Virus record (IMG/VR): IMGVR_UViG_3300009158_000035
Span: 62,001 to 126,000 of that record
Reading direction: 5' to 3' (one strand)
DNA from: a virus
DNA: 64,000 nt
A program made the position numbers and the translations under genes. Below, piece by piece: positions 1 to 64,000 of the stretch (its first letter is position 1; every line of letters begins with the position of its first letter). Below the pieces are notes generated by a model. That model was not told where the DNA came from and made no database searches. It saw only the letters and a program-made list of their open reading frames with translations.

Positions 1-1
1 C

Positions 2-1798
2 TGCGCCCGCCTTATCATCACAGGTTCTGCACTGGACACACAGACAGTTGTGCTTCCTCAGAAAGATACAGTGTTCAGCATTGGTAGCTTCGGTGTCAGT
101 GCTAAGTTTACCGCAGGCAGCATTGTGAATGGTTCAAATAACGCCCTGATTAAGGGTGATGTTTATTATATTGCTGCTACCGCTTCTGCAGCAGGCGCAG
201 TGAAGACAGTTGTGCTGGCAGAAACAATTACAAACGCTACAATTTTAGCGGCCAAGAATTCCTTGTCCTCTAAACTATATTTGCAGCAGACTTCTGTCAG
301 TGTCCCAGCTGTGCGTAGTCAGCTCTACCAGACCAAGAACTGGGTACAGAACGCAAATCAAATCACTATTAAGGCAGGTATCACAACCTACGATTCTAAG
401 TTGGTTGCGAGTGCGCTTCCTGCACGCTTGCCGATTGTTTCTGGTGATCTGTATGTTGAACATCGCGATTTGCTTCAGGACAACGTCAACGCTATTAATT
501 ATGTTGATAGTGCTTCAGATGTTACATCTAAGCTGAATACTATTGATCCAGATAACCCTATCGCTCAGGGCGTATATGATGCAGTTTTAAACTCTACCAA
601 TCAGCGCGTTTATTTCATTTCTGTAGCCACAGATGATCTGGATGGTTATTTAGCTGCTTTGAAGATCGCCGAAAAGAGTGATAAGGTTTATAGCTTTGTC
701 CCCATGACTTTCGATAGAGAAATTCAGGAAGCTGTGGTGTCTCACGTAAATGCTTTCAGTACGCCTGAAGTGGCCCGCTGGAGAATTGCTTGGTTAGGAG
801 TCAAAGACGAACCTACTGCCGTTACATACAACCTCAAAGCTAATGGCGCAGACTATACAGCTACAGTTGCAGCCAATCCTGCAGCTTTAGGTACGCAGCT
901 AACTTACGTTACTGTCCCAGGTGCAGATTTCTTAGCAAGTGACGGGTTTGGTGGAACTAAACTCCGCCCTAACGACATGATGCGTATTAATTTCACCATC
1001 AACGCTGACGGTGTACCTGTTTATGATGAATATCTGGTCGATCATGTTGTAACCAACACTACTTTCGTTATCGCTACACCGACCCCGCAGACCTACACTT
1101 CTGTGAAGGTCCAGCTCGTGCGTAGCTACACCAAAGCTGAACGTGCGCGCAACATCGCAGGAATCGGTGGAGGATACAATAATCGCCGCGTTCGCGTGGT
1201 GTTTCCTGACTATTACAAGGACAGCAAGGGTGTGTCCAAGCCTGGCTATGTTGCAGCTGCAGCACTGGCCGGCCTCCGTTCGGGTGTCGTACCTCACCAG
1301 GGCTTAACTAACAGTGAGTTCCTTGGTGCCTACGACCTCAGCAAAGTGGTTATTGAGTTTGGTCAGGATGAGCTCGACACTATGGCCGCTGCAGGTATCT
1401 GGCTCATTACTCAGTCTGTTATCGGCAGTACTCCGTATGTTAGACATCAGCTCACTACAGATGAGTCTAGCTTGAATACCTCGGAAGATTCTATCACTAC
1501 GAATGTGGACAGTATGAGTTACGCTCTGCGTGACGTGTTGGCTCCTTTCGTAGGACGCTACAACATTAACGTAGAAAACCTCGCAGTGATTCGTGCAGCT
1601 ATTACAGAAGAGTTGAACTATAGAGCTACCAGTACAGCGACTGTGCGTGCAGGTAATCAGCTCACTAGCTTCAGTCCTTCAGACATCTTGAGCCTCGATA
1701 CTGACCCGGTCAGCAAAGATAAGGTGAATGTGTCGGTTAGATTGCATCTCCCTTACCCGCTGAATTACCTCACATTGAAGCTTATCGGTGGAGTCTAA
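2..1798 (+). CDS. Contractile tail sheath protein (5' end cut by window)
   Basis: Subunit of the outer contractile tail tube. The frame is open back to the first base, so the gene begins before the window; an in-frame GTG at 50 is internal, not the start. About 598 codons are visible. The C-terminal ~120 residues look like the conserved sheath domain: NINVENLAVIRAAITEELNY, then a segment ending in the hydrophobic strand LPYPLNYLTLKLIGGV. This is the usual sheath ending, where the last strand joins a neighbour's sheet. The next structural gene is a tube-sized protein, as expected in myoviruses. The assignment rests on the C-terminal pattern and gene order; the N-terminal part is not distinctive. 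Confidence 0.75.
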   Translation, partial: CARLIITGSALDTQTVVLPQKDTVFSIGSFGVSAKFTAGSIVNGSNNALIKGDVYYIAATASAAGAVKTVVLAETITNATILAAKNSLSSKLYLQQTSVSVPAVRSQLYQTKNWVQNANQITIKAGITTYDSKLVASALPARLPIVSGDLYVEHRDLLQDNVNAINYVDSASDVTSKLNTIDPDNPIAQGVYDAVLNSTNQRVYFISVATDDLDGYLAALKIAEKSDKVYSFVPMTFDREIQEAVVSHVNAFSTPEVARWRIAWLGVKDEPTAVTYNLKANGADYTATVAANPAALGTQLTYVTVPGADFLASDGFGGTKLRPNDMMRINFTINADGVPVYDEYLVDHVVTNTTFVIATPTPQTYTSVKVQLVRSYTKAERARNIAGIGGGYNNRRVRVVFPDYYKDSKGVSKPGYVAAAALAGLRSGVVPHQGLTNSEFLGAYDLSKVVIEFGQDELDTMAAAGIWLITQSVIGSTPYVRHQLTTDESSLNTSEDSITTNVDSMSYALRDVLAPFVGRYNINVENLAVIRAAITEELNYRATSTATVRAGNQLTSFSPSDILSLDTDPVSKDKVNVSVRLHLPYPLNYLTLKLIGGV

Positions 1799-1800
1799 TT

Positions 1801-2040
1801 ATGAACTCTTTCGAGGCGGGTTTCATAAAATACGCTGAGGAATGTGGACTCTCCGAACAACAGGGAGTCCACATACTCAAGCGAGCTATGGAATATCCAG
1901 GAGCGCAAGCAATGTTTAAAGATCTGGATGAGGAGCAACATAACCAATCTCCTGATAACCTAGCTGCCTTGACGGACCTACTCAAACAGCACTTGGTTCA
2001 TAGTGATATGGAGACTGCAGCTAAAAAGATTCAGTTATAG
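1801..2040 (+). CDS. Small hypothetical protein, 79 aa
   Basis: Not recognised. An acidic, helical protein that starts two bases after the sheath stop codon and is therefore probably translationally coupled to it. The N-terminal stretch FIKYAEECGLSEQQ has the look of short helical proteins in large phage structural operons. A GGAG lies 7 bases upstream of the ATG but is part of the sheath C-terminal codons, so it may be chance. Its position between sheath and tube genes suggests a virion or assembly role, by context only. Confidence 0.6.
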   Translation: MNSFEAGFIKYAEECGLSEQQGVHILKRAMEYPGAQAMFKDLDEEQHNQSPDNLAALTDLLKQHLVHSDMETAAKKIQL

Positions 2041-2041
2041 T

Positions 2042-2245
2042 ATGAAAGTTGTCGTCACTGGGGATTTTAGAGAGCCGTTACTGTTAGATACCGATAAAGC
2101 TACAGGCATTCTCATATACTCAGATGACGGTAAACCCAACGTGATCTATCGTATTGTGGGAGACGGCAAAGGCTGGATAAGGTACACCAAAGGAGAAGAC
2201 CCTAATTTTAACGAAATAGCTACAGCTCTAGGGCTACTAAAATAG
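2042..2245 (+). CDS. Small hypothetical protein, 67 aa
   Basis: Not recognised. The ATG at 2042 (MKVVVTGDF...) is preferred over an in-frame ATG at 2003 because the latter would overlap the previous gene by 38 bases, while 2042 sits one base after its TAG. The product looks like a small beta-rich protein with alternating hydrophobic strands (VVVTGDF, GILIYSDD, VIYRIVGD). It ends just before the promoter of the tube candidate, so it closes the upstream transcription unit. Confidence 0.55.
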   Translation: MKVVVTGDFREPLLLDTDKATGILIYSDDGKPNVIYRIVGDGKGWIRYTKGEDPNFNEIATALGLLK

Positions 2246-2258
2246 TTTATCTGGAATA

Positions 2259-2287
2259 TTGCGCCTTTGGTTTATCTTGGTTATAAT
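2259..2287 (+). promoter_or_regulatory. Sigma70-type promoter for tube candidate
   Basis: TTGCGC (2259-2264), a 17-base spacer, then TATAAT (2282-2287). The start codon of the next gene is 28 bases downstream. The same -35 hexamer and spacing recur before the 2418-residue fibre gene. Transcription should begin near 2294. Confidence 0.6.
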
Positions 2288-2315
2288 AGTAAAAACAAAC
2301 AACACATAAAAATAT

Positions 2316-2750
2316 ATGGCAAACGACGTATTTGGATTTAATGCATACACACCGGCCACGCCGATTACAGCCGACAAGGCCACACTCATTTGGGGGCAGG
2401 TCGTAACCGGAGCTATTCAGGTATCTGTTACCTATGCTCAGCAGGTTAATCGCCGCCGTACTATCGGTAACAAGGCAGCTGTTATTTGGGCAGCTATGCC
2501 TAACGGTCAAATTTCTATCCAGCGCCTTTTGACTACAGACAGCGCTGGTTTGTTCTCTGCTCCAGGATGGCAGGCCTGTTTGCCGGGCACTATCACACTG
2601 CAGCTTGCCGGAGGATGCGACAGAGGTGCATCCAGCACATATACAGCCTCGGGTTGTATCGTGTCTCAGTTCTCTATCCAGGCAGAGGCAGAAAGTCTTA
2701 CAGTCATGGACAATGTGACTATTGAATTCTTGCAGCTGAGTGCAGGCTAA
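2316..2750 (+). CDS. Probable tail tube protein, 144 aa
   Basis: Candidate for the inner tail tube subunit. It has the usual small size, lies directly downstream of the sheath gene, and is a beta-rich chain with no charged tail. It is the only gene in the tail operon with its own promoter (2259-2287) and a strong hairpin terminator (2773-2811), as expected for a protein needed in hundreds of copies. The ATG at 2316 follows an A/T-rich leader with no Shine-Dalgarno. Internal sequence such as NRRRTIGNKAAVIWA was not matched to a named family by eye, so the call is positional. It could instead be another abundant virion protein. Confidence 0.55.
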   Translation: MANDVFGFNAYTPATPITADKATLIWGQVVTGAIQVSVTYAQQVNRRRTIGNKAAVIWAAMPNGQISIQRLLTTDSAGLFSAPGWQACLPGTITLQLAGGCDRGASSTYTASGCIVSQFSIQAEAESLTVMDNVTIEFLQLSAG

Positions 2751-2772
2751 GCATAAGCGCTATTTACTTGCT

Positions 2773-2811
2773 AAAAGACCTCAGTCTAGTATATTAAGAC
2801 TGAGGTCTTTT
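2773..2811 (+). terminator. Rho-independent-type terminator
   Basis: A perfect 15-bp stem (2773-2787 with 2797-2811), a 9-base loop, with A-run and T-run at the stem ends. The A-tract/T-tract symmetry would let it work in both directions. It separates the tube candidate from the spike candidate gene. Confidence 0.85.
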
Positions 2812-2822
2812 CACGTACATAT

Positions 2823-5201
2823 ATGTCGCTAACTAAACAAAAGTCATCAGGTGTTTTTGTTGGATTCGTAATCACATCCAATGCAGGATCTAATGCAGTA
2901 ACAGTCATCAGAGAGTCTTATGCTGGTGCAAACTCAGCCGATGGCGGCATGCGCATGCAAGGCATCATGGTGGTCTCGACTCTATCTGCTTTCCTAGGGT
3001 TCAAAGAGTCTACAATGCCTCAGCCTGGTTCTAGAGTGTTGTGTGTTGAGGATGGTACAGGTGCAGGTTGTTTTATTGTGGGAATGATTCCACAGAACAC
3101 TATTACTAAGAAAGTCGCGCTTCCCGCTAGAACATGTATTGGTGCAGGTAACGCAATTTCTGACGAAGCCAATAAGGCAGGTCACATGCGTAATACGCCG
3201 GACCTATACGATCATCGAAGACCATCAGACGTAGTAGAAGGTGAGCATGTTGTAAGTAATGAGTTTGGAGTATTACTAGGGTTGTATCAGCAGCTGGCTA
3301 CCCTAAAAGCCTCTGAACTAGCACAGATTCAATGCCACTTACTGGACGATCTCGTAAGAGTGATTAGTCATAACTTTCAACACTATACAGCGCTAGGAGA
3401 GTATAGTGTTTACCACGACGGTAAAAGTATAATGGCTGAGTTTGGAGCCACTCACAAACCTGCTGAATCTTATGGTAGACCTGCAGTAAAGACCGACTCA
3501 CAGGACCCTATGTTTGAGAAGAAGGGTGGACATACTGTTGACGACAAATCCGATTATTTCTCAATCAAAGAAGACGAGCGGGTTAAAGCTATCGAACGGT
3601 TCAAATGGTTTCTAGGAGGGCTGGGAGACTTCTTACATGTGTTCCTGGTATGTCCGGATGAGAAAGAAGTACGCAAGCTAGATCCTGAATACACTCCTGA
3701 GAAGCCAGACACAGGCCTATGGGACGCTCATATAGGTACAGACGGGGCTTTTCATCTACGCAGCGTGAAAGAAATCTTCATAGAAAAGACTAACTGGATT
3801 CGTGTACCTCTAAGAAAGGCTGCACCAGATGACCCCAATGGTGACAATGCAGAGGAATTAAAATATGATAAGAAGGAGCCGTTCGAATTCAAGAACGACT
3901 ATAACTTTAAAGACAATCCGTTTAATTATGCACTACAGCTCAGAGACTATGTAGCTTACGTGAATGAAAAGCTAGGGTATCAGAACTTTAAAAAGCACGA
4001 GAAAGATTTCTACGTAAACGACCAAATTGACTCTGAAACTAGCCTAAAGGATCTAGATCAGGTAGATCAGGAGACACCATTAAACTTAAAAGAATATGTC
4101 CAGCGTACAGCAGGTATATACATAATGCCCAACGGCGGAATCACTATACGAGATGCATGGAATTCTGCAATCGTCATGGAGGGAGGAAACATTTATCTGC
4201 AGCCCGCTAAAGACCTTGTGTCTCAGCCCTTGAGAAACAATATTGTTAAGGCTGGTGGAAACATAAACATGACCTGCAAGAAGCATCTAGATCTCGCTTC
4301 TTCAGAAGAAGGCATGCGACTTAAGGCAGAGAAAGCATTGTACTGCTACAGTAATAAGTCAGGGATAATACTAGAGTCTAACGGAGAAACAGCTACACCA
4401 GGTTCTCCAGATCCTACCGAAGCTGCAGTAGAGGACATCGGAGGCATCGTATTAAAGTCGAAGTTAAGTATCTACAATTATGCAGAAAATCAGATAGTGA
4501 ACTACGCAAAAAACAGCCTATTGTTTCAGTCCCTAAATAACATAGACATTATTGCTCATGATTCACTAATCACGCACAGTAAATCTAACACAATCATGCT
4601 CGCTGATACGAGCATACTGTTACACTCTACGAATGTGACAGAGCTGCTCTCTGACAGCGCTGTGGTATTGGCTGGCGCTGTATCGACCTCTATAGGGCAG
4701 AAGGACCAACCGCTAGGGGTAGGATATGACCTGTATGGTGATACACCAAATCCTTTCATTGATGTGCTCTATGGCTGCTTAGAGGTATCCAAGCTAACAG
4801 AGCAGCTCTCAGACATTAGGTCTGCTAAGGAAGACATTCTTAACCAAACTGTTTTCCAGGAAGAATCTAAGTTTACAGACCTACAGTTTAAGTTTTTGTC
4901 ATCATATCAATACGGAACACTTGTTCCTGAACAGGACGCTATACCGACGACACTAGCGCAGCAAGACGATCTACTCACCCAAATGTATGATCTGAAAGCC
5001 TGGGAGGAACAGGAGATCAATGCCTCGTTACCATATCCAGGCAAAGATTTATTTGAAAACTTCTATTACTCTGCAGCAAAGCCTGTTAATCTGGAACCTA
5101 ATGAGTCAGGTGAGGCCTATTTCAGTAAGGCCGATGCAGACAAAAAACCAGGTGAAATTACACTAGACTCACTGCAAAATTACAAAGTATACAACAACTA
5201 A
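2823..5201 (+). CDS. Baseplate spike/hub-like protein, 792 aa
   Basis: Probably a central baseplate spike. The first ~110 residues look like an OB-type beta-barrel (GVFVGFVITSNAGSNAVTVI ... GSRVLCVEDGTGAGCFIVGM), as at the start of gp5/VgrG-type proteins. The middle third (roughly residues 425-620) has short beta strands with GG turns (MPNGGITIRD, MEGGNIYL, AGGNINMT), fitting a triple-stranded beta-helix. The C-terminal ~150 residues are helical and acidic. No lysozyme domain is visible. It is larger than T4 gp5 and has a long unexplained insert after the OB part. It starts 11 bases after the terminator hairpin. Family assignment is from fold pattern and neighbours, not a close match. Confidence 0.45.
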   Translation: MSLTKQKSSGVFVGFVITSNAGSNAVTVIRESYAGANSADGGMRMQGIMVVSTLSAFLGFKESTMPQPGSRVLCVEDGTGAGCFIVGMIPQNTITKKVALPARTCIGAGNAISDEANKAGHMRNTPDLYDHRRPSDVVEGEHVVSNEFGVLLGLYQQLATLKASELAQIQCHLLDDLVRVISHNFQHYTALGEYSVYHDGKSIMAEFGATHKPAESYGRPAVKTDSQDPMFEKKGGHTVDDKSDYFSIKEDERVKAIERFKWFLGGLGDFLHVFLVCPDEKEVRKLDPEYTPEKPDTGLWDAHIGTDGAFHLRSVKEIFIEKTNWIRVPLRKAAPDDPNGDNAEELKYDKKEPFEFKNDYNFKDNPFNYALQLRDYVAYVNEKLGYQNFKKHEKDFYVNDQIDSETSLKDLDQVDQETPLNLKEYVQRTAGIYIMPNGGITIRDAWNSAIVMEGGNIYLQPAKDLVSQPLRNNIVKAGGNINMTCKKHLDLASSEEGMRLKAEKALYCYSNKSGIILESNGETATPGSPDPTEAAVEDIGGIVLKSKLSIYNYAENQIVNYAKNSLLFQSLNNIDIIAHDSLITHSKSNTIMLADTSILLHSTNVTELLSDSAVVLAGAVSTSIGQKDQPLGVGYDLYGDTPNPFIDVLYGCLEVSKLTEQLSDIRSAKEDILNQTVFQEESKFTDLQFKFLSSYQYGTLVPEQDAIPTTLAQQDDLLTQMYDLKAWEEQEINASLPYPGKDLFENFYYSAAKPVNLEPNESGEAYFSKADADKKPGEITLDSLQNYKVYNN

Positions 5202-5202
5202 T

Positions 5203-5718
5203 ATGGAAGAGCAACCGATCATCAACCCATCTATAGAGACAAACACAGAGACAGTTAAAAATGTTGAACTGTCCGCCGGGGATAAAGAGCGCTATTTGAA
5301 AAGTGTATTGGCAGACACTCCCTATACTGAGGAAGTTTCTTTGTTTGATGCGCAACTCACCCTTAAGTTTAAGGCGCTGACTGTGCAGGAAAATACAGAT
5401 GTGGTAAACCAGATTGTCATGGATAGGTCTAGCGGTGTGGCTGCAGACAATGACGCCTATCTAATCACGATATCCACATATAGGTTGGCACTGTCTTTGG
5501 TTTCTGTGGACGACAGGCCGTTTTCAGCTATCACCAAAGACAAGTTCATTGCTTTAGACGATAATACCTCTTATGTAAGAGCTAGAGCCAAAGAAACCCT
5601 TAATTGGCCTACACTCAAACTCTCAGCATACCTGGACGCCTTCCAGCTCTTTGAAGCCAAGATTCTCAAGCTTTCTAAAGAGGTACATACCCAAAATTTT
5701 TGGAAAGCCAGCGTGTAA
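5203..5718 (+). CDS. Tail assembly chaperone, short form, 171 aa
   Basis: Counterpart of lambda gpG and the T4/SPO1-type chaperones that coat the tape measure during tail assembly. The sequence itself is not diagnostic. The call rests on position (directly before the tape measure gene), size, the acidic N-terminus, and a slippery heptamer close to its stop codon that would add a second ORF in the -1 frame. The protein ends about 50 bases before the end of the predicted stem-loop. ATG 5203 follows the spike gene stop at one base. Confidence 0.75.
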   Translation: MEEQPIINPSIETNTETVKNVELSAGDKERYLKSVLADTPYTEEVSLFDAQLTLKFKALTVQENTDVVNQIVMDRSSGVAADNDAYLITISTYRLALSLVSVDDRPFSAITKDKFIALDDNTSYVRARAKETLNWPTLKLSAYLDAFQLFEAKILKLSKEVHTQNFWKASV

Positions 5719-5752
5719 AGTGCCTCACTGAAGGCTACCTGCGCGGCTGGCT
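5694..5752 (+). promoter_or_regulatory. Programmed -1 ribosomal frameshift site
   Basis: Slippery heptamer A_AAT_TTT at 5694-5700, in the X_XXY_YYZ register of the upstream frame. It is followed after 5 bases by a 7-bp stem (AGCCAGC 5706-5712 with GCTGGCT 5746-5752) whose loop holds a second hairpin (GCCT 5722-5725 with AGGC 5732-5735). The 0-frame stop is at 5716-5718 and the -1 frame is open from 5679, so slippage gives a fusion product. Confidence 0.8.
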
Positions 5753-6053
5753 GACTTTTGAGTATCCGCAACCATCTTCATATCTTAGAGAAGAGCTCAT
5801 TTTGAACTATGTTCAAGATGAGCGACTATATTCTTTGCTAGAGCACAAGCTGCTAATGGAAACTGTGCTGCGCGCTACGCTAGACGTCAGAAACAAAGAC
5901 GTTTTGGCTCCAATATTCGATACTTCTAGATCGTTAATAGGATTAAAATTGCCTTCTGCTCTTCCAAAAGATACAATAAAGAAAAAAGAAGAATTATCTA
6001 AAGACGAGCTAGACGAATGGAGAACATTCTTACAGCACGCTAACAAAAAATAG
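5700..6053 (+). CDS. Tail assembly chaperone, frameshift extension (GT-type)
   Basis: Read by -1 slippage at 5694-5700, giving a fusion of about 283 residues: 166 from the upstream frame plus 117 from here. The -1 frame has no ATG before or near its beginning (only TTG at 5700) and opens at 5679, inside the upstream gene, which argues against independent initiation. The added part is helical with a lysine-rich C-terminal stretch (KDTIKKKEELSKDELDEW). In lambda the T portion of gpGT contacts the tail tube subunit while the G portion holds the tape measure; the same division of labour is inferred. The tape measure gene follows at 2 bases. Confidence 0.75.
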   Translation: MESQRVKCLTEGYLRGWLTFEYPQPSSYLREELILNYVQDERLYSLLEHKLLMETVLRATLDVRNKDVLAPIFDTSRSLIGLKLPSALPKDTIKKKEELSKDELDEWRTFLQHANKK

Positions 6054-6055
6054 CA

Positions 6056-9000
6056 ATGTATAATGATGTAGACTCGTTCGACTCTTCCGATAATCTGTAT
6101 TCGTCGTATTCTCCATTGGGTAGAAATTTTGGTCACCCATGGATGAATACGGCCATGCGGATGATGTTTGGGCAAAATTACATGCCTGCGTCCGATAATG
6201 GACAGAGTATGTATGAAGCTATGTTGCAGCGCAACCGCTCAACAGAGTTTCTAAACCTGCAGAGGTCAGGTCTCATGAATAATGGGATGGCCTCCAGGGT
6301 AGGACTTGGCGGAAATCCTTTACTAGGGATACTGGGAGAATTTGCGACACCAGACAGCGCGATGGCTCGCACCATGTCTCCGTTCATGGGGGGCAACCCA
6401 ATGGCTGCCCAGATGCAGTTGTACGCCGGATTGGCTGGTGCAGGCGTCATGGGTAATTTCGGTAGGATGGGTGCCGTATCCTCAGGCGAAACAGAAGAAA
6501 TAATGCAGTCTCTAGAGAAGCAGTTTTATAAGAGGCAAAACTACGAAGGCCCAGGCGGAGTAAGAGAAGACCTTAATGCTCAAGGTAAGGAAGTTCTTAG
6601 AAATATTGCCAAGGGTCCTGATGCTAATAAGATTTTTAGAGACATGGGCTTTAAAGGTATTGAGGCCGATAAGGAAGGTAAACTCAATGCGAAAGGCGAA
6701 GAACTAATCAAAAATTTTAATGTAGTAGATGAAAACGATCCTGTTGCGCAGAGAATAGCTAGTCAAACATCAGCTAAGAGCGCACAGGCAGACATGCTTT
6801 CTGCGGATTTAGAGAAAGCTCTTAAAGAGGGGGGAGGTAAGATTACAGAGGACGTTAGCGAGGGGCTACTCAAACGCGTAAAAGATGTACTCAAAATATC
6901 TGATAGGGAGCTAGACAAGTTTAAGACCGAGGCTACAAGAGGTACAGTGGGTGGAGCACAGAAGTACCTCGGTGAAGTAGATGTGGACGCTTTCAGGAAA
7001 GAGATGGAGGGCTTGAGGTCAGGCTCTCCGTTATCTGCTTTACAGGAAAAAGGAGCAGCCTCCCAAAAGGCTGGAGGAGCCGTCAAGGGATTTGATTTTG
7101 AAAAATCCAGAGGTTTTAAACTGGAAGATTTTACATCAGGCTTCATTAAAGCGGCGGATCTGCGCATGCTCGGGGATCGCAAGGGTGCAGGCATGGCTGC
7201 CAGCATGGCTGATTATGTTAGCGCCTCGGGAGGAGCAATGTCTGCAGCAAGAGCAGTATTCGGTAATAAGTCAGGAGCTGAATTAGTGTCCAAGATAAGT
7301 AATATCGCCGGTACAGAGGTAGATTTAGGTAGTGAAAAAGGTGCAGGTGAGGTAGAAGGTTTGCTGCGCAAAGTAAATGCAACGGCGCGCGTAGCTGGCA
7401 TAAGCATCAAGACAATGTTATCTATTATTGATGCAGGTAAACAGCTGGCTGCAAATCACCCTGCATTACAATCCACCAGCAGTGCAGCCATAGCTGAACT
7501 AGGTATGAAAGCTGTGGGTACTGCAGCCTCGCTAGGCGCTACAATGTCTGCTGCCGATTATCGTAAAGCTGGAGGCGCCCAAGGTATAGCTTCTCGAGAA
7601 ATGAAGACAGCACAAGAATTTGCTGCTGGTCCGGTAGGTGCAACTATTGCTGCCGCATATTATGGTGCTACCGACGAAGAAAAAGCTCAATTGAAGGAGC
7701 TACTTAAAAATAAACCAGTTACTGGCAGATCTCTAGATGAAGGTCTTCGTGCAGGTATGGCCAAAATAAGAGGCATGAGTGTGGGTCAGTTATACCGCCT
7801 TTCTTCTGATAATCCTGAATTATTGGCTGAGGCCATGAAAGATAAGGACACGGCGAATACCGTGTTCAATGCAGCTAAGCCAGCCCTTACATCTGCAATG
7901 TTTCAACATTTGAACCGTGTAGGTTTATCTACCGAACAGATGCAGGAAATGTACAAGAATTCTAAAGGGGACTTTAGCCAGGTAGATGCTAAGGTTAGAA
8001 GATATTTGGTTACTGCTCAAGATAAGCGAGTATGGGAGCACTCTAAAATAGGTGTGCAAGAAATGCTGGAGAATGGTACGCGTACTGACGACGAGAAGTC
8101 TGCGTATGCAAAATTCGAAGCACTTAGAGATGAGAGCGCTAAAGACGAAGCCGAAATGGATAAGAAGTACGGCTCGAAATACGCCCCTATAGTTACTCAA
8201 GTTGTGGACGCTCTGAGTTCAGGAACAACATCTAAAGACATTACCGGCGCACTTACACATATTTTCGCCACTAGTAACAAAAACACCGACAATGCCAATG
8301 CTGCACTAGAATCCGCACAGAAGGCCGGCGAAAAAATGTCTGAGGTGGTAGGTAAGAAGGGTTTGTCGGACGAGACCAAGATCAAGAGTGGCGGATTTAA
8401 AGACGCTTTAAACGAATTTATAACCGCCAGAAAAGCAGCAGGAACGGCCTCTGGAGATACTGCCTCTACCGAAAATCTTGGCACATTAACCATAGAGGAA
8501 CTACTGACTACCTCAAAGATGGGCGGACAGATGCGTTTAAAAAGTTCTGAAGAAGGTTTGGCTGAGTTAGAAAAGCTTGAGAAAGAATCCACCTCGAATA
8601 AAAATTGGAATTCGAGAGAATACGCCGGCAGTAGAAATAGACTAACTACATTACGGGCCTATAAAAAGCTAGGAGTACTCGACGATACTCGAGCCTTGAA
8701 CATTGCCCAGCGAGGAGGAGTCAACGCACTTTCAGGGGCAGCAATGCAGGCGGCTGCAGGAGCAAACTATAAAAAGCTTTTTGAGGCCGAGAGGACTGAA
8801 CTTACAGATCAACTAGGTTCTCAACTGAATGCACTTGAAGCCTCAGGCAAACGAGGCGGTTGGGATGCGCAATATCTCAAGAACTACTATACATCTAATG
8901 ACGGCAAGGTGGACTTGACGAAGATGCTCAAAGATAAAAACAAAGGAGAAGGAGCCTTCAATAAAGATGAGTGGGGAGATTATTGGTCGAGTAGTACTGC

Positions 9001-9199
9001 GGCAGGAGCACTCAACACTACGCAAGATAAGATAAATATCGCTTCCCAACGTGCAGGAGCATTAAACGAAACCAGCCCTGAGTTGCAGTCCAGGAAAGAC
9101 CTGAGTGACGCCATGAATAAGTTGACAGAAACTCTCAGCAGCGGCGACGTCCTGGGGGGAGGACTAACATCACTCATAACAGCTATACAGCAACTATAA
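6056..9199 (+). CDS. Tail tape measure protein, 1047 aa
   Basis: Sets tail length and is threaded through the tube. Recognised by its length, position after the frameshifting chaperone, and composition: long helical, Ala/Gly/Lys-rich stretches with few aromatics (residues ~250-1000), an N-terminal methionine/glycine-rich part (MRMMFGQNYMPAS, NPMAAQMQLYAGLAGAGVMG) and a likely membrane-active small-residue helix. At about 0.15 nm per helical residue, 1047 residues would give a tail near 155 nm (an estimate). No peptidase or lysozyme motif was seen. It starts at ATG 6056 with no Shine-Dalgarno. Confidence 0.8.
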   Translation: MYNDVDSFDSSDNLYSSYSPLGRNFGHPWMNTAMRMMFGQNYMPASDNGQSMYEAMLQRNRSTEFLNLQRSGLMNNGMASRVGLGGNPLLGILGEFATPDSAMARTMSPFMGGNPMAAQMQLYAGLAGAGVMGNFGRMGAVSSGETEEIMQSLEKQFYKRQNYEGPGGVREDLNAQGKEVLRNIAKGPDANKIFRDMGFKGIEADKEGKLNAKGEELIKNFNVVDENDPVAQRIASQTSAKSAQADMLSADLEKALKEGGGKITEDVSEGLLKRVKDVLKISDRELDKFKTEATRGTVGGAQKYLGEVDVDAFRKEMEGLRSGSPLSALQEKGAASQKAGGAVKGFDFEKSRGFKLEDFTSGFIKAADLRMLGDRKGAGMAASMADYVSASGGAMSAARAVFGNKSGAELVSKISNIAGTEVDLGSEKGAGEVEGLLRKVNATARVAGISIKTMLSIIDAGKQLAANHPALQSTSSAAIAELGMKAVGTAASLGATMSAADYRKAGGAQGIASREMKTAQEFAAGPVGATIAAAYYGATDEEKAQLKELLKNKPVTGRSLDEGLRAGMAKIRGMSVGQLYRLSSDNPELLAEAMKDKDTANTVFNAAKPALTSAMFQHLNRVGLSTEQMQEMYKNSKGDFSQVDAKVRRYLVTAQDKRVWEHSKIGVQEMLENGTRTDDEKSAYAKFEALRDESAKDEAEMDKKYGSKYAPIVTQVVDALSSGTTSKDITGALTHIFATSNKNTDNANAALESAQKAGEKMSEVVGKKGLSDETKIKSGGFKDALNEFITARKAAGTASGDTASTENLGTLTIEELLTTSKMGGQMRLKSSEEGLAELEKLEKESTSNKNWNSREYAGSRNRLTTLRAYKKLGVLDDTRALNIAQRGGVNALSGAAMQAAAGANYKKLFEAERTELTDQLGSQLNALEASGKRGGWDAQYLKNYYTSNDGKVDLTKMLKDKNKGEGAFNKDEWGDYWSSSTAAGALNTTQDKINIASQRAGALNETSPELQSRKDLSDAMNKLTETLSSGDVLGGGLTSLITAIQQL

Positions 9200-9200
9200 T

Positions 9201-9647
9201 ATGCCAGCCGCTTTTTTTGCATTAAGTAATAACGACGTATTCAAACAGAATATTGGGGGAGGCCAATCTTTAATCTCGATACCTGAAGTGGACAATATTG
9301 TTCAAAAGGATGGTTTGGCAGTATATAACACTATTAGCCTACAGCTAGGTGAAACCATTCAGTATTTTTTAACTTTCGACGACGTAATCAAGTTTATTCA
9401 TTTCGGTAAGGGTGTAGGTGCACTCACTGTGGAGGGCACATTGTATGGAGATTGTTATGGTAGTATACCTGGCTTGGCGAAATTTAAAGCCGCTCTGGGT
9501 AACTTGAGAGGAAAAGAGCAGCCTGTAGATATTGGCGGCATCGTGGTGACAGCGATAATGACGAGCGCCCAAGTCAATCTTGTAGGTGACCCAGATACCA
9601 TGGCACAATTCAACTTCGCGTTTTCTGTAGTTAACCACGGATTATAA
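9201..9647 (+). CDS. Tail/baseplate protein, 148 aa
   Basis: Not recognised by motif. A small beta-rich protein of tube-like size directly after the tape measure, a place where many myoviruses encode a tube-initiator or baseplate-tube junction protein. Visible features are alternating strands such as TISLQLGETIQYFLTF and a glycine-rich turn GKGVGALTVEGTLYG. Start ATG 9201 lies one base after the tape measure stop, so the two are coupled. Confidence 0.5.
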   Translation: MPAAFFALSNNDVFKQNIGGGQSLISIPEVDNIVQKDGLAVYNTISLQLGETIQYFLTFDDVIKFIHFGKGVGALTVEGTLYGDCYGSIPGLAKFKAALGNLRGKEQPVDIGGIVVTAIMTSAQVNLVGDPDTMAQFNFAFSVVNHGL

Positions 9648-9649
9648 TT

Positions 9650-10597
9650 ATGGTTAATCATTTTGCATCTCTATTGAGTAATATCAACCTGCGCGCTATA
9701 GAATCTGTGGTGCAGAAGTACGAATTGGTTTTCGGCGGAACATCGAGTATCTCAGCCGGCGGAGGAGTACTCAGTGTAGGCGATTACACTGCAGTAGGAG
9801 AGAATAGACTGCTTCTTCCTCTAGTAGACCGGAACTATACTCAAATAGACCTGCCACAGGAATTACAGAGGGTCTACAATGTCTTGTTTCCCTCGACAAT
9901 AACCACACACTACAAACAGTTCCTATTATACTCCTACCTAAGAACGATCTCTCTGACAGATAAGGCGGAGGATGTTAAAAAGGTAGACAGTAGAATATCG
10001 TACTCGCTAGATGACATGGTGGAGTATTTTAAATTTAGAAACATAGCTATCAATGCTTCTAGCGATACAAACTACACCATACTCGTTTATGGCTCAGGTG
10101 CGAGTAATGAATATTCTAGAAGTTTTACTACAGTGTACGACGTCATTCAGCAAAGCAACACATCCACAGTACTAATACATTCACCTACCCAAGAATTGTA
10201 TTACCACCCATTAAAGTCATCATCTAAGACAGCCAATAATATGACTGTGTCTGTTACACCTAGTGGCGCAGATCCTCTAGTTTCACTACCTATAACTATA
10301 GGTGATACAGGACTGACATGTATACTTGCAGGTAAAGCAGTTCTCACCGCAACACCGAATAAATTTTGGCGATTTTCTGTAGACTCTCCTGTCAGCTTCA
10401 ACATTCTCGACAAGATTAAGCCACTAGATACTTACTGGCAGAATGTGGACGCTATGTTTAGATATATGCAGTCTAGTTGTACGCAGACATATCAGAACAT
10501 GTGGAATATGCACTATAACCCTGCATATAGATTGGCAGGACTACTGCTAGCCTATGTGGAAAGAGTTAACCTTGTATGGCAAAAAAGAGCGACGTAA
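9650..10597 (+). CDS. Baseplate-region structural protein, 315 aa
   Basis: Not recognised. Mixed alpha/beta protein without low-complexity sequence, between a tube-junction candidate and the hub candidate. Its last 22 bases overlap the next gene in another frame, which suggests coupled translation and fixed stoichiometry. A baseplate wedge or hub accessory role is inferred only from this position. Confidence 0.5.
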   Translation: MVNHFASLLSNINLRAIESVVQKYELVFGGTSSISAGGGVLSVGDYTAVGENRLLLPLVDRNYTQIDLPQELQRVYNVLFPSTITTHYKQFLLYSYLRTISLTDKAEDVKKVDSRISYSLDDMVEYFKFRNIAINASSDTNYTILVYGSGASNEYSRSFTTVYDVIQQSNTSTVLIHSPTQELYYHPLKSSSKTANNMTVSVTPSGADPLVSLPITIGDTGLTCILAGKAVLTATPNKFWRFSVDSPVSFNILDKIKPLDTYWQNVDAMFRYMQSSCTQTYQNMWNMHYNPAYRLAGLLLAYVERVNLVWQKRAT

Positions 10598-12258
10598 CAC
10601 TCACACTTACAGGCCTAGATGGTGTAACACCAATAGGTGTGACAGTCCACTATGCTGCTGGGGGTGTACCTGTGGCAACGGTAGACTTGGCTCCTGCTTC
10701 AGCAGGGGTGATTAAGATACAAGGTAAGCCTACAGGAATATTAGAAGATGTTGACGCCCAGAAAAGACAGCGTGACATCACTGTGGACATATCTGTGAAA
10801 ACATTCACAGGGCAGATAGGTGAGCGCAAAACCTCAACCCTCAAGTTTGTAGGTATGCTTGATGGTTTGACTATAGGTAACGTGGTAGGTGGGAATACAT
10901 ACCAAGCTGTTTTGAAAAATAAGGCCCAGCGACTGCTTGAGATTACCACATTGACTCCAGGACTACACCCGGCGTCCATCAATGTGTACAAAGTGCCTTT
11001 ATGGGGAGTAACTACTGATCCGGACCAGGGAGATAATAACGCCGTTAGGTCTTGGGCTGCAATCGAGGGCGGCGGCGAAGTAGACTTTAGTAAATCTCCG
11101 ATAGAAGTGTATACGGAGATCATGAAATGGATAATTACTCAGCAGGAAGAGAAGTGGAGGAATTACCTACAGGATGAAAAACTGACTGATGGAAATTTCC
11201 CGTTTGCTAAAATCTATGATGACCCTAGATACAAGAAAGCCTTAAACGAGGCTAAGGAACTTTTCAAAAACGTAGACTACTCTGCAGTAATCGACGGTTC
11301 AGCAAAAAACTGCACACCTGCAAAAGGTCTAGTTATGGAGCAGATGGGTAAGATATTTGCTAGCGGGCCAAACATATTGCTGGAAAACTACATGAACTTC
11401 CTAGCCTACCTAGGATGCACATTGATTTTCAGCAACACTAAGATTTTTGTGGTGCCTGTTAATTCTGTGATTAACCAGGAATATACTCCACCGAATAAAC
11501 GACAGCTACAAGATAGACCGAACGTTGCCTATCCTGCAGACTATAACAGTTACATGTATAACGATACAGGCTATCGAGATATTGCGAGCGTGGTAGTCAC
11601 GCTCGAAGGCTATACTGGAGGCACATACATCGGCAGTCTAGCTTTCGAAAGAGGAGCAGCAGTACACTATACAGCCCCGCAAGAACAATCCAACGCTTCA
11701 GGAGTGCTCGTAGTTAATGCTAACCCATTCATGATGCTTTCAGACACAGCGCCTATAGCTGAAGACGCACAAGAAGGTAGGCAAAAGTTTGATCAGTCCG
11801 ACGAATCTATGATGCCTGATATCGGAGAGCTCCAATACTCTTCATACCTAGGACAGATATCGTCAATGCTAGGAGAAAGCGAACAGAAGAAGAAGACAGT
11901 GTATAAAGACTATTTAAAAGATACACTCAAAAATTACGCCGAGACCAAGTTCTATCAGGAAAGATTTCACGATCGTAGAGGATCGATCACGCTAGACTTC
12001 AATCCTGATTGGGTGCCTGGTACCAGCGGCTCCTTATACATCAGAGAGACAGAGATGTTTATAGCTTTTTATGTCACTGAGGTCACACACAGGGTAGAGA
12101 TGTCTCCCGCTAATTCAGGTTCAGCCATAACTATAGTTAACTTTTGCTGTGGTCGTATGGGTGTAGAGCCTCTAGGTGTTGAAAAAGACGAGTATTTGGG
12201 TTATGATCTAGATAAGGAAAAAGCTGTACAGAAAGCTTTTATCGAGGACAATAAATAG
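10576..12258 (+). CDS. Baseplate hub-like protein, 560 aa
   Basis: Candidate hub subunit (gp27/gpD-type position). The N-terminal ~110 residues are beta-rich (SDVTLTLTGLDGVTPIGVTV), the middle holds aromatic and helical segments, and the C-terminal third has strands consistent with hub barrels (LDFNPDWVPGTSGSLYIRET, FYVTEVTHRVEMSP). The phrase 'point of entry then EVTHRV' resembles how hub proteins end a barrel, but no family signature is decisive. It starts inside the preceding gene (22-base overlap) and is followed at one base by the sigma factor gene. Confidence 0.45.
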   Translation: MAKKSDVTLTLTGLDGVTPIGVTVHYAAGGVPVATVDLAPASAGVIKIQGKPTGILEDVDAQKRQRDITVDISVKTFTGQIGERKTSTLKFVGMLDGLTIGNVVGGNTYQAVLKNKAQRLLEITTLTPGLHPASINVYKVPLWGVTTDPDQGDNNAVRSWAAIEGGGEVDFSKSPIEVYTEIMKWIITQQEEKWRNYLQDEKLTDGNFPFAKIYDDPRYKKALNEAKELFKNVDYSAVIDGSAKNCTPAKGLVMEQMGKIFASGPNILLENYMNFLAYLGCTLIFSNTKIFVVPVNSVINQEYTPPNKRQLQDRPNVAYPADYNSYMYNDTGYRDIASVVVTLEGYTGGTYIGSLAFERGAAVHYTAPQEQSNASGVLVVNANPFMMLSDTAPIAEDAQEGRQKFDQSDESMMPDIGELQYSSYLGQISSMLGESEQKKKTVYKDYLKDTLKNYAETKFYQERFHDRRGSITLDFNPDWVPGTSGSLYIRETEMFIAFYVTEVTHRVEMSPANSGSAITIVNFCCGRMGVEPLGVEKDEYLGYDLDKEKAVQKAFIEDNK

Positions 12259-12259
12259 C

Positions 12260-12892
12260 ATGAACGACGTTGAAAAGCTACTTAAGGACAATAAGAAGTT
12301 GATCGATCTGGAGGCCTCTAGATATGCGACTAACCTCCCCTTGATTACTGTGCAGCTAGAAGCTCACAGATTGGCCAGAGAGGCTGCCAAGACATATGAC
12401 CCACATTCAGGCTACAAGTTTAGCACTCACCTGGTTAATAGCTTGAAGAAGCTGTCAAGACTATCGACACAGTATGGTAGCGTCTTGAGAGTTCCAGAGA
12501 ACACGCAATTCGGGGTCAACAAGCTGCAGAAAATTGAAAAGGATCTGGAGCATACTCTAGGCAGACAAGCTACACTCGAAGAGCTGTCGCATCACTCAGG
12601 GTTCAGCATGAAAGCTGTAGAAAGCATGCTTAGGACAAGAAAGACTACCACAGGCTTGTCTGCTATGTTTGATGCACCTGCACTGTTTCATAGCGAAAAC
12701 GATGAGTGGGTACATTTTGTATACCATGATCTAGCGGATACAGATAAATTAATTTTTGAACACATGACAGGCTTTGGAGGAAAACCTGTACTTGATAATA
12801 AGTCGATAGCTAAGAAATTAAATTTGTCTACAAGCACGTTAAATAATAGAATAAAGTTGATAAACACGACACTCGCGAAAGGCTGGAAATAG
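12260..12892 (+). CDS. Sigma70-family RNA polymerase sigma factor, 210 aa
   Basis: Would redirect host RNA polymerase to phage promoters. Residues 45-80 resemble region 2 to the 2/3 junction (AKTYDPHSGYKFSTHLVNSL, then LRVPENT), residues 98-123 resemble region 3 (LGRQATLEELSHHSGFS), and residues 178-205 form a region 4-type helix-turn-helix (NKSIAKKLNLSTSTLNNRIK). All parts occur in the normal order and spacing. Region 1.1 is absent and the protein is short, as in alternative or phage sigma factors. It lies inside the baseplate operon, so it may be made late and feed back on structural gene expression; its promoter specificity cannot be read here. Confidence 0.72.
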   Translation: MNDVEKLLKDNKKLIDLEASRYATNLPLITVQLEAHRLAREAAKTYDPHSGYKFSTHLVNSLKKLSRLSTQYGSVLRVPENTQFGVNKLQKIEKDLEHTLGRQATLEELSHHSGFSMKAVESMLRTRKTTTGLSAMFDAPALFHSENDEWVHFVYHDLADTDKLIFEHMTGFGGKPVLDNKSIAKKLNLSTSTLNNRIKLINTTLAKGWK

Positions 12893-13306
12893 ATGATTAA
12901 AAAATTCCATGATCTGCTCAAAAAATTCGAAGTCTGGATGCAGGCAGAGATTCCTGCTGGACGGGTACAGGAAAATGATTCAACCGGACGCTCATGGTTC
13001 TTAAGCTCTATAGAGTATGACAAAACTCTGAAGCTTGAAGACCTCAGGGAATGTACAGACAGAAAAGAGCTGAACAGTCAATTTAAGGAGCGCTACCAGA
13101 ATAAAGATGTTAAATCTGCTAAAGGAGTTAGTGCTCTTAAGGTGGAGATCAGTGCGCTGTACAGCTTTAACAAATGTTTCGTTCAGCGGTATAAAGGAAG
13201 AATGCATTATTATAGAGATGACCTATCTCAAAAAGCTGTAAGGAATATGGCTTCTTGTGCTCAAGCCCAAGCTCTTTTCGATGAGTTCGACAAAAACATG
13301 AGCTAA
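12893..13306 (+). CDS. Hypothetical protein, 137 aa
   Basis: Not recognised. A lysine-rich, mostly helical, cytoplasmic-looking protein with no membrane segment or signal peptide. It begins immediately after the sigma factor stop codon (TAG then ATG) and is followed by the gp25-like gene. Either a sigma-associated regulator or a small baseplate-assembly protein is possible; nothing in the sequence decides. Confidence 0.5.
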   Translation: MIKKFHDLLKKFEVWMQAEIPAGRVQENDSTGRSWFLSSIEYDKTLKLEDLRECTDRKELNSQFKERYQNKDVKSAKGVSALKVEISALYSFNKCFVQRYKGRMHYYRDDLSQKAVRNMASCAQAQALFDEFDKNMS

Positions 13307-13310
13307 TAAT

Positions 13311-13787
13311 ATGATCGTCTCTACCAGTACAAATTACACCGGAAGGAAAAAAGACATAAGTGTTATGCACTCGCCTGACGCGATGATGGCGGGACCTCAG
13401 AACATTACGCTAGCTTTCGGTAAGCATGGGCAGTTTTGTGCAGGGCTGCAGAAAATCATTCAAAAGTATGCAATTGTTCTGCTGACCAATATAGGTACTC
13501 AGTTGAACTACCCTACATTCGGTACAAATTTTCTAGCCACAATGCAGGGAGGTGTTTCCTCTGTAGACAGATTGCGTGCTACACAGATTTTTAATCTAGC
13601 CAGCTATGATGCTGTAAACCTTTTAAAGAACTACCAAACATCACGTAATGATATTCCGGACGACGAACGGATTGTATCAGCCACCCTGCAAGCAATCACT
13701 CTATACAACGGAGCTGCTTCTTTTGATGTAGCTATAGCCACCGAAGCGGGTAGCTCTATGAATTTCCTTATACCCTTACCAAAATAA
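13311..13787 (+). CDS. Baseplate wedge protein, gp25-like, 158 aa
   Basis: gp25-like wedge component that joins sheath polymerisation to the baseplate. The central segment NIGTQLNYPTFGTNFLATM matches the family's typical 'multi-strand, then NP-FGT' region, and size and fold pattern fit. It directly precedes the J-like baseplate gene, the usual order in contractile tails. The start codon ATG 13311 follows 'taataat' without Shine-Dalgarno. Confidence 0.65.
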   Translation: MIVSTSTNYTGRKKDISVMHSPDAMMAGPQNITLAFGKHGQFCAGLQKIIQKYAIVLLTNIGTQLNYPTFGTNFLATMQGGVSSVDRLRATQIFNLASYDAVNLLKNYQTSRNDIPDDERIVSATLQAITLYNGAASFDVAIATEAGSSMNFLIPLPK

Positions 13788-13792
13788 ATTTT

Positions 13793-15418
13793 ATGGCTGA
13801 GACAATAGCAGACACACTTAGCAGGCTCACAGCCTTCATTGAGCAGACCTATACAGATGTTGAGACGGGACCAGGTTCAGTCATCAGTGAACTGTTACTC
13901 AAGCTTGCTGCGCAAATTCAAAACGATCAGTATAACACAATCACTAGTTTGTCGCAGGGCGCCTCTATTAAGGCTGTGTTAGACTCTACAGTGACCGCAA
14001 CATATTCTCCAGTACTGGACTATATCGCCTCCAACTATAATACCTCAAGGAGCGCGGGTATAAAAGTGACAGGAAGAATCAAAGTGTCTGTATCGGACAA
14101 CGTAGGCTATACGCTTAGATCCGGTCTGACCTTTGTACAGCCAGCACTCAATTTGAATTACACCCTCACCTCGGATGTAAGAATAAGCCCGACACCTTCC
14201 CTTACACTTGGCGAATTGCAGCTATACTCTGATAATGGGTTGTTTTATTTTATCCTTCCTGTAGTAGCTGAGACTGAAGGTCCTGAGTACCAGTTGTCCT
14301 CAGGAACCACTTTCGATGTTGCGGAAAAGTACTACATATCTAATTTTGTAAAAGCTGAAGCTTATGGAAATTTTGCTACAGGTAAATCTCCTGAGACTGA
14401 CAAAGAGCTGGTGGCTAAAATACAGTACAAGCTAGGTAATAGTCGTCTGACCACTGCAGCAGGCATAGCTAGTAGATTCAGTACTTTGTTCCCTGGCTTC
14501 CAGACGCTGTCTGTATGTGGCGCAAATGACGACGAGATGATGCGCTCAAAACGTAATGTTTTAGGTATCTCCACTTTCGGTAAAGCAGACGTCTATGTTA
14601 GAAGCAGCCTAGGGCCAGAGACCCTGGAGATAGTAAAGACAGCTACAAAAATATCCACAGATACTTGGCAGACTACTATAAAAAATACCGACATCCCTGG
14701 GTTCTATGAAATCAAATCTATTATCCCGGTGACGGCTAATTTAAACCTAGGAGGAACGTTGCTGCTGGCAAAGTCTGTAAGCTATTCTACTGCTTTTTAT
14801 GAAGACGCCAGGAATAATGAGATCTCTGTTAACTCGGACTCTAGATTCACAAAGTATCAATCCGCAGTCGTCACCTTCACATATACAGAAACTCCAGCGA
14901 TCGCTGTGGGCGGAACTGCACAGTTCAAGATCAGTGCCACATATCAGCCCAATATTCTAGAGATGCAGGATCTGCTACTGCAGGATGAGGAAAGATTGGC
15001 CTGCGCAGACTATCTTGTGAAGGCAGCTGTGCCCTGCATGGTGTCATTGATCATAAACTTGACCAAAAAAAGAAGTACTGACACTTACGAATCGCTTAAT
15101 CTCCAAAATCTAAAAAAAGATATATTTACGTATGTCAATTCTATACCGTTTGGTGGAGAATTACATGCTTCCAATATTGTAGATATCTGTCACAACTACG
15201 ACATTAAGCGCGTAGATCTTCCCATAACTATGACAGGACAAATCTTATGCCCTGACGCAGGTGCGCCTATTACATTAACAGACACGGACGTATTGGAGAT
15301 TCCTAAAAATTTGGCACGTGGAGTTTCACCAAAAACAACACTATACTTCATCGATTACTATAAAACAGTGGATGGTGTTGTAAATCCTCAGGATAACATA
15401 GGGTTAAACATCGCATAA
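13793..15418 (+). CDS. Baseplate J-like wedge protein, 541 aa
   Basis: Baseplate wedge protein of the gpJ/gp6 type. The signature region near residues 195-235 (FATGKSPETDKELVAKIQYK followed by TTAAGIASRF) is the family's 'G-sdaEtDeelr.Ri' segment. The N-terminal helix with GPGSVISELLLKLA is also typical. Order gp25-like then J-like supports it. No unusual truncation is seen. Confidence 0.75.
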   Translation: MAETIADTLSRLTAFIEQTYTDVETGPGSVISELLLKLAAQIQNDQYNTITSLSQGASIKAVLDSTVTATYSPVLDYIASNYNTSRSAGIKVTGRIKVSVSDNVGYTLRSGLTFVQPALNLNYTLTSDVRISPTPSLTLGELQLYSDNGLFYFILPVVAETEGPEYQLSSGTTFDVAEKYYISNFVKAEAYGNFATGKSPETDKELVAKIQYKLGNSRLTTAAGIASRFSTLFPGFQTLSVCGANDDEMMRSKRNVLGISTFGKADVYVRSSLGPETLEIVKTATKISTDTWQTTIKNTDIPGFYEIKSIIPVTANLNLGGTLLLAKSVSYSTAFYEDARNNEISVNSDSRFTKYQSAVVTFTYTETPAIAVGGTAQFKISATYQPNILEMQDLLLQDEERLACADYLVKAAVPCMVSLIINLTKKRSTDTYESLNLQNLKKDIFTYVNSIPFGGELHASNIVDICHNYDIKRVDLPITMTGQILCPDAGAPITLTDTDVLEIPKNLARGVSPKTTLYFIDYYKTVDGVVNPQDNIGLNIA

Positions 15419-15419
15419 T

Positions 15420-17267
15420 ATGACCCTGGATTTTCTTCCCAGTTCCGACTATCCGACCAATACAGTAACAGACGGACAGTTCTTGTACCGCTCTCTAGGG
15501 TCATTCTGGACGCAGCTGTTCACAGATAAGGAGGCTTTGAGAGGCTACACATTAGGTATGGCTGAAGAGCTGATTCAGTCCTATTATAACCTGGTCGAGG
15601 TAGTGAAGCAGTTTTCCGTAAAAGAGATAGATATCTTTCATAGAGAAAAGTGGAAGGCGTTACTTATAAAAAAATCTGAATTTAACGCACTGCCTGTGCA
15701 GGCAGGAGACAATCTAGTGTTTGGTCTACAGTCTGCAGCAGATCCATTATATGCTAGCAAACTTTTTCGTGTTGGTTACCCCAAGGAAAGCGCTAGCGCC
15801 TACAGCTTCAAACCACCATTCAGTATTAAAAGATTTGGTGCACTAGCCAATCGTATACTGTCACCATCGCTTCTACTTCTTCCAGGAGTGGATATAATTT
15901 TCAAAGACGATGCGTTACTGTTCAATAGAAACCTTTTTGCTGAACCTAGCATACCTAGAGCAAAGCTTATTACTGATACAGGTGTTCAGGCCACATATAT
16001 AGATACTTCAGGGAAGACACAGGATGACGAATTCATAGTATTGTGGCTATATGATGTTGAGCAAGACCATGAAGCTCTATACGATAATTTCGGAGTTTTG
16101 TTTGACCTATACCTCCCAACCTCTCAGAACTATAAAGACCTATTGAAGGCGCTGATGAACCTCGCGGTAGAGGGACCAACTATAACTGCCTTAAACAAGG
16201 CTATTGCAGCATTGATGGATGTGCCGATAGTTATAGAGCCTACAGAGACGGTAGAAGACATTTACGATTTGGCGACTCACACCTATATAGTCACTGACAA
16301 AAATGTGTATCGCGCACCCGTAGATTATCAGTTGCAATCTTATGTTATTGTTGGCGCCAAGCTACATGCCGGCGACATTCTGACAGATAATGCAAGCCTG
16401 TACGATACAGCCGTAGACCCGTCCTGGTGGAAGCGAGAGGTCGCCACCGATAAGCTAGGTTTCGCCAGTCATGTTTTTGCGGCGAGCCTTACAAGGCAGC
16501 TGTTCTTTGCGAATACTGCATCAATCATCACGTATAGTTCAAACACAGGACGCATTACGTTCCCTGTGCAAGGCAATGCTGAAGATGTGCAGTCATTTCA
16601 GGACTATATTAATCTTCCAGAAAATAAAGAAGAGATCATGGCTGTGCTTAGATTGTCTGCCACATCCACAACCATGGTAGTGAATCCGTTAGATTTCGTA
16701 TTCAATCATTTTTTTAAAAACAACACACTGTTTATCCGGCTGACTTTTTATACAGACACGCAGATTAACCTATTTTTTAATTTGTTTGGAGTAATACGTC
16801 AGTATCTCTCTCCTCATGTTTACTTGCTTCTGTACGTGAACATGTACAGACCTACAGAGGAACTAGATAATTTAAACTCTTCATTATCTATAGCAGCTTT
16901 CCCGGGAGTAACTTTCTGTGCGGATGGTTCCACGAATACAGGAGTCAGACCTGGAGTATTCCCGGCAGATACTATGTATTACAAGGACTATGTCAATCGC
17001 ATGTTCTGTGTATCCAAGGGGCCTTTAAAATCAGGATATCCATTGTATGCAGACGGTACAACTAGATACGGAGGAACGTTGAATCTGGACACTTTGTACA
17101 TGAGTGACTCAGTAATTGTAGAAGGAGCCACCGGAGCAGCAAATAGAAGTATAAAATGTGGACTTCTGCGCACAGACATTCCATTGAGCGTAAAGCCTAT
17201 AGGTGAATCTGTATTCAGGAGACCAACTAACAGAGAGATTCCTACGATCTTACTGATAGACTTTTAG
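15420..17267 (+). CDS. Baseplate/tail structural protein, 615 aa
   Basis: Not identified to family. It follows the J-like protein at one base, the place of gpI/gp7-type wedge proteins that link the baseplate to fibres. The N-terminal part is helical (LFTDKEALRGYTLGMAEELI) and includes a Trp-rich segment; the rest is mixed. The C-terminal ~130 residues contain paired Cys and Tyr-rich sequence. A wedge or fibre-connector role is an inference from position. Confidence 0.5.
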   Translation: MTLDFLPSSDYPTNTVTDGQFLYRSLGSFWTQLFTDKEALRGYTLGMAEELIQSYYNLVEVVKQFSVKEIDIFHREKWKALLIKKSEFNALPVQAGDNLVFGLQSAADPLYASKLFRVGYPKESASAYSFKPPFSIKRFGALANRILSPSLLLLPGVDIIFKDDALLFNRNLFAEPSIPRAKLITDTGVQATYIDTSGKTQDDEFIVLWLYDVEQDHEALYDNFGVLFDLYLPTSQNYKDLLKALMNLAVEGPTITALNKAIAALMDVPIVIEPTETVEDIYDLATHTYIVTDKNVYRAPVDYQLQSYVIVGAKLHAGDILTDNASLYDTAVDPSWWKREVATDKLGFASHVFAASLTRQLFFANTASIITYSSNTGRITFPVQGNAEDVQSFQDYINLPENKEEIMAVLRLSATSTTMVVNPLDFVFNHFFKNNTLFIRLTFYTDTQINLFFNLFGVIRQYLSPHVYLLLYVNMYRPTEELDNLNSSLSIAAFPGVTFCADGSTNTGVRPGVFPADTMYYKDYVNRMFCVSKGPLKSGYPLYADGTTRYGGTLNLDTLYMSDSVIVEGATGAANRSIKCGLLRTDIPLSVKPIGESVFRRPTNREIPTILLIDF

Positions 17268-17291
17268 ATAGAAAAGAAATAGAATTACCAT

Positions 17292-17849
17292 ATGTCAACT
17301 ACAGAAATTTTAGATGCCGACAAAGCTCTGGCAGGGTTTGTAAAGATTTGGAAAGTAGATCCGTCTACAGGAGAATCGTTTTTAGTTGTGGATAAGCCAA
17401 ACATGATTCTCAGAGGCGGCACAAAGATTATTGCACAGACACTCGGAGGCAGCACCAATTGGAATATATGGGGAATGTATATCGGTTATAACAACACCAG
17501 TTCTTTTTCAGCCCCTACGATCGACGTTAACTATACTTACCCCTTTTCCAGCTTTGTTAGCCCTTTTGGCTATTTGCGTGAGCCGTTAACGTTCACCCCT
17601 AGCTATATGTCTGCGTCAGGGTATGATTCAAACACAGTTTTGTTTTCTACGATGGTTACTTCAGCCACCAAAGCAGGCGGCGCAAACTTTGATACCAGTT
17701 GCAGTATTTATGAAGTTGCCTTGATTTCAGCACCCACAGGCACTGCTTCAGGCGATGTGGTGTTTTCCAGGACTAGTTTCAATCCAATCAAATACGACAG
17801 CACCTACAACTTTACCATTACTTGGGGAGTTAGAATCTTGTTACCTTAA
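17292..17849 (+). CDS. Structural protein, 185 aa, fibre-connector candidate
   Basis: Not recognised. Beta-rich with many Thr/Ser/Tyr and few charges, typical of virion proteins exposed at the tail tip. It has a 24-base gap after the previous gene and an A/T-rich start context. It sits between the baseplate genes and the fibre block, which suggests a connector or small fibre. Confidence 0.45.
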   Translation: MSTTEILDADKALAGFVKIWKVDPSTGESFLVVDKPNMILRGGTKIIAQTLGGSTNWNIWGMYIGYNNTSSFSAPTIDVNYTYPFSSFVSPFGYLREPLTFTPSYMSASGYDSNTVLFSTMVTSATKAGGANFDTSCSIYEVALISAPTGTASGDVVFSRTSFNPIKYDSTYNFTITWGVRILLP

Positions 17850-17860
17850 CCTATATAATT

Positions 17861-19852
17861 ATGAGCGTTACTCCCTGGGTACCTACTGTAACAAGAATCA
17901 GTGATGGTGACATCATCGATCAAGCTACACTAAACACCCCAATCGACCAGCTTACACAGAGAGATCAGCATCTGTATGATAAGTTCGCGCAACTATCCAA
18001 CAAAAGCGTGTTGGTGGTGACAGATCAGCCGATACACCCGAAAGCATCGTTCGCTACAGGAGAATTGTCTTTAGCGTATTATAAATCTGATAGTGATGGA
18101 GCGGGGCTAGCCAAAGGAACCACAGGATTTACTTCAAACTCCTCTTCATCTATGTTCACACCAAACACATCGAACTACTCGTTCGGTTTGGTGAAATCTG
18201 TCAATCCTCTGCAAAATACAGCAGATCTATTTATTGAAGGTTTGTGTGAGTTGGATGTAGCACTGAATGACTCTACACTAGGACTTATTCAAAAAGACGC
18301 TAATGGTGTAGTAGAAACTTTTGCTGTAGGGCCGTATTACCTATCTGCAAAGAGTCCTGGTAAAATCACAAGAGACCCCGCAGGTATTCCTGTCTATGTG
18401 GGTTACGCTATCAGCACCACCAAATTCATACTGCACACAAATGTCGATGAATTTTCGCAGTTCTTCATCAACTACAGGTTCCATATTTTGGATCGTGTGG
18501 CTGGGACGCCTGTGTATAACTCAGGAACAGCGACATGGACAATTACTAATGTAAATTTAAATGCATTAGGATGGGTGCCTGCTACTGGTAGTTTTCCCAC
18601 AGGCGCATTGTTCCGATATAATATACCGTCTGCAGACACAATGCAGACTTTAGATAATTATACTACTACCGCAGAGCAGCAGGAAGCAGCCGAGTTATCA
18701 AAAAACCTTCCTCCTATTCCAGCCAACTTTAATCAATTATATGTTAATGGGGTCTTGGCTAGATATAATGACCAGTATGATACCTTAGGTAGATATTCCA
18801 TAGACAGCTACGGAATATGGTGGTATTCCAATAAGCAGAATGAAGTGCCTTGGTCTCAGTCATATCCGACAACGTCTAATGCACCCGCTAACTGGGCAAG
18901 CATCAAGACAACTTTAGGTACCACATCTAGGGTTAATACATTCATAAGCTTCGCAAAGTTTAATCCAGCGCTACGCACACAATTGGTTAGCTCACTGGCT
19001 CCGATGACGTCGCCGGTAAGCAATTTTATCAAGTTTTATAGTAAAGATAATCCGACCCAGCAAGCACTTACAGGCGACCTGTTGGTAGATATAGACGCAC
19101 CTATTAGTGCAGTGGGCTATGCTGCCTCGACACTAGGTACACTTACAGATTACCCAACAGCTAGCACAGCCACATATACTGCAGGTAGGGCCTTGGCAGC
19201 GATGGCTTACTCTAAAACTGACGGGGCATTCAAGGCTGTTGTTACCCCCGTGGTATCTAAGCTCACAGGTACAAAAGGTATCGGTGTCACCGATACTGGA
19301 GCAGGTGTGTGGCAGATTAGTTATCTGTCAGAGGGGGCAGTGGGTTTAGTGGATTCTATTGAGCCAGTCAACGCTAGACTCGAGTTCCGAGGGCTATCAA
19401 GCTATCTAAAACTACCGGCGGTGTACACTACATCGTACGGCTTCGTAGGTAAAATTGTGTTACCTAAAGGCTATTTCACCGGCAAGGATCTATATATAGT
19501 GTTTCATTTATTTGGAGATGTGTCTGTAGCTTCTGGAGGCAACGGCAACGTCGCTATGACTTTTGAGTACTCAACAGTTTCAGCAATAAATGGAGCATAT
19601 CCTGTGATAGGTAGCACCTCAGTAGGTACGTTAGCTAGTCCTCCGGTGACTGCAACATTTTCAATGGGTACATATAACGCCTATACCTCCACCAAAGTTT
19701 CACCTAGTCTTTTGGTTATCCCTGGCGCGGCAGTCAGTGAAGATTCGATAGTTAATTTTAAGATAACTAGAGTGGCTCCGATCGCATCAGCTTATACAGG
19801 CAATATTGGAATACTTGCGACGTACTGGAGTATTCCTTCAGCCGCAACCTAA
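17861..19852 (+). CDS. Tail fibre/virion structural protein, 663 aa
   Basis: Probable fibre or baseplate-peripheral protein. The N-terminus (WVPTVTRISDGDIIDQATLN) is of the kind that begins many phage tip proteins; the rest is Ser/Thr/Tyr/Gly-rich beta sequence with no coiled coil. The C-terminal ~150 residues (from about GLSSYLKLPAVY) look like a jelly-roll-type domain with regular strands, possibly a receptor-binding head. It does not share the N-terminal domain of the five following proteins. Confidence 0.5.
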   Translation: MSVTPWVPTVTRISDGDIIDQATLNTPIDQLTQRDQHLYDKFAQLSNKSVLVVTDQPIHPKASFATGELSLAYYKSDSDGAGLAKGTTGFTSNSSSSMFTPNTSNYSFGLVKSVNPLQNTADLFIEGLCELDVALNDSTLGLIQKDANGVVETFAVGPYYLSAKSPGKITRDPAGIPVYVGYAISTTKFILHTNVDEFSQFFINYRFHILDRVAGTPVYNSGTATWTITNVNLNALGWVPATGSFPTGALFRYNIPSADTMQTLDNYTTTAEQQEAAELSKNLPPIPANFNQLYVNGVLARYNDQYDTLGRYSIDSYGIWWYSNKQNEVPWSQSYPTTSNAPANWASIKTTLGTTSRVNTFISFAKFNPALRTQLVSSLAPMTSPVSNFIKFYSKDNPTQQALTGDLLVDIDAPISAVGYAASTLGTLTDYPTASTATYTAGRALAAMAYSKTDGAFKAVVTPVVSKLTGTKGIGVTDTGAGVWQISYLSEGAVGLVDSIEPVNARLEFRGLSSYLKLPAVYTTSYGFVGKIVLPKGYFTGKDLYIVFHLFGDVSVASGGNGNVAMTFEYSTVSAINGAYPVIGSTSVGTLASPPVTATFSMGTYNAYTSTKVSPSLLVIPGAAVSEDSIVNFKITRVAPIASAYTGNIGILATYWSIPSAAT

Positions 19853-19858
19853 TTTTTT

Positions 19859-20746
19859 ATGCCGTGGATCGATAGTTTAGATTGGTCGAGTTTAAACAGC
19901 CTTCGTAGGTATCCATTACGAGAGGGTACAAGCGCCACCAGCACAGACGGGCTTTTCAACATACCTGACACCTTAATTGTTGACTTTACACTGTGTGCCA
20001 CCAGCACAGTCACAGACAGGTTCTACATATCTAAAATATTTAATAAACTGTCTTCGGTCAATATCGAGATAAGTAAATACGACAATGCTGCTGTAGTAGG
20101 GGCTATAAATATTGAAAAATCGACACATACTGAAGATCAAGACTATTACCTTACACCCACAGCTAGCTACGCAGGAGCGAACGGCAAAATAACTATAGGT
20201 ACTTTGAATGATTTGGTTACACAGCCTGTAGGTTTATTCATTTTTGAAAACACATCTACAGAATTTGAGCCTAGAACAATTATCCCTGGAATGGTAGGTC
20301 TTTCTAGGTTTGTATTTGTAGACTCCACGAATGGGGAATACTCCATGACAGGTGCAGTCACATTAACTTCCAGGAACAATCTACGCTTTTCATATACATC
20401 AGGAACGCCTTCAGTTATTCTTGATGCCGGCGACAATCTAGGTCTCAACAAAAAATGTACAAGCTACGTCCCGATTCAAAGTATTAATGGCGTGCTGCCT
20501 GACTCTGAAGGCAACATTAATTTGCTGGGGATAGACTGTATGAAAATTTCAAACAGTGTGCAGTATACGCTGGATATTACAGACACCTGCTGTACGCCGT
20601 GCTCAGGGTGCTCGGATCTTGAGACTTTAACTACTAGACTTACGTCTCTTGAAAATAAATTTTTAGATTTGAAGACCAGCTACTCAAACACAAATTTGCA
20701 GCTATCTACATACCTAACTACGGTAAACTCCAATTGCGCCTGCTAG
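19859..20746 (+). CDS. Fibre-family protein A, 295 aa (shared N-domain)
   Basis: First member of a five-protein family in this window. The N-terminal ~90 residues carry the shared pattern 'N-L-R-YPL...IPD-LIVD' (here LNSLRRYPLREG and FNIPDTLIVDFTL, then FYISKIF). A second shared block, INGVLPDSEGNINLLG, lies near residue 215. The C-terminus is distinctive: a Cys-rich segment (CCTPCSGC), then a predicted coiled coil (LETLTTRLTSLENKFLDLKT) and a terminal CAC. The coiled coil could trimerise or attach a fibre. Function is inferred from family and position. Confidence 0.5.
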   Translation: MPWIDSLDWSSLNSLRRYPLREGTSATSTDGLFNIPDTLIVDFTLCATSTVTDRFYISKIFNKLSSVNIEISKYDNAAVVGAINIEKSTHTEDQDYYLTPTASYAGANGKITIGTLNDLVTQPVGLFIFENTSTEFEPRTIIPGMVGLSRFVFVDSTNGEYSMTGAVTLTSRNNLRFSYTSGTPSVILDAGDNLGLNKKCTSYVPIQSINGVLPDSEGNINLLGIDCMKISNSVQYTLDITDTCCTPCSGCSDLETLTTRLTSLENKFLDLKTSYSNTNLQLSTYLTTVNSNCAC

Positions 20747-20762
20747 GGTTAACTGCTACAAT
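20734..20762 (+). promoter_or_regulatory. Promoter for 2418-aa fibre gene, nearly leaderless
   Basis: TTGCGC (20734-20739), 17-base spacer, TACAAT (20757-20762). The spacing and -35 match the promoter at 2259. The ATG at 20771 is only 9 bases after the -10 box, so the transcript would start at or next to the start codon. It overlaps the end of the preceding gene. Confidence 0.5.
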
Positions 20763-20770
20763 AACGTGAT

Positions 20771-23700
20771 ATGGCAGTTTTGGAGTATTTGACAGCTAAT
20801 AGTCTTATTGCGCACCCCTTTAAATCTAGAAAGGCGGGCCTCTCCAATCCGTACCCTATTGACGATAGCTGGTTCTACGACATCATATTCGTATCGTATT
20901 CTCCTACACTACGAAGCGTTTATATTTCCAGTATATCAAAATATGTTGGAGGACTGCAGATAATTTTTGCTGACAGCGAAACCTCCGCTCCTGCAGCTTC
21001 GGTATTTATAGCTGCGACAGATATCATCAACCATCACAGCAATAAAAATGTCTGTTTTGCGTCAGGAGGTGTCAGCGGCTCATACGCAGTTAAAGTTGTT
21101 CTAGGTCCCGGATTGCCTTCCGCTCCCAATTTCTCAGCTACATACACTAAAGCTGAAACAGAACTAGCTAACGCAGCTTTCATCTTATCTACTCCTAGAG
21201 TAACTAGTGTTAGCTTTAACGCATACTCAGGGGAAAAGGATAGTAACGGTGACTACACAATATACCCTGTAGCCACTATATACCCAGACTCAACGGCTCC
21301 CTCGAAGCTGCAACTGATGCATAACATCTCGTTTAAACAGGAAGCCAGTAATTATGTTGGGCTTTCTGTGATTGCTGGCGCCGGTGCAGGGCTGTATAAC
21401 GATTGTCCTGAAAAAGACCCCTCAGTCTATACAATAAACTCGGTAAGGCCCAATGCGTCAGGCTCTTTATTTTTAAACCCATCTACTTGCTACGCAGTAG
21501 AGCCTCTCACGTTAGCTTTAAAAGATTCGCTAACTGCAGCGCATCAATTAGATGACTACTATTCGTTCGCTGTGCATGACTCTCCTACGCAGATAACAAT
21601 GCGTGATGTGGTTGAGATAGACCATTCATTGGTATTCAAGAATTACTGCAAGCCTAAGTGTTCGCCTGAGACAATGAATGCTTTTGCGCACTATTTAAAC
21701 AGGGTAACTGATGGTGCTGCAGACTTAGATAAGATAGTGACCTCCAGTACAGAAACACGCGGCAAGGGCTATAGCGCAGACACAGAAGGCTCGTATATTT
21801 TTCATGTGGATGAAGGAGATTTTGGGGTTGACGACGCGCTCAACCCATTTTCTCGCTGTTTCGGTATAATCACAGTAAACAATGGGTTTCTAAAAAATTA
21901 TCATGAAGGTCGGACACTTCAGTTGCATATATCTGAAACAGATATTCAAAGCTATACCATAGCTAGAGTTATCGATACTAATACCGTGCAGGTCGCAGCA
22001 GGCACACCGCTACCAGTCATTCCCGCAGCAGATAAGTTGTTTTTTAAAGTTAATGACAATGGCGTCATCAGTAATTTAAATTGCGCAGCTCTGTCGTATA
22101 ACTCAAATTATGTAGCCAGAACAAAACCATATTTTGAGGTGAAATACGCCACGAGTGATAGCTATTCAGCTACAGGTGTACCATTGTCTTTATTAGCTGT
22201 AGCTGTCATACTATACAACCCATCCACGACATTGCCCAATCTAAAGGTTGTATTCACACCTTCCTCAAAGCTGTCATTGCTGGGCTACGTTAAAGTACGT
22301 AATGGTGGGATAACTACAAGTCTGGTTGCCCCCGCTTATATAGAAACAAAACTAGCCTGCCATGGTCATGCCTATGTCGAAGCCATATATTCTATAGGTT
22401 GCGGTGTAACAGGAGGCACACTGAGCATAGCGGTCTCTGACATAACAGATGCCGCCTCGCCCGTTTTGCTTGGCGGTCCTTACAATATATTTAACATTAC
22501 AGGGGCAGAGTGTACACCGGCTACACCGGATGTGCTTCACACATACCTGATAAAGCAAACTACTGACGAATACGGCAGCTTGTTTGAAGGTGTAGAGTTG
22601 CTACCTATTGAAAATACTGCAGGTCCCTCGTTGGTAGGCAATGCTCCTGACTGGTTGCTGTATAACAATAACTACGTCGTCGTGGACCCTCCAGATAGAA
22701 AAGCGGTACGTCTCACGACAAGTGCAGTACCTTTAGCTGCAGCAATCAATAGTGCTCTGTATACGTTGAGCTATAAAGTGACTGATTCTTTAGGGGCCTA
22801 TGTATACTATCAGATTTTTATAGACTTTGTGGCTAAGCCTGTAATAGCTGCACCATCAGTATATACAGCAAATACACCTTTATCTATAAAACTGACCGAC
22901 ATATACACTTCTACCGCCTCATTGTTCACCATTGCCGCAAATAACATGGTGGCTCTGTCTAGTCTAACTAAGCAAACGGATTACACCTACAATGTGACAG
23001 TTGGGGATACTTCCCCAGTCCCATTGTATGAAGCACTAGGCCTCAATGTAGATACAACTAACGGTAAAGTATACGGCACGTTAAATCCAACACTACCCAA
23101 AGGTAGCACATACCAACTCAATATTTTTGCTACGAACCCTGCAGGTACAGATGTAGCTACGGTATTTTTACATATTGTGTCCGATATTGCTCCAGAGCTA
23201 GCTCTAGCTAATCCTGAGCAAACTACATACGAAATAGATAATGCTACGATATACGCAAACATAGTTCCGCTTGTAGCTACAAACCCGCCGATATTTAAAT
23301 ACACACTGATTGAAGGTGTATTACCTACAGGCCTCAGATTCAATGAAGCTACAGGCGCAATATCAGGTAAATTAACTGAGCAGCAGGCTGGAGAAAAAAC
23401 TATCTCGGTGATTGCAGCTAACGGGTATGGTGCGTCCAATTCGGTAACTTTCACGATCAGTTATCCCACGATACTTACGCCACCCACATTTATAACTCCA
23501 GTAGCTCCTGCACAATTTACAGCCAGCATCTATTCAGATTACCCAGAGGCGTCTCCATTATTTACAGCCACGGCTACAGGAGGAGGCACATTAACTTACA
23601 GTTCCTCAGTTTTGCCTCCAGGATTTACATTAGATACAGCTTCCGGAAAATTCTACGGCAAACTGCTTTCTTCGGCTTATCCTGCAAACTACAATTCAGT

Positions 23701-26700
23701 AGCTTCCGTTGTAAAGTATACGATACAGTTATCCGTCAGTAACACAATAGGGTACGCTGTAATAGATGTATTGGTTACGTTTAGTACCATAGACACTCCG
23801 ATAATAACTAATTTACCTTCAAAATTAACGGTCATAAAGGACAGAGTATATGATACGGTTAATCCGTTATATAAGTTAACAGCCACAAACGGTCCAATTT
23901 TTTTCTTGGATACTGCGTCAGGCTTACCTACTCACACACTACCTCCAGGGCTGACCATAACAACCTCTGGAAGTATAATTGGGACAGTGCTCAGCTCAAC
24001 TGCAGTAGCTGGAGATTACACTACCACAATAACAGGCTATAACTATAGGCCCACGACCACATATGGGTCACCTGGAGCTGGGCCTCCCGCTACTTGCGTT
24101 TTTGAAGTATTGTATACGTTTACCAAGCCAGCCAATTCATCAGTGTATTCGCTGACGGTCAATACCCCAATTTCCCCTATAGCTGTTGGTGTTTGCGGCG
24201 TTATAGGTGAGATACGCCCAGTTAATTCAATTACAGCCTCAGCCTTACCTATAGGTTTAACGTTAAATAATGCAACTGCTTCCTCAGCAGTGGGGACAGG
24301 GTTGACCCAAACAATTACAGGCACCCCATCAGTCATAGGTTCAACTACCTGTTTATTGACTTCTACGTCAGCCTCAAAAGGAACCACAACGCGCTATATA
24401 ATACTCAACGTAGTAACTAAAACCTACTCAGTGAGCGGCACTATTAAAGATAGCGGTACGTCCGCAGCTATAGCCGGTGTAACAGTAAGTTTAGATAACA
24501 AATCTGTGAACACAGACATCGCTGGCAAATATACGATTACAGGACTTATAACCGGTACAGCCTATAAAATATCTGCAGCTAAGACAGGATACTTTTTTGC
24601 AGGCTCTCCAAAAACCTTCAGTGTATCTGTAGCGGATGTTGTAGTTGATTTCACCGGCACTACAGGGTTTAGGCAAGTCACAGGACGCATAACTACTGCA
24701 GCTCCTGCAGCGGTACCTAACATTTCGGTCACCGACGGAATAAGTACAGCTAACACAGACGGCTCAGGTAATTACTCACTTACAATTTCTTCCGCAGCAA
24801 CTACTATAACCCCGCTATCTACTACGTATGTATTCTCTCCGAGCTACAAACTGCTTGCCGGCTCCTCATTAAACACCACTGCAGATTTTACAGCCACGTA
24901 TGTAGGACTATTGCCAGCTGTTTCAAACCTAGCACTCACCACAGGCAATACAACACTTAAATTGTCTTTTAATGTATTAACTTCAAATATCCCATACATA
25001 AGCAAATTTGAATACAACTATAACAATAATGGCTGGGTCGCTTTCACACCTACAGCAGGTACACCTGTAGGTCAGTATACACCATACAGCTATACTATTA
25101 CAGGATTAACAAACGGAACATTTTACAATGTGTCTGTGCGGGCAGTAAGTACCGCTAATGCCTCAGGGGCCGTAACCTCAACGGCAGGCATACCAATATC
25201 CATCGCTTCCGCACCGGTATTAGCTGTGCGTCCAAGTGATGCCAGTCTTAATTTAAGTATCACAGGTGTATCGTTAGGTGGGGGATCGTTTTTAAGATAC
25301 GATTATAGTACAGATAATAAAGTTAACTGGTTGCCTGTACCTGCCCCTAGCTACAGCATATCATCGCAGACATCTGCAGGTAACCCTCAATTAGCTAATG
25401 GTACAACCTACACAGTATATGTGCGTGCAGTTACGTTAAGTGGAGGTACGCAACTAGCGGGAACCGCCAGCGGAGGTGTTTCTGCCACGCCCCAAAAACC
25501 TGCAGCTGCTCCCACCATAGTCACAATCACTCCAGCTAGTGCGCAGTTGGGACTAACCAACATAACACTACCTACAGGCACACTCGCATCTGCAGTTAAT
25601 AGATATGAATATGATGTTGATAATCATGAACAATGGTCAGCAGTACTACTAGGTCCCGGAGCGGTCGACACAAACTGGGCAAAAATAATATTCAATGAGA
25701 CGTATGGAGGACAAACATTGCTATATTCTGGGCGTCCCACGGTGACAGGCAGCATCAATGGTACCACGCTAGCTACATACAATCTCCCTACAGCTATAAC
25801 CAAAGACAATACAAACAATTTTTATATTGCAGATACAGCCAATCATGTCATTAGAAAAATATCATCTACAGGTGTTGTAACTACGTTTGCAGGAACTGTG
25901 GGTGTGTCCGGCACAACTGACGGTGTAGGCGCCGCAGCCAGGTTTAATTCTCCGCAAGGGATATGTACAGACGGAGTAACTATGTTGTTCGTGGCAGATA
26001 CAGGCAACCATACAATCAGGAGAATAACTTTGTCAGGTACGTTGGCTGGTACAGTTGTGACGTTATCCGGCAAGGCCGGTGTAGCAGGCATGACCAATGG
26101 AGCAAATACAGTTGCGCTATATAATAGCCCCACAGGCATGCACTATTATGGTGGCATAATATACCTAGCAGATACAGGCAACAATCAAATACGTAAAGTA
26201 GGTACTACTGGATTCGCTGCGCTCCTTTCAGGGAGTAGTACAGGGGCAGCAGGAAGCGCAGAAAGCACTACCGTAAATACAGACGTATCATTTTCTTCTC
26301 CCAGAGGCGTACATATGGTCCCGCCATTTCTATATGTCGCAGATACAGGTAATAACAAGATACGCAAACTACTCTACACTGTAGGTAGATCTTTTAATGC
26401 AAATGGCTATGCAGGCTCACCAACCAATGCAGCCGGATCTGCCGACACCACATTATCGCCGCCGATCCTTCCGGCCACCACCCCTGACCCGCTTACAGCC
26501 ACGTTTAATCAGCCTATGGCAGTAGCTGGAGATGCGTCAGCTATATATGTTGCAGATTATGGGAATAATACAATTAGAAAAATATACATCTCAGGTACTT
26601 TGGTAGGTACAGTAACTACACTTTGTGGTGTTGCTGGGGCCCCTGGGTCGGATGATGGCTCGGGCAGCTCTGCACTATTTAACGGACCTACGAGCATGGT

Positions 26701-28027
26701 TCTAGGTTCAGGAACACTAGCAAATAATTTGTTTGTTTTAGAAAAATGGAACAATACTGTACGTAAAATCAGTACTACCGGACCTATCCTAGTTAATGGT
26801 AAATCTTACTCTGTGAGGGTGCGTTTAGTGACTGCTGTGGGGCCTGGCGCACCATCAAATAGCTACAGATCTATACCTGGTACAGTACCTTCAGCTCCTC
26901 AAAATGTAAGTCTTGCTGTTGCAGATAAGAGTATAATCGTATCTTATACCGATCCTGCAAATAATGGAGGTTACCCTATAGGTGCGTATTTCTACATGAT
27001 CTCTACCGTGGCAGGTAGTTTTCTTGCTGGAGTTGTGACGCTACCGAACAATTCAGTCATAACAGGATTAACTAACGGGACAACTTACTACGTCCGAATC
27101 GCTGCGCAGAATGCAATAGGTATAGGTGCATGGGCAGATGCTCCGGCCGGCGCCATTCCTGCACCAAGACCTACGCTACCTAGCTATACTTTGACGCCAG
27201 GAAATACGCAGTTCACATTTTCAAACATCAAACAAACTACAGGCTCACCTGCTGTAACGCAATACCAATACTCTGTAGACTCGTCAGGTATATGGTCTAT
27301 TTTGCCTGCTAATAATATAATCACACAAACATATCTATATGATGCTGTATCAGGCAAAACTTCAGGAGCAGCAACTTTTATCAACGGTACAAGCTATGAC
27401 ATAAGTCTTAGAGGAACTAACACCGCAGGCCCAGGCCCCGGCGAAACATCGGTAGGTGTTGCTCCAGGAGCTCAAGCAGGTGCAGTAGTTTCACCCGTAG
27501 CTTACACAGGAGCAACTTTTACCGGAGCTATCGCTGGCAATATATTGACGGTAACAAATGTGACTAGTGGTGTAATTGTTGTAGGTGAAGCACTGACAGG
27601 TACAAATGTAGCCACAGGTACTACTATAGTGAACCAGCTAAGTATAGCTGCAGGTTATGCGGCAGGTAATCGCGGGACATATACAGTGTCTGTGACTAAG
27701 ACAGTAGCCGCAACCACAATCACGGCGACATTAGCGAAAAGTATAATCGTAACCTTTTCCCCTCCAACATACACTGGAGGATTTAGTGTAGTTAATTATG
27801 AGTACAGCGCAGTCACACCATCTACAGCGGCTGATGCATGGGTGGCTAGAAGTGATTTTGGTGTCGGTGTCCTTAATGCAAGCAGCCCTATAGTAATAAA
27901 TAAAACTTCTGCTGGAGCAGCTTTGGTCACAAACACAAGCTATACTGTAAAGATAAGAGCGGTGACAGGCTTCTCCGCAGCACCCAAAGGTGCGACGTCA
28001 TCCACAATGACTGTAGTAGCTAAGTAA
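20771..28027 (+). CDS. Giant mosaic tail fibre/adhesin, 2418 aa
   Basis: Longest gene in the window; probably the main host-contact fibre. Order of visible domains: family N-domain (1-~90), unassigned part to ~680, about five Ig-like He_PIG-type modules (~690-1210; repeated 'LP-GL....TG-I-G', e.g. LPTGLRFNEATGAISGKL), two carboxypeptidase-regulatory-like modules (~1215-1378; e.g. VSGTIKDSGTSAAIAGVTV), then Fn3 domains to the C-terminus. One Fn3 domain is split by six NHL-type repeats (~1670-2007; IADTANHVIRK, VADTGNHTIRR, LADTGNNQIRK, VADTGNNKIRK, VADYGNNTIRK and a weaker LEKWNNTVRK). The last Fn3 (~2235-2418) carries a second insert. No signal peptide or membrane segment. It has its own promoter. 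Confidence 0.7.
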   Translation: MAVLEYLTANSLIAHPFKSRKAGLSNPYPIDDSWFYDIIFVSYSPTLRSVYISSISKYVGGLQIIFADSETSAPAASVFIAATDIINHHSNKNVCFASGGVSGSYAVKVVLGPGLPSAPNFSATYTKAETELANAAFILSTPRVTSVSFNAYSGEKDSNGDYTIYPVATIYPDSTAPSKLQLMHNISFKQEASNYVGLSVIAGAGAGLYNDCPEKDPSVYTINSVRPNASGSLFLNPSTCYAVEPLTLALKDSLTAAHQLDDYYSFAVHDSPTQITMRDVVEIDHSLVFKNYCKPKCSPETMNAFAHYLNRVTDGAADLDKIVTSSTETRGKGYSADTEGSYIFHVDEGDFGVDDALNPFSRCFGIITVNNGFLKNYHEGRTLQLHISETDIQSYTIARVIDTNTVQVAAGTPLPVIPAADKLFFKVNDNGVISNLNCAALSYNSNYVARTKPYFEVKYATSDSYSATGVPLSLLAVAVILYNPSTTLPNLKVVFTPSSKLSLLGYVKVRNGGITTSLVAPAYIETKLACHGHAYVEAIYSIGCGVTGGTLSIAVSDITDAASPVLLGGPYNIFNITGAECTPATPDVLHTYLIKQTTDEYGSLFEGVELLPIENTAGPSLVGNAPDWLLYNNNYVVVDPPDRKAVRLTTSAVPLAAAINSALYTLSYKVTDSLGAYVYYQIFIDFVAKPVIAAPSVYTANTPLSIKLTDIYTSTASLFTIAANNMVALSSLTKQTDYTYNVTVGDTSPVPLYEALGLNVDTTNGKVYGTLNPTLPKGSTYQLNIFATNPAGTDVATVFLHIVSDIAPELALANPEQTTYEIDNATIYANIVPLVATNPPIFKYTLIEGVLPTGLRFNEATGAISGKLTEQQAGEKTISVIAANGYGASNSVTFTISYPTILTPPTFITPVAPAQFTASIYSDYPEASPLFTATATGGGTLTYSSSVLPPGFTLDTASGKFYGKLLSSAYPANYNSVASVVKYTIQLSVSNTIGYAVIDVLVTFSTIDTPIITNLPSKLTVIKDRVYDTVNPLYKLTATNGPIFFLDTASGLPTHTLPPGLTITTSGSIIGTVLSSTAVAGDYTTTITGYNYRPTTTYGSPGAGPPATCVFEVLYTFTKPANSSVYSLTVNTPISPIAVGVCGVIGEIRPVNSITASALPIGLTLNNATASSAVGTGLTQTITGTPSVIGSTTCLLTSTSASKGTTTRYIILNVVTKTYSVSGTIKDSGTSAAIAGVTVSLDNKSVNTDIAGKYTITGLITGTAYKISAAKTGYFFAGSPKTFSVSVADVVVDFTGTTGFRQVTGRITTAAPAAVPNISVTDGISTANTDGSGNYSLTISSAATTITPLSTTYVFSPSYKLLAGSSLNTTADFTATYVGLLPAVSNLALTTGNTTLKLSFNVLTSNIPYISKFEYNYNNNGWVAFTPTAGTPVGQYTPYSYTITGLTNGTFYNVSVRAVSTANASGAVTSTAGIPISIASAPVLAVRPSDASLNLSITGVSLGGGSFLRYDYSTDNKVNWLPVPAPSYSISSQTSAGNPQLANGTTYTVYVRAVTLSGGTQLAGTASGGVSATPQKPAAAPTIVTITPASAQLGLTNITLPTGTLASAVNRYEYDVDNHEQWSAVLLGPGAVDTNWAKIIFNETYGGQTLLYSGRPTVTGSINGTTLATYNLPTAITKDNTNNFYIADTANHVIRKISSTGVVTTFAGTVGVSGTTDGVGAAARFNSPQGICTDGVTMLFVADTGNHTIRRITLSGTLAGTVVTLSGKAGVAGMTNGANTVALYNSPTGMHYYGGIIYLADTGNNQIRKVGTTGFAALLSGSSTGAAGSAESTTVNTDVSFSSPRGVHMVPPFLYVADTGNNKIRKLLYTVGRSFNANGYAGSPTNAAGSADTTLSPPILPATTPDPLTATFNQPMAVAGDASAIYVADYGNNTIRKIYISGTLVGTVTTLCGVAGAPGSDDGSGSSALFNGPTSMVLGSGTLANNLFVLEKWNNTVRKISTTGPILVNGKSYSVRVRLVTAVGPGAPSNSYRSIPGTVPSAPQNVSLAVADKSIIVSYTDPANNGGYPIGAYFYMISTVAGSFLAGVVTLPNNSVITGLTNGTTYYVRIAAQNAIGIGAWADAPAGAIPAPRPTLPSYTLTPGNTQFTFSNIKQTTGSPAVTQYQYSVDSSGIWSILPANNIITQTYLYDAVSGKTSGAATFINGTSYDISLRGTNTAGPGPGETSVGVAPGAQAGAVVSPVAYTGATFTGAIAGNILTVTNVTSGVIVVGEALTGTNVATGTTIVNQLSIAAGYAAGNRGTYTVSVTKTVAATTITATLAKSIIVTFSPPTYTGGFSVVNYEYSAVTPSTAADAWVARSDFGVGVLNASSPIVINKTSAGAALVTNTSYTVKIRAVTGFSAAPKGATSSTMTVVAK

Positions 28028-28058
28028 TGAATTACGACATCATCAAAAATAATTACTT

Positions 28059-29507
28059 ATGGCCATAACTTCACTACAGTTTAGGAATAAAAACCAGTTC
28101 AGGAAATATCCTGTCAAGCAGGGGCTACCTTTTCAGGCCGACGACAGCACGGTTGTACCCGACGATCTGATAGTAAACTGTACAATTACTACCTTGTACG
28201 GTAAACATAGACTATACATCAGACAAATCTATCATAACGGCGGGGCTGTTAGAATTACAATAGCTTCAGTATTTGACGACACTGTGCTTGGTATGTTTTT
28301 TGGTGATGTTACTACAGATTTTACCACACTGCCGCTCATACCTTTTGTGCGTAATTTATCTGGGAGTATAACCGTAGGATCCGCAGTAGCACTGGCTTCA
28401 ATTACCAATACATTACACTTTACGAAAGATTCTGCCGAATTAGAAGAAAGCACTATTTTTTGTTATACCCCTCCAGCTGTAAGTAGTATTTTAGATAAAA
28501 AAAATACTGAACTTCGAGGCGATGTAAACTTTGGAATACTCACTAACCTCAAAAAAAGCAATACTGTCGCTAAAACAACACAGTTCACAATATCCAATCC
28601 AGCAGCTGTGTTTAATCTTGCCGACAAATCCACCTACTTAGACAACTGCCCAAACCCAATCATCAAAACAATTAATGAAGTAGCTCCATATCCTATAGGT
28701 GGCGAAAACAACCTGCCAGGCAATGACGGCAATATCTATATTGTAGGGGTGAGCCCTGTGGTTTTTTATGGTGTTCCCGCAACGATTACAACCGGATACA
28801 TGATTGTGGGGGCAGGTATAGAACCAAACACGTTTGTAGTGTCAGGTAACGGAAATTTTTGGCAAGTCAATATTGCTCAAACCACAAATACAGACATACC
28901 TGCAAAGGTGTTTAGATTAGCTTGGCAGGGGAAAGCTTATCTGGCTGGAGAGACCCTATACGTCAACTCAACCGAGTTAGGTACGTTGGCTGCAGGCGAT
29001 CTAATTACTGGACCAGGTATAGCCGCAGATACATACATCACAGACGTTACAGATACTTCCACATACACTATAACACCAGCACAAGGCATAGGTTCTAGTG
29101 ATTACCCGCTAGATGTATTAGGCTACGAACCCACATGGTCAGGCACAGTATCCACTGTAGAAGGAACTACTTCACTAAACATTATATCTACTACGCCAGG
29201 TACCTCAAAACCTGCAGGCGTACCAGGAGCACTTAATGTACAGACACCAGGAGTATCTTTGGATAGTTTGTGTACTCAAAAACATAAACTATTACCTCCT
29301 ACAGATATTTGCGGATTCACAGATACAGCGGCACCAGACACCTACTATAGTAAGCCTGCCTTAGGCGCCACAGGATCTGATGCATGCTCAGGTCGTCCAG
29401 CCAGGCCCGACGGAAGCTACTATAGCACCACGCGTCCTGAGTATTACTTTTGGCCTCAGTTTGTAAAACCAGAATACTACACAACATACTGGAATACTCT
29501 CAACTAA
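28059..29507 (+). CDS. Fibre-family protein B, 482 aa
   Basis: Second member of the shared N-domain family: KNQFRKYPVKQG, then VVPDDLIVNCTI and LYIRQIY in the first ~65 residues. The second shared block appears as ENNLPGNDGNIYIVG near residue 220. The middle contains two copies of a beta motif, 'G-GI--NT-VV' then 'G-GIA-DTYI-DV...YTI', of the type seen in many phage fibres and also in the insert near the end of the 2418-residue protein. The C-terminal ~60 residues are rich in Tyr and Pro (TRPEYYFWPQ, KPEYYTTYW), a likely surface tip. Confidence 0.5.
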   Translation: MAITSLQFRNKNQFRKYPVKQGLPFQADDSTVVPDDLIVNCTITTLYGKHRLYIRQIYHNGGAVRITIASVFDDTVLGMFFGDVTTDFTTLPLIPFVRNLSGSITVGSAVALASITNTLHFTKDSAELEESTIFCYTPPAVSSILDKKNTELRGDVNFGILTNLKKSNTVAKTTQFTISNPAAVFNLADKSTYLDNCPNPIIKTINEVAPYPIGGENNLPGNDGNIYIVGVSPVVFYGVPATITTGYMIVGAGIEPNTFVVSGNGNFWQVNIAQTTNTDIPAKVFRLAWQGKAYLAGETLYVNSTELGTLAAGDLITGPGIAADTYITDVTDTSTYTITPAQGIGSSDYPLDVLGYEPTWSGTVSTVEGTTSLNIISTTPGTSKPAGVPGALNVQTPGVSLDSLCTQKHKLLPPTDICGFTDTAAPDTYYSKPALGATGSDACSGRPARPDGSYYSTTRPEYYFWPQFVKPEYYTTYWNTLN

Positions 29508-29510
29508 TCT

Positions 29511-30233
29511 ATGTCAGCATATAACCCTCTTGAGTGGCAGAATGAAAACGAATTGTCTGGGTATCCTCTAAGTCAGGAAACAGATTACCTATCGCTGTTG
29601 GTGGATGCGAAGTTTATACAGTTTGATAATTTTGTACCCACACTGAACTCTTTGTTTGTGTACTCTGATAGATTAACGTTAACCATAGTGTTTGACTACG
29701 GAACACACAGCGCTGTAAATTTACTTAAATCAGACTACATCAAGGGTGAAGCTTACCAAAATTTAAGAATATATCAACCGGACACCAATCGATATCTAGG
29801 TACACTCACATTCGGAACAGGCCCTGGAGATCTTTGGAGTACCGCTGTAGGTAGATCTGTAACTTTTAACTTACCCTTTGCTACGGAGACTGTAAGAAGT
29901 ATACCTAAAAAAGACGCTGTGTATACTTTTGACGGCAGCTATGGTGATGTGTTGCTAGGCCGCACCGACGAAGACACCTCTATGTTTTATAATACAGCCA
30001 GAATAGCTGGTTTAAATGCAATTACTTTTAACGCTGTAGGAGGCGGCTCTATAAGCGGTCGCACCGCTAAAGGTCTTCGTAAAATAAACCTTGTCGGTCC
30101 TGTAGCCAATAACATCAATCTTGTATCTAATGATGTAATTAAAATTACTCCTACAAGTGCTACATCACTGTCTATAGGACTTGCTGCCGGAACACCTACC
30201 ACAGCATTCACAATACCTTCCCTCACAGCATAG
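29511..30233 (+). CDS. Fibre-family protein C, 240 aa
   Basis: Shares the family N-domain in shortened form: EWQNENELSGYPLSQET and a weaker second strand region. The C-terminal half has the block GLRKINLVGPVANNINLVS, similar in position to the 'IN-V-P--GNI-L' block of the relatives. No coiled coil or tip domain is evident, so this may be an adapter rather than a full fibre. It is separated from the gene before it by 3 bases and from the next by 4. Confidence 0.5.
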   Translation: MSAYNPLEWQNENELSGYPLSQETDYLSLLVDAKFIQFDNFVPTLNSLFVYSDRLTLTIVFDYGTHSAVNLLKSDYIKGEAYQNLRIYQPDTNRYLGTLTFGTGPGDLWSTAVGRSVTFNLPFATETVRSIPKKDAVYTFDGSYGDVLLGRTDEDTSMFYNTARIAGLNAITFNAVGGGSISGRTAKGLRKINLVGPVANNINLVSNDVIKITPTSATSLSIGLAAGTPTTAFTIPSLTA

Positions 30234-30237
30234 AATT

Positions 30238-31155
30238 ATGGAACAAGTCATTGATTGGTTGAATGAAAATGAGTTGAGGGCATACCCACTGATGACTTAT
30301 GCCAGCAAAGCTATCAGTGTAGGTACGCTGACAAAAATACCGGACGACTTTTTACTAGACCTACAACTGGTGGCATATACAGAGCTAGGAACCAGTATAG
30401 TTGCATTGACTAACATCACCAGGACATCCACATCCCTACTTGTTTCATTCGGTACGTTGTCCCCTGCAGCCACGATAGCTACATTTGTTTTACCTGCCTC
30501 AGTAGGAGCGCTAGCTATTCCCTCGTATCCTTACTACGTAAGAAATTCTAATGGCTGCCTGGCGGTCTTTGGTGCTGGGGCTGCAGCATTATATGCAGCA
30601 GCTAACAACGCCACAAATATTCCGTTAAGTATTCCTATTGAGCCGGCGTTATGTGTACAATTTAATAACGCTTGGCTAGGTGTATCATCAATTGCTACAA
30701 AGCCAGAAAAGATAGGTGACGTGGAGAACAGCAATACTGCAAATCGTTATCACCCGAAATTACCACTAACTGACTCCATTAGTACAACCTATATGACCGG
30801 AGACATCCAGTTTCTAGAAGGTTACAACTTTCGCATAAATATCAATAACGAGTTAATAGACTTGGAGGTGGGTGCAAGCTTTGGGCTAACTATGGACTGT
30901 AGTACATCATTTTTACCTATAGAATGTCTTGATTGTGATAAATTAGTTTCGTACATTAATGGTATTCCTCCAGACGCCTCAGGCAATTTTAGACTGCTCT
31001 CAGGAAGCAACGTATTAATTACTCCAGGAACAAGCATACCGTCCCCAATTAATGATCAACTAGCAGAGCAAGCTAATGAGCACTCTTTATTTGTAGGTCT
31101 AACTTTCCAGGCTACTGATCTTTGCGCTCCTATACCTGTAACCCCTGCAATTTAA
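30238..31155 (+). CDS. Fibre-family protein D, 305 aa
   Basis: Start taken at ATG 30238 because it begins the conserved domain exactly (EQVIDWLNENELRAYPL) and lies 4 bases after the previous stop; an earlier in-frame start at 30181 would overlap that gene. IPDDFLLDLQLV follows. The block INGIPPDASGNFRLLSG near residue 240 is the clearest match to protein A. Residues ~220-235 contain three cysteines (CSTSFLPIECLDC). Role in the tail-fibre network is inferred. Confidence 0.55.
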   Translation: MEQVIDWLNENELRAYPLMTYASKAISVGTLTKIPDDFLLDLQLVAYTELGTSIVALTNITRTSTSLLVSFGTLSPAATIATFVLPASVGALAIPSYPYYVRNSNGCLAVFGAGAAALYAAANNATNIPLSIPIEPALCVQFNNAWLGVSSIATKPEKIGDVENSNTANRYHPKLPLTDSISTTYMTGDIQFLEGYNFRININNELIDLEVGASFGLTMDCSTSFLPIECLDCDKLVSYINGIPPDASGNFRLLSGSNVLITPGTSIPSPINDQLAEQANEHSLFVGLTFQATDLCAPIPVTPAI

Positions 31156-31163
31156 TATCACAT

Positions 31164-31511
31164 ATGAACGAACCAAGCGCTCAATCTATACCGATGGTAA
31201 GACGGATGGTTTTGACCAGCGTCAATCAAGTACTGGTTTTGGTTAATCGCCATCCCATACTTGCAGAAAAAATGCCTAGATTCGCCAAGCTAATTGACAC
31301 TCCGCTGAGTACTGCACCTAAAAAATCATGTAACTGCGGAGGAAAGCAAAACATTACTACGCCGGACGTAAATAAGCAAATGACTGAAAACCTGCTATCT
31401 TCACTCACGAGGGAAGATTTTATGCAGATGAAAAGTATTTTAGAGCTAGATGAGTTGTGTTATTATAGTAGGGACACAACTCAGAATAAGCTGGAATTGA
31501 CCTGCGTCTAA
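31164..31511 (+). CDS. Small protein with CNCGG motif, 115 aa
   Basis: Not recognised. Start ATG 31164 (MNEPSAQSIPMV...) is chosen over upstream in-frame starts that overlap the previous gene. The N-terminal half is helical and hydrophobic; residues ~55-60 carry CNCGG, which alone is too little for a metal site without partners (another Cys lies near residue 97 and one at the end). It lies between fibre-family genes and a beta-rich structural gene, so a virion or assembly role is likely. Confidence 0.5.
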   Translation: MNEPSAQSIPMVRRMVLTSVNQVLVLVNRHPILAEKMPRFAKLIDTPLSTAPKKSCNCGGKQNITTPDVNKQMTENLLSSLTREDFMQMKSILELDELCYYSRDTTQNKLELTCV

Positions 31512-31513
31512 CT

Positions 31514-32185
31514 ATGATTGACGAAACAACACCGCAGTATTTTACACCCACAGCCACAGGCGACAGTGCAACTGTATACAAGGATGTAATCAACAACCTA
31601 GAATCTCTGCAATCTTCAGAGATAAAGGCCAGGAATAGGCAGTTCAATGTGTCTCCAGTAAACACATTGATGCTGGACGGAATCCCTGGTATACCTTTTG
31701 AGAGAAGTGCACCTAATCCCGACGTTTTCTATCAAGGAGAAGATGTAGTTTACGATATGTATCTGGTTCACGACGGAACTCCGGTGTCTTCAAGCGTCTA
31801 TGATATTTCGGCCGTGGTTAAATCTAGTCCCAGGGCGCAGACAATCACATGGCAAGGAACACAGGACGATGGTGTTTACGATGTACCGGATCAACCCGGC
31901 TTTTTTGAATTATGGATACCTTCGGTAGCTACCGAACAATTCATTGCAGGCACTTACTATTTGCAGATACAGGTTGTAGAAAAAACTGGAGCGGGACGTT
32001 TCCCTCGTAAGTTTGTATTGCTGACCACATACTTCAACATAGACTATAGCAATTTTTCAACTAACTCTGAGTCGCGCAATAACCAAGGGTTGCGCACATC
32101 TCTCGAATCTGTTTGGCCTAACTCACCTAACACTATAGGTAGACCCAACTTCAAAACAGACACTTCATTCTTCACGACAGAGTAA
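31514..32185 (+). CDS. Structural protein, 223 aa
   Basis: Not recognised. The middle (residues ~70-175) reads as an Ig-like or BACON-type beta sandwich: FYQGEDVVYDMYLVHDGTPV and later GTYYLQIQVVEK. It begins two bases after the preceding stop. It is the last gene of the long tail/fibre unit before an independent promoter, and could be a decoration or fibre-accessory protein. Confidence 0.45.
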   Translation: MIDETTPQYFTPTATGDSATVYKDVINNLESLQSSEIKARNRQFNVSPVNTLMLDGIPGIPFERSAPNPDVFYQGEDVVYDMYLVHDGTPVSSSVYDISAVVKSSPRAQTITWQGTQDDGVYDVPDQPGFFELWIPSVATEQFIAGTYYLQIQVVEKTGAGRFPRKFVLLTTYFNIDYSNFSTNSESRNNQGLRTSLESVWPNSPNTIGRPNFKTDTSFFTTE

Positions 32186-32207
32186 CCTAATATTTGCTGT
32201 ATTTTTT

Positions 32208-32242
32208 TGGTATAATACTTTGCATGGGAAATTGTTACCCAT
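32208..32242 (+). promoter_or_regulatory. Extended -10 promoter with 5' hairpin leader
   Basis: TGG then TATAAT (32208-32216) forms an extended -10 element; no good -35 is seen at normal spacing. The predicted transcript begins near 32223 and would start with a short hairpin (ATGGG 32224-32228 with CCCAT 32238-32242), a common stabiliser of mRNA 5' ends. The coding start is at 32267. Confidence 0.5.
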
Positions 32243-32266
32243 CAGTAAACCAAAACATCAAGTATT

Positions 32267-32821
32267 ATGGATAATTCAATTCAGTCAAGCTACATGATTG
32301 TGCAGGCACTCAAAAAAATGAAGAGCCTGAAAGAAGAAGTCGAAGCCACACGCCAGCTTATCTCGGCGCATTGTGCAGATTACTCTAATGAGTCTCCGGT
32401 GTATGAGACTGTGGAAAAACAAAAACAACAAATCAGTGCATGGATGCAAAGCGTTGAAGACAAGCTGCAGGCCTATACACGGCTGTCCTTGCGAGTCAAA
32501 TACACTAATTTGATGACACCCGTCACAATTCCTATGGATGACTCGTTCAATCTAACTCTTTCTCTTGAGGAGTGGATTCTTTTGCGCAGGGAAATATCCC
32601 CAATCAAGCAACTCTTGTTTTCTTCGATCGGCGACAGGTCTCTTAAGGACAAAGAGGTGCGTACAAGCGCCGGAGGCACTGAAACTGTTCAGGTGCGCAG
32701 ATACTATGACCCTGTGCTGCGCGACAAGCTACTGATGAGAGCTAAAACGCTTCCTGCGTTGATTGACTCTTATTTAGAGGTGGTCAATGCGACTACGCCG
32801 CTCATGCTGCTTCCTTCCTAG
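32267..32821 (+). CDS. Hypothetical protein, 184 aa, own transcription unit
   Basis: Not recognised. The N-terminal ~75 residues are helical and coiled-coil-like (LKKMKSLKEEVEATRQLIS, then EKQKQQISAWMQSVEDKL). The rest is alpha/beta with a basic patch. It has its own promoter and a terminator, so it is expressed separately from the tail operon, perhaps at a different time or level. No membrane segment. It lies just before the RNA island. Confidence 0.5.
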   Translation: MDNSIQSSYMIVQALKKMKSLKEEVEATRQLISAHCADYSNESPVYETVEKQKQQISAWMQSVEDKLQAYTRLSLRVKYTNLMTPVTIPMDDSFNLTLSLEEWILLRREISPIKQLLFSSIGDRSLKDKEVRTSAGGTETVQVRRYYDPVLRDKLLMRAKTLPALIDSYLEVVNATTPLMLLPS

Positions 32822-32835
32822 TTTGCGAACGAGAC

Positions 32836-32863
32836 GTGGGTCAGGGTAAATTCCCTGGCCCAC
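32836..32863 (+). terminator. Terminator hairpin before tmRNA
   Basis: 11-bp stem (GTGGGTCAGGG 32836-32846 with CCCTGGCCCAC 32853-32863, one U-G pair) and a 6-base loop, followed by a mixed T-rich run to 32880. Closes the 32267 unit and shields the tmRNA promoter. Confidence 0.65.
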
Positions 32864-32870
32864 ATACTTC

Positions 32871-32900
32871 TTGTACTTTTTATCAAAACACTGGTATAAT
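32871..32900 (+). promoter_or_regulatory. tmRNA promoter
   Basis: TTGTAC (32871-32876), 18-base spacer, TATAAT (32895-32900) with an extended -10 TGG in front (32892-32894). Transcription from about 32907 leaves a ~23-base leader removed at the tmRNA 5' end. Confidence 0.6.
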
Positions 32901-32929
32901 ATGTTGCAGTAGAAATCTATTAGCCTTTT

Positions 32930-33401
32930 GGGGGTGATCTGGTTTCGACTTAGTAAGTTAGTATATGAACTCAGCCGAGGAAGCCTGGTGGGCCTCGTTA
33001 AAATCTCTGGGCAAAAACTAAACGCCAATTCCAACGAATTCGCGCCTAGCGTGGCAGAAGCTGATGCAATCCTGGCCTCCTTCGGGTACCAGGACGCTGA
33101 AGTTTTGCTTGCTGCTTAATCGCAGCGAGCTTGCTCGCAGGTCAGGACCTAGGATAGGGGTTACCTAGTGGTTGAGAAACACCACAAAATCCTTAACGTT
33201 AGATCGAGTAATTATATGGTCAGACCTCGTTAAAAGTCTGATAATATGCCTGCAGGGGAGAAGATTGTTGAGCATTAGCAAAAACAATCGGTTTTTCTGG
33301 TTGACTTCCGGGGCACTTATAGAAAATAATCAGAACAAGCTGTAGAAAGTTCATATATTGAAGTATTAAGGACAGGGGTTCAACTCCCCTCACCTCCACC
33401 A
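32930..33401 (+). ncRNA. ssrA: Transfer-messenger RNA, 472 nt
   Basis: Rescues stalled ribosomes by acting as tRNA-Ala and then as an mRNA for a degradation tag. Seen directly: 5' GGGGGTG (32930-32936), followed by ATCTGGTTTCGAC, pairs with CACCTCC (33391-33397). The third pair is G-U, the alanine identity element. Discriminator A and encoded CCA end at 33401. The T arm AGGGG/CCCCT carries the loop TTCAACT. The tag frame probably runs 33024-33119: it begins ANSNEF, ends EVLLAA, and is 31 residues. An A at -4 before the GCC resume codon fits the family rule. A GCGAGC/GCTCGC hairpin follows the tag stop, as expected for pseudoknot-rich tmRNA. It is longer than common tmRNAs (about 350-400 nt). 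Confidence 0.9.
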
Positions 33402-33424
33402 CTTTCTGCTAGCCTAATAACCTT

Positions 33425-33646
33425 ATGGCAAGCACAGTACAACCAATCGCATCAGTACAATTCCAATTAGATCCTTTGTTCGCCACAATGCTGGCCGCAA
33501 ACGATCACAGACAGAGAAATGCATTACCTTCACACACAGAAGGCACTGTGCAACAGAATACGCATTTGTTGCCTGCAGTGACATTGTATAATTCTCACGG
33601 AATTTTGCAAAAGAGTAATCCCAACTCTTTGATTGGTTACGCTTAG
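33425..33646 (+). CDS. Small hypothetical protein, 73 aa
   Basis: Not recognised. ATG 33425 lies 24 bases after the tmRNA end and the stop lies 7 bases before the tRNA, so it fills the gap exactly. Start context is A/T-rich without Shine-Dalgarno, like other genes here. The protein is hydrophilic with a Gln/Asn-rich middle. If real, it is co-transcribed with the RNA genes. A spurious ORF is possible. Confidence 0.4.
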   Translation: MASTVQPIASVQFQLDPLFATMLAANDHRQRNALPSHTEGTVQQNTHLLPAVTLYNSHGILQKSNPNSLIGYA

Positions 33647-33652
33647 TTAAAT

Positions 33653-33728
33653 CGCGAGGTGGACAAGTGGTTAAGTCGCCAGTCTCATAAGCTGGAGATC
33701 GGAGGTTCGAATCCTCCCCTTGCAACCA
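33653..33728 (+). tRNA. tRNA with CAT anticodon (Met/Ile2 type)
   Basis: Complete 76-nt cloverleaf with encoded CCA: acceptor CGCGAGG/CCTTGCA, D stem GAC/GTC with GG in the loop, anticodon stem CCAGT/GCTGG around CTCATAA, T stem GGAGG/CCTCC with TTCGAAT. The first acceptor pair is C-A, a mismatch normally found in bacterial initiator tRNA. However, the anticodon stem lacks the three consecutive G-C pairs of initiators. It could be elongator Met, initiator-like, or Ile2 if its C34 is converted to lysidine. Confidence 0.9.
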
Positions 33729-33730
33729 AT

Positions 33731-33830
33731 TTTCCTGTAGCTCAGTGGTAGAGCGCTGCTCCCTCATGGTGAAGGACCTAAACGCAGGGATATAGCAGCG
33801 GCCGTAGGGTTCGATTCCCGACCAGGAAAT
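33731..33830 (+). tRNA. tRNA-like element with 33-nt anticodon loop
   Basis: Acceptor TTTCCTG (33731-33737) pairs perfectly with CAGGAAA (33823-33829). It has the standard T8/A9, D stem GCTC/GAGC with AGTGGTA loop, anticodon stem CTGCT (33756-33760) with AGCAG (33794-33798), and a T arm with GGG TTCGATT CCC. The anticodon loop is 33 nt instead of 7, and it contains CCCT/AGGG pairing. The T stem has an extra or mismatched base, and no CCA follows. Options: a tRNA with a ~26-nt intron, a decayed tRNA, or a tRNA-like domain of the RNA that follows. The amino acid cannot be assigned. Confidence 0.55.
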
Positions 33831-33839
33831 AAATTTCAT

Positions 33840-34520
33840 GAATAGGTACGCATGAAAAAATAAGTCGTGAGTGTTTTGATGTATCTGGGGTAAACGTGTG
33901 TCGTGTTTACATGGCTTTTCTGGCTAAAGCTACCTAGAAAGTTTCAGGTTGCCTGTCTCCAGCAACTCGTCTAACCACGACGGAGACGCTTATTTGCCCA
34001 CAACAAGTTTAAAAATGTGGTGGTGGAGGCGCAGGAGAAATCTTGCGCCCTCGGAGACCAGGCCCGTCAGACTTCTAGTCACCTGGATTTAGCGGCAGCG
34101 TTCGGCAGGTTAAGATCGAGAAAGAAAAAGCAGCAAATCAGTTGAGCAGTGTTCGCTGTAAAGAACAATATATTATAACGCAACTATAATTGGTTTTATA
34201 GACCTTTAAGGTTGAAGTTGTTAAGTGCCGCAATGAAATTAGTAGTTGCGGAAAGAATGCATGGCTCAATAACGAGTAAGTATTCAGGCAGATAGATAGT
34301 AAGGCTACTTGACTTCTTCAAGTTAACACACCTTTTGATTAAGTGTGTGTAAGGGCTCTCACTGGCCCGCAGCACTACATGAAGCACCTGTACGCAGGTG
34401 ATCTCTCGCGGTACTCGACCTGTCGAACTCTGCCGCTTGTTGTGGTAGAGTTGGTGTTAGTTTGTTCATATTGCTTGTAAGTAACCGCCCTCCTGTCACT
34501 GTAATGGTGGCAGGAGGGCA
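33840..34520 (+). ncRNA. Candidate large structured non-coding RNA, ~680 nt
   Basis: No supported protein gene is present, yet hairpins are dense: GTAAAC/GTTTAC (33890-33910), CCACA/TGTGG (about 33998-34020), an 8-bp GGCGCAGG/CTTGCGCC (34028-34049), CCAGG/CCTGG enclosing GACT/AGTC (34058-34086), ACACAC/GTGTGT (34326-34350), CACCTG-TACG-CAGGTG with a UNCG-class tetraloop (34385-34400), and a 13-bp final hairpin (34487-34519). Exact limits are unknown; a TATAAT at 34185-34190 might split it into two units. Location next to tRNA genes in a large phage fits the large ornate RNA classes GOLLD and ROOL, but no consensus was verified. Not group I intron- or RNase P-like by eye. Confidence 0.5.
34487..34519. 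terminator. Strong 13-bp hairpin between convergent units
   Basis: GCCCTCCTGTCAC (34487-34499) pairs with GTGGCAGGAGGGC (34507-34519), one U-G pair, 7-base loop. There is no T-run on either side, so it may end the RNA island's transcript by structure, act as a 3' stabiliser, or serve the minus-strand gene that ends at 34547. Confidence 0.5.
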
Positions 34521-34546
34521 TGCAGTACGATACACCGTTTCTTTAG

Positions 34547-35827
34547 CTATTCGGCAGCTGTCACGATTTTAACATTATGGCAGGTCATCTGAATCATTGT
34601 GATTAACTGCCTTACATATTTTTCATTAATGAATGGTATGCCTAGCCCCATACCTAAAAACATCTTTCTGATCCCTTTGGTGAACAGATGGCAAGACATA
34701 AAGTATTTGTCTTCCATCTCAAAGGGAACAGCATGTTCTTCGTAATACACCATTCCGCACCATATAAATTCCTCGTCGTTTTTTTTACGTATCTGCTGAA
34801 TGTCTAGCGTGAAGTTTGTTAACTGCTCTTCCTCGTTCTTTTTAACGAGATAGTATGCCTTGTCCCGTTTGAGGTATGTTTTGCCCTGCACAGTGAATTG
34901 TTGCTCTCGGCTCTTCATCCAGAAGTCGGTTAGCTGCTGTCCGCTCTTTTTTTCCAGCTCTAGTAGCTGATTATAGTTTAATGCAGCTACATGGTTTCTA
35001 AGATCGTCGTTGCCCTGCTTGCCCAGCATCAGCTCCAGGATATCTACATTGAATTTAGCGTGCTTTGCTTCGCTCCAGATTCTGATGAGCTGCTCTGTGC
35101 TTAGCATATCTGATAGCTGGATAGGCGATGTATTCCAATGGTCGTTCTTATAGTTCCAGGTATTGCCTGTCTTGACTTTGAGCTCGTTAAAATCCCGGAC
35201 AATTTCAACACCCTGACGACCATACCATCCATATTCCCCATTAAGAAACACCGTCTCGCGCTGGTTTAAATCGCTGAGCCTAGCTAGCTCTAATGAGCAG
35301 ATATGTTTAGGTGAACAGAACGACGGAATCATCACGGTCTTCTTATAGCGGTACTTACTATCTAGTGACAGCTTAGGAAAAGCTTTCAATACCTTCTCAG
35401 TCAGATACCCGAACTTGTTATTAAGAAGCTCAGACATTCCGGCCTCGTCAAGTACGTCTTTAAAGTGTACAACCTTATCATGCATTCTAGCTCTGGCGGT
35501 ATGTGCTTCCTGCACACTCAACAGCCATACAGATTGATACTGCATGATCTTTGTCTGGTCTTTAAAAAGGTTCTTCTCAGCATATTCACTATATGGTAGA
35601 CTGAAATCAAAGCAGTCGTTAAAATCTCTACATACAATACCATAAAGTCGGCGCCAGTCCTCGATAGGAAAGAAATCAAAAATGTTGCCTACAAAGTCGT
35701 TTGTTTTAGATTTTGCGTACCAACCGAACAAAGGAATACGTACAAACTCATAGTCGGATGTATTTCCTCCAAGCTTTGCCACTACACTGGGTAGATTGAT
35801 TTTAGAATTGAAACTGTTTAACAACAT
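34547..35827 (-). CDS. Unknown protein, 426 aa, minus strand
   Basis: Not recognised. Soluble, alpha/beta, without signal peptide or membrane segment. The segment KKTVMIPSFCSPKHICSLEL (residues ~165-185) has the sound of a 'IP-F-SP-RI' strand-turn found in some phage replication proteins with TOPRIM-like domains, but acidic catalytic clusters were not seen, so this is only a hint. The gene is transcribed toward the RNA island and diverges from the next gene across just 20 bases. It is isolated from other minus-strand genes. Confidence 0.6.
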   Translation of the reverse strand: MLLNSFNSKINLPSVVAKLGGNTSDYEFVRIPLFGWYAKSKTNDFVGNIFDFFPIEDWRRLYGIVCRDFNDCFDFSLPYSEYAEKNLFKDQTKIMQYQSVWLLSVQEAHTARARMHDKVVHFKDVLDEAGMSELLNNKFGYLTEKVLKAFPKLSLDSKYRYKKTVMIPSFCSPKHICSLELARLSDLNQRETVFLNGEYGWYGRQGVEIVRDFNELKVKTGNTWNYKNDHWNTSPIQLSDMLSTEQLIRIWSEAKHAKFNVDILELMLGKQGNDDLRNHVAALNYNQLLELEKKSGQQLTDFWMKSREQQFTVQGKTYLKRDKAYYLVKKNEEEQLTNFTLDIQQIRKKNDEEFIWCGMVYYEEHAVPFEMEDKYFMSCHLFTKGIRKMFLGMGLGIPFINEKYVRQLITMIQMTCHNVKIVTAAE

Positions 35828-35847
35828 AGGTAGAATAGATAATAATT

Positions 35848-36903
35848 ATGAAAATTGCATTTGACCAACAGACTGACTACTCAGGAAAAGAGATGTATAG
35901 CATGTTTAGGGACGTAGAATTGCCTGAGTACGTGAAGACGGCTGAAGTCGAGGACGCGTACGCAGTAGAGAGTTTACCCAAAACCGCTTTTGCTGATCCT
36001 GATCGTAGAATATACCCCATCAATAGTCCTGCTACTGTATACATATCGAATGCGCACTTCATCAATAAACGTGCTGATATTGTTAAACTATATGGCGAAG
36101 ACTACGCCAGTCAACTGCAAAACAACATTGAGAAGGCTGCAGAAATTTTAGAGATTACAGAGGATCTGCAAGACTATAACAGCACGTTGAACATCAAGCT
36201 TGCTTCCGACTATGAAGAAAAATTCATGGTGGATTTTAACGTAGAGGGTATGGCTGCACCTGTACAGATGTATCCTGTAAAGACCGCTTCAGACCTGGCT
36301 ATGGCTGCGGAATCGTTCGCAAGCAATATTCACAACTTCCCTTTCAATGTGCGTGTACAGGCGGCAGAAAACTTTGTGAAGGCTGCAGGCGAGCTAGGCG
36401 TAGATGATATGCCTGACCTCCTCATGAAATATGCAGGCATGTATTACCCCGACCTAACCAATCTCGATTTTGAATTGTGGAGGAGAGGCAGCAAACTTAC
36501 GAAAGAAGCTCATGTAGATGTTTACGAACAGATCAGGGACGACCTTGAAAACATGAATAGTGTTTCTGACGTTATGAAGATTGCTGAAACATGTTTTAAT
36601 ATTGAAAACATGGAAGGGCTTTATGATAACGTTAAAGTTGCAAAACTTCTCGGTGACCCTGTAGATATGTTTTTCACAGAGCCCGTAGCTAAGATTGCTA
36701 GTGCTTTAAGCTTTGTCGAAGTGCATGGAGACAAATACAGACTTGAAGATCTGACCAAGATCAGCAAAGATAAGTACGAAGAAGCCTTTGGAGACAGCGG
36801 CATCGATCCAGCTGACCCTGAAAAAATTGCAGATATCTTGCCTACGATGCCTAGAAGCGACATGAAGTTGCTTGAGGAAATCACTGGATTGAGACCCATC
36901 TAG
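35848..36903 (+). CDS. Hypothetical protein, 351 aa, possibly structural
   Basis: Not identified. Acidic, mainly helical. The segment RIYPINSPATVYISNAHFIN (residues ~52-72), followed by a helix ending in NNIEKAAEIL, resembles a pattern ('YP--t-A-v--S---f....I-KAAE') that I associate with proteins of large myoviruses of unknown role. It is followed by a terminator. Its start is 20 bases from the divergent gene start, so promoters must overlap that gene. Confidence 0.5.
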   Translation: MKIAFDQQTDYSGKEMYSMFRDVELPEYVKTAEVEDAYAVESLPKTAFADPDRRIYPINSPATVYISNAHFINKRADIVKLYGEDYASQLQNNIEKAAEILEITEDLQDYNSTLNIKLASDYEEKFMVDFNVEGMAAPVQMYPVKTASDLAMAAESFASNIHNFPFNVRVQAAENFVKAAGELGVDDMPDLLMKYAGMYYPDLTNLDFELWRRGSKLTKEAHVDVYEQIRDDLENMNSVSDVMKIAETCFNIENMEGLYDNVKVAKLLGDPVDMFFTEPVAKIASALSFVEVHGDKYRLEDLTKISKDKYEEAFGDSGIDPADPEKIADILPTMPRSDMKLLEEITGLRPI

Positions 36904-36931
36904 TTCATCAACCATGAGTTGAAAGAATAAC

Positions 36932-36965
36932 GAGGCTGTCTAGAAATAGGCAGCCTCAGCTTTTA
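36932..36965 (+). terminator. Rho-independent terminator
   Basis: 11-bp stem (GAGGCTGTCTA 36932-36942 with TAGGCAGCCTC 36947-36957, one U-G pair) closed by a GAAA tetraloop and followed by AGCTTTTATAT. Ends the 35848 gene; the next ATG is 8 bases on. Confidence 0.85.
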
Positions 36966-36973
36966 TATACCAT

Positions 36974-37522
36974 ATGAAGTCATCCAAAACAATACTAGAA
37001 GACCAAAAGGCTCCGGCTATTGCCCTGCTCTCGGTTGTAACGAAAACCTACGGCTCAGAAGCCTATGAATGGGACCCGATGACGCTGAAGGCTCAGCTGC
37101 AAGAGGACTATAAGTGCGAGATTTCTGACCTCCAATCCGACAAAATTCAAGCAGCGATAACCGTACTTACTACAGATCAATACGAAGGAAATATCGTTGT
37201 GTTCGAGACTCTAAACCATCTACTAAATCATCAGGAGAAAGATCTGGACGAGATGGACCCGCTGGAAGCAGAAGAACTCATTATCGGAATGACAGAGGCT
37301 TATTTGATTAAAGCCGAAGAAATGAATTTTTCTCCCGAGGTAAGAGTGTATGCTGGTGTAGTATTCTATAATTATGGAATGCATAAATCACCGAAGCTGT
37401 TTCCGCAGGCCATCATGAATGAGTCTGAAGGTAACGACGATGAAAAAAACGAAGCTCTTCAGGAACTGTTCGATGAAAAGGTAAAATTGGTAAACGACTA
37501 TCTAAAACAATGTCACAACTAA
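36974..37522 (+). CDS. Hypothetical protein, 182 aa, acidic
   Basis: Not recognised. Helical and acidic, with EWDPMTLKAQLQEDYKCE near residue 36 and a Glu/Asp-rich region near residues 95-105. The last 13 bases overlap the start of the AAA+ ATPase gene, indicating coupled translation and perhaps a partner or adaptor role for that ATPase (inference). Confidence 0.55.
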   Translation: MKSSKTILEDQKAPAIALLSVVTKTYGSEAYEWDPMTLKAQLQEDYKCEISDLQSDKIQAAITVLTTDQYEGNIVVFETLNHLLNHQEKDLDEMDPLEAEELIIGMTEAYLIKAEEMNFSPEVRVYAGVVFYNYGMHKSPKLFPQAIMNESEGNDDEKNEALQELFDEKVKLVNDYLKQCHN

Positions 37523-38667
37523 ACATTCCTGAAAAAATAGGGAACGCTTTCTATGCGGCTCCTTCACACTCTCATGCCTTGAGGCTTGAGTATCTATATA
37601 ACAAGGCCTATAGCACTATACCTACAAGTCTTGGGTTTTCAGAAGAGTTCGACAAGTCTTGCATCTCCACAATCAATGAGTATTTCGACTTGGTATGCTC
37701 TAACCTCAATAAGCTAGGCGACAGCCTTATGGAGGAAGGTATATGGGTAGGTAAGGAAGGTACCCCCTATGAAAGAATGATGATTCATACCTCTTTTAAA
37801 GCAGAGGAAGATTCGCATATGGGATACGACTCGTCGATCGTGCTTAATGTGTTTAGGTCTGTGGACCATCTCGTCATGGATGCCAAGGCAGATAACCTGC
37901 ATGTCGGATTGAGAGCCGTGTGCACAAACACAGCACAGGCAAGGCTATTGATCGAGCTGATGGCTCCATTCAAACTCCAACAAAAGAGTAAAATCTACAT
38001 GCTGGCTAGTGAGTATGGTGATCTATCGTTCACTGCACTACCGATGCCTGCAACAGACATGGATCTTGCCCTCAACTATGGTGAAGATTTTTTACAGGTG
38101 CATGAGAAGCTTGTAACTAGTCTTAACAATGAGTCGTCAGGCTTATATTTATTGTACGGAGAACCAGGAACCGGAAAATCTTCCTACATCAAATATCTGC
38201 TCTCAGCAGGCATTAATAGAAAGATGGCCTATATCCCTGTAGGGCTTATCAACAAGCTTACTCATCCGGACATGCTTCCTTTGCTTATGAGCAACAAGAA
38301 CATAATCTTGATCCTTGAGGACGCCGAGAAAGCATTACTGTCTAGAGAAGTTTCTCAAGACCCTGACATAGTGTCTACCATATTGAACCTTACTGACGGC
38401 TTTATCGGGCAGGCAATCAACATCTCAATTGTTGCCACATTCAATACAGAAAAAGATAAGCTTGATGAAGCTCTGCTGCGCAAAGGTAGACTAAAATTGA
38501 GCCACGAATTCAAGAAACTGTCGGTCAATAATTGCAAAAAGATCGCCACTTCACTAGGTATAGATCCGTTGCAGATAACTGCAGATATGAGTTTGGCAGA
38601 AATATATAACTTTGAAGAGGATCCAGGTTACACACCTCCTCAAGAAGGACGTATAGGTTTCTGCTAA
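37510..38667 (+). CDS. AAA+ ATPase, 385 aa
   Basis: ATP-driven remodelling protein. The C-terminal half is an AAA+ core: Walker A GEPGTGKSS (residues ~217-225), Walker B IILILEDAEKAL (~260), sensor-like VATFNT and an arginine in LLRKGRL. The Walker B has 'ED' in place of the usual 'DE'; the order is unusual and could affect hydrolysis. The N-terminal ~190 residues are a separate, unrecognised domain. The fold is of the classical (Cdc48/BCS1-like) sort rather than DnaA-like. Its end overlaps the end of the convergent terminase gene by 4 bases. The substrate is unknown. Confidence 0.7.
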   Translation: MSQLNIPEKIGNAFYAAPSHSHALRLEYLYNKAYSTIPTSLGFSEEFDKSCISTINEYFDLVCSNLNKLGDSLMEEGIWVGKEGTPYERMMIHTSFKAEEDSHMGYDSSIVLNVFRSVDHLVMDAKADNLHVGLRAVCTNTAQARLLIELMAPFKLQQKSKIYMLASEYGDLSFTALPMPATDMDLALNYGEDFLQVHEKLVTSLNNESSGLYLLYGEPGTGKSSYIKYLLSAGINRKMAYIPVGLINKLTHPDMLPLLMSNKNIILILEDAEKALLSREVSQDPDIVSTILNLTDGFIGQAINISIVATFNTEKDKLDEALLRKGRLKLSHEFKKLSVNNCKKIATSLGIDPLQITADMSLAEIYNFEEDPGYTPPQEGRIGFC

Positions 38668-40394
38668 CCCTCAATTTCAGGACCTGCAGTAGAGCTTCTA
38701 CCTGACAATAGACTCATGTCTCCTGCCGCCATATAGCCTGAGCATATAGCGAACACTAGACTATGCATAGCGTCGTCTGGTTGTTTTGGATGGTGGTCAT
38801 ACACAAGCTCCTGGCCATACAAACCATCTCTGACCTCGATGAATACATTCAGTAGATCTTGCATATATTCTGCAACGTCACTCCATTGCGGGAACAATAT
38901 TTTCCCTGCTTTAAGCTGACGAATAACTAGTGATATAACATCAGATCTGTGCAAGACCCAGCGGTTCTGTCTCCAGTCGTATGTACCTGGTTCAAAGTGT
39001 TGAATCATCTTGGTTCGCCTATATGCAGCTAGCTGCGATCTTTGCGGTGATGTAAGCTCGCATAGTTTGATGCCTCGAATAGGGTCCGGTCCGCTGTCTG
39101 ATACGCAGTAGGCCTGTACCCCATTCGCTTTCGCTGCAATATCGTGTATATGGGCCTCATAGTCGTAGCCTCTATAGATTTTGGCCATGAGTACCTCATA
39201 CACACCATCCGGGCGCATAGCTCCCAACGTGGCTACAGTTCTCGACTGAGCCATGCTAACACCCCAATCCACACCCATTGTATATGTACCTGTATACTTC
39301 ATCCTGTTCTTCTCGAGGATCGCCAGATTCTTACCTTCACTGTCGCTGAATTGAGGCCCTAGCACACAAAGCTTAACAAGCTCTTCTTGTGTGATAGGCT
39401 TGGATCCTACATCATAGGACAACCCAAACGTCTCATTCATTACGACCTTTAATTCGTTTTTACCACTATGTACCTTTTCGTAGATCTCCTTCCACTCTTT
39501 AGGGTCCTCGTTAAAGTGCGGCAATATAGGCTGCGCCAGATGATACCCCGTGAGTAGATGTGAGTCTTTGGGGCTAGTGGACACCCACTCACCCGTTCTA
39601 GAACTAATAACCTTACCACATTTACTGCAGCTCAATCCGTGAGGCCTTACCATTTGAAGAGGCTCGTTACCCTCAGTTAATGAGTTCCAATGGTTGCAAG
39701 CCTCGCACTTCATCATCCATTCAAGCTGATTGCTAGCCAACCAAATTCTGTGAATAGTGTTTGTAGAATCTAACGGGGTTCCTGCAAATATCTCACGTTT
39801 ATACGGAGACATAGCCATAGTTTCTTGAATGATGGAGAGCTGGTCGTATTGAATGTCCTGTACTTCATCGTACACAACGCAATCGATAGCCGGTCCACGA
39901 GTACGAGTAGCGTCATCACTGCAATATCTAAATAATACACTAGAATGAGTATCATCCAATATCTTTTCAAAAACATCATTTTTGAACCATCCTTTAATAA
40001 GTAATTCTTTAACTTTAGGGCTATCAAACCGTGGTGGAATATAATTACTTGAGAAATACTTGGTAGTTAGTTCCTGCGGGCCCACATACATCATCTTGAA
40101 ATAATTCCATCGGATAAGGTTCAGGCATATAAAATTAGACAAGAGAGTAGATTTAAGTGTTTTACGACTACATTTCAGAATCATCTTCTGAGGTATGTTG
40201 TCGTAGATCTGCTTAAGCATTGGAAAAGCTTCAAGTTTTTGAAGTCGGCCTTCGTTGTCGTAGAGATAATTTTCTACAAAATGAGAAGCCGGAAGAACTG
40301 AGAATATCAGTTGTCGAGCGAGAAACATACTCCTAGGATTTTTCTTATGGAGGAGTTTCTCTACAGTATCTCTAATTTTATCATGGGCCATCAT
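38664..40394 (-). CDS. Terminase large subunit, 576 aa
   Basis: Packages DNA into the prohead: ATPase motor plus nuclease. Start set at the ATG at 40394 on the minus strand; an in-frame TTG at 40418 is the alternative. Seen: Walker A-type CSRKTLKST, Walker B VVYDEVQDI, a Cys4 insertion (CEACN and CSKCGK about 20 residues apart), and a C-terminal RNase H-like nuclease with TMGVDWGVS and, near the end, HPKQPDDAMHSL. The Cys4 element resembles GpA-type terminases. It is on the opposite strand from the tail genes and from replication genes. No small subunit was identified nearby. Confidence 0.85.
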   Translation of the reverse strand: MMAHDKIRDTVEKLLHKKNPRSMFLARQLIFSVLPASHFVENYLYDNEGRLQKLEAFPMLKQIYDNIPQKMILKCSRKTLKSTLLSNFICLNLIRWNYFKMMYVGPQELTTKYFSSNYIPPRFDSPKVKELLIKGWFKNDVFEKILDDTHSSVLFRYCSDDATRTRGPAIDCVVYDEVQDIQYDQLSIIQETMAMSPYKREIFAGTPLDSTNTIHRIWLASNQLEWMMKCEACNHWNSLTEGNEPLQMVRPHGLSCSKCGKVISSRTGEWVSTSPKDSHLLTGYHLAQPILPHFNEDPKEWKEIYEKVHSGKNELKVVMNETFGLSYDVGSKPITQEELVKLCVLGPQFSDSEGKNLAILEKNRMKYTGTYTMGVDWGVSMAQSRTVATLGAMRPDGVYEVLMAKIYRGYDYEAHIHDIAAKANGVQAYCVSDSGPDPIRGIKLCELTSPQRSQLAAYRRTKMIQHFEPGTYDWRQNRWVLHRSDVISLVIRQLKAGKILFPQWSDVAEYMQDLLNVFIEVRDGLYGQELVYDHHPKQPDDAMHSLVFAICSGYMAAGDMSLLSGRSSTAGPEIEG

Positions 40395-40550
40395 AATCGC
40401 AGAAAACCAGTAAACCAAAAAGGACCCAGCAGTCCTGTAGCCGAGTTGTTTAGCTTCTTTGCCTCCTCTATAGAGGCATTAGTCAGTATCTTCAATAGGC
40501 CTAATACTAGCAAGAATAAAAAGCATTATAGAGTCTACAAACGCAGGTAA
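40383..40550 (+). CDS. Small basic protein, 55 aa (tentative)
   Basis: Begins MGHHNRRKPVNQKGPSSP and ends in a Lys/Arg-rich tail (SKNKKHYRVYKRR), with a hydrophobic helix between (AELFSFFASSIEALVSIF). The start overlaps the divergent terminase start by 12 bases. An upstream in-frame ATG lies inside terminase. The composition looks like a nucleic-acid or membrane-associated peptide. It fills the gap between terminase and the next gene. Tentative. Confidence 0.35.
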   Translation: MGHHNRRKPVNQKGPSSPVAELFSFFASSIEALVSIFNRPNTSKNKKHYRVYKRR

Positions 40551-40551
40551 A

Positions 40552-40571
40552 GATGCTACAATTGTAGCATC
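40552..40571. repeat. Perfect 20-bp palindrome before a start codon
   Basis: GATGCTACAATTGTAGCATC equals its own reverse complement. It lies between a stop codon (40550) and the ATG at 40572 and contains a TACAAT sequence. Its two-fold symmetry is that of an operator for a dimeric repressor; as RNA it could form a 10-bp hairpin only with a very tight loop. Confidence 0.6.
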
Positions 40572-40751
40572 ATGAGCAGAACTATTCGAAAATACCTGAT
40601 CAGAGATAGTGGCAATAAGTATAAACGCATCGAACAGCTAAAGCTGGAAGACGCCTACTATATGCACGTTGCAAAATCGCATGACAGAAAAATTAACAAA
40701 CCGCAGAATCTCTCGGAAGATTCAGCCGATACCGGTAATAGTAAGCAATAA
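40572..40751 (+). CDS. Small basic protein, 59 aa
   Basis: Not recognised. Begins MSRTIRKYLIRDSGNKYKRI; basic N-terminal half and polar C-terminal half, no membrane segment. It starts directly after the palindrome and overlaps the AT-hook gene by 71 bases in another frame. The length of the overlap lowers confidence, but the start context and the absence of other genes in the interval support it. Confidence 0.4.
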   Translation: MSRTIRKYLIRDSGNKYKRIEQLKLEDAYYMHVAKSHDRKINKPQNLSEDSADTGNSKQ

Positions 40752-41235
40752 CCTACCAGTTAAAAAACGTGGTCGCCCTAAGGGCGCAAAGAATAAACCG
40801 AAAACGCCGCCCGCACTAGTTCAACTTACTCAATCGGTAGTGAAGCAGGCTAGGCGCGGGCGGCCAAAGGGTTCAAAAAACAAACCCAAATCTTCTCCGC
40901 AACCGGAAAAGAAAGAAACTGCACCTAAAAAACGCGGTAGACCCTTCAAGTCTCCGCAAACTGCTGCACCTCCTGTAGAGGTACAGAAATCTGTACAGTC
41001 TGTACAGTTAGAGGAGCACCCTCTACTCAAGGCAGTAAAATGGCTTGAGAAATATATGCACCCTGCCGAGATGCTATACTATCGTAACAGGGCAAACAAA
41101 ATGGGAGTGTCATTGCCCGTCGCAATGGCCTCAGATATCTTGGGACTTTTTAATGTCCAAAATCCTGAGATTTGTAAACAGATAAAGAAGAATAACTTCA
41201 TCGCAACAAACACTACATATGTCGTTCATCAATAA
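40681..41235 (+). CDS. AT-hook DNA-binding protein, 184 aa
   Basis: Three AT-hook motifs with RGRP cores at residues ~30-33 (KKRGRPKGAKNKPK), ~59-62 (RRGRPKGSKNKPK) and ~85-88 (KKRGRPFK), joined by Pro/Lys linkers, so it should bind the minor groove of A/T-rich DNA. The C-terminal ~75 residues (from about LEEHPLLKAVKWLEKY) form a separate helical domain that could bind a partner. The first two hooks are near-copies, a local duplication. A chromatin-like or transcription role is likely. It overlaps the next gene by 17 bases. The start is ATG 40681; an upstream TTG at 40669 is less likely. Confidence 0.7.
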   Translation: MTEKLTNRRISRKIQPIPVIVSNNLPVKKRGRPKGAKNKPKTPPALVQLTQSVVKQARRGRPKGSKNKPKSSPQPEKKETAPKKRGRPFKSPQTAAPPVEVQKSVQSVQLEEHPLLKAVKWLEKYMHPAEMLYYRNRANKMGVSLPVAMASDILGLFNVQNPEICKQIKKNNFIATNTTYVVHQ

Positions 41236-42802
41236 GCTCATAAACTATCATAACGCCTGTTATCCTATTCTGTTCGTGGTTACTCATGAGGAGGCTAGGC
41301 TGGTAAGAGAGATTATCGGCATTCGGGAAAAGAATCCTGATGTTACAGTGAATGAGTGGGACGTTCAGAATGGTCTGGTGTACAAATCCGGCCCTGTGGA
41401 GGTGTTTCATCCAGACGATACAAAAGGTATTGCCGAACTATTGAAGCACATCCAGACCTATAAGTTGACCGATACAATCTTTGTGTTGAAGGATTTTCAT
41501 CTACACTTCGACAACAAGCTCACCATCCGTATGCTGCGCAATGCTTGCAATGTATTGAAGCGTAAGCGTAATATGATTGTATTCGTAGGTCACAAGTACT
41601 CAGTGCCTGGTGAACTTCAAAAAGAAATCCAGTTACTCGATTATGACCTCCCGGACGCGGCAGCCATCGAAGAGCGCATCAACTTCATCAAAGACAGTAT
41701 CAATAACGAACTCGCAGCTGCAGGCAAGCCACTTATCGAGATTGCTCAGAGTATTAGCGAGGGCACAATCGAAGCAGCAAAAGGCATGACCGCCCACGAG
41801 GTGGAGAATGCTCTTGCCCTGGCCTATACAGCGGTAGGTAGGTTCGATACCTCGTTTGTAGAGTGGGTATTCCATGAAAAGATTGCCCAGTTGAAAAAGA
41901 ACGGACTCTTGACCTATATGGAACCTAACATTAGTTTCGATAATGTTGGTGGTATGCAGGGACTAAAGAGCTGGTTGAACACACGTAAAAAAGCCTATAC
42001 AAAGGACGCCAGAGACTATAACCTCCCTATGCCTAAGGGTATGCTGCTTGCCAGTGTTCCTGGTACCGGCAAATCGCTGATCTGTAAAGCTATCGCAAAG
42101 GAATTTGACTGTCCTTTGTTTGCCTTAGACATCGGCAGCATCTTCGACTCGCTTGTAGGTAATAGCGAAAAGAATATGAGGGAAATGATCAAGACTGTCG
42201 AAAGTATCGGCAAGTGCGTCATCTTGATCGACGAGATCGAAAAGGCTCTTAGTAACAGTGCTGTTAGTGGCTCTGGTGACAGTGGTGTCAGCAGCCGCAT
42301 CTTCGGCACATTCTTGAGCTGGCTGAACGACCGAAAGAACCCGGCGTTCATTGTAGCTACAACAAATAATCATACATTGCTGCCTAGCGCATTAATCCGC
42401 AAGGGTCGCTTTGATCAACTCTTCTGGGTAGACTTACCTACCGCCGAGGAACGCAGAGAAATATTCGATGTAGTAATCAGGAAGTACGGACGCAACCCCA
42501 AAAACTTCAGTATTAAGACACTGGTTAATGGAGCAGAAGACTTCACTGGCGCAGAAATCGAAGAAGTATTCAAAGATGCCTTATACAAGGCTTTTGATGC
42601 TGGTGAGGAAGTCAATGACAGTCATGTTATGGAAGTGTTAGCGGAGTTCATTCCTTTTGCGGTGTCGCACGAGGAGGATCTCAAAATTATGCGTAGACAG
42701 GCACAAGGAAAGCTTGTGATGGTTACGTCAAAAGGCGACCCAATCGCAGATGTAGAAAAGAATATGCGTAAGCTCAGTATCGCAATCGGTAACGAAGAAT
42801 AG
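41219..42802 (+). CDS. Ycf46-like AAA+ ATPase, 527 aa
   Basis: Classical AAA+ ATPase of the Ycf46 type: N-terminal ~235 residues unique to this group, then the core. Walker A VPGTGKSLICKA (280-291), Walker B CVILIDEIEK (333-342), SSRIFGTFLSWLNDRKNP (358-375), sensor 1 VATTNN and the arginine region LIRKGRFDQ (392-400). The phrases 'GG---LK-WL--R', 'DSG-SSR-FGTFL-WL' and 'LRKGRFD-.F-DLP' are typical of Ycf46. This family is conserved in cyanobacteria and some plastids with little known function. It is the first gene of the 41219-45254 cluster. Confidence 0.8.
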   Translation: MSFINKLINYHNACYPILFVVTHEEARLVREIIGIREKNPDVTVNEWDVQNGLVYKSGPVEVFHPDDTKGIAELLKHIQTYKLTDTIFVLKDFHLHFDNKLTIRMLRNACNVLKRKRNMIVFVGHKYSVPGELQKEIQLLDYDLPDAAAIEERINFIKDSINNELAAAGKPLIEIAQSISEGTIEAAKGMTAHEVENALALAYTAVGRFDTSFVEWVFHEKIAQLKKNGLLTYMEPNISFDNVGGMQGLKSWLNTRKKAYTKDARDYNLPMPKGMLLASVPGTGKSLICKAIAKEFDCPLFALDIGSIFDSLVGNSEKNMREMIKTVESIGKCVILIDEIEKALSNSAVSGSGDSGVSSRIFGTFLSWLNDRKNPAFIVATTNNHTLLPSALIRKGRFDQLFWVDLPTAEERREIFDVVIRKYGRNPKNFSIKTLVNGAEDFTGAEIEEVFKDALYKAFDAGEEVNDSHVMEVLAEFIPFAVSHEEDLKIMRRQAQGKLVMVTSKGDPIADVEKNMRKLSIAIGNEE

Positions 42803-42806
42803 TCCT

Positions 42807-43817
42807 ATGAATAACAACGAATACAAAATAACCGATACCTTGCAGCAGTATTATGACAAGGTGTTCCAGGACGGTAAACTAGTCAATGTACATATCGGTA
42901 TGTGGGGTATGAGCTATAACCTCACAGAGGCCGACATTAAGCTGGATAAGCAGCTGCCGGAGACGATCAAGCTCGGCAAGAAAATGCTTATCAAGCCTGC
43001 TGTGTATAACACGTTTAAAAACTACGAACAGAGGGTGCGTAAATACTTGTACGTAAATTCTTTCGACTTCCCACTTGTCAGTCAGGCACATTTTGTACCT
43101 AAGACTAAATATATGGCTGTCTATAAACAACTCGACGAAATGCGTGAGGAGTTTAATCTGATGACTGCTGAGTTTATTTATAAGTACGAAGACTACAAAA
43201 AAGAGGCTCTAGAGTATTACAAAGAGCATTCGGACACTGTAGAGGTAGGAGACTTGGAAAGCTACTATCCCTCATTGGCCAATATCAAAAAGAAATTCTA
43301 TTTCGATATTGTTTCTTTTGAAATTGCGCTACCTGCGCAGTTCGAAGAGGTCAATCTGCAGGAGGAAATCCTTCGCGAGCAGGTAACCAATCAGGCCAAG
43401 CAGGAAGCGTTGACAAGCTACAAAACTGCCTACAATAAGCAGATTGATACTCATATGAGTAAGATCAGCGATTTTGTAGGAGAAGTAACTGCAACGTTGC
43501 GTACAAAGATTGTCGAGCATTGCTCGGTAGCTTTGAACAAAATCAATAAGAAGGAGGTAGTCAGTGACGCTAACATCAGGACATTGCTCAAACATATCAA
43601 GGAATTCCGCGATATGAACTTTGTAGACGACAAGGCGGTTGAGGCCGAGTTGAGCAAGGTTGAGAACCTGTTGACAGGCGATCACGACTTCTCTAAGAAC
43701 AAGGATGCCCTGGGAATGCTTCAACAGCATCTAAACAGTGTAGTCAACGAGGCCAAGAGCCTCACTGATGTAGCTAATGTTAGTGGGGAGTACTTCAGGA
43801 AACTAACCGTAAAATAA
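42807..43817 (+). CDS. Conserved phage-type protein, DUF3150-like, 336 aa
   Basis: Helical protein with the layout of DUF3150 proteins found next to phage AAA+ genes: a Trp/Gly strand at the N-terminus (NVHIGMWGMSYNLTEADIKL), a lysine-rich middle (LGKKMLIKPAVYNTF), 'P-TKY---YK-LDE-REEF' near residue 95, and a long coiled-coil-like C-terminal half. The match is by memory of the pattern, so moderate. It follows the Ycf46-like gene by 4 bases and overlaps the next by one base (TAATG). Confidence 0.45.
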   Translation: MNNNEYKITDTLQQYYDKVFQDGKLVNVHIGMWGMSYNLTEADIKLDKQLPETIKLGKKMLIKPAVYNTFKNYEQRVRKYLYVNSFDFPLVSQAHFVPKTKYMAVYKQLDEMREEFNLMTAEFIYKYEDYKKEALEYYKEHSDTVEVGDLESYYPSLANIKKKFYFDIVSFEIALPAQFEEVNLQEEILREQVTNQAKQEALTSYKTAYNKQIDTHMSKISDFVGEVTATLRTKIVEHCSVALNKINKKEVVSDANIRTLLKHIKEFRDMNFVDDKAVEAELSKVENLLTGDHDFSKNKDALGMLQQHLNSVVNEAKSLTDVANVSGEYFRKLTVK

Positions 43818-44119
43818 TGAGTTATGATAATGATGAGCAGGGGGTGTTAGAACCCCCTAACTACGATATGTTGACGATCAGGTTTATGGGAGATAACCAT
43901 AGTCTGCTGCTGCCTTATTGTGAGGTAGCCAACGGCGACATACTCAGCACCCAAAACACACAAATCAAAATAGCAGTAACTAGAGATGGTGAAGTAGAAA
44001 CAGTGGAAATGGTTTACAGTAAGTTCGTAGAGCTTGTTGAAAAGACATTTGACACTAAAGGAATAACTGAGCTCTCGGTGCAACTCGCCGGGAGCTATGA
44101 CCTGACTAAAATATTATGA
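43817..44119 (+). CDS. Hypothetical protein, 100 aa
   Basis: Not recognised. Small alpha/beta protein with strands TIRFMGDNHSLLLPY and TQIKIAVTRDGEVETV. Joined to both neighbours by one- and four-base overlaps, so it belongs to the same operon as the Ycf46- and Ycf35-like genes and may be part of their complex. Confidence 0.55.
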   Translation: MSYDNDEQGVLEPPNYDMLTIRFMGDNHSLLLPYCEVANGDILSTQNTQIKIAVTRDGEVETVEMVYSKFVELVEKTFDTKGITELSVQLAGSYDLTKIL

Positions 44120-44505
44120 GTCATGCGGTAAACATCAAAACGCAGTTTAAGAACATCAGCAATCTGCTCAACCAGTTCAAAAAAGCTGGTTGGGGGATTG
44201 TAGAAAATACTGTATGTCACACCTATTATAGTGACCCTAGAAAAAATGAGGTTCACAAATATGTGGCAAAAAATCCATCAAGTGGGGGATTTGACGTAGG
44301 TATAGACATTGACAGTGAAGGTAACGCGTTTTTCGTTTGCGACTTCTATGATAGAAGTATCGAACGACAGCTAGGCGATAACCTTAAAAATATAAAACAG
44401 GGCTATGCACTGGATGAGCTCAAAAAGTTCATGCATGAAGAAGACCTGTCCTACAGTATTAACGAGCTCCCTACGGGCGAATTGATCATAACTGCAGAAA
44501 ATTAA
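44116..44505 (+). CDS. Ycf35/DUF1257-like protein, 129 aa
   Basis: The N-terminus MSHAVNIKTQFKNISNLLNQ matches the Ycf35/DUF1257 start ('MSH...IKTQ...D...L...L'), and the later parts fit its pattern: a strand with DVGIDIDSEG, a 'V-DFYD' segment (here FVCDFYDRS) and the helix YALDELKKF. Family members occur in cyanobacteria, plastids and scattered phages, often beside DUF2997 and AAA+ genes; their function is unknown. Both companions are present here. It starts with a 4-base overlap (ATGA). Confidence 0.7.
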   Translation: MSHAVNIKTQFKNISNLLNQFKKAGWGIVENTVCHTYYSDPRKNEVHKYVAKNPSSGGFDVGIDIDSEGNAFFVCDFYDRSIERQLGDNLKNIKQGYALDELKKFMHEEDLSYSINELPTGELIITAEN

Positions 44506-44513
44506 AATACCTC

Positions 44514-44795
44514 ATGAACATCGAAAACATCGAAGAAGTAAAGTCAAAATTGTCACGTTCACTCAAAGCAACTCTGTCACACGAGGCATTGCCTCCTGCT
44601 GGGGAGAAGCCTGTAGACTGTGAGGTACACATCCCATACCATCAGATTAAGTTTGTCCAAGACGAACCTAATACAGCCACAGCAGTAGTAACGTACATTG
44701 TGCGTTGCCCTACAGAGAAGAAGCACACAGTCTTCATTAAATTCAACTACGATAAGTCTGGTAAGTTTCTGCGCGAGACAATGGAGTATGTCTAA
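44514..44795 (+). CDS. Hypothetical protein, 93 aa
   Basis: Not recognised. Beta-rich small protein (CEVHIPYHQIKFVQD, ATAVVTYIVRCPTEKKHTV), lying between the Ycf35-like and DUF2997-like genes. The two Cys are spaced about 34 residues apart and do not form an obvious metal site. Its end overlaps the next gene by 8 bases, which supports co-expression with the cluster. Confidence 0.55.
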   Translation: MNIENIEEVKSKLSRSLKATLSHEALPPAGEKPVDCEVHIPYHQIKFVQDEPNTATAVVTYIVRCPTEKKHTVFIKFNYDKSGKFLRETMEYV

Positions 44796-44988
44796 GAAAA
44801 TTACATTCCGTGTAGGTAAAGATGGGCAGGTTAGTATCACCAAGCTTGAAGGCTATGGTGATGCTTGTTTGGACGCCACTAAAATGCTTGAGCGTGCTTT
44901 GGGTAAGGCAGATGAAAGCTCTCGCAAAATGACTGAGGAGTATAATGAAGGTACTACTCACGAAATTGTCGGACAAATTGAATACTGA
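44788..44988 (+). CDS. DUF2997-like protein, 66 aa
   Basis: Start ATG 44788 gives MSKKITFRVGKDGQVSITKL, then GYGDACLDATKMLERALG and MTEEY. This is the DUF2997 arrangement ('I-f-i--DG-v------G--C-dat--LE--lG......T-E'). DUF2997 proteins are short partners found beside Ycf35/DUF1257 genes. An earlier in-frame start at 44698 would overlap the upstream gene by 98 bases and is unlikely. Confidence 0.65.
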   Translation: MSKKITFRVGKDGQVSITKLEGYGDACLDATKMLERALGKADESSRKMTEEYNEGTTHEIVGQIEY

Positions 44989-45254
44989 TGCCATCCACAA
45001 TATACATTGATAAAGAGGGCAACCTCTCTGGACTGGCTGACGATACCCTGGACAGATTACACGATATGGGCGTGAAAAGCGTGCATAGAGTGTCTAACGT
45101 TGAGTACGACCACACTCATCAATGCTGGACGGCCACAGACCTATCAGGTTATGTGATCGCTAAAGGTAAAGTCAGGAGTGAAGTTATCGCTGAAGAGCGT
45201 CGACGACTCAACATGTTGATCGAAGACGCTTTCAGTGTTGCAGTAACGCTGTAA
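44988..45254 (+). CDS. Hypothetical protein, 88 aa
   Basis: Not recognised. Mixed alpha/beta with STIYIDKEGNLSGLADDTLD and the strand CWTATDLSGYVIAKGKV. It overlaps the DUF2997-like gene by one base (TGATG) and ends just before the 45271 terminator, making it the last gene of the Ycf46/Ycf35/DUF2997 cluster. Confidence 0.55.
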   Translation: MPSTIYIDKEGNLSGLADDTLDRLHDMGVKSVHRVSNVEYDHTHQCWTATDLSGYVIAKGKVRSEVIAEERRRLNMLIEDAFSVAVTL

Positions 45255-45270
45255 CCCCCAGCGGCAAACG

Positions 45271-45301
45271 GCCCCCTACCTGAGAGTATTGGGTAGGGGG
45301 C
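45271..45301 (+). terminator. Terminator hairpin closing the AAA+ cluster
   Basis: Perfect 10-bp G/C-rich stem GCCCCCTACC (45271-45280) with GGTAGGGGGC (45292-45301), 11-base loop, followed by TTATG. The T-run is short. It marks the end of the unit starting near 40572. Confidence 0.7.
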
Positions 45302-45318
45302 TTATGCTATCTATTAAA

Positions 45319-45663
45319 ATGAAAAGAATAAATATTGAAATATTGCTCCGTAAATCTGGGCGTAGAAACAATGTATACATCACAGAAATACAACAACTCG
45401 ATGACGACTATGTTGTATTGTCGTATGGAGGGCTCGTTAAGGATACTGAGCTAAAGAGGCTGGTTCACCTAACCACTGAAGACTTGGAAAAAGCTGAAGC
45501 TGCGATGCAAGCACTACTCACAGATAAGATTGAGGAAGGGTTTAGTCCTGTACCTAACGGTAGCGACATCCGTATTCCAGGGTTTAAAAACGCTACATAT
45601 AGTAAAGCTGTAAGTGTACCCAGGTTGACTCAAGAACTAGAGCACAGACGCCTAATCGTATGA
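45319..45663 (+). CDS. Hypothetical protein, 114 aa
   Basis: Not recognised. ATG 45319 (MKRINIEILLRK) is chosen because the alternative ATG 45304 and TTG 45289 lie against or inside the terminator stem; 45304 (119 aa) cannot be excluded. Alpha/beta protein with VYITEIQQLDDDYVVLSYGG. It overlaps the phosphatase-like gene by 4 bases (ATGA). Confidence 0.55.
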   Translation: MKRINIEILLRKSGRRNNVYITEIQQLDDDYVVLSYGGLVKDTELKRLVHLTTEDLEKAEAAMQALLTDKIEEGFSPVPNGSDIRIPGFKNATYSKAVSVPRLTQELEHRRLIV

Positions 45664-46205
45664 TCACAGACATCACAGTTACATCACTGTCTGAGGCAGT
45701 AGACAAACCGTTTAAAAAGGACCTTCAGCAAAACCTGTGGCTTACTGCAGTAGATCCTGAAGACCAATCTAAAGTAGAAAAATTAAAAGAAAGGTTCCGT
45801 AAGATTCGAGTAAAACACTTCGCGCAATACTTCAGGGACTGGAGCGACGAAGATAAAGAGCCATTTATTGTGAACAATATCGATGAGCAAGGACCCAGAG
45901 AACAGCACATCAACAACATCATTAGTTTCATGGACCCTCTGGTGGCTACTAGTGAGCTTTATAGTCTGGGGATTAATTGCTTTGCAGGCATATCTCGCAG
46001 TACGGCACTTTCTATCATTGTTTGGGTAATGCAGGGTAAATCTCCAAGCGAAGCGTTACAATTGACCCGTGATGTAAGACCAGAACTCTGGCCTAACCTA
46101 AGAATGCTACGATATGCCAGCAAGCGGCTTGGGGTAGACGTATTCACGCCGGTGAAAGAATGGAAAGACCAGCAAAACAAAATATGGCCAGGCAAAACTC
46201 AATAG
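45660..46205 (+). CDS. Tyrosine-phosphatase-like protein, 181 aa
   Basis: Has the PTP loop pattern C-x5-R: NCFAGISRSTALSI with C107 and R113, in a Rossmann-like setting with a preceding helix and strand. The usual His before the catalytic Cys is Asn (N106). The acidic loop 'WSDEDKEPF' near residue 61 could supply the general acid. Similar proteins in phages are annotated as predicted phosphatases of unknown target. It could be active on phosphotyrosine or small molecules, or be a binding protein. Confidence 0.6.
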   Translation: MITDITVTSLSEAVDKPFKKDLQQNLWLTAVDPEDQSKVEKLKERFRKIRVKHFAQYFRDWSDEDKEPFIVNNIDEQGPREQHINNIISFMDPLVATSELYSLGINCFAGISRSTALSIIVWVMQGKSPSEALQLTRDVRPELWPNLRMLRYASKRLGVDVFTPVKEWKDQQNKIWPGKTQ

Positions 46206-46206
46206 T

Positions 46207-47307
46207 ATGAAATTTATAGTATTTAGCGATCAACATCTAGAAAGTAAATTATACAACATTCCTGACCTTGAGCAAGATAACCGCGACTTATTCTCTATGG
46301 TCATCGATAAGGCTCTAGAGTACGAGGTAGATTATCTTGTAAGCGTAGGTGACCTATTTGATAATAATAAGCCCTGTAGCGACACTATACGCTTCGTAAC
46401 AGAACAGCTAAAGCGGTTGTCGGGGAAAGTTACACCTGTGGCTATTGCGGGCGATCATAGTAAGCCTGTGAATGGTGCAACCTGGGAAACAGTTTGTGGG
46501 TTTAAACCTGTAAACAGTGTGCCTGAGTTTGCTGGCGTAGATTATAGCGACAATCCTAACGACGTAATTGAGCTATTGAACAGTGAGCTTAACAAGAAGC
46601 AAAAAGACTCTGTTCTGGCTATATTCATGCATCAGCAAATTCCAGAACTATGGCCTTTCTGTGAGGAAAAGAAAAAAATCAGCCTCAAGGAGCTGGATCT
46701 GACTAACCAGTGTGCCAGTATTCGTGGGATATTTCTTGGGGATATTCACATTAGGCGACAGATGCGCTACCACGACCCAGGCTGTGAAAAAGAACTGTTT
46801 GTAGGTTACTGCGGCAGTCTTGGTGTTACAGCAGCCAACGAGACAGAGAAAGATGGATTGTATTACTATGACGGAGAAAAATTACGTAACCTGAAATATG
46901 ATCTACCTAGACAGTATATAACCATAGAGATAAAACCAGACAATCTTGAGCAGGTTGTGACGGACAGTAAACAGGCTGCATACAAACTAGGTCCAAAGCG
47001 TCCAGTCTTTCTTATAAAGCTGTACGATAATGTTGATGTTGGAAATCAATTCAACTTCTTGTACGAGCTAGGCTTCGTCAAGATGACGAAAGTTAAACAA
47101 CAAAAAGACGGTAACGAAGAACTTATAAATATTCGTTCTGAGTTAAAGACCGCAGACAGGTTTGAGAGCGTGCTTCGTGACCTTACCAGAGACATGGAAG
47201 ACAGCGAGCAAGTATTCAATATTGCATATAAACTACTCACCGAGAGCGACCCAAAAACTGTACTAGATAACTTCAAAGAAACAATATACAGCGAGATGCA
47301 AAAATAA
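46207..47307 (+). CDS. SbcD/Mre11-type recombination nuclease, 366 aa
   Basis: Nuclease half of the SbcCD (T4 gp47-gp46) end-processing complex. Metallophosphatase motifs in order: D8-Q-H10 (VFSDQHLES), GDLFDN (48-53), GDHS (82-85, where the family has GNHD or GNHE), a later HQQ, and LGDIHIRRQ. The Asn and following acidic residue of motif III are changed to Asp and Ser; this might reduce or alter activity. The SbcC-type partner is encoded 1.1 kb downstream, with four small genes between. It acts on DNA ends during recombination-dependent replication. Confidence 0.8.
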   Translation: MKFIVFSDQHLESKLYNIPDLEQDNRDLFSMVIDKALEYEVDYLVSVGDLFDNNKPCSDTIRFVTEQLKRLSGKVTPVAIAGDHSKPVNGATWETVCGFKPVNSVPEFAGVDYSDNPNDVIELLNSELNKKQKDSVLAIFMHQQIPELWPFCEEKKKISLKELDLTNQCASIRGIFLGDIHIRRQMRYHDPGCEKELFVGYCGSLGVTAANETEKDGLYYYDGEKLRNLKYDLPRQYITIEIKPDNLEQVVTDSKQAAYKLGPKRPVFLIKLYDNVDVGNQFNFLYELGFVKMTKVKQQKDGNEELINIRSELKTADRFESVLRDLTRDMEDSEQVFNIAYKLLTESDPKTVLDNFKETIYSEMQK

Positions 47308-47310
47308 ATT

Positions 47311-47505
47311 ATGAGCATTCTTAGCAAAAAAGGTGTAAAGCCGGAGATGGAGTTTAAATGTAACGACTGCAACGACACAGTTACAGGACAGGAGGTAATA
47401 GACGGTACTTACCTATACATAGTGGAAAGAAACACAGTGGACCCAATGCTGTCAGCATTCCGTTGCGAATGCTGCCAAGACGATCACGACGACCAAGATT
47501 ATTAA
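47311..47505 (+). CDS. Small putative zinc-binding protein, 64 aa
   Basis: Not assigned to a family. Two cysteine pairs, CNDC near residue 17 and CECC near residue 52, could make a zinc ribbon. The C-terminus is very acidic (DDHDDQDY). It lies between the SbcD- and SbcC-type genes, so it may act with them. Confidence 0.55.
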   Translation: MSILSKKGVKPEMEFKCNDCNDTVTGQEVIDGTYLYIVERNTVDPMLSAFRCECCQDDHDDQDY

Positions 47506-47506
47506 T

Positions 47507-47788
47507 ATGGATATAACTGTCACTAAATACGTTGTAGAGTTTTACGATAATGGGAAAGATCCAGAACTCAACACAGTGAGTGAAAACGACTTTGGTCATT
47601 GGATAGAGTTTAACGATACCTATGACAACTATGACGACGCTATGTACTCTATGCAGGTATCTGTGTCTCATAGTTATGGTGTACCTCACCGTATACGCAC
47701 ACGTACCACTCACATAACCACCACGGAAAGTACAATATATTCCTACACACCTGTAGAAGTAAATGAGTATGATGATGACGAAGACTAG
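47507..47788 (+). CDS. Hypothetical protein, 93 aa, acidic
   Basis: Not recognised. Acidic alpha/beta protein, ending in the run NEYDDDED. ATG 47507 is one base after the previous stop. The last 26 bases overlap the next gene. No motif suggests a function. Confidence 0.5.
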   Translation: MDITVTKYVVEFYDNGKDPELNTVSENDFGHWIEFNDTYDNYDDAMYSMQVSVSHSYGVPHRIRTRTTHITTTESTIYSYTPVEVNEYDDDED

Positions 47789-48143
47789 GGAAGAATGTCT
47801 GCACTTACTAGCTGAGGCAGAACAGAGAATAAATAATAGTTTTTGGCGCACAGGCGAAACAGAACTTACGAGAGTTATTTCTCATCAAGATATGCAGGAC
47901 TTGCTTCTGCATTATGGTTTGCCGATGCCGCTATATGTGAACGATTCGTATTTGTGTCTGCCGCCTGGGTGGTTGAAAAGAGGACACAAAGACTATACCA
48001 CGGTGGCTGCAAAATTTTTCGAGGTGTATAGTAACCTTCGTTACAGAGCATCTATCGAAAATAACTTAATGGAGATGGAGTATGTGCAAGAGTTGCAGGC
48101 CTCTTATCGAGAGTGCTGCGAACTAATCAATAGTACATTATGA
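47763..48143 (+). CDS. Hypothetical protein, 126 aa
   Basis: Not recognised. Helical with a central segment LPMPLYVNDSYLCLPPGW. Three in-frame ATGs (47763, 47769, 47772) lie together, so the exact start is uncertain. The gene overlaps both neighbours, by 26 and 4 bases, as in a compact early operon. Confidence 0.5.
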   Translation: MSMMMTKTREECLHLLAEAEQRINNSFWRTGETELTRVISHQDMQDLLLHYGLPMPLYVNDSYLCLPPGWLKRGHKDYTTVAAKFFEVYSNLRYRASIENNLMEMEYVQELQASYRECCELINSTL

Positions 48144-48394
48144 TACAAACGAGCTATCAGTTGCGTTCCCGCTGGGTGCTGGACGAAAGAAATCCAGCAC
48201 AATATGGATGGGGTACTACGTTCCCTAATCTTACCTATACCTTCTCTGCAGCTGAAGAAGGTGGTCAGCAAAAAGCGTTAGAGCGTGCCGAAGCCAGGTT
48301 GAGATATCTGAGTAAGTCGCACCCTACACTGGAAGGAAAACAAGAATACAAAATAGTTCTGGTCACAAAAACAACTACTGAAGAAGACCTATAA
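48140..48394 (+). CDS. Hypothetical protein, 84 aa
   Basis: Not recognised. A Tyr/Gln-rich N-terminal strand region (SYQLRSRWVLDERNPAQYGW) and a helix (KALERAEARLRYLSK), then a final strand (YKIVLVTKT). This looks like a small sheet-and-helix domain. Overlaps by 4 bases upstream and one base with the SbcC-type gene. Confidence 0.5.
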   Translation: MIQTSYQLRSRWVLDERNPAQYGWGTTFPNLTYTFSAAEEGGQQKALERAEARLRYLSKSHPTLEGKQEYKIVLVTKTTTEEDL

Positions 48395-50439
48395 TGGAAA
48401 TCGCAAAATTAATACTCAAAAATTTCAGAACACACAAAAACGCGGCCTTTGATTTTCCTACAGGAGTAACAGGAATTATTGGAAAGAACGGATCAGGTAA
48501 AAGCAGTATTGTTGAGGCAGTAATCTTTCTTCTAACAGGTGAGGGGTACGGCAAAACAAAACAAGACATGCTGACAGTTGGACAGACTAGCGGCTATGTT
48601 ATCGGTCACTTGATCATCGAAGGTAAAGAGGCTGTACTAGAAAGACACATCGACACGGCCAAGGTAAACTTCATATACGACGGAAAGACCTACAAGAAAA
48701 GTAGCGAGGTTAATGACATCTGGAATCAGCTATTTCAGATCGATAAGAATATCGTACAGAATGTGATCGTGAGTAACCAGGGCGAGATAGCCCTTCTCTT
48801 CAATGGGGACAGTGCCACGAAAGAGAAACTGTTTCAGAAAATCTTCATGGTGCCTAATACCACCAAGGTCAGAGATATTATCTGGAACAACTATATTAAG
48901 GACGCTCCTCCAGAATACCCTGTCAAAGACATGGTAGTTCTTCGAAGCGATATGCAGTGCGTGGAAGAACTAATCAGACTTAGTACAGAAGAGTCGAATG
49001 GTTTGATTGTAGATGAAGAGGTATATACTTCGCTAGTGTCTCGGCAGGCTTTTTTAAAGAGTGTTGAAGACGCTGAGAAGCTGACAGGCAATATTCGTGC
49101 AGCGTTGCCGATAGCTGAAAGTAAGCTAGTCGATGCGCAAGATGCATGTGCTAGGTACGATGAAAAACTAAAAGCTATCGATATTGCTACATACAGAAAC
49201 ACTCTCGCCACACTAAAGGCAAGCAAGCCTCTATATGATAAGAAGCTCGCATATGCGCAGAAAAAAGCAGCGCTAGTTGTTCCGAAGCTAGTCTTTGGAG
49301 AAAAGGAAGAAGCCTTGCTTGCTGAGCTTGAGACAAAGGACCAAGGATACCGTGTTCTTGCTGACCTAAAAAACAAGCAGATAGCAGATATTGATCTTAA
49401 GATTAGAAACTATCATACAAATCTCGAGGGCGATACATGTCCAACCTGCGGATCAAGTATAGATCCAGAAAAGCTGATTGCTCATCTCACCAGTGAAAAA
49501 CAACCATTGGTGAGCAGTCATCAGGAGCTGCTAGAAGAAATGGACCTCCTAAGGGTTCGGATAGGTAAGGGTAGGCAGGCAAAGCAAGAAAGCGATAGAT
49601 ACAAATCAGAGCTGGCTGAAATCGATGCATCCCTCGATGCAATTAAACATGTTCAATTCGATCAAAGCGAATATGACTTGTGGGCAGGTGTGGTAGACAA
49701 GTATACCGAACTTGAACTCAAGGCAAAAGCTGCAGCAGAAAATCAAAAGGCTGCTGAAAATGAGCTTCAGCGATTAAAGCTTACACTGGCTGGGCAACCC
49801 AGCTACGATAAAGACATAGCTATGTATCAGGCTGAAGTTGCAGAAATAAGAGAAAAAATCCAAGCCTTTCAAACTCTGCGCGAGAATAAGAAAAATGTCG
49901 AAGTAGAGATCGCTACTAAAAAGCAAGAACTTAAGATGTTGAAGCAGGACATCGAAGACAGTAACAAGTATATTGAGAAAAATAATAAGCGTAAGGAATA
50001 TGTGCACGTACTAAAAAGCGTGTACGACCTGTTCCATACAGGAAGGTTCCCGAGAGCACTGATCCAGACCTATAGCAGCACTGTGACAGAGTATATGAAC
50101 GATGTTCTTCAAAACTTCGAATTCCCGTACACTGCGCAGGTAAATGAAACGTTCGGCATTGATATCTACAATGAAGAAGGGCTGCTTCTGCCTAGTATAT
50201 CAGGCGGTCAGCAGGTAATGGTCGGCTTTAGCTTACGTTTGGCGCTCCACAATATGTTTGTAGGGGCATTCCCATTCATGGTTATTGACGAAGGTAGCTA
50301 CGGTCTAAATAACGAAAACGCCAAGAAGTATTTTGAGATCATCAAAACTCTCGGTAAAAGCAGCAAATTCAAACAGGTCATCGTGATCGACCACCACAGT
50401 GAGTTGAGTGAATATGTGGACAACACAATCAACCTGTAG
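48394..50439 (+). CDS. SbcC/Rad50-type ATPase, 681 aa
   Basis: Structural ATPase of the SbcCD (gp46-gp47) complex. Walker A GIIGKNGSGKSSIVEAV at residues ~27-43, two coiled-coil arms, a zinc hook CPTC (C349, C352) at the apex, ABC signature SISGGQQVMVGFSLRLA near residue 605, Walker B FPFMVIDEGSYGLN near 630. All parts are present; the arms are short, as in phage versions. Starts with a one-base overlap. It would tether DNA ends and control the SbcD-type nuclease encoded upstream. Confidence 0.85.
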   Translation: MEIAKLILKNFRTHKNAAFDFPTGVTGIIGKNGSGKSSIVEAVIFLLTGEGYGKTKQDMLTVGQTSGYVIGHLIIEGKEAVLERHIDTAKVNFIYDGKTYKKSSEVNDIWNQLFQIDKNIVQNVIVSNQGEIALLFNGDSATKEKLFQKIFMVPNTTKVRDIIWNNYIKDAPPEYPVKDMVVLRSDMQCVEELIRLSTEESNGLIVDEEVYTSLVSRQAFLKSVEDAEKLTGNIRAALPIAESKLVDAQDACARYDEKLKAIDIATYRNTLATLKASKPLYDKKLAYAQKKAALVVPKLVFGEKEEALLAELETKDQGYRVLADLKNKQIADIDLKIRNYHTNLEGDTCPTCGSSIDPEKLIAHLTSEKQPLVSSHQELLEEMDLLRVRIGKGRQAKQESDRYKSELAEIDASLDAIKHVQFDQSEYDLWAGVVDKYTELELKAKAAAENQKAAENELQRLKLTLAGQPSYDKDIAMYQAEVAEIREKIQAFQTLRENKKNVEVEIATKKQELKMLKQDIEDSNKYIEKNNKRKEYVHVLKSVYDLFHTGRFPRALIQTYSSTVTEYMNDVLQNFEFPYTAQVNETFGIDIYNEEGLLLPSISGGQQVMVGFSLRLALHNMFVGAFPFMVIDEGSYGLNNENAKKYFEIIKTLGKSSKFKQVIVIDHHSELSEYVDNTINL

Positions 50440-50459
50440 CCTACACAAGCTAGGAAATT

Positions 50460-50627
50460 ATGACAAATAAGAACGCATTCATTGACAAGCTTATCTCCGG
50501 GGTGACAACCTATGTAAAAGATCTCGCCAAGCAAACCTTGGTCGAGGTGGTAGATAAGCAGATTGAGAAAAATCGCCCAAAGCGGAAACCTCAGACACGC
50601 AAAAGGATACATCGAGCCAAGAAATGA
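50460..50627 (+). CDS. Small basic protein, 55 aa
   Basis: ATG 50460 gives MTNKNAFIDKLISGVTTYVK, then a helix and a C-terminal stretch very rich in Lys/Arg (NRPKRKPQTRKRIHRAKK). It lies between the SbcC-type and helicase genes and its stop codon overlaps the helicase start as ATGA, the usual coupling here. The basic tail suggests nucleic-acid binding. No family recognised. Confidence 0.6.
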   Translation: MTNKNAFIDKLISGVTTYVKDLAKQTLVEVVDKQIEKNRPKRKPQTRKRIHRAKK

Positions 50628-52087
50628 AAATACAGCTGACTAGATTCGATGGCGGCTTAAAGATCTCCCCATGTCCTATATATTTGCATCGCTTCCTTAA
50701 GTACCATCACAGGGAGATGAAGACGCAGAACTTCAAGCGAGAGACTGTATTCACTGAGAAGTTGTTATATGCCTCAGATTCAGAAGGTGCAGCCTATACG
50801 CTTGCAGGCTTCTATCAGGATGTGACAAAACTGATACATAAGAATATGGATGTGGTGGAGATTATGGACTACCGCACACCGATGCCTGAACCTGACTGGA
50901 CAGCGATCAAACAGATCAAGCTCAGAGACTATCAGATAGAGGCTGCCCTGGATCTGATATTCAAGGGCAAAGAAGATAGTGGGGTAATCAATGCGACTGG
51001 CGGGTTTGGTAAGACACATATTCAAGCCATAACCTATGCCGCATGGAACAAACTGAACACTATTCTAGCTATTCCTCTAAAGCAGGTGGTGCTGCAGACG
51101 TACGAGAAGTTCAAAAAATTCTTCCCGGACAAGCATATTGGTCTGGTTGGAGATGGTAATCATGACGTAAGTAACGACATCACCATAACTACATTCAGGT
51201 CGTTAGGAAGCTGTGCCCTTGAGAAGTGTCAGATGCTCTTGGTTGACGAGATGCAGTCTGCTTCCCAAGAATCCTTTCAGAACTGCTTGAAGCAGATGCG
51301 TCCCTATAGGATGTTTGGTTACAGCGCCACCACAGAAGGATTGTTTAACAACTCAGACAAGCTATTGAAAGGGCTGTTCGGTGAAGACTTGATCTACTTC
51401 CCTTACGAGGAAGCGCAGGACGCTGGTGCGGTTGTGCCAGGCATGGTATATATGGTACGCATGCCTGAAAACATGATAGCTGAAAACTACACAAGCATCG
51501 AAAGCAAATTCAAGCATAACCTAAAGAAGTGCGAGAAGCGCAACGAGCTGATAGGTAGAACTTGCGCGCTAATACCTAAGGAATGGCAGACAATTGTGTT
51601 TATTGATCATGTGCAGGATCATCTCATACCCATGTTCAAGTATATGCCAACAGACACGAGATATCTACACAGGGAAAGCAGCAAGAAGGCGGTCGGTGCT
51701 TTCGCGCTAAGTTCTAAGCAGCAGACTAAGACTATCCAAGAATTCAGCAATAATGAGTTCCAGATACTTATAGCTAGTGATGCTTTCAGGGCAGGCGTAG
51801 ACATCCCTAATTGTAGGGTTGTTGTGCAGGCAAGCGGAGGAACCAGCAAAGTGGAAGTATTGCAGGAAGCCTATAGAGGTAGCCGTATTCTGACACAAGA
51901 ATATATGGACCTCTATAGTCTCCCTCCGAAAACACATTTCGTGCTTGTAGACTTCATGGATAACCATGATGCTATGCTCGAAGGTATGGCCAAGAAGCGT
52001 ATAAAGTATTACGAAGAGCAGGGCTGGACAGTTAAAATCGTAGACAGTCCTCAACAGATCGACTGGAACAACTACACGAAAAAATGA
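50624..52087 (+). CDS. UvsW-like SF2 helicase, 487 aa
   Basis: ATP-dependent DNA helicase of superfamily 2. Residues ~105-125 carry the Q-motif-like LRDYQIEAALDLI, the Walker A NATGGFGKTHI, then DExx-type LLVDEMQSAS, SAT-like GYSATTEG, and a C-terminal RecA domain with motif V/VI (ASDAFRAGVDIPN, EAYRGSRI). UvsW-type enzymes remodel branched DNA and origins during replication. The first ~85 residues are specific to this protein. It sits in the recombination operon next to the SbcC-type gene. Confidence 0.8.
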   Translation: MKIQLTRFDGGLKISPCPIYLHRFLKYHHREMKTQNFKRETVFTEKLLYASDSEGAAYTLAGFYQDVTKLIHKNMDVVEIMDYRTPMPEPDWTAIKQIKLRDYQIEAALDLIFKGKEDSGVINATGGFGKTHIQAITYAAWNKLNTILAIPLKQVVLQTYEKFKKFFPDKHIGLVGDGNHDVSNDITITTFRSLGSCALEKCQMLLVDEMQSASQESFQNCLKQMRPYRMFGYSATTEGLFNNSDKLLKGLFGEDLIYFPYEEAQDAGAVVPGMVYMVRMPENMIAENYTSIESKFKHNLKKCEKRNELIGRTCALIPKEWQTIVFIDHVQDHLIPMFKYMPTDTRYLHRESSKKAVGAFALSSKQQTKTIQEFSNNEFQILIASDAFRAGVDIPNCRVVVQASGGTSKVEVLQEAYRGSRILTQEYMDLYSLPPKTHFVLVDFMDNHDAMLEGMAKKRIKYYEEQGWTVKIVDSPQQIDWNNYTKK

Positions 52088-52362
52088 ACAAGTGTGCCAA
52101 AGAAGAGAAAGCAGAAGCCTTGAGGAGAAACCTAGAAAACGTTGAGCATACTATGGCCGCTTTGCGTGAGTATTGGGTAGAGAGACCATATCTGAGGCTT
52201 GGACAAATTCTAAGCAATGCTTGGAGAGTGCATCCAGATTACAAACGCAACCCAGAGCCTGAAATAAATGACATATATTATCTCACTGATGGAAAGTTTC
52301 GGGAGGGATTACTAGAACTAATCGAAGATGAATCAAAGAGTTCGAGATCTGCTAAAGACTAA
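52084..52362 (+). CDS. Hypothetical protein, 92 aa
   Basis: Not recognised. Helical at the N-terminus (MNKCAKEEKAEALRRNLENV), then a segment with YLRLGQILSNAWRVHPDYK and an acidic end. The motif 'RLGQ-I-NA' occurs in several small phage proteins of unknown role. It overlaps the helicase gene by 4 bases and the primase gene by 35 bases. Confidence 0.5.
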   Translation: MNKCAKEEKAEALRRNLENVEHTMAALREYWVERPYLRLGQILSNAWRVHPDYKRNPEPEINDIYYLTDGKFREGLLELIEDESKSSRSAKD

Positions 52363-53248
52363 GTTTGGGAAAGTTAAAGCAGTGTCGGGAGGGGGTTACA
52401 GAATCCCCTGCCCCACCTGCGATCCCAAAAACGGCAAAAAAATGAAACGCTATTTGAGCCCCGGCTGGAGTGAAAGCCGTTGCTTTATATGCGAGGAAAC
52501 TATACCTATAGCCGAGCTGCTAGGAGAAGGTGTTATATTTGAGCGTGACAATGCTGACGACAGCCCGGAAGTAGAATATAAGTATGCTAAAATACTGCCG
52601 TACAATGAGGCAGTTAAATTGAGCTCTATTGCTGAAAACCGCCCAGTAATGCAGTTCATGCTCAAAGATCACCTAAGTAATACTGCCTACTACGATAGTC
52701 TAGGTATTCGCTACATTCCATCTACAGGAGGAATGAACATTGAGTTCGACAGCGGGTTCACAGTGAATACCGCAGACAGTTTGTTCTTCCCGATTTTTGG
52801 TAAAGATCAGAGCTATGCGGGCTGGCAGCTACGTTTCATACCAGGTACATGGAACGGCGACAGGTTTCAATTCATGCGCTATATGCACCTGTTCCCTAAA
52901 GGGGATCATATTTTCAACTACCATTTCGCGAGACAGTATAAGGATGTGGTGGTTGTAGAGGGTGTAAAAAAGGCTTTGAAGCTGGCAAACGCTGTTGCAA
53001 CACTGGGGAAAGGTATTTCAGCCAATCAAAAACAACTGATCCAAGAATGGCGCACAATCACTCTGGTGCTTGACGGCGAAGACAAGACACAGGAGCTGGC
53101 TAGAGAAATTCAGCAAGAGTTCAAATCTAACGGTAGGAAATGTGTAAACATCGACCTGCGAAAATATGGGTTTGAATCTCCAGACGACACCACTACGGAA
53201 CAGCTCCAAGAAATCATCAAACAAGAACATGGATATTCAAGAAACTGA
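52328..53248 (+). CDS. DNA primase, 306 aa
   Basis: Makes RNA primers for lagging-strand synthesis. An N-terminal zinc ribbon (C28, C31, C52, C55: PCPTC and RCFICE) is followed by a TOPRIM-like catalytic domain: VVVVEGVKKALKLANAV near residue 195 and ITLVLDGED near 240. The order matches the primase part of T7 gp4 or DnaG without the helicase. The replicative helicase is encoded separately 550 bases downstream, as in T4. It starts inside the preceding gene. Confidence 0.75.
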   Translation: MNQRVRDLLKTKFGKVKAVSGGGYRIPCPTCDPKNGKKMKRYLSPGWSESRCFICEETIPIAELLGEGVIFERDNADDSPEVEYKYAKILPYNEAVKLSSIAENRPVMQFMLKDHLSNTAYYDSLGIRYIPSTGGMNIEFDSGFTVNTADSLFFPIFGKDQSYAGWQLRFIPGTWNGDRFQFMRYMHLFPKGDHIFNYHFARQYKDVVVVEGVKKALKLANAVATLGKGISANQKQLIQEWRTITLVLDGEDKTQELAREIQQEFKSNGRKCVNIDLRKYGFESPDDTTTEQLQEIIKQEHGYSRN

Positions 53249-53795
53249 TCCAAGACTGATAGAAGACCTAATACATCATTACTCTGAAAAGAAAAGACTG
53301 TCGCTGAAAAATTTTAGATACTGCAACAGCACCGCTGAAGACAAGCTGTTCAAGAACGCAGCGACTCTATGTAAGCAATATGAGTTAGATGCAGGCTCAT
53401 ATGTGCAGATGATGTATGATATGATGGGTGACAAGCGCGAGTTTTTTGCCCCTATGCATTTGCAGGGACCGAAAGCCATACATCTTCTAGAGAACAGGAA
53501 AAAAGAACCCAGTACTTATGTAGTGGAAATAACCAATGCCACTATAAAACCTGAAGATATATGGAATCAGCAAAAATCCCTGGCGATGATCTATATCAGA
53601 AATGGAGAAGATTCTGGTGCAGTGCTGATGAACTCTAGCTTGAAGTTTTTCGCATGGTTCAGAATTTTATCTACGCCTGACAGGTATGAGCCCGTGATAG
53701 CTAAATATAAGCATATTGCTAGGGAAGAGCTGACATCGGAAATTATAGATTTCGCAAAAAGAAGAGGGATGGATATAGATAGAATACTCGGCTAA
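53229..53795 (+). CDS. Hypothetical replication protein, 188 aa
   Basis: Not recognised. ATG 53229 is preferred over an earlier in-frame start (53166) because it overlaps primase by only 20 bases. Helical protein with no ATPase motif. Lying between primase and replicative helicase, it is in the usual place of a helicase loader or primase accessory protein; this is context, not sequence. Confidence 0.5.
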   Translation: MDIQETDPRLIEDLIHHYSEKKRLSLKNFRYCNSTAEDKLFKNAATLCKQYELDAGSYVQMMYDMMGDKREFFAPMHLQGPKAIHLLENRKKEPSTYVVEITNATIKPEDIWNQQKSLAMIYIRNGEDSGAVLMNSSLKFFAWFRILSTPDRYEPVIAKYKHIAREELTSEIIDFAKRRGMDIDRILG

Positions 53796-53796
53796 T

Positions 53797-55212
53797 ATGG
53801 AAAAATACAACGAAGCAGAATATATTGAGCTGGTTATAAAATGCCTGTATAGGGATCGAAGCGTGATGCTGAAGGCTATAGATCTCAAGGTCGTACCTGA
53901 GGATTTCGGTACACTTAATATCTACAACGCTTTTGTAGCTGCAGCTATGAAGATAGGCTATGCACCTATCAATCCTCAGGTATGTTTACTTGAGGTAAAA
54001 CCGGAGTTATCTAAACGAGGAAGCGGCATTTCTGATATGTCGCAAGTACTAGGGTTCTGGGAATACCTATATGACGATGCTGTACCATTGGGTGCAGAGT
54101 ATGTCTTAAAAAACCTACCAGACTTTATAGCGTTCAGAAGGTTCCAAACTCTAAAAATAGATAAAGCCAATAACCCTAGGGAGCTGGTTAGTGCAGCTTC
54201 GAAGCTGGTAAACGATCTAGACCTTAAAAATTCTGCGGAAGGTATCAAAGAGTACTGCCCTCTGCAGGAATTGGTTTTCGTAGAGCATCGAGAAACCATG
54301 GGTACAGGTTTTGGCATGGTTGACGCTGTTGCTCAAGGGCTAGGATACCAGGAATACGGGATAATTCTAGGACACTCAGGCAGCGGCAAAACAGCCATGG
54401 GCACATATAGTGCAATACAAAACGCCAGACAGAAAAGAAATGTGCTGTATCTGAGTATCGAGGAGCCTGCGGTAAACATCTGCAACCGCATATATAGCAA
54501 CCTGTATCGAATACCGTATACCTCTCTACATAGAGGCTGCACTTTCGCGCAACAAGATCTTAGGACAGCTCATGCAAACAGAACAGAAGACGATAAACTG
54601 GCTGCTGAACATTTAAAAGTGCATGATTTACGTAGTGCTGCACCAGTCACAGCACAATATATAGCCAATTATCTTGATCAGCTTTACGAGGAAAAAGGCT
54701 GGCATCCAGACCTGGTATATATTGATCAGATGGACTATCTCACCACATCTGCTAAGTTTGATGCAGACTGGCAAAGATATAGTAAAGTAGCCTTTGAGGT
54801 GGATGATTTATCGAACCATTTGATAGGTGGTAAACATATGTTCAGTGTGTGGTTGCTTCATCAGGCAGGGGGAAAGATGAAGAGGTCGTTCAGTAACGAC
54901 GAGATCAGTGGCTTCAAAGGCATTCTGCGTCCTGCAGATATGGTTTTGGCTATAGGTCGCGACAGTCCTCAGGACAGTATAGTCAGTATATTCTCCATAA
55001 AATCCCGACACGCAAAAAACTTCCGTCTCGACTATCTAGCAGAGCTGGAATTTATGAATTTTGAGTATCAGGAAAAAGGAGCCGAAGCCCGCTCAAAAGA
55101 GGAAACTGCGGACAAGAAACAAAAGATGGGTAAAAGCAATTTTGAAAATATCCCAGCTAAAAACACGGATTTCCTACCTTCCCCGGGTACAGGATTCCAT
55201 TCACTAGTATAG
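53797..55212 (+). CDS. Replicative DNA helicase, DnaB-like, 471 aa
   Basis: Hexameric helicase that unwinds the fork. Walker A ILGHSGSGKTAMGTY (~residues 190-204), H1a-type LYLSIEEP (~225), Walker B LVYIDQMDYLT (~305), H3 QAGGKM and an arginine-finger region after it (FSIKSRHAKN). Shorter than DnaB and similar in length to T4 gp41. The N-terminal ~150 residues are helical. The C-terminal ~45 residues are polar and Lys-rich. It starts one base after the previous stop. Confidence 0.8.
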   Translation: MEKYNEAEYIELVIKCLYRDRSVMLKAIDLKVVPEDFGTLNIYNAFVAAAMKIGYAPINPQVCLLEVKPELSKRGSGISDMSQVLGFWEYLYDDAVPLGAEYVLKNLPDFIAFRRFQTLKIDKANNPRELVSAASKLVNDLDLKNSAEGIKEYCPLQELVFVEHRETMGTGFGMVDAVAQGLGYQEYGIILGHSGSGKTAMGTYSAIQNARQKRNVLYLSIEEPAVNICNRIYSNLYRIPYTSLHRGCTFAQQDLRTAHANRTEDDKLAAEHLKVHDLRSAAPVTAQYIANYLDQLYEEKGWHPDLVYIDQMDYLTTSAKFDADWQRYSKVAFEVDDLSNHLIGGKHMFSVWLLHQAGGKMKRSFSNDEISGFKGILRPADMVLAIGRDSPQDSIVSIFSIKSRHAKNFRLDYLAELEFMNFEYQEKGAEARSKEETADKKQKMGKSNFENIPAKNTDFLPSPGTGFHSLV

Positions 55213-55214
55213 AT

Positions 55215-55685
55215 ATGAAAAATGTATATCGTTCGTTCATTGTACCGCCAGGAAAATACTGGCTGACTGATCCGTGCTATGTAATCACTGATAGTGCTGA
55301 TTGGTCTGCTTATTTACAGGCATGTGCGCTAGAAAGCGAAGAATATAAATCGCTAGGCGCACAGGAAACGACTACAGCGTTAGACTGTACACTCAATGGA
55401 CATTACACAGCGCTGCCTAACGGAATGAAAGTATTATCGTTCTCTACACATTGTGGAGATGGCGGCTATACAGATCAACTGGGCGGTAATTATACTGTAG
55501 ACTCAGGACTATTAGGTCTTGTACCTCACGAATACGCTCCAGAAGCAGATATAGCTAATGTTGGGCGTTTAGTAGATTTCCCTGAAGAGACATTGTGCTT
55601 TACTCGGGATGGAATACTAACCTTCGGAAACTATATCATAGACACTGTCGCAGGATGTCTCTCCTTCGACGGTATGGAAACTTAA
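55215..55685 (+). CDS. Conserved hypothetical protein, 156 aa
   Basis: Begins with the pattern PPGKYWLTDPCYVI, followed by STHCGDGGYTD and later YTVDSGLLGLVP. I have seen 'PGKY-LTDPCY' and 'VDSGLLGLVP' together in small phage and bacterial proteins of unknown function, but cannot name the family. Predicted all-beta with conserved Gly/Asp turns, which suggests a ligand-binding barrel. It sits between the helicase and polymerase genes. Confidence 0.55.
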   Translation: MKNVYRSFIVPPGKYWLTDPCYVITDSADWSAYLQACALESEEYKSLGAQETTTALDCTLNGHYTALPNGMKVLSFSTHCGDGGYTDQLGGNYTVDSGLLGLVPHEYAPEADIANVGRLVDFPEETLCFTRDGILTFGNYIIDTVAGCLSFDGMET

Positions 55686-55686
55686 T

Positions 55687-58380
55687 ATGGCTATTAAAGT
55701 AAAGATAGAAACACCCGTAGCTGAAGGCTGCTCACCAGAGCTTCTGATAGTGTTCAGTCATCCTAATAAGGACGACCTGGAAGCCAGAGCTTTTGGTAAG
55801 AAAGGCTTTGCTGCCGATGAAGTGCACAATGCACTGAATGCCGCAGGTATTCCGTTAGAAAATGTACATTTCACAGGCATGGTCAAGCACGGCATAGGTA
55901 GCAAGAGTAAGCCTTCTGCAGAAGACATTGAGGAATGGCGCGAGGAGCTGGATAGAGAGATTGAGGCAATTAAACCAAAACTCATTATTCCTCTAGGTGC
56001 AGAAGTCTTCAAGCGTATCATGCGCTCTAATATAAAGATGGGAGACTATATTGGAGAAGTTACCGACACCCCGTACGGCAAAGTGCTAGCTAACTATGCG
56101 CCTGGTATGCTGGTGGCGATGGACCCTACAAAACGTCCTGAGTTCAGAGAGAACTTTCTCCTCGCAAAACGGGTACTGGATAACAACCTGAAATACGAGG
56201 AGTATAAGTATATCATTGTCGATGACCCTGCTGAAAATACTAGAATATTGCAGCAGTACATAGATAAGGGAATGCTTACTGTAGGTTATGACGCTGAGTG
56301 GTTCGGTAGCAAATTCACTGATGATGAAGTAATGTACGAGTTTCAGTACTGCTGTCAGAAAGATTTGGCGATAGTATTGAATATCAGCAAGGACGGAGTC
56401 ACAGAGAATAGAGAGCTTCTAGACACCATGAAGCTTCTGCTAGAGCATCCTGATGCAAAGAGACTGGGCTGGAATATCCGTGCTGACGACCTTAGGTTGC
56501 GACACAGAGGGTTCAAACTTCCTGACGAAACGCTGGCCTTCGACGGCATGAAGGCTGTAGCGTTTTTTGATAGTCGTCTGAGTAAAGGATTGGAGACAGG
56601 TATCAAGATGTTTACAGACTACCCTCCGTACTACACAGCGCTAAACAGGAAAATGAAGGAACATAAACTAGCCAAGAGTGAGTTGGCCAAGATGAAGTTC
56701 CTGGAGCCCGAGATCTACTACTACTATTGCGCTGGTGACGCTGTGAGTCACCGAGAAGCGTGTCTTAGAATGATGCGTCAGTTCCCCGAACACCTGAAGT
56801 CCGTATACTACGATATTTATCTGCCGCTAACCCATTACTTCACAGACATGGAGTTGACAGGTATAGCTGTAGATAAAAATGTGCTGAACGATATCACAGA
56901 GAAGTACAGCGTCAAATACGAGGAGCTAAAGAAGACGCTGGTAGACTATCTGAAAGACAGGTTCAATGTTGAGGACTTTAATCCGAATAGTTCTGCACAG
57001 AAGAAACACCTGCTGTTTGAGGTCTTAAATGTGGAGCCTGCCTATTATACAAAGGCAGGTAAAAGTCCAAAAAGCAAGGCCTGGTACGACAACCAAAAGC
57101 CTCAAACACAACAGATGTATGCTCCAAGCACAAACAGCAAAAGTTTGGCCACTATTAAGTTCCAGTTAGAGGAGCTACTAGATAAAGAGCCTGACTATGA
57201 GCCTGTTCAGGCAGTATATAAAGCTATTGAGTTGTTACTCAGTGTGGGTCGACTAGGGGTTTTCGCCACAAAGTTCCTCAGCAGGAAAGGTGTGGTATTA
57301 GACACTGATAGTGACCTTGACGAGGACATGGATGAGCCGTTAAAGCAGAGCTATTGGGCGGCCATATGTAATGACGGTAAAGTACATGCAAGCTTCTTTG
57401 AATGCTTGAAGAACTTCAGGGCGAGTAGCAGTCCTAATGTACAAAATCCTGCCTCGAAAGTGTTGGCCTATATTCCAGATATTTTCATACCTGGATATGG
57501 AAAACTCAATAGTGACGAACAGAAAAAGCTGGAGCATAAACTACCGAAGAACATCAGGAACATATTCTGCACAGGTAGTCCAGACTATCATTGGTGTGAG
57601 CTTGACGTCGCCGGGGCAGACTTGGCGATTATGGCGTTTCTGAGTCAGGATGAAGATTTCATCCATGACATTAGAGCAGGCAACTTCCATCAGACCAAGA
57701 TGCGAGAATACTTTAACGATCACACTCTCACTAAAAAAGACGTGAGTAAGTATGTTATCGCGAAAAGTATTACTTTCAGGGTGTCCTATACTGCCGGTTT
57801 GAAGTTTGCCGCCATGCCTATCCAGGCTGATATCTATGCAGAGAACGGTCTACATGTAGGTCTGGCTACACTAGAGTATGCATTGGAAACCTGGGGCAGA
57901 TATAAGAGGTATATGCAATATCGTGATAGATGCACGAATGAAGTAAAAAACAATCAGCGTATCACGAATGCTAGAGGGCTTGTATTGAACTATGAGTCCA
58001 CTGATAACTTCGGTATCCTTGCAGGATGGATGAATGAGAGCCTGGCTTTCCCTGTAGCTAGTGAACTTGCCTGGTTCATGTGGGAGGCTTCGGTAAATCT
58101 GAAAAACGTCCTTAAAAAGGAAGGACTGTGGATGAAGTATATCTACCCGATAAATACTGTACATGATGCAGGCTATTGGGCAGTACACAAAGACCTGTGC
58201 AAAGATAATTATATCCAGGAAGTCCTGAAGCATGTCTTCTGTCACCAGACAAAGCTGGCTACAGGCGATAACGTAGGCTGTGAGCTAGCTATTATGGATC
58301 GTTGGAAGGGTAAGGAAAAAGTGTTCGAAAAAGAAACTGCCTGGAACTTTGAAAAGAGTACCTGGGAGTGGAAAGCTTGA
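55687..58380 (+). CDS. Family A DNA polymerase with UDG-like N-terminus, 897 aa
   Basis: Replicative polymerase. Residues ~18-165 resemble a uracil-DNA-glycosylase-type domain (FSHPNKDDLEARAFGKKGF, KPKLIIPLGAEVFKRI), a fusion also known from SPO1-like phages; iron-sulfur Cys are not seen. A DEDDy 3'-5' exonuclease follows (D202-x-E204 in GYDAEWFG, LGWNIRADD, YCAGD). The PolA palm has motif A ELDVAGADLAIMAF (D640), motif B AKSITFRVSYTAG (K, F, Y retained) and motif C VHDAGYW (H826-D827-A828), where the usual Glu of HDE is Ala. Catalysis could still use D640 and D827. It is followed by the Gp88-like gene. Confidence 0.85.
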   Translation: MAIKVKIETPVAEGCSPELLIVFSHPNKDDLEARAFGKKGFAADEVHNALNAAGIPLENVHFTGMVKHGIGSKSKPSAEDIEEWREELDREIEAIKPKLIIPLGAEVFKRIMRSNIKMGDYIGEVTDTPYGKVLANYAPGMLVAMDPTKRPEFRENFLLAKRVLDNNLKYEEYKYIIVDDPAENTRILQQYIDKGMLTVGYDAEWFGSKFTDDEVMYEFQYCCQKDLAIVLNISKDGVTENRELLDTMKLLLEHPDAKRLGWNIRADDLRLRHRGFKLPDETLAFDGMKAVAFFDSRLSKGLETGIKMFTDYPPYYTALNRKMKEHKLAKSELAKMKFLEPEIYYYYCAGDAVSHREACLRMMRQFPEHLKSVYYDIYLPLTHYFTDMELTGIAVDKNVLNDITEKYSVKYEELKKTLVDYLKDRFNVEDFNPNSSAQKKHLLFEVLNVEPAYYTKAGKSPKSKAWYDNQKPQTQQMYAPSTNSKSLATIKFQLEELLDKEPDYEPVQAVYKAIELLLSVGRLGVFATKFLSRKGVVLDTDSDLDEDMDEPLKQSYWAAICNDGKVHASFFECLKNFRASSSPNVQNPASKVLAYIPDIFIPGYGKLNSDEQKKLEHKLPKNIRNIFCTGSPDYHWCELDVAGADLAIMAFLSQDEDFIHDIRAGNFHQTKMREYFNDHTLTKKDVSKYVIAKSITFRVSYTAGLKFAAMPIQADIYAENGLHVGLATLEYALETWGRYKRYMQYRDRCTNEVKNNQRITNARGLVLNYESTDNFGILAGWMNESLAFPVASELAWFMWEASVNLKNVLKKEGLWMKYIYPINTVHDAGYWAVHKDLCKDNYIQEVLKHVFCHQTKLATGDNVGCELAIMDRWKGKEKVFEKETAWNFEKSTWEWKA

Positions 58381-58381
58381 T

Positions 58382-59104
58382 ATGAATAAATGTCCAAGCT
58401 TTAAGCTGACTAATAACAGCAAAGTCAGATTTTTCGACAAACATAACAATACGTTCAGTATATCTCAAGGTAGGGTAGAAGATGGTGGTACATGTGTACA
58501 TGCCACGGAAGCCTGCCTGAAGGTATGCTATGATGCTACGCTGCGTAGGATATATAAGCACTACAAAGCTAACGAGGACTATAACAAAGACCTTGTATGG
58601 GAGAAGCCCGTAGCGGAACAGATTGAAGTGATCAACAATAGTGTCAAAAAATGGTACTATGATACTGGGCATATACAGCCTTACTTCCGAATACATACAG
58701 GCGGAGAATTCTTTAACGAGAACTACGTCAACGCCTGGAAGACAGTCATCGATGCTTTTCAGCAGATACATTTTTGGGTATACACCCGAAGCCTTTTCGC
58801 CGTACCTATACTTGCAGGAACCAGAAACCTGACATTGTTATTGAGTTGCGACGAAGACAATAAAGATGAAGTACTTAAAACATACGACGTCTTTAAAACC
58901 CATCCAAACATATCTGTTGCATGGATGGGTGATAATGTCCCTCCGCTGTTTCCTAGGGATAGATCGTTACTGGTCTGTCCTGAAGTAACCGGAAAGACAA
59001 AAAATATAGACAAACAGGGAGCATGCTCAAGATGCCGAGCTTGCATTGACCGGCCTTTAAAATCCGGCAATATCCGCCACATACAGTTTCCTATTCATAG
59101 GTAA
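58382..59104 (+). CDS. Gp88-like cysteine-rich protein, 240 aa
   Basis: Resembles the phage 'gene product 88' group. Start ATG 58382, one base after the polymerase stop. C38, C45 and C49 form 'C-x6-C-x3-C' in GGTCVHATEACLKVCYDA, with YFRIHTGGEFFNENYV and FWVYTRSL later. The C-terminal part has further cysteines (LLVCPEVTG, CSRCRACID). Clustered Cys suggest a metal or iron-sulfur centre, but it is not the CxxxCxxC motif of classic radical SAM enzymes. Function is unknown. Confidence 0.6.
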   Translation: MNKCPSFKLTNNSKVRFFDKHNNTFSISQGRVEDGGTCVHATEACLKVCYDATLRRIYKHYKANEDYNKDLVWEKPVAEQIEVINNSVKKWYYDTGHIQPYFRIHTGGEFFNENYVNAWKTVIDAFQQIHFWVYTRSLFAVPILAGTRNLTLLLSCDEDNKDEVLKTYDVFKTHPNISVAWMGDNVPPLFPRDRSLLVCPEVTGKTKNIDKQGACSRCRACIDRPLKSGNIRHIQFPIHR

Positions 59105-59150
59105 TTGTATCCCCAGAACAAAACAATCGACCAGGCGGCTCATTAAGAGC

Positions 59151-59156
59151 TATAAT
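59151..59156 (+). promoter_or_regulatory. -10 box TATAAT before 59200 gene
   Basis: TATAAT at 59151-59156 with no convincing -35 at 17 bases. The predicted start near 59163 lies downstream of the alternative upstream start codon (59155), which supports ATG 59200 as the true start. Confidence 0.5.
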
Positions 59157-59199
59157 GGTCACAGCAAAGCAGTCAGTTAACCACAAACACAATAATAGT

Positions 59200-59556
59200 A
59201 TGACCACATCAAACAACTCCTCCATCGAAAACCTCAACGTCGCTCTTGAAAACCTGCAAGCTGTGACTGCAGCCATTGTTGCAGCTCCTGCGAAGTACAA
59301 GATTGAGATCGCTGATCGGACAGGTCACAGCACTGTCGCAGATCTGAGCCTTGAACAGGCCACCGAGAACATTCTCGAGAATGCAGAAAAGAAAGCTCGT
59401 TGGGTGTTCATCAATGGTGAGAAAATTGAATTCACTGGAGGCAATTTCCGCAGCCAGGAAAACGTGCAGAAGCTGCAAGCCAAACTTCAGGCAATGCATG
59501 ACCCCGCAGTCTTGCTGACAGGCATGCTCGTCGGCGGTCTGGGTATCGCTGAATAA
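59200..59556 (+). CDS. Small protein in its own transcription unit, 118 aa
   Basis: Not recognised. Starts MTTSNNSSIENLNVALENL and is rich in Ala and Asn, mostly helical. A middle part is beta (KIEIADRTGHSTV, RWVFINGEKIEF) and the C-terminus is hydrophobic (LTGMLVGGLGIAE). It has its own promoter and a strong terminator, so it is probably abundant. Confidence 0.6.
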   Translation: MTTSNNSSIENLNVALENLQAVTAAIVAAPAKYKIEIADRTGHSTVADLSLEQATENILENAEKKARWVFINGEKIEFTGGNFRSQENVQKLQAKLQAMHDPAVLLTGMLVGGLGIAE

Positions 59557-59581
59557 GCTTTACTTCCACCTGAATCTACAG

Positions 59582-59618
59582 CCCCCTGGCACCATGCGTG
59601 TCAGGGGGTTTTATTTTA
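59582..59618 (+). terminator. Strong rho-independent terminator
   Basis: CCCCCTGGCAC (59582-59592) pairs with GTGTCAGGGGG (59598-59608), 11 bp with a G-U pair, 5-base loop, then TTTTATTTTA. Ends the 59200 unit. Confidence 0.9.
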
Positions 59619-59640
59619 TACACATACACGTATCATATTT

Positions 59641-61773
59641 ATGAATATTAGATCCGATAAATTCAAAGACATTGTTAAAGAATATATAGCCTTATCAAAG
59701 TGCTTTCATAAAAGTGAGGTAAAACTAGAGTACACATACAATACAGGTTATGAGATGGAGTACAGTACACAATACACAAGTCTAGAGTTTAGATCTGTGG
59801 CTAAGATGTACACCTTTTGTAAATTGCGCGCGATTCCTATTCATGGGAATCTATTGACAAGCGCTGCAAGAGTACGCAACGAGATCGCTGAGTTGTGTAC
59901 CGGGCTGACCAAGAATCATGTGTTGGTGGATATAAATCCAAACCACACCAAATCATTCAAGACGCTGAAGCTTACGCCGTGTAAAACACCGTCTTCGTAT
60001 CAGCCTAAACTAATTGAGGATACTCCTCTCGAAATTACGGAAGGAGACTACACGTACAGGTTTATAACTGCCAAGAAGCCTGGGTATGTAGGCAATTATA
60101 TAATTTCTATCATCTGCAGAAATGATGATAAGATGTACGATTATCTTGATAAGGGATTTTATGTACATACCGTCGAGCAAAAGGTTGGGTTTAAAAAGAC
60201 CTACCGACATATCGTGGCTAACGAATATGATGTAAACGTGGCACATATTTTCGCCATGTGTACAGTCGATCCAAAACTGGCCGATATGTTGCAACACGGG
60301 TGTTTCATAAACGTACACACCGCCGAAATTACACGACTCAGGATGGCTAAAAAAATGAATGATGGTGGTAAAAAGAAAGAATCTTTTCCAACACACATTC
60401 ATGACGCGATTGAAGAAGACTATAGACAGAATAGTACGCTGCAGGTTGTAGGGAAGTTGGTGGCTGGAGAGATCGAAAAGACTACAATCAATAACATTGT
60501 ATTCACGAAGAGCTCTGCCTTATATGATCAGATCTCTATAGAGGCAGAAGACCTGCTCGACGTATTGTACAAAGAGCTTAACTTCAATGGTGAGTTTGAT
60601 ATCTACTCTATCACAGCCATATATGCGGCACACATGGAGAAAAGCCTGAACAAGCGCAGTCCTGAAACTGAAGCAACCAAAGATGCCGAGGATACACTTG
60701 AGGAAGAAGTACAGGCTGCAGGAGCAGACAGTCTTGTGCTGCCGGAGGTCAAGATCAACGGCATTCCCATCAATGCCACGTTGACTGATACATTCCAGCG
60801 CCGTATCAACAAGGTGCGTATCAATAAAGACGAGCTGGCAAAAGCGATCAGCCGAGCAAGCTGCTATCACAACGCAGATGATTATAAGCTGTTCTTGAAG
60901 AGTATCAGCAGGATGAGTATCAAGTACCATGATATCATCTCTAACGGACTGCCTGTAAAGATTCATTCTACCATCAGTAGAGAAGAATATCATAAGGCCG
61001 AACCTACAGAGTCTGCACCAGCCCTCAAGCTGTGCATAGATCCAGTAGACAAATACTTCAAGCTGCAGGTAGACAAAGACCGTATGGTTCGAGTGAACCT
61101 AGGTAGACTGATCAAGAAAGTAGAGACCCTTAACAGAAAGACCAACAATAAGAGCTATCTCGAGACAGTACCAGGCTACTTCTATAAGCGTTCCAGTGTG
61201 CGTAACTATAACTGGTGTGCACAAGAACTGGTGGCAGTATTGATTGATTGCTGCACCTTCCAGAAAACGCAAAAGAAGGAAGACGGTACGGATGAAACAG
61301 TCCCTGATGTGCTTATCAGTAACGAGGATATCCTCAAACTGATGGATATGGCTAACGAGCAAAAACGAAAAATCCTCGAGCGTTCAAAAGAGTTCCTGGC
61401 TACTGCCGTAAAACTTACTGACGCTAAGTTGATAGAGTTTTTGGGCGAGTGTGCATATCACGTCAAGGGTACACTCAGAGAGTATGCGGTAGTTATCAAA
61501 AATGCTAAAGTGTACGACTATGCTACAAAGCAATATCGCTGCATTGTAAACGACAGGCATTATGCAGGCGCAGGTTATGACGATATTGCTGCAAGGCTGC
61601 TGGCGTTGAAGAACGATAGTACCACGCAAGCGCATATCAATACACTCAAGGGAGCAGCGCAACCCGGAGCCGAGAATGTACACAATGACTATGTACCCGA
61701 ACGCGATGTGACTGACGGACTGGTAGAAGTCATTAACAAAATATATACAAACAAAGTAGAAAATAATGCGTAA
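59641..61773 (+). CDS. Unknown protein, 710 aa
   Basis: Not recognised. Soluble, alpha/beta, lysine-rich, with no signal or membrane segment. An acidic linker at ~345-360 (KDAEDTLEEEVQAAGAD) separates an N-terminal half from a C-terminal half that has helical, basic character (FQRRINKVRINKDELAKAI). No nuclease or ATPase motif was found. It overlaps the next gene by 8 bases, so it probably works with the exonuclease-like protein and may have a role in DNA metabolism. Confidence 0.55.
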   Translation: MNIRSDKFKDIVKEYIALSKCFHKSEVKLEYTYNTGYEMEYSTQYTSLEFRSVAKMYTFCKLRAIPIHGNLLTSAARVRNEIAELCTGLTKNHVLVDINPNHTKSFKTLKLTPCKTPSSYQPKLIEDTPLEITEGDYTYRFITAKKPGYVGNYIISIICRNDDKMYDYLDKGFYVHTVEQKVGFKKTYRHIVANEYDVNVAHIFAMCTVDPKLADMLQHGCFINVHTAEITRLRMAKKMNDGGKKKESFPTHIHDAIEEDYRQNSTLQVVGKLVAGEIEKTTINNIVFTKSSALYDQISIEAEDLLDVLYKELNFNGEFDIYSITAIYAAHMEKSLNKRSPETEATKDAEDTLEEEVQAAGADSLVLPEVKINGIPINATLTDTFQRRINKVRINKDELAKAISRASCYHNADDYKLFLKSISRMSIKYHDIISNGLPVKIHSTISREEYHKAEPTESAPALKLCIDPVDKYFKLQVDKDRMVRVNLGRLIKKVETLNRKTNNKSYLETVPGYFYKRSSVRNYNWCAQELVAVLIDCCTFQKTQKKEDGTDETVPDVLISNEDILKLMDMANEQKRKILERSKEFLATAVKLTDAKLIEFLGECAYHVKGTLREYAVVIKNAKVYDYATKQYRCIVNDRHYAGAGYDDIAARLLALKNDSTTQAHINTLKGAAQPGAENVHNDYVPERDVTDGLVEVINKIYTNKVENNA

Positions 61774-62392
61774 ACAATACATCCTGCATATAGAGACTGC
61801 TCCTTTACCTATGGAGCAGCTGATAACTGCCGCCCCTACATTCAGGGCGGCAGCGAACATAAAGGATCCTAAAAAGATCGAAGAAGATATCGAAAAGAGA
61901 AAAAATAAATACTTCGAAGAAGCAGCATACAATGCAGCTACTGCGAAGATTTGTGCACTAGCCTGGATGGATATATCGGACATGAAGGTGCAGTCTGTTA
62001 ACTCAGAGTTTGAGGAAGACCTGCTGCCTGAGTTGTTTGATATGCTTACAAAGCCTGAATATGCACATACATATACGTTTAGAGGGCTCAAGTTTGTATA
62101 TCCATTCATCTGTCGCAGAGCCTTGACACTAGGTATCAACTTCTTCGATGTGTTCTTTGGGGAAAAAGGCCATCGGCTGCATTTTGATATTGCCCAAATA
62201 TGGGCATGCGGCAGCTCTAGCCATCCTGAGTCACTTGAAGAAATTACTAAAGTGTTGAGTATCAATTATATGGATAATCCTCAGCCGTACTATAAGTTAC
62301 GTGCAGCAGACGCACACAACGCTACAAACCATGCAGGAGAGCAGCTAACTAGCACGATCAATGCAATCGACGCAATTAGAAGGCGGTTTTAA
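61766..62392 (+). CDS. DnaQ-like exonuclease-fold protein, likely degenerate, 208 aa
   Basis: The start YILHIETAPLP sits where an exonuclease of the PolB-type 3'-5' (PF10108-like) group has 'DIET-P'. The later LHFDIAQIW and the C-terminal DAHNATNH also match its plan. The first Asp is replaced by His, and the second motif, normally with a D, reads FRGLKFVYPFICRRAL. Two of the expected carboxylates thus appear to be lost, so it may bind nucleic acid without cutting it. The fold assignment is by pattern. Confidence 0.45.
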   Translation: MRKQYILHIETAPLPMEQLITAAPTFRAAANIKDPKKIEEDIEKRKNKYFEEAAYNAATAKICALAWMDISDMKVQSVNSEFEEDLLPELFDMLTKPEYAHTYTFRGLKFVYPFICRRALTLGINFFDVFFGEKGHRLHFDIAQIWACGSSSHPESLEEITKVLSINYMDNPQPYYKLRAADAHNATNHAGEQLTSTINAIDAIRRRF

Positions 62393-62396
62393 TAGC

Positions 62397-62816
62397 ATGA
62401 ATGCATATCTAATGGAGACCATGCTAGAAGCGGCGGATAGCTGTACCGACCCTGTTGAAGAGCAGGGCGGTATAATCTTATCCAAAAACAACGAGTACTG
62501 CTTCGTAAAAGTCAAAAACATTCATGCAGGTACTAGTGTAGCTGCAGGGCTGTATGAGACTGATCAGCAAGAATTGCGAGAGCATGTATTCTCAAAGATG
62601 GGTGAGGGGTGGAAGTTCCATGCGAGCTTCCATACCCATCCTCAATGGTCGCCTGTTCCAAGTAGCCTAGATCTGGAGAAACTGTTCCAGGGCTTCAAGT
62701 ACAATGTAATATTCGCACCCAAGCCGGCCACATTCTGCTACGCTGAGTGGGTTGAAGACAGGTGCGTCATGCAATATATCCCTAAGAAAACACTACAATC
62801 ACTACTTAAATCATAA
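62397..62816 (+). CDS. JAMM/MPN-type metallopeptidase, 139 aa
   Basis: Zinc isopeptidase fold. The JAMM motif is complete: H79-T-H81, seven residues, then S89-x2-D92 (FHTHPQWSPVPSSLD), with E21/E22 in EEQGGIIL as the upstream catalytic Glu. ATG 62397 lies 4 bases after the previous stop; the earlier in-frame start at 62361 would overlap it. JAMM enzymes remove ubiquitin-like tags or trim C-terminal tails. The E1-like gene follows at 4 bases, so the two probably act together. No ubiquitin-like or E2 protein is visible nearby. Confidence 0.8.
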   Translation: MNAYLMETMLEAADSCTDPVEEQGGIILSKNNEYCFVKVKNIHAGTSVAAGLYETDQQELREHVFSKMGEGWKFHASFHTHPQWSPVPSSLDLEKLFQGFKYNVIFAPKPATFCYAEWVEDRCVMQYIPKKTLQSLLKS

Positions 62817-62820
62817 ACAC

Positions 62821-63414
62821 ATGTTCAAAAAAATTGGTATTGCTGGAGCGGGAGGTATCGGATCGAACCTTCTCGCAATATTCTTCGATTATGGCTTCAA
62901 CCGCAAGCAGTTCGACTATGCTAACCTTGAGGTAGACATCTATGATGACGATACGGTGGACCTAAAAAATCTACTGCATCAGAATTTCAAGCTTGAGGAT
63001 GTGGGCCGCTACAAGGTAAGTGTATTAGAGGAGAAGTACGTGGTCAACGGCATCAAGAAACGCATGGCAGCGAAGGACTTTAAAAACTACGACATGATCT
63101 TTAGTTGTGTCGATAGTATGCCCTTCCGTAAGTCGCTCTACGACTATGGCTGGGAAAAAGGTAAAGATAAGCTGTTCTGGGTTGACGGGCGATGCACGAG
63201 CCGTCAGGGTGCACTATTCAACAGCGACCTACCCAAGGAGCAGCTTCAACCGTACGTAGACAGTAGTCAGGAAGAAGGAGGTTGCTTACTAGCTTACGAG
63301 AAAGAACAAAACATCAGTCATACCCTGCCCACAATAGTTGCAGGCATGATGGTGCAGGCCTTTCTTAATAAGCTACGAGGGCAGCAAACCTTCAAGTCAG
63401 TATTCATGGTATAG
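62821..63414 (+). CDS. E1/ThiF-like adenylating enzyme, 197 aa
   Basis: Rossmann-fold activating enzyme. Gly-rich loop GIAGAGGIGSNLL (G9, G11, G12, G14), ATP-site block DIYDDDTVDLKNLLHQNF with NLLHQ at 50-54 (Arg of the usual NLxRQ is His), K65 in RYKVSV, D98 in FSCVDSMPF. Possible catalytic Cys C125 in GRCTSRQ or C155 in EEGGCLLAY. Zn-binding CxxC pairs are absent, and it is shorter than MoeB/ThiF (about 250). Starts at ATG 62821 after a 4-base gap. Its role is inferred as activation of the C-terminus of some protein or peptide. Confidence 0.75.
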   Translation: MFKKIGIAGAGGIGSNLLAIFFDYGFNRKQFDYANLEVDIYDDDTVDLKNLLHQNFKLEDVGRYKVSVLEEKYVVNGIKKRMAAKDFKNYDMIFSCVDSMPFRKSLYDYGWEKGKDKLFWVDGRCTSRQGALFNSDLPKEQLQPYVDSSQEEGGCLLAYEKEQNISHTLPTIVAGMMVQAFLNKLRGQQTFKSVFMV

Positions 63415-63415
63415 T
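63407..63415 (+). promoter_or_regulatory. Extended -10 promoter before the last gene
   Basis: TGG followed by TATAGT (63407-63415), like the TGGTATAAT elements at 32208 and 32892. It overlaps the end of the E1-like gene and leaves a ~45-base A-rich leader before ATG 63466. Confidence 0.4.
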
Positions 63416-63465
63416 ACAAACAATCGCAGTATAGATAAAAACAAAAACAAAACAGACAAATACAT

Positions 63466-64000
63466 ATGGCAATCATCAAACCATCCCTTAGATTCGAAGG
63501 CTCTGAACTCAACCTTGGTGCAGCTTCTTCCCCATACATCAAAGAAGGCGTACGAAAAGCAACATTCAACAAAACAACCAACCAGGAGGGCGCTTACCTG
63601 TATTTCCTGCCTGCATACAAAGCAGACGATAGCGGCAACGGTGTATGGTTCAAAAAGATCAACATCCGCGACAACTTCGGCGCGAACTTCAAAGAAAAAT
63701 ACTATGTAGCGAACAGGGCACAAGACCCTGCAGAGTATTTCGCGAACAACTTCAGGATTCTTTATCCTGACGACGCTCGTGTTACTGATGTAGAGAGCAA
63801 CGGCAAGAAGTTCAAAAAATACCCCCTCTGTGGGCGTATTGCTGAGCGCGTAGTCTACAATGTAGCTTTTGCGCAAAACCTAGCTACAGGTGCCCATGTA
63901 CTAGATCTGCCGCTCCGTAACGGTGCAGACGGATTGATGAGCTGGCTTGACGGCAAGGACATCAACGGCAATCCTCGTCAACCTATCAACGACCATGAAC
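63466..64000 (+). CDS. Probable single-stranded DNA-binding protein, 3' end cut
   Basis: Begins MAIIKPSLRFEGSELNLGAA and runs in frame to the end of the window (178 codons seen). The segment KKINIRDNFGANFKEKYYV followed by NRAQDPAEYFANNFRILYP and YPLCGRIAERVVYNVAF fits the general plan of phage ssDNA-binding proteins of large myoviruses, with a single early Cys. The call is moderate because the zinc or OB details cannot be confirmed and the acidic C-terminal tail lies beyond the window. It has its own promoter and A-rich leader, suggesting high expression, and is close to the replication genes. Confidence 0.5.
   Translation, partial: MAIIKPSLRFEGSELNLGAASSPYIKEGVRKATFNKTTNQEGAYLYFLPAYKADDSGNGVWFKKINIRDNFGANFKEKYYVANRAQDPAEYFANNFRILYPDDARVTDVESNGKKFKKYPLCGRIAERVVYNVAFAQNLATGAHVLDLPLRNGADGLMSWLDGKDINGNPRQPINDHE

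Follow-up and report, generated by a model that had tools for sequence, protein, structure and literature searches.

The window, by which we mean the whole 64,000-nucleotide stretch of DNA analysed here, covers positions 62001-126000 of a 167,754-base virus record. The phage has genes for a tail sheath, a family A DNA polymerase and a terminase of the GpA type, and it is a large contractile-tailed phage of an uncultured group. A close cultured relative was not found, the best match of the terminase being Salmonella phage Arash at 29.5% identity. The features at the RNA locus are the following:

32893-32906, + strand: promoter motif GGTATAATATGTTG, where the transcription unit likely starts
32930-33401, + strand: tmRNA
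33425-33646, + strand: 73-codon frame between the tmRNA and tRNA-Met
33653-33728, + strand: tRNA-Met(CAT), found by Rfam and ARAGORN
33731-33829, + strand: tRNA-like element
33862-33987, + strand: module A, a predicted three-way junction with a pseudoknot
33998-34086, + strand: module B, predicted to comprise helix H0, a UGGUGG joint, helix H1 and an H-type pseudoknot
34091-34437, + strand: domain G, predicted to be large and multi-branched
34426-34452, + strand: alternative hairpin AACUCUGCCGC/GUGGUAGAGUU, which competes with the helix closing domain G
34487-34519, + strand: terminal hairpin, a probable (bidirectional) terminator
34547-35827, - strand: convergent gene of 426 aa, the next gene 3' of the RNA

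The promoter motif has two matches in the window against 0.05 expected, and its position makes it the likely start of a unit in which the tmRNA, the tRNA and the RNA would be transcribed together. The related motif GGTATAAT is present 32-69 bases 5' of the tmRNA in 10 of the 11 relatives checked, with none found in L187; a weaker TGTATAAT is also present at 33585, within the 73-codon frame. The initial annotation correctly placed a tRNA and a tRNA-like element 5' of the RNA and overlooked the tmRNA, which is identified by Rfam (RF00023, E = 1.3e-48), by ARAGORN and by the translation of its tag. Read by hand in frame from 33024, the tag is ANSNEFAPSVAEADAILASFGYQDAEVLLAA, in agreement with the long tags of the relatives, and the tag given by ARAGORN (AASLLAGQDLG) is likely wrong. 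The small 73-aa protein is conserved, with a similar one in L005 and no PHROG match found. The tRNA-like element scores 31.4 bits with the Rfam tRNA model, and 46.2 bits in L003 (4833-4931, - strand), and was not called by ARAGORN. Its anticodon arm has an extension of about 30 nt, CUCCCUCAYGGUKAAGGRCCWAAAYGCWGGGAUA, which is common to the window and L003; the element may mimic a tRNA, or may be a tRNA that contains an unusual mini-intron. At the same locus in L182 (7930-8139, - strand) and L201, a group I intron lies inside tRNA-Met, and the same sequence occurs in L004; the intron is followed by a further insert that resembles an oppositely oriented coding frame. The 426-aa gene is conserved at 55-91% within the phage group. 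Searches of Pfam and PHROG gave no match to it, and none was found in GTDB genomes or GenBank phages.

Between the tRNA-like element and this convergent gene, the + strand of 33860-34519 is a real, non-coding and highly structured RNA of about 630-660 nt. The initial annotation had proposed a large RNA at 33840-34520, and the large RNA stands with its start corrected to near 33860. The stretch is indeed free of genes, as had been claimed. No credible reading frame was found in it, the longest on the + strand being 47 aa, and comparison with the homologous RNA of L002 gives no coding signal: of 18 gaps, 14 have a length not divisible by 3, and the substitutions have no codon phase (50/55/45). 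The conserved protein frame that had been named as an argument against an RNA is thus missing, and a protein-coding reading is rejected on frame length, gap sizes and substitution phase. The folding energy of 33830-34530 is well below that of dinucleotide-shuffled sequences (z = -5.6; 20 shuffles). Without the terminator, the z-score is -4.4 for the window and -5.4 for L002, versus +0.3/-0.05 for a nearby coding control. The terminal hairpin itself (-27 kcal/mol) was annotated at the right place with 13 bp, where we count 14, and most relatives have a hairpin at the same site. A 10-bp long-range pairing, CCACAACAAG/CUUGUUGUGG, appears in the minimum free energy fold of the window; it is absent from L002 and was left out of the conserved fold.

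Relatives of the locus were gathered from IMG/VR with the neighbouring 426-aa gene as bait, and they belong to the same phage group; the upstream gene, used in the same way, returned the L002 contig again and nothing more. L002, whose 426-aa gene is 91% identical to that of the window, has the homologous RNA at the equivalent position, with 68.7% identity over 831 aligned columns, and it is the one full-length relative of the RNA in the data. The structure of domain G comes from these two sequences, folded together with RNAalifold. Its closing helix is predicted to be long-range and interrupted, with 30 pairs between 34091-34125 and 34402-34437, and it encloses about eight internal hairpins. 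Over 34087-34530 (444 nt; domain G and the terminal hairpin), all 98 predicted pairs are kept between the window and L002 and none is broken; 13 of them carry compensatory double changes, seven of these in the closing helix. When the partners are slid by 1-3 columns, pairing falls to 32-46%. The alignment without the terminator has a consensus energy of -84.7, versus -41.4 +/- 4.5 for column shuffles (z = -9.6), and the antisense strand gives a weaker signal (z = -7.7). The covariation that the initial annotation had suggested looking for in related phage contigs is therefore strong against L002, and, together with the folding excess, it bears out the proposal of a large ornate RNA adjoining phage tRNA genes. 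The UNCG-type hairpin described earlier, CACCTG-UACG-CAGGTG, is present at 34385-34400; its loop is not kept in L002, and the tetraloop was for this reason rejected as a conserved or defining element.

Module A could be examined in more than two sequences. Its predicted stems are P1 (UCGUG/CACGA), P2 (GAUG/CGUC), the P3 hairpin (33890-33910) and P4 (GGUUG/CAACU), with the loop of P4, the last hairpin, forming a pseudoknot with the 3' tail (GUCUCC/GGAGAC). At this site L005, L010 and L012 have short sequences that share, with small variations, the pattern GUCGUGAGU...CUCCAGCA......CUAACCACG. A covariance model built from these three sequences only finds the window at E = 1.7e-11 and L002 at E = 3.2e-11, as the sole matches in 276 kb, which is an independent test of module A. 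In the five sequences, 98.4% of the cells are paired and 11 pairs have changed on both sides, some of them in the pseudoknot, a number reached by 1 of 500 shuffles; the alignment was fitted to the model and leans towards it, the pseudoknot being outside the model.

Module B consists of H0 (33998-34020), the conserved UGGUGG joint, H1 with a GAAA loop (about 34026-34051) and an H-type pseudoknot of S1 and S2 (34052-34086; CCAGG/CCUGG). Two elements of the initial annotation are found here, the GGCGCAGG stem at about 34028-34049 with its GAAA cap and the nested CCAGG/GACT element at 34058-34086. The layout is common to the window, L002, L010, L192, L003 and L011, in all of which except L011 the second hairpin ends in GAAA, and shorter forms in L006 and L015 keep the pseudoknot. 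S1 varies as GACG/CGUC, ACUG/CAGU, GCUG/CAGC, GGUG/CAUC, CGG/CCG and UGG/CCA, and is just 3 bp in the window; S2 varies as CCAGG/CCUGG, CCGAG/CUCGG and CCAGA/UCUGG. All 30 cells of S1 and all 40 of S2 pair, and when strands are swapped between sequences the figures fall to 58% and 84%. By hand alignment and hand counting, S1, S2 and H0 covary in up to eight sequences. The covariance model R2, which covers the hairpin part of module B, finds L011, a sequence outside the model, at E = 0.005. These comparisons show for A, B and G a predicted secondary structure that is evolutionarily conserved, including two pseudoknots. Two independently occurring pseudoknot modules joined to a large domain is an architecture that the initial annotation did not foresee.

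The end of domain G has a further feature. The segment AACUCUGCC (34426-34434) can pair either with the 5' strand of G or with GGUAGAGUU just 3' of it, the latter giving the hairpin at 34426-34452, with a calculated energy of -16.3 kcal/mol on its own. The hairpin is conserved in L002, which permits both pairings, its upstream and downstream strands being the same nine bases. The thermodynamic model prefers the long-range helix by 5.7 kcal/mol in the window and by 10.3 kcal/mol in L002. One could hypothesize that this element serves strand exchange or intermolecular pairing.

The distribution of the modules among the cousin phages is informative about how the RNA may have been put together. 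Of 22 loci with a complete site, A is present in 5, B or its short form in 9, G in 2, and neither A nor B in 11, with A and B together in 3 (window, L002, L010); this tally is our own reading, and it includes near-identical pairs, so that the loci are not all independent. At this one site, and followed by the same terminator, cousins have A alone, B alone or A and B together, and in the whole phage records searched A and B are single-copy and found at this locus only. Many cousins, for example L008, L013 and L187, have a tmRNA without any module. L006 has module B with no tmRNA beside it and with its own GGTATAAT promoter motif 31 bases upstream, and therefore B can stand alone; L012 has module A, again with no tmRNA beside it. 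A and B thus appear to be independent RNAs, and since they occur singly or joined, the large RNA looks like an accretion of small cassettes, in which the window RNA would be A and B extended by G. We infer that the direction of change was growth rather than loss. The same pattern of presence and absence could also be compatible with a dispensable or cis-processing role. In L014, the same cassette site, which lies there between 6480 (tmRNA) and about 6280 (426-aa gene), is occupied by a different, structured-looking insert of about 150 bases with the nested inverted repeats UUGUUUUAC/GUAAAACAA and ACAGG/CCUGU.

Searches against known RNA families gave a consistent result. Rfam covariance models, run up to E = 10 on both strands of 33400-34600, returned only tRNA-related and chance matches, weak hits to lncRNA and miRNA families being among the latter; neither GOLLD (both strands) nor ROOL scored at E <= 10, and both were absent from ten relative loci at the Rfam gathering thresholds. 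The membership in GOLLD or ROOL that had been suggested is therefore not borne out, and the suggestion that the RNA could be a new class gains ground, as no Rfam family matches it. At E <= 10 the window RNA likewise has no match to the pistol, twister, hatchet, HDV-like or hammerhead ribozymes, and the window has none to group I or group II introns. The same library does detect pistol ribozymes at other genomic positions in two distant relatives (L016:9517-9584 and L198:11417-11484, both - strand). It also matches abiF RNAs 5' of a phage gene in L010 (3103-3139, - strand) and L013 (3868-3905, - strand), with no AbiF protein seen nearby in L010. A distant blastn search of GenBank phages gave only tRNA matches among the matches listed. 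Scans of IMG/VR with five module and domain patterns found nothing beyond the same phage group, and those of GTDB genomes found three matches to the core of module A, all in Morganella, which the model did not confirm; both scans demand near-exact short cores and would miss diverged members.

We consider 33860-34519 to be a new trans-acting structured phage RNA, unrelated in sequence to known families, with a probability of about 0.7. It is a new RNA class within a known kind, the ornate phage RNAs, with few members known. A riboswitch acting in cis is not indicated at this locus, where the RNA ends in a terminator-like hairpin and the only downstream gene is convergent; a leader controlling a downstream gene is excluded on the latter ground, and with no sense gene downstream a trans-acting accessory RNA is the most likely reading. 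Because the upstream promoter motif is that of the tmRNA, co-transcription followed by tRNA and tmRNA processing would be the simplest route to it. Transcription of the RNA would begin at the promoter 5' of the tmRNA and end at the hairpin 34487-34519, and 5' and 3' processing of the tmRNA and tRNA would release it; it may accumulate late in infection. A binding or sequestering role has been proposed for GOLLD and ROOL, and we tentatively suggest that the present RNA, as a stable accessory molecule, likewise binds or sequesters either a protein or a translation component.

Two other functions are each unlikely in our judgement. Module A, and perhaps B, could be a self-cleaving ribozyme of a new type, or a new processing element, through which the tmRNA/tRNA transcript matures, with G as a passenger. 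The modules are pseudoknotted, 80-130 nt long, have conserved unpaired bases and lie 3' of a tmRNA and tRNA, and pistol ribozymes do occur elsewhere in the relatives. However, no Rfam ribozyme matches them, their strand order differs from that of the HDV-like fold, the tRNA-like end in the window is separated from module A by about 30 nt, and modules are also present with no adjacent tmRNA or tRNA in L006 and L012. The closest comparison is with the theta (HDV-like) ribozymes, compact pseudoknotted RNAs that process the 3' ends of phage tRNAs (PMC10879173), from which the modules differ in strand order, in having no Rfam ribozyme match and in being found also where there is no tRNA or tmRNA. 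The RNA could equally be a decoy directed at a defence of the host, such as a CRISPR effector or a toxin-antitoxin system. Its fast gain and loss among close relatives fits an arms race, and abiF-type RNAs, whose family is associated with a phage-encoded abortive-infection system (PMC12373285), occur in two cousins; yet those matches lie elsewhere and have no sequence relation to the modules, and neither a cognate protein nor the repeats typical of RNA antitoxins were seen.

It is rather improbable that the modules serve to block nucleases or to stabilise the tmRNA/tRNA transcript in its 3' part, even though they lie nearly always just 5' of the terminator. Module A has the strand order of the flaviviral exonuclease-resistant RNAs (the xrRNA L3-S4 pseudoknot), a three-way junction whose 3' hairpin loop is pseudoknotted to a downstream strand (PMC5760640), but it has no sequence relation to them and belongs to a bacterial virus. 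A likeness of topology is in itself a weak argument, and cousins with a tmRNA and no module, or with a module and no tmRNA, speak against such a role. A divergent GOLLD or ROOL beyond the reach of the Rfam models is very unlikely: the RNA resembles ROOL in being a large ornate non-coding phage RNA near tRNA genes, with two covariation-supported pseudoknots, and GOLLD in being phage-borne, modular, with a conserved and a less conserved half, and near tRNA-Met, both families often lying near tRNA islands and one GOLLD downstream of a Met-tRNA (PMC12286853), but no model matches it up to E = 10, it follows a tmRNA, its conserved parts are short 5' pseudoknot modules with the large part rarer, and A and B are also found by themselves as small RNAs, unlike the description of those families (PMC12286853).

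The reading of a new trans-acting RNA can be carried one step further, as a tentative proposal. The RNA may represent a novel class of giant ornate phage RNA, formed 3' of the tmRNA by stepwise fusion of free-standing pseudoknotted RNAs (A; B; A and B; A, B and G), with the conserved strand-exchange element at 34426-34452 able to switch or to cross-link molecules into an oligomer.

To our knowledge, only a handful of giant structured RNAs of bacteria and phages have been described. The locus adds a new one, whose apparent intermediate forms are still extant, so that the sequences may reveal the route by which small pseudoknot RNAs became a large RNA of several domains. It also ties ornate RNAs to tmRNA operons, and the compact size of the modules (90-130 nt) makes them suited to structural and biochemical tests. 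The small separate RNAs of the cousin phages suggest how a giant folded RNA could arise from small ones.
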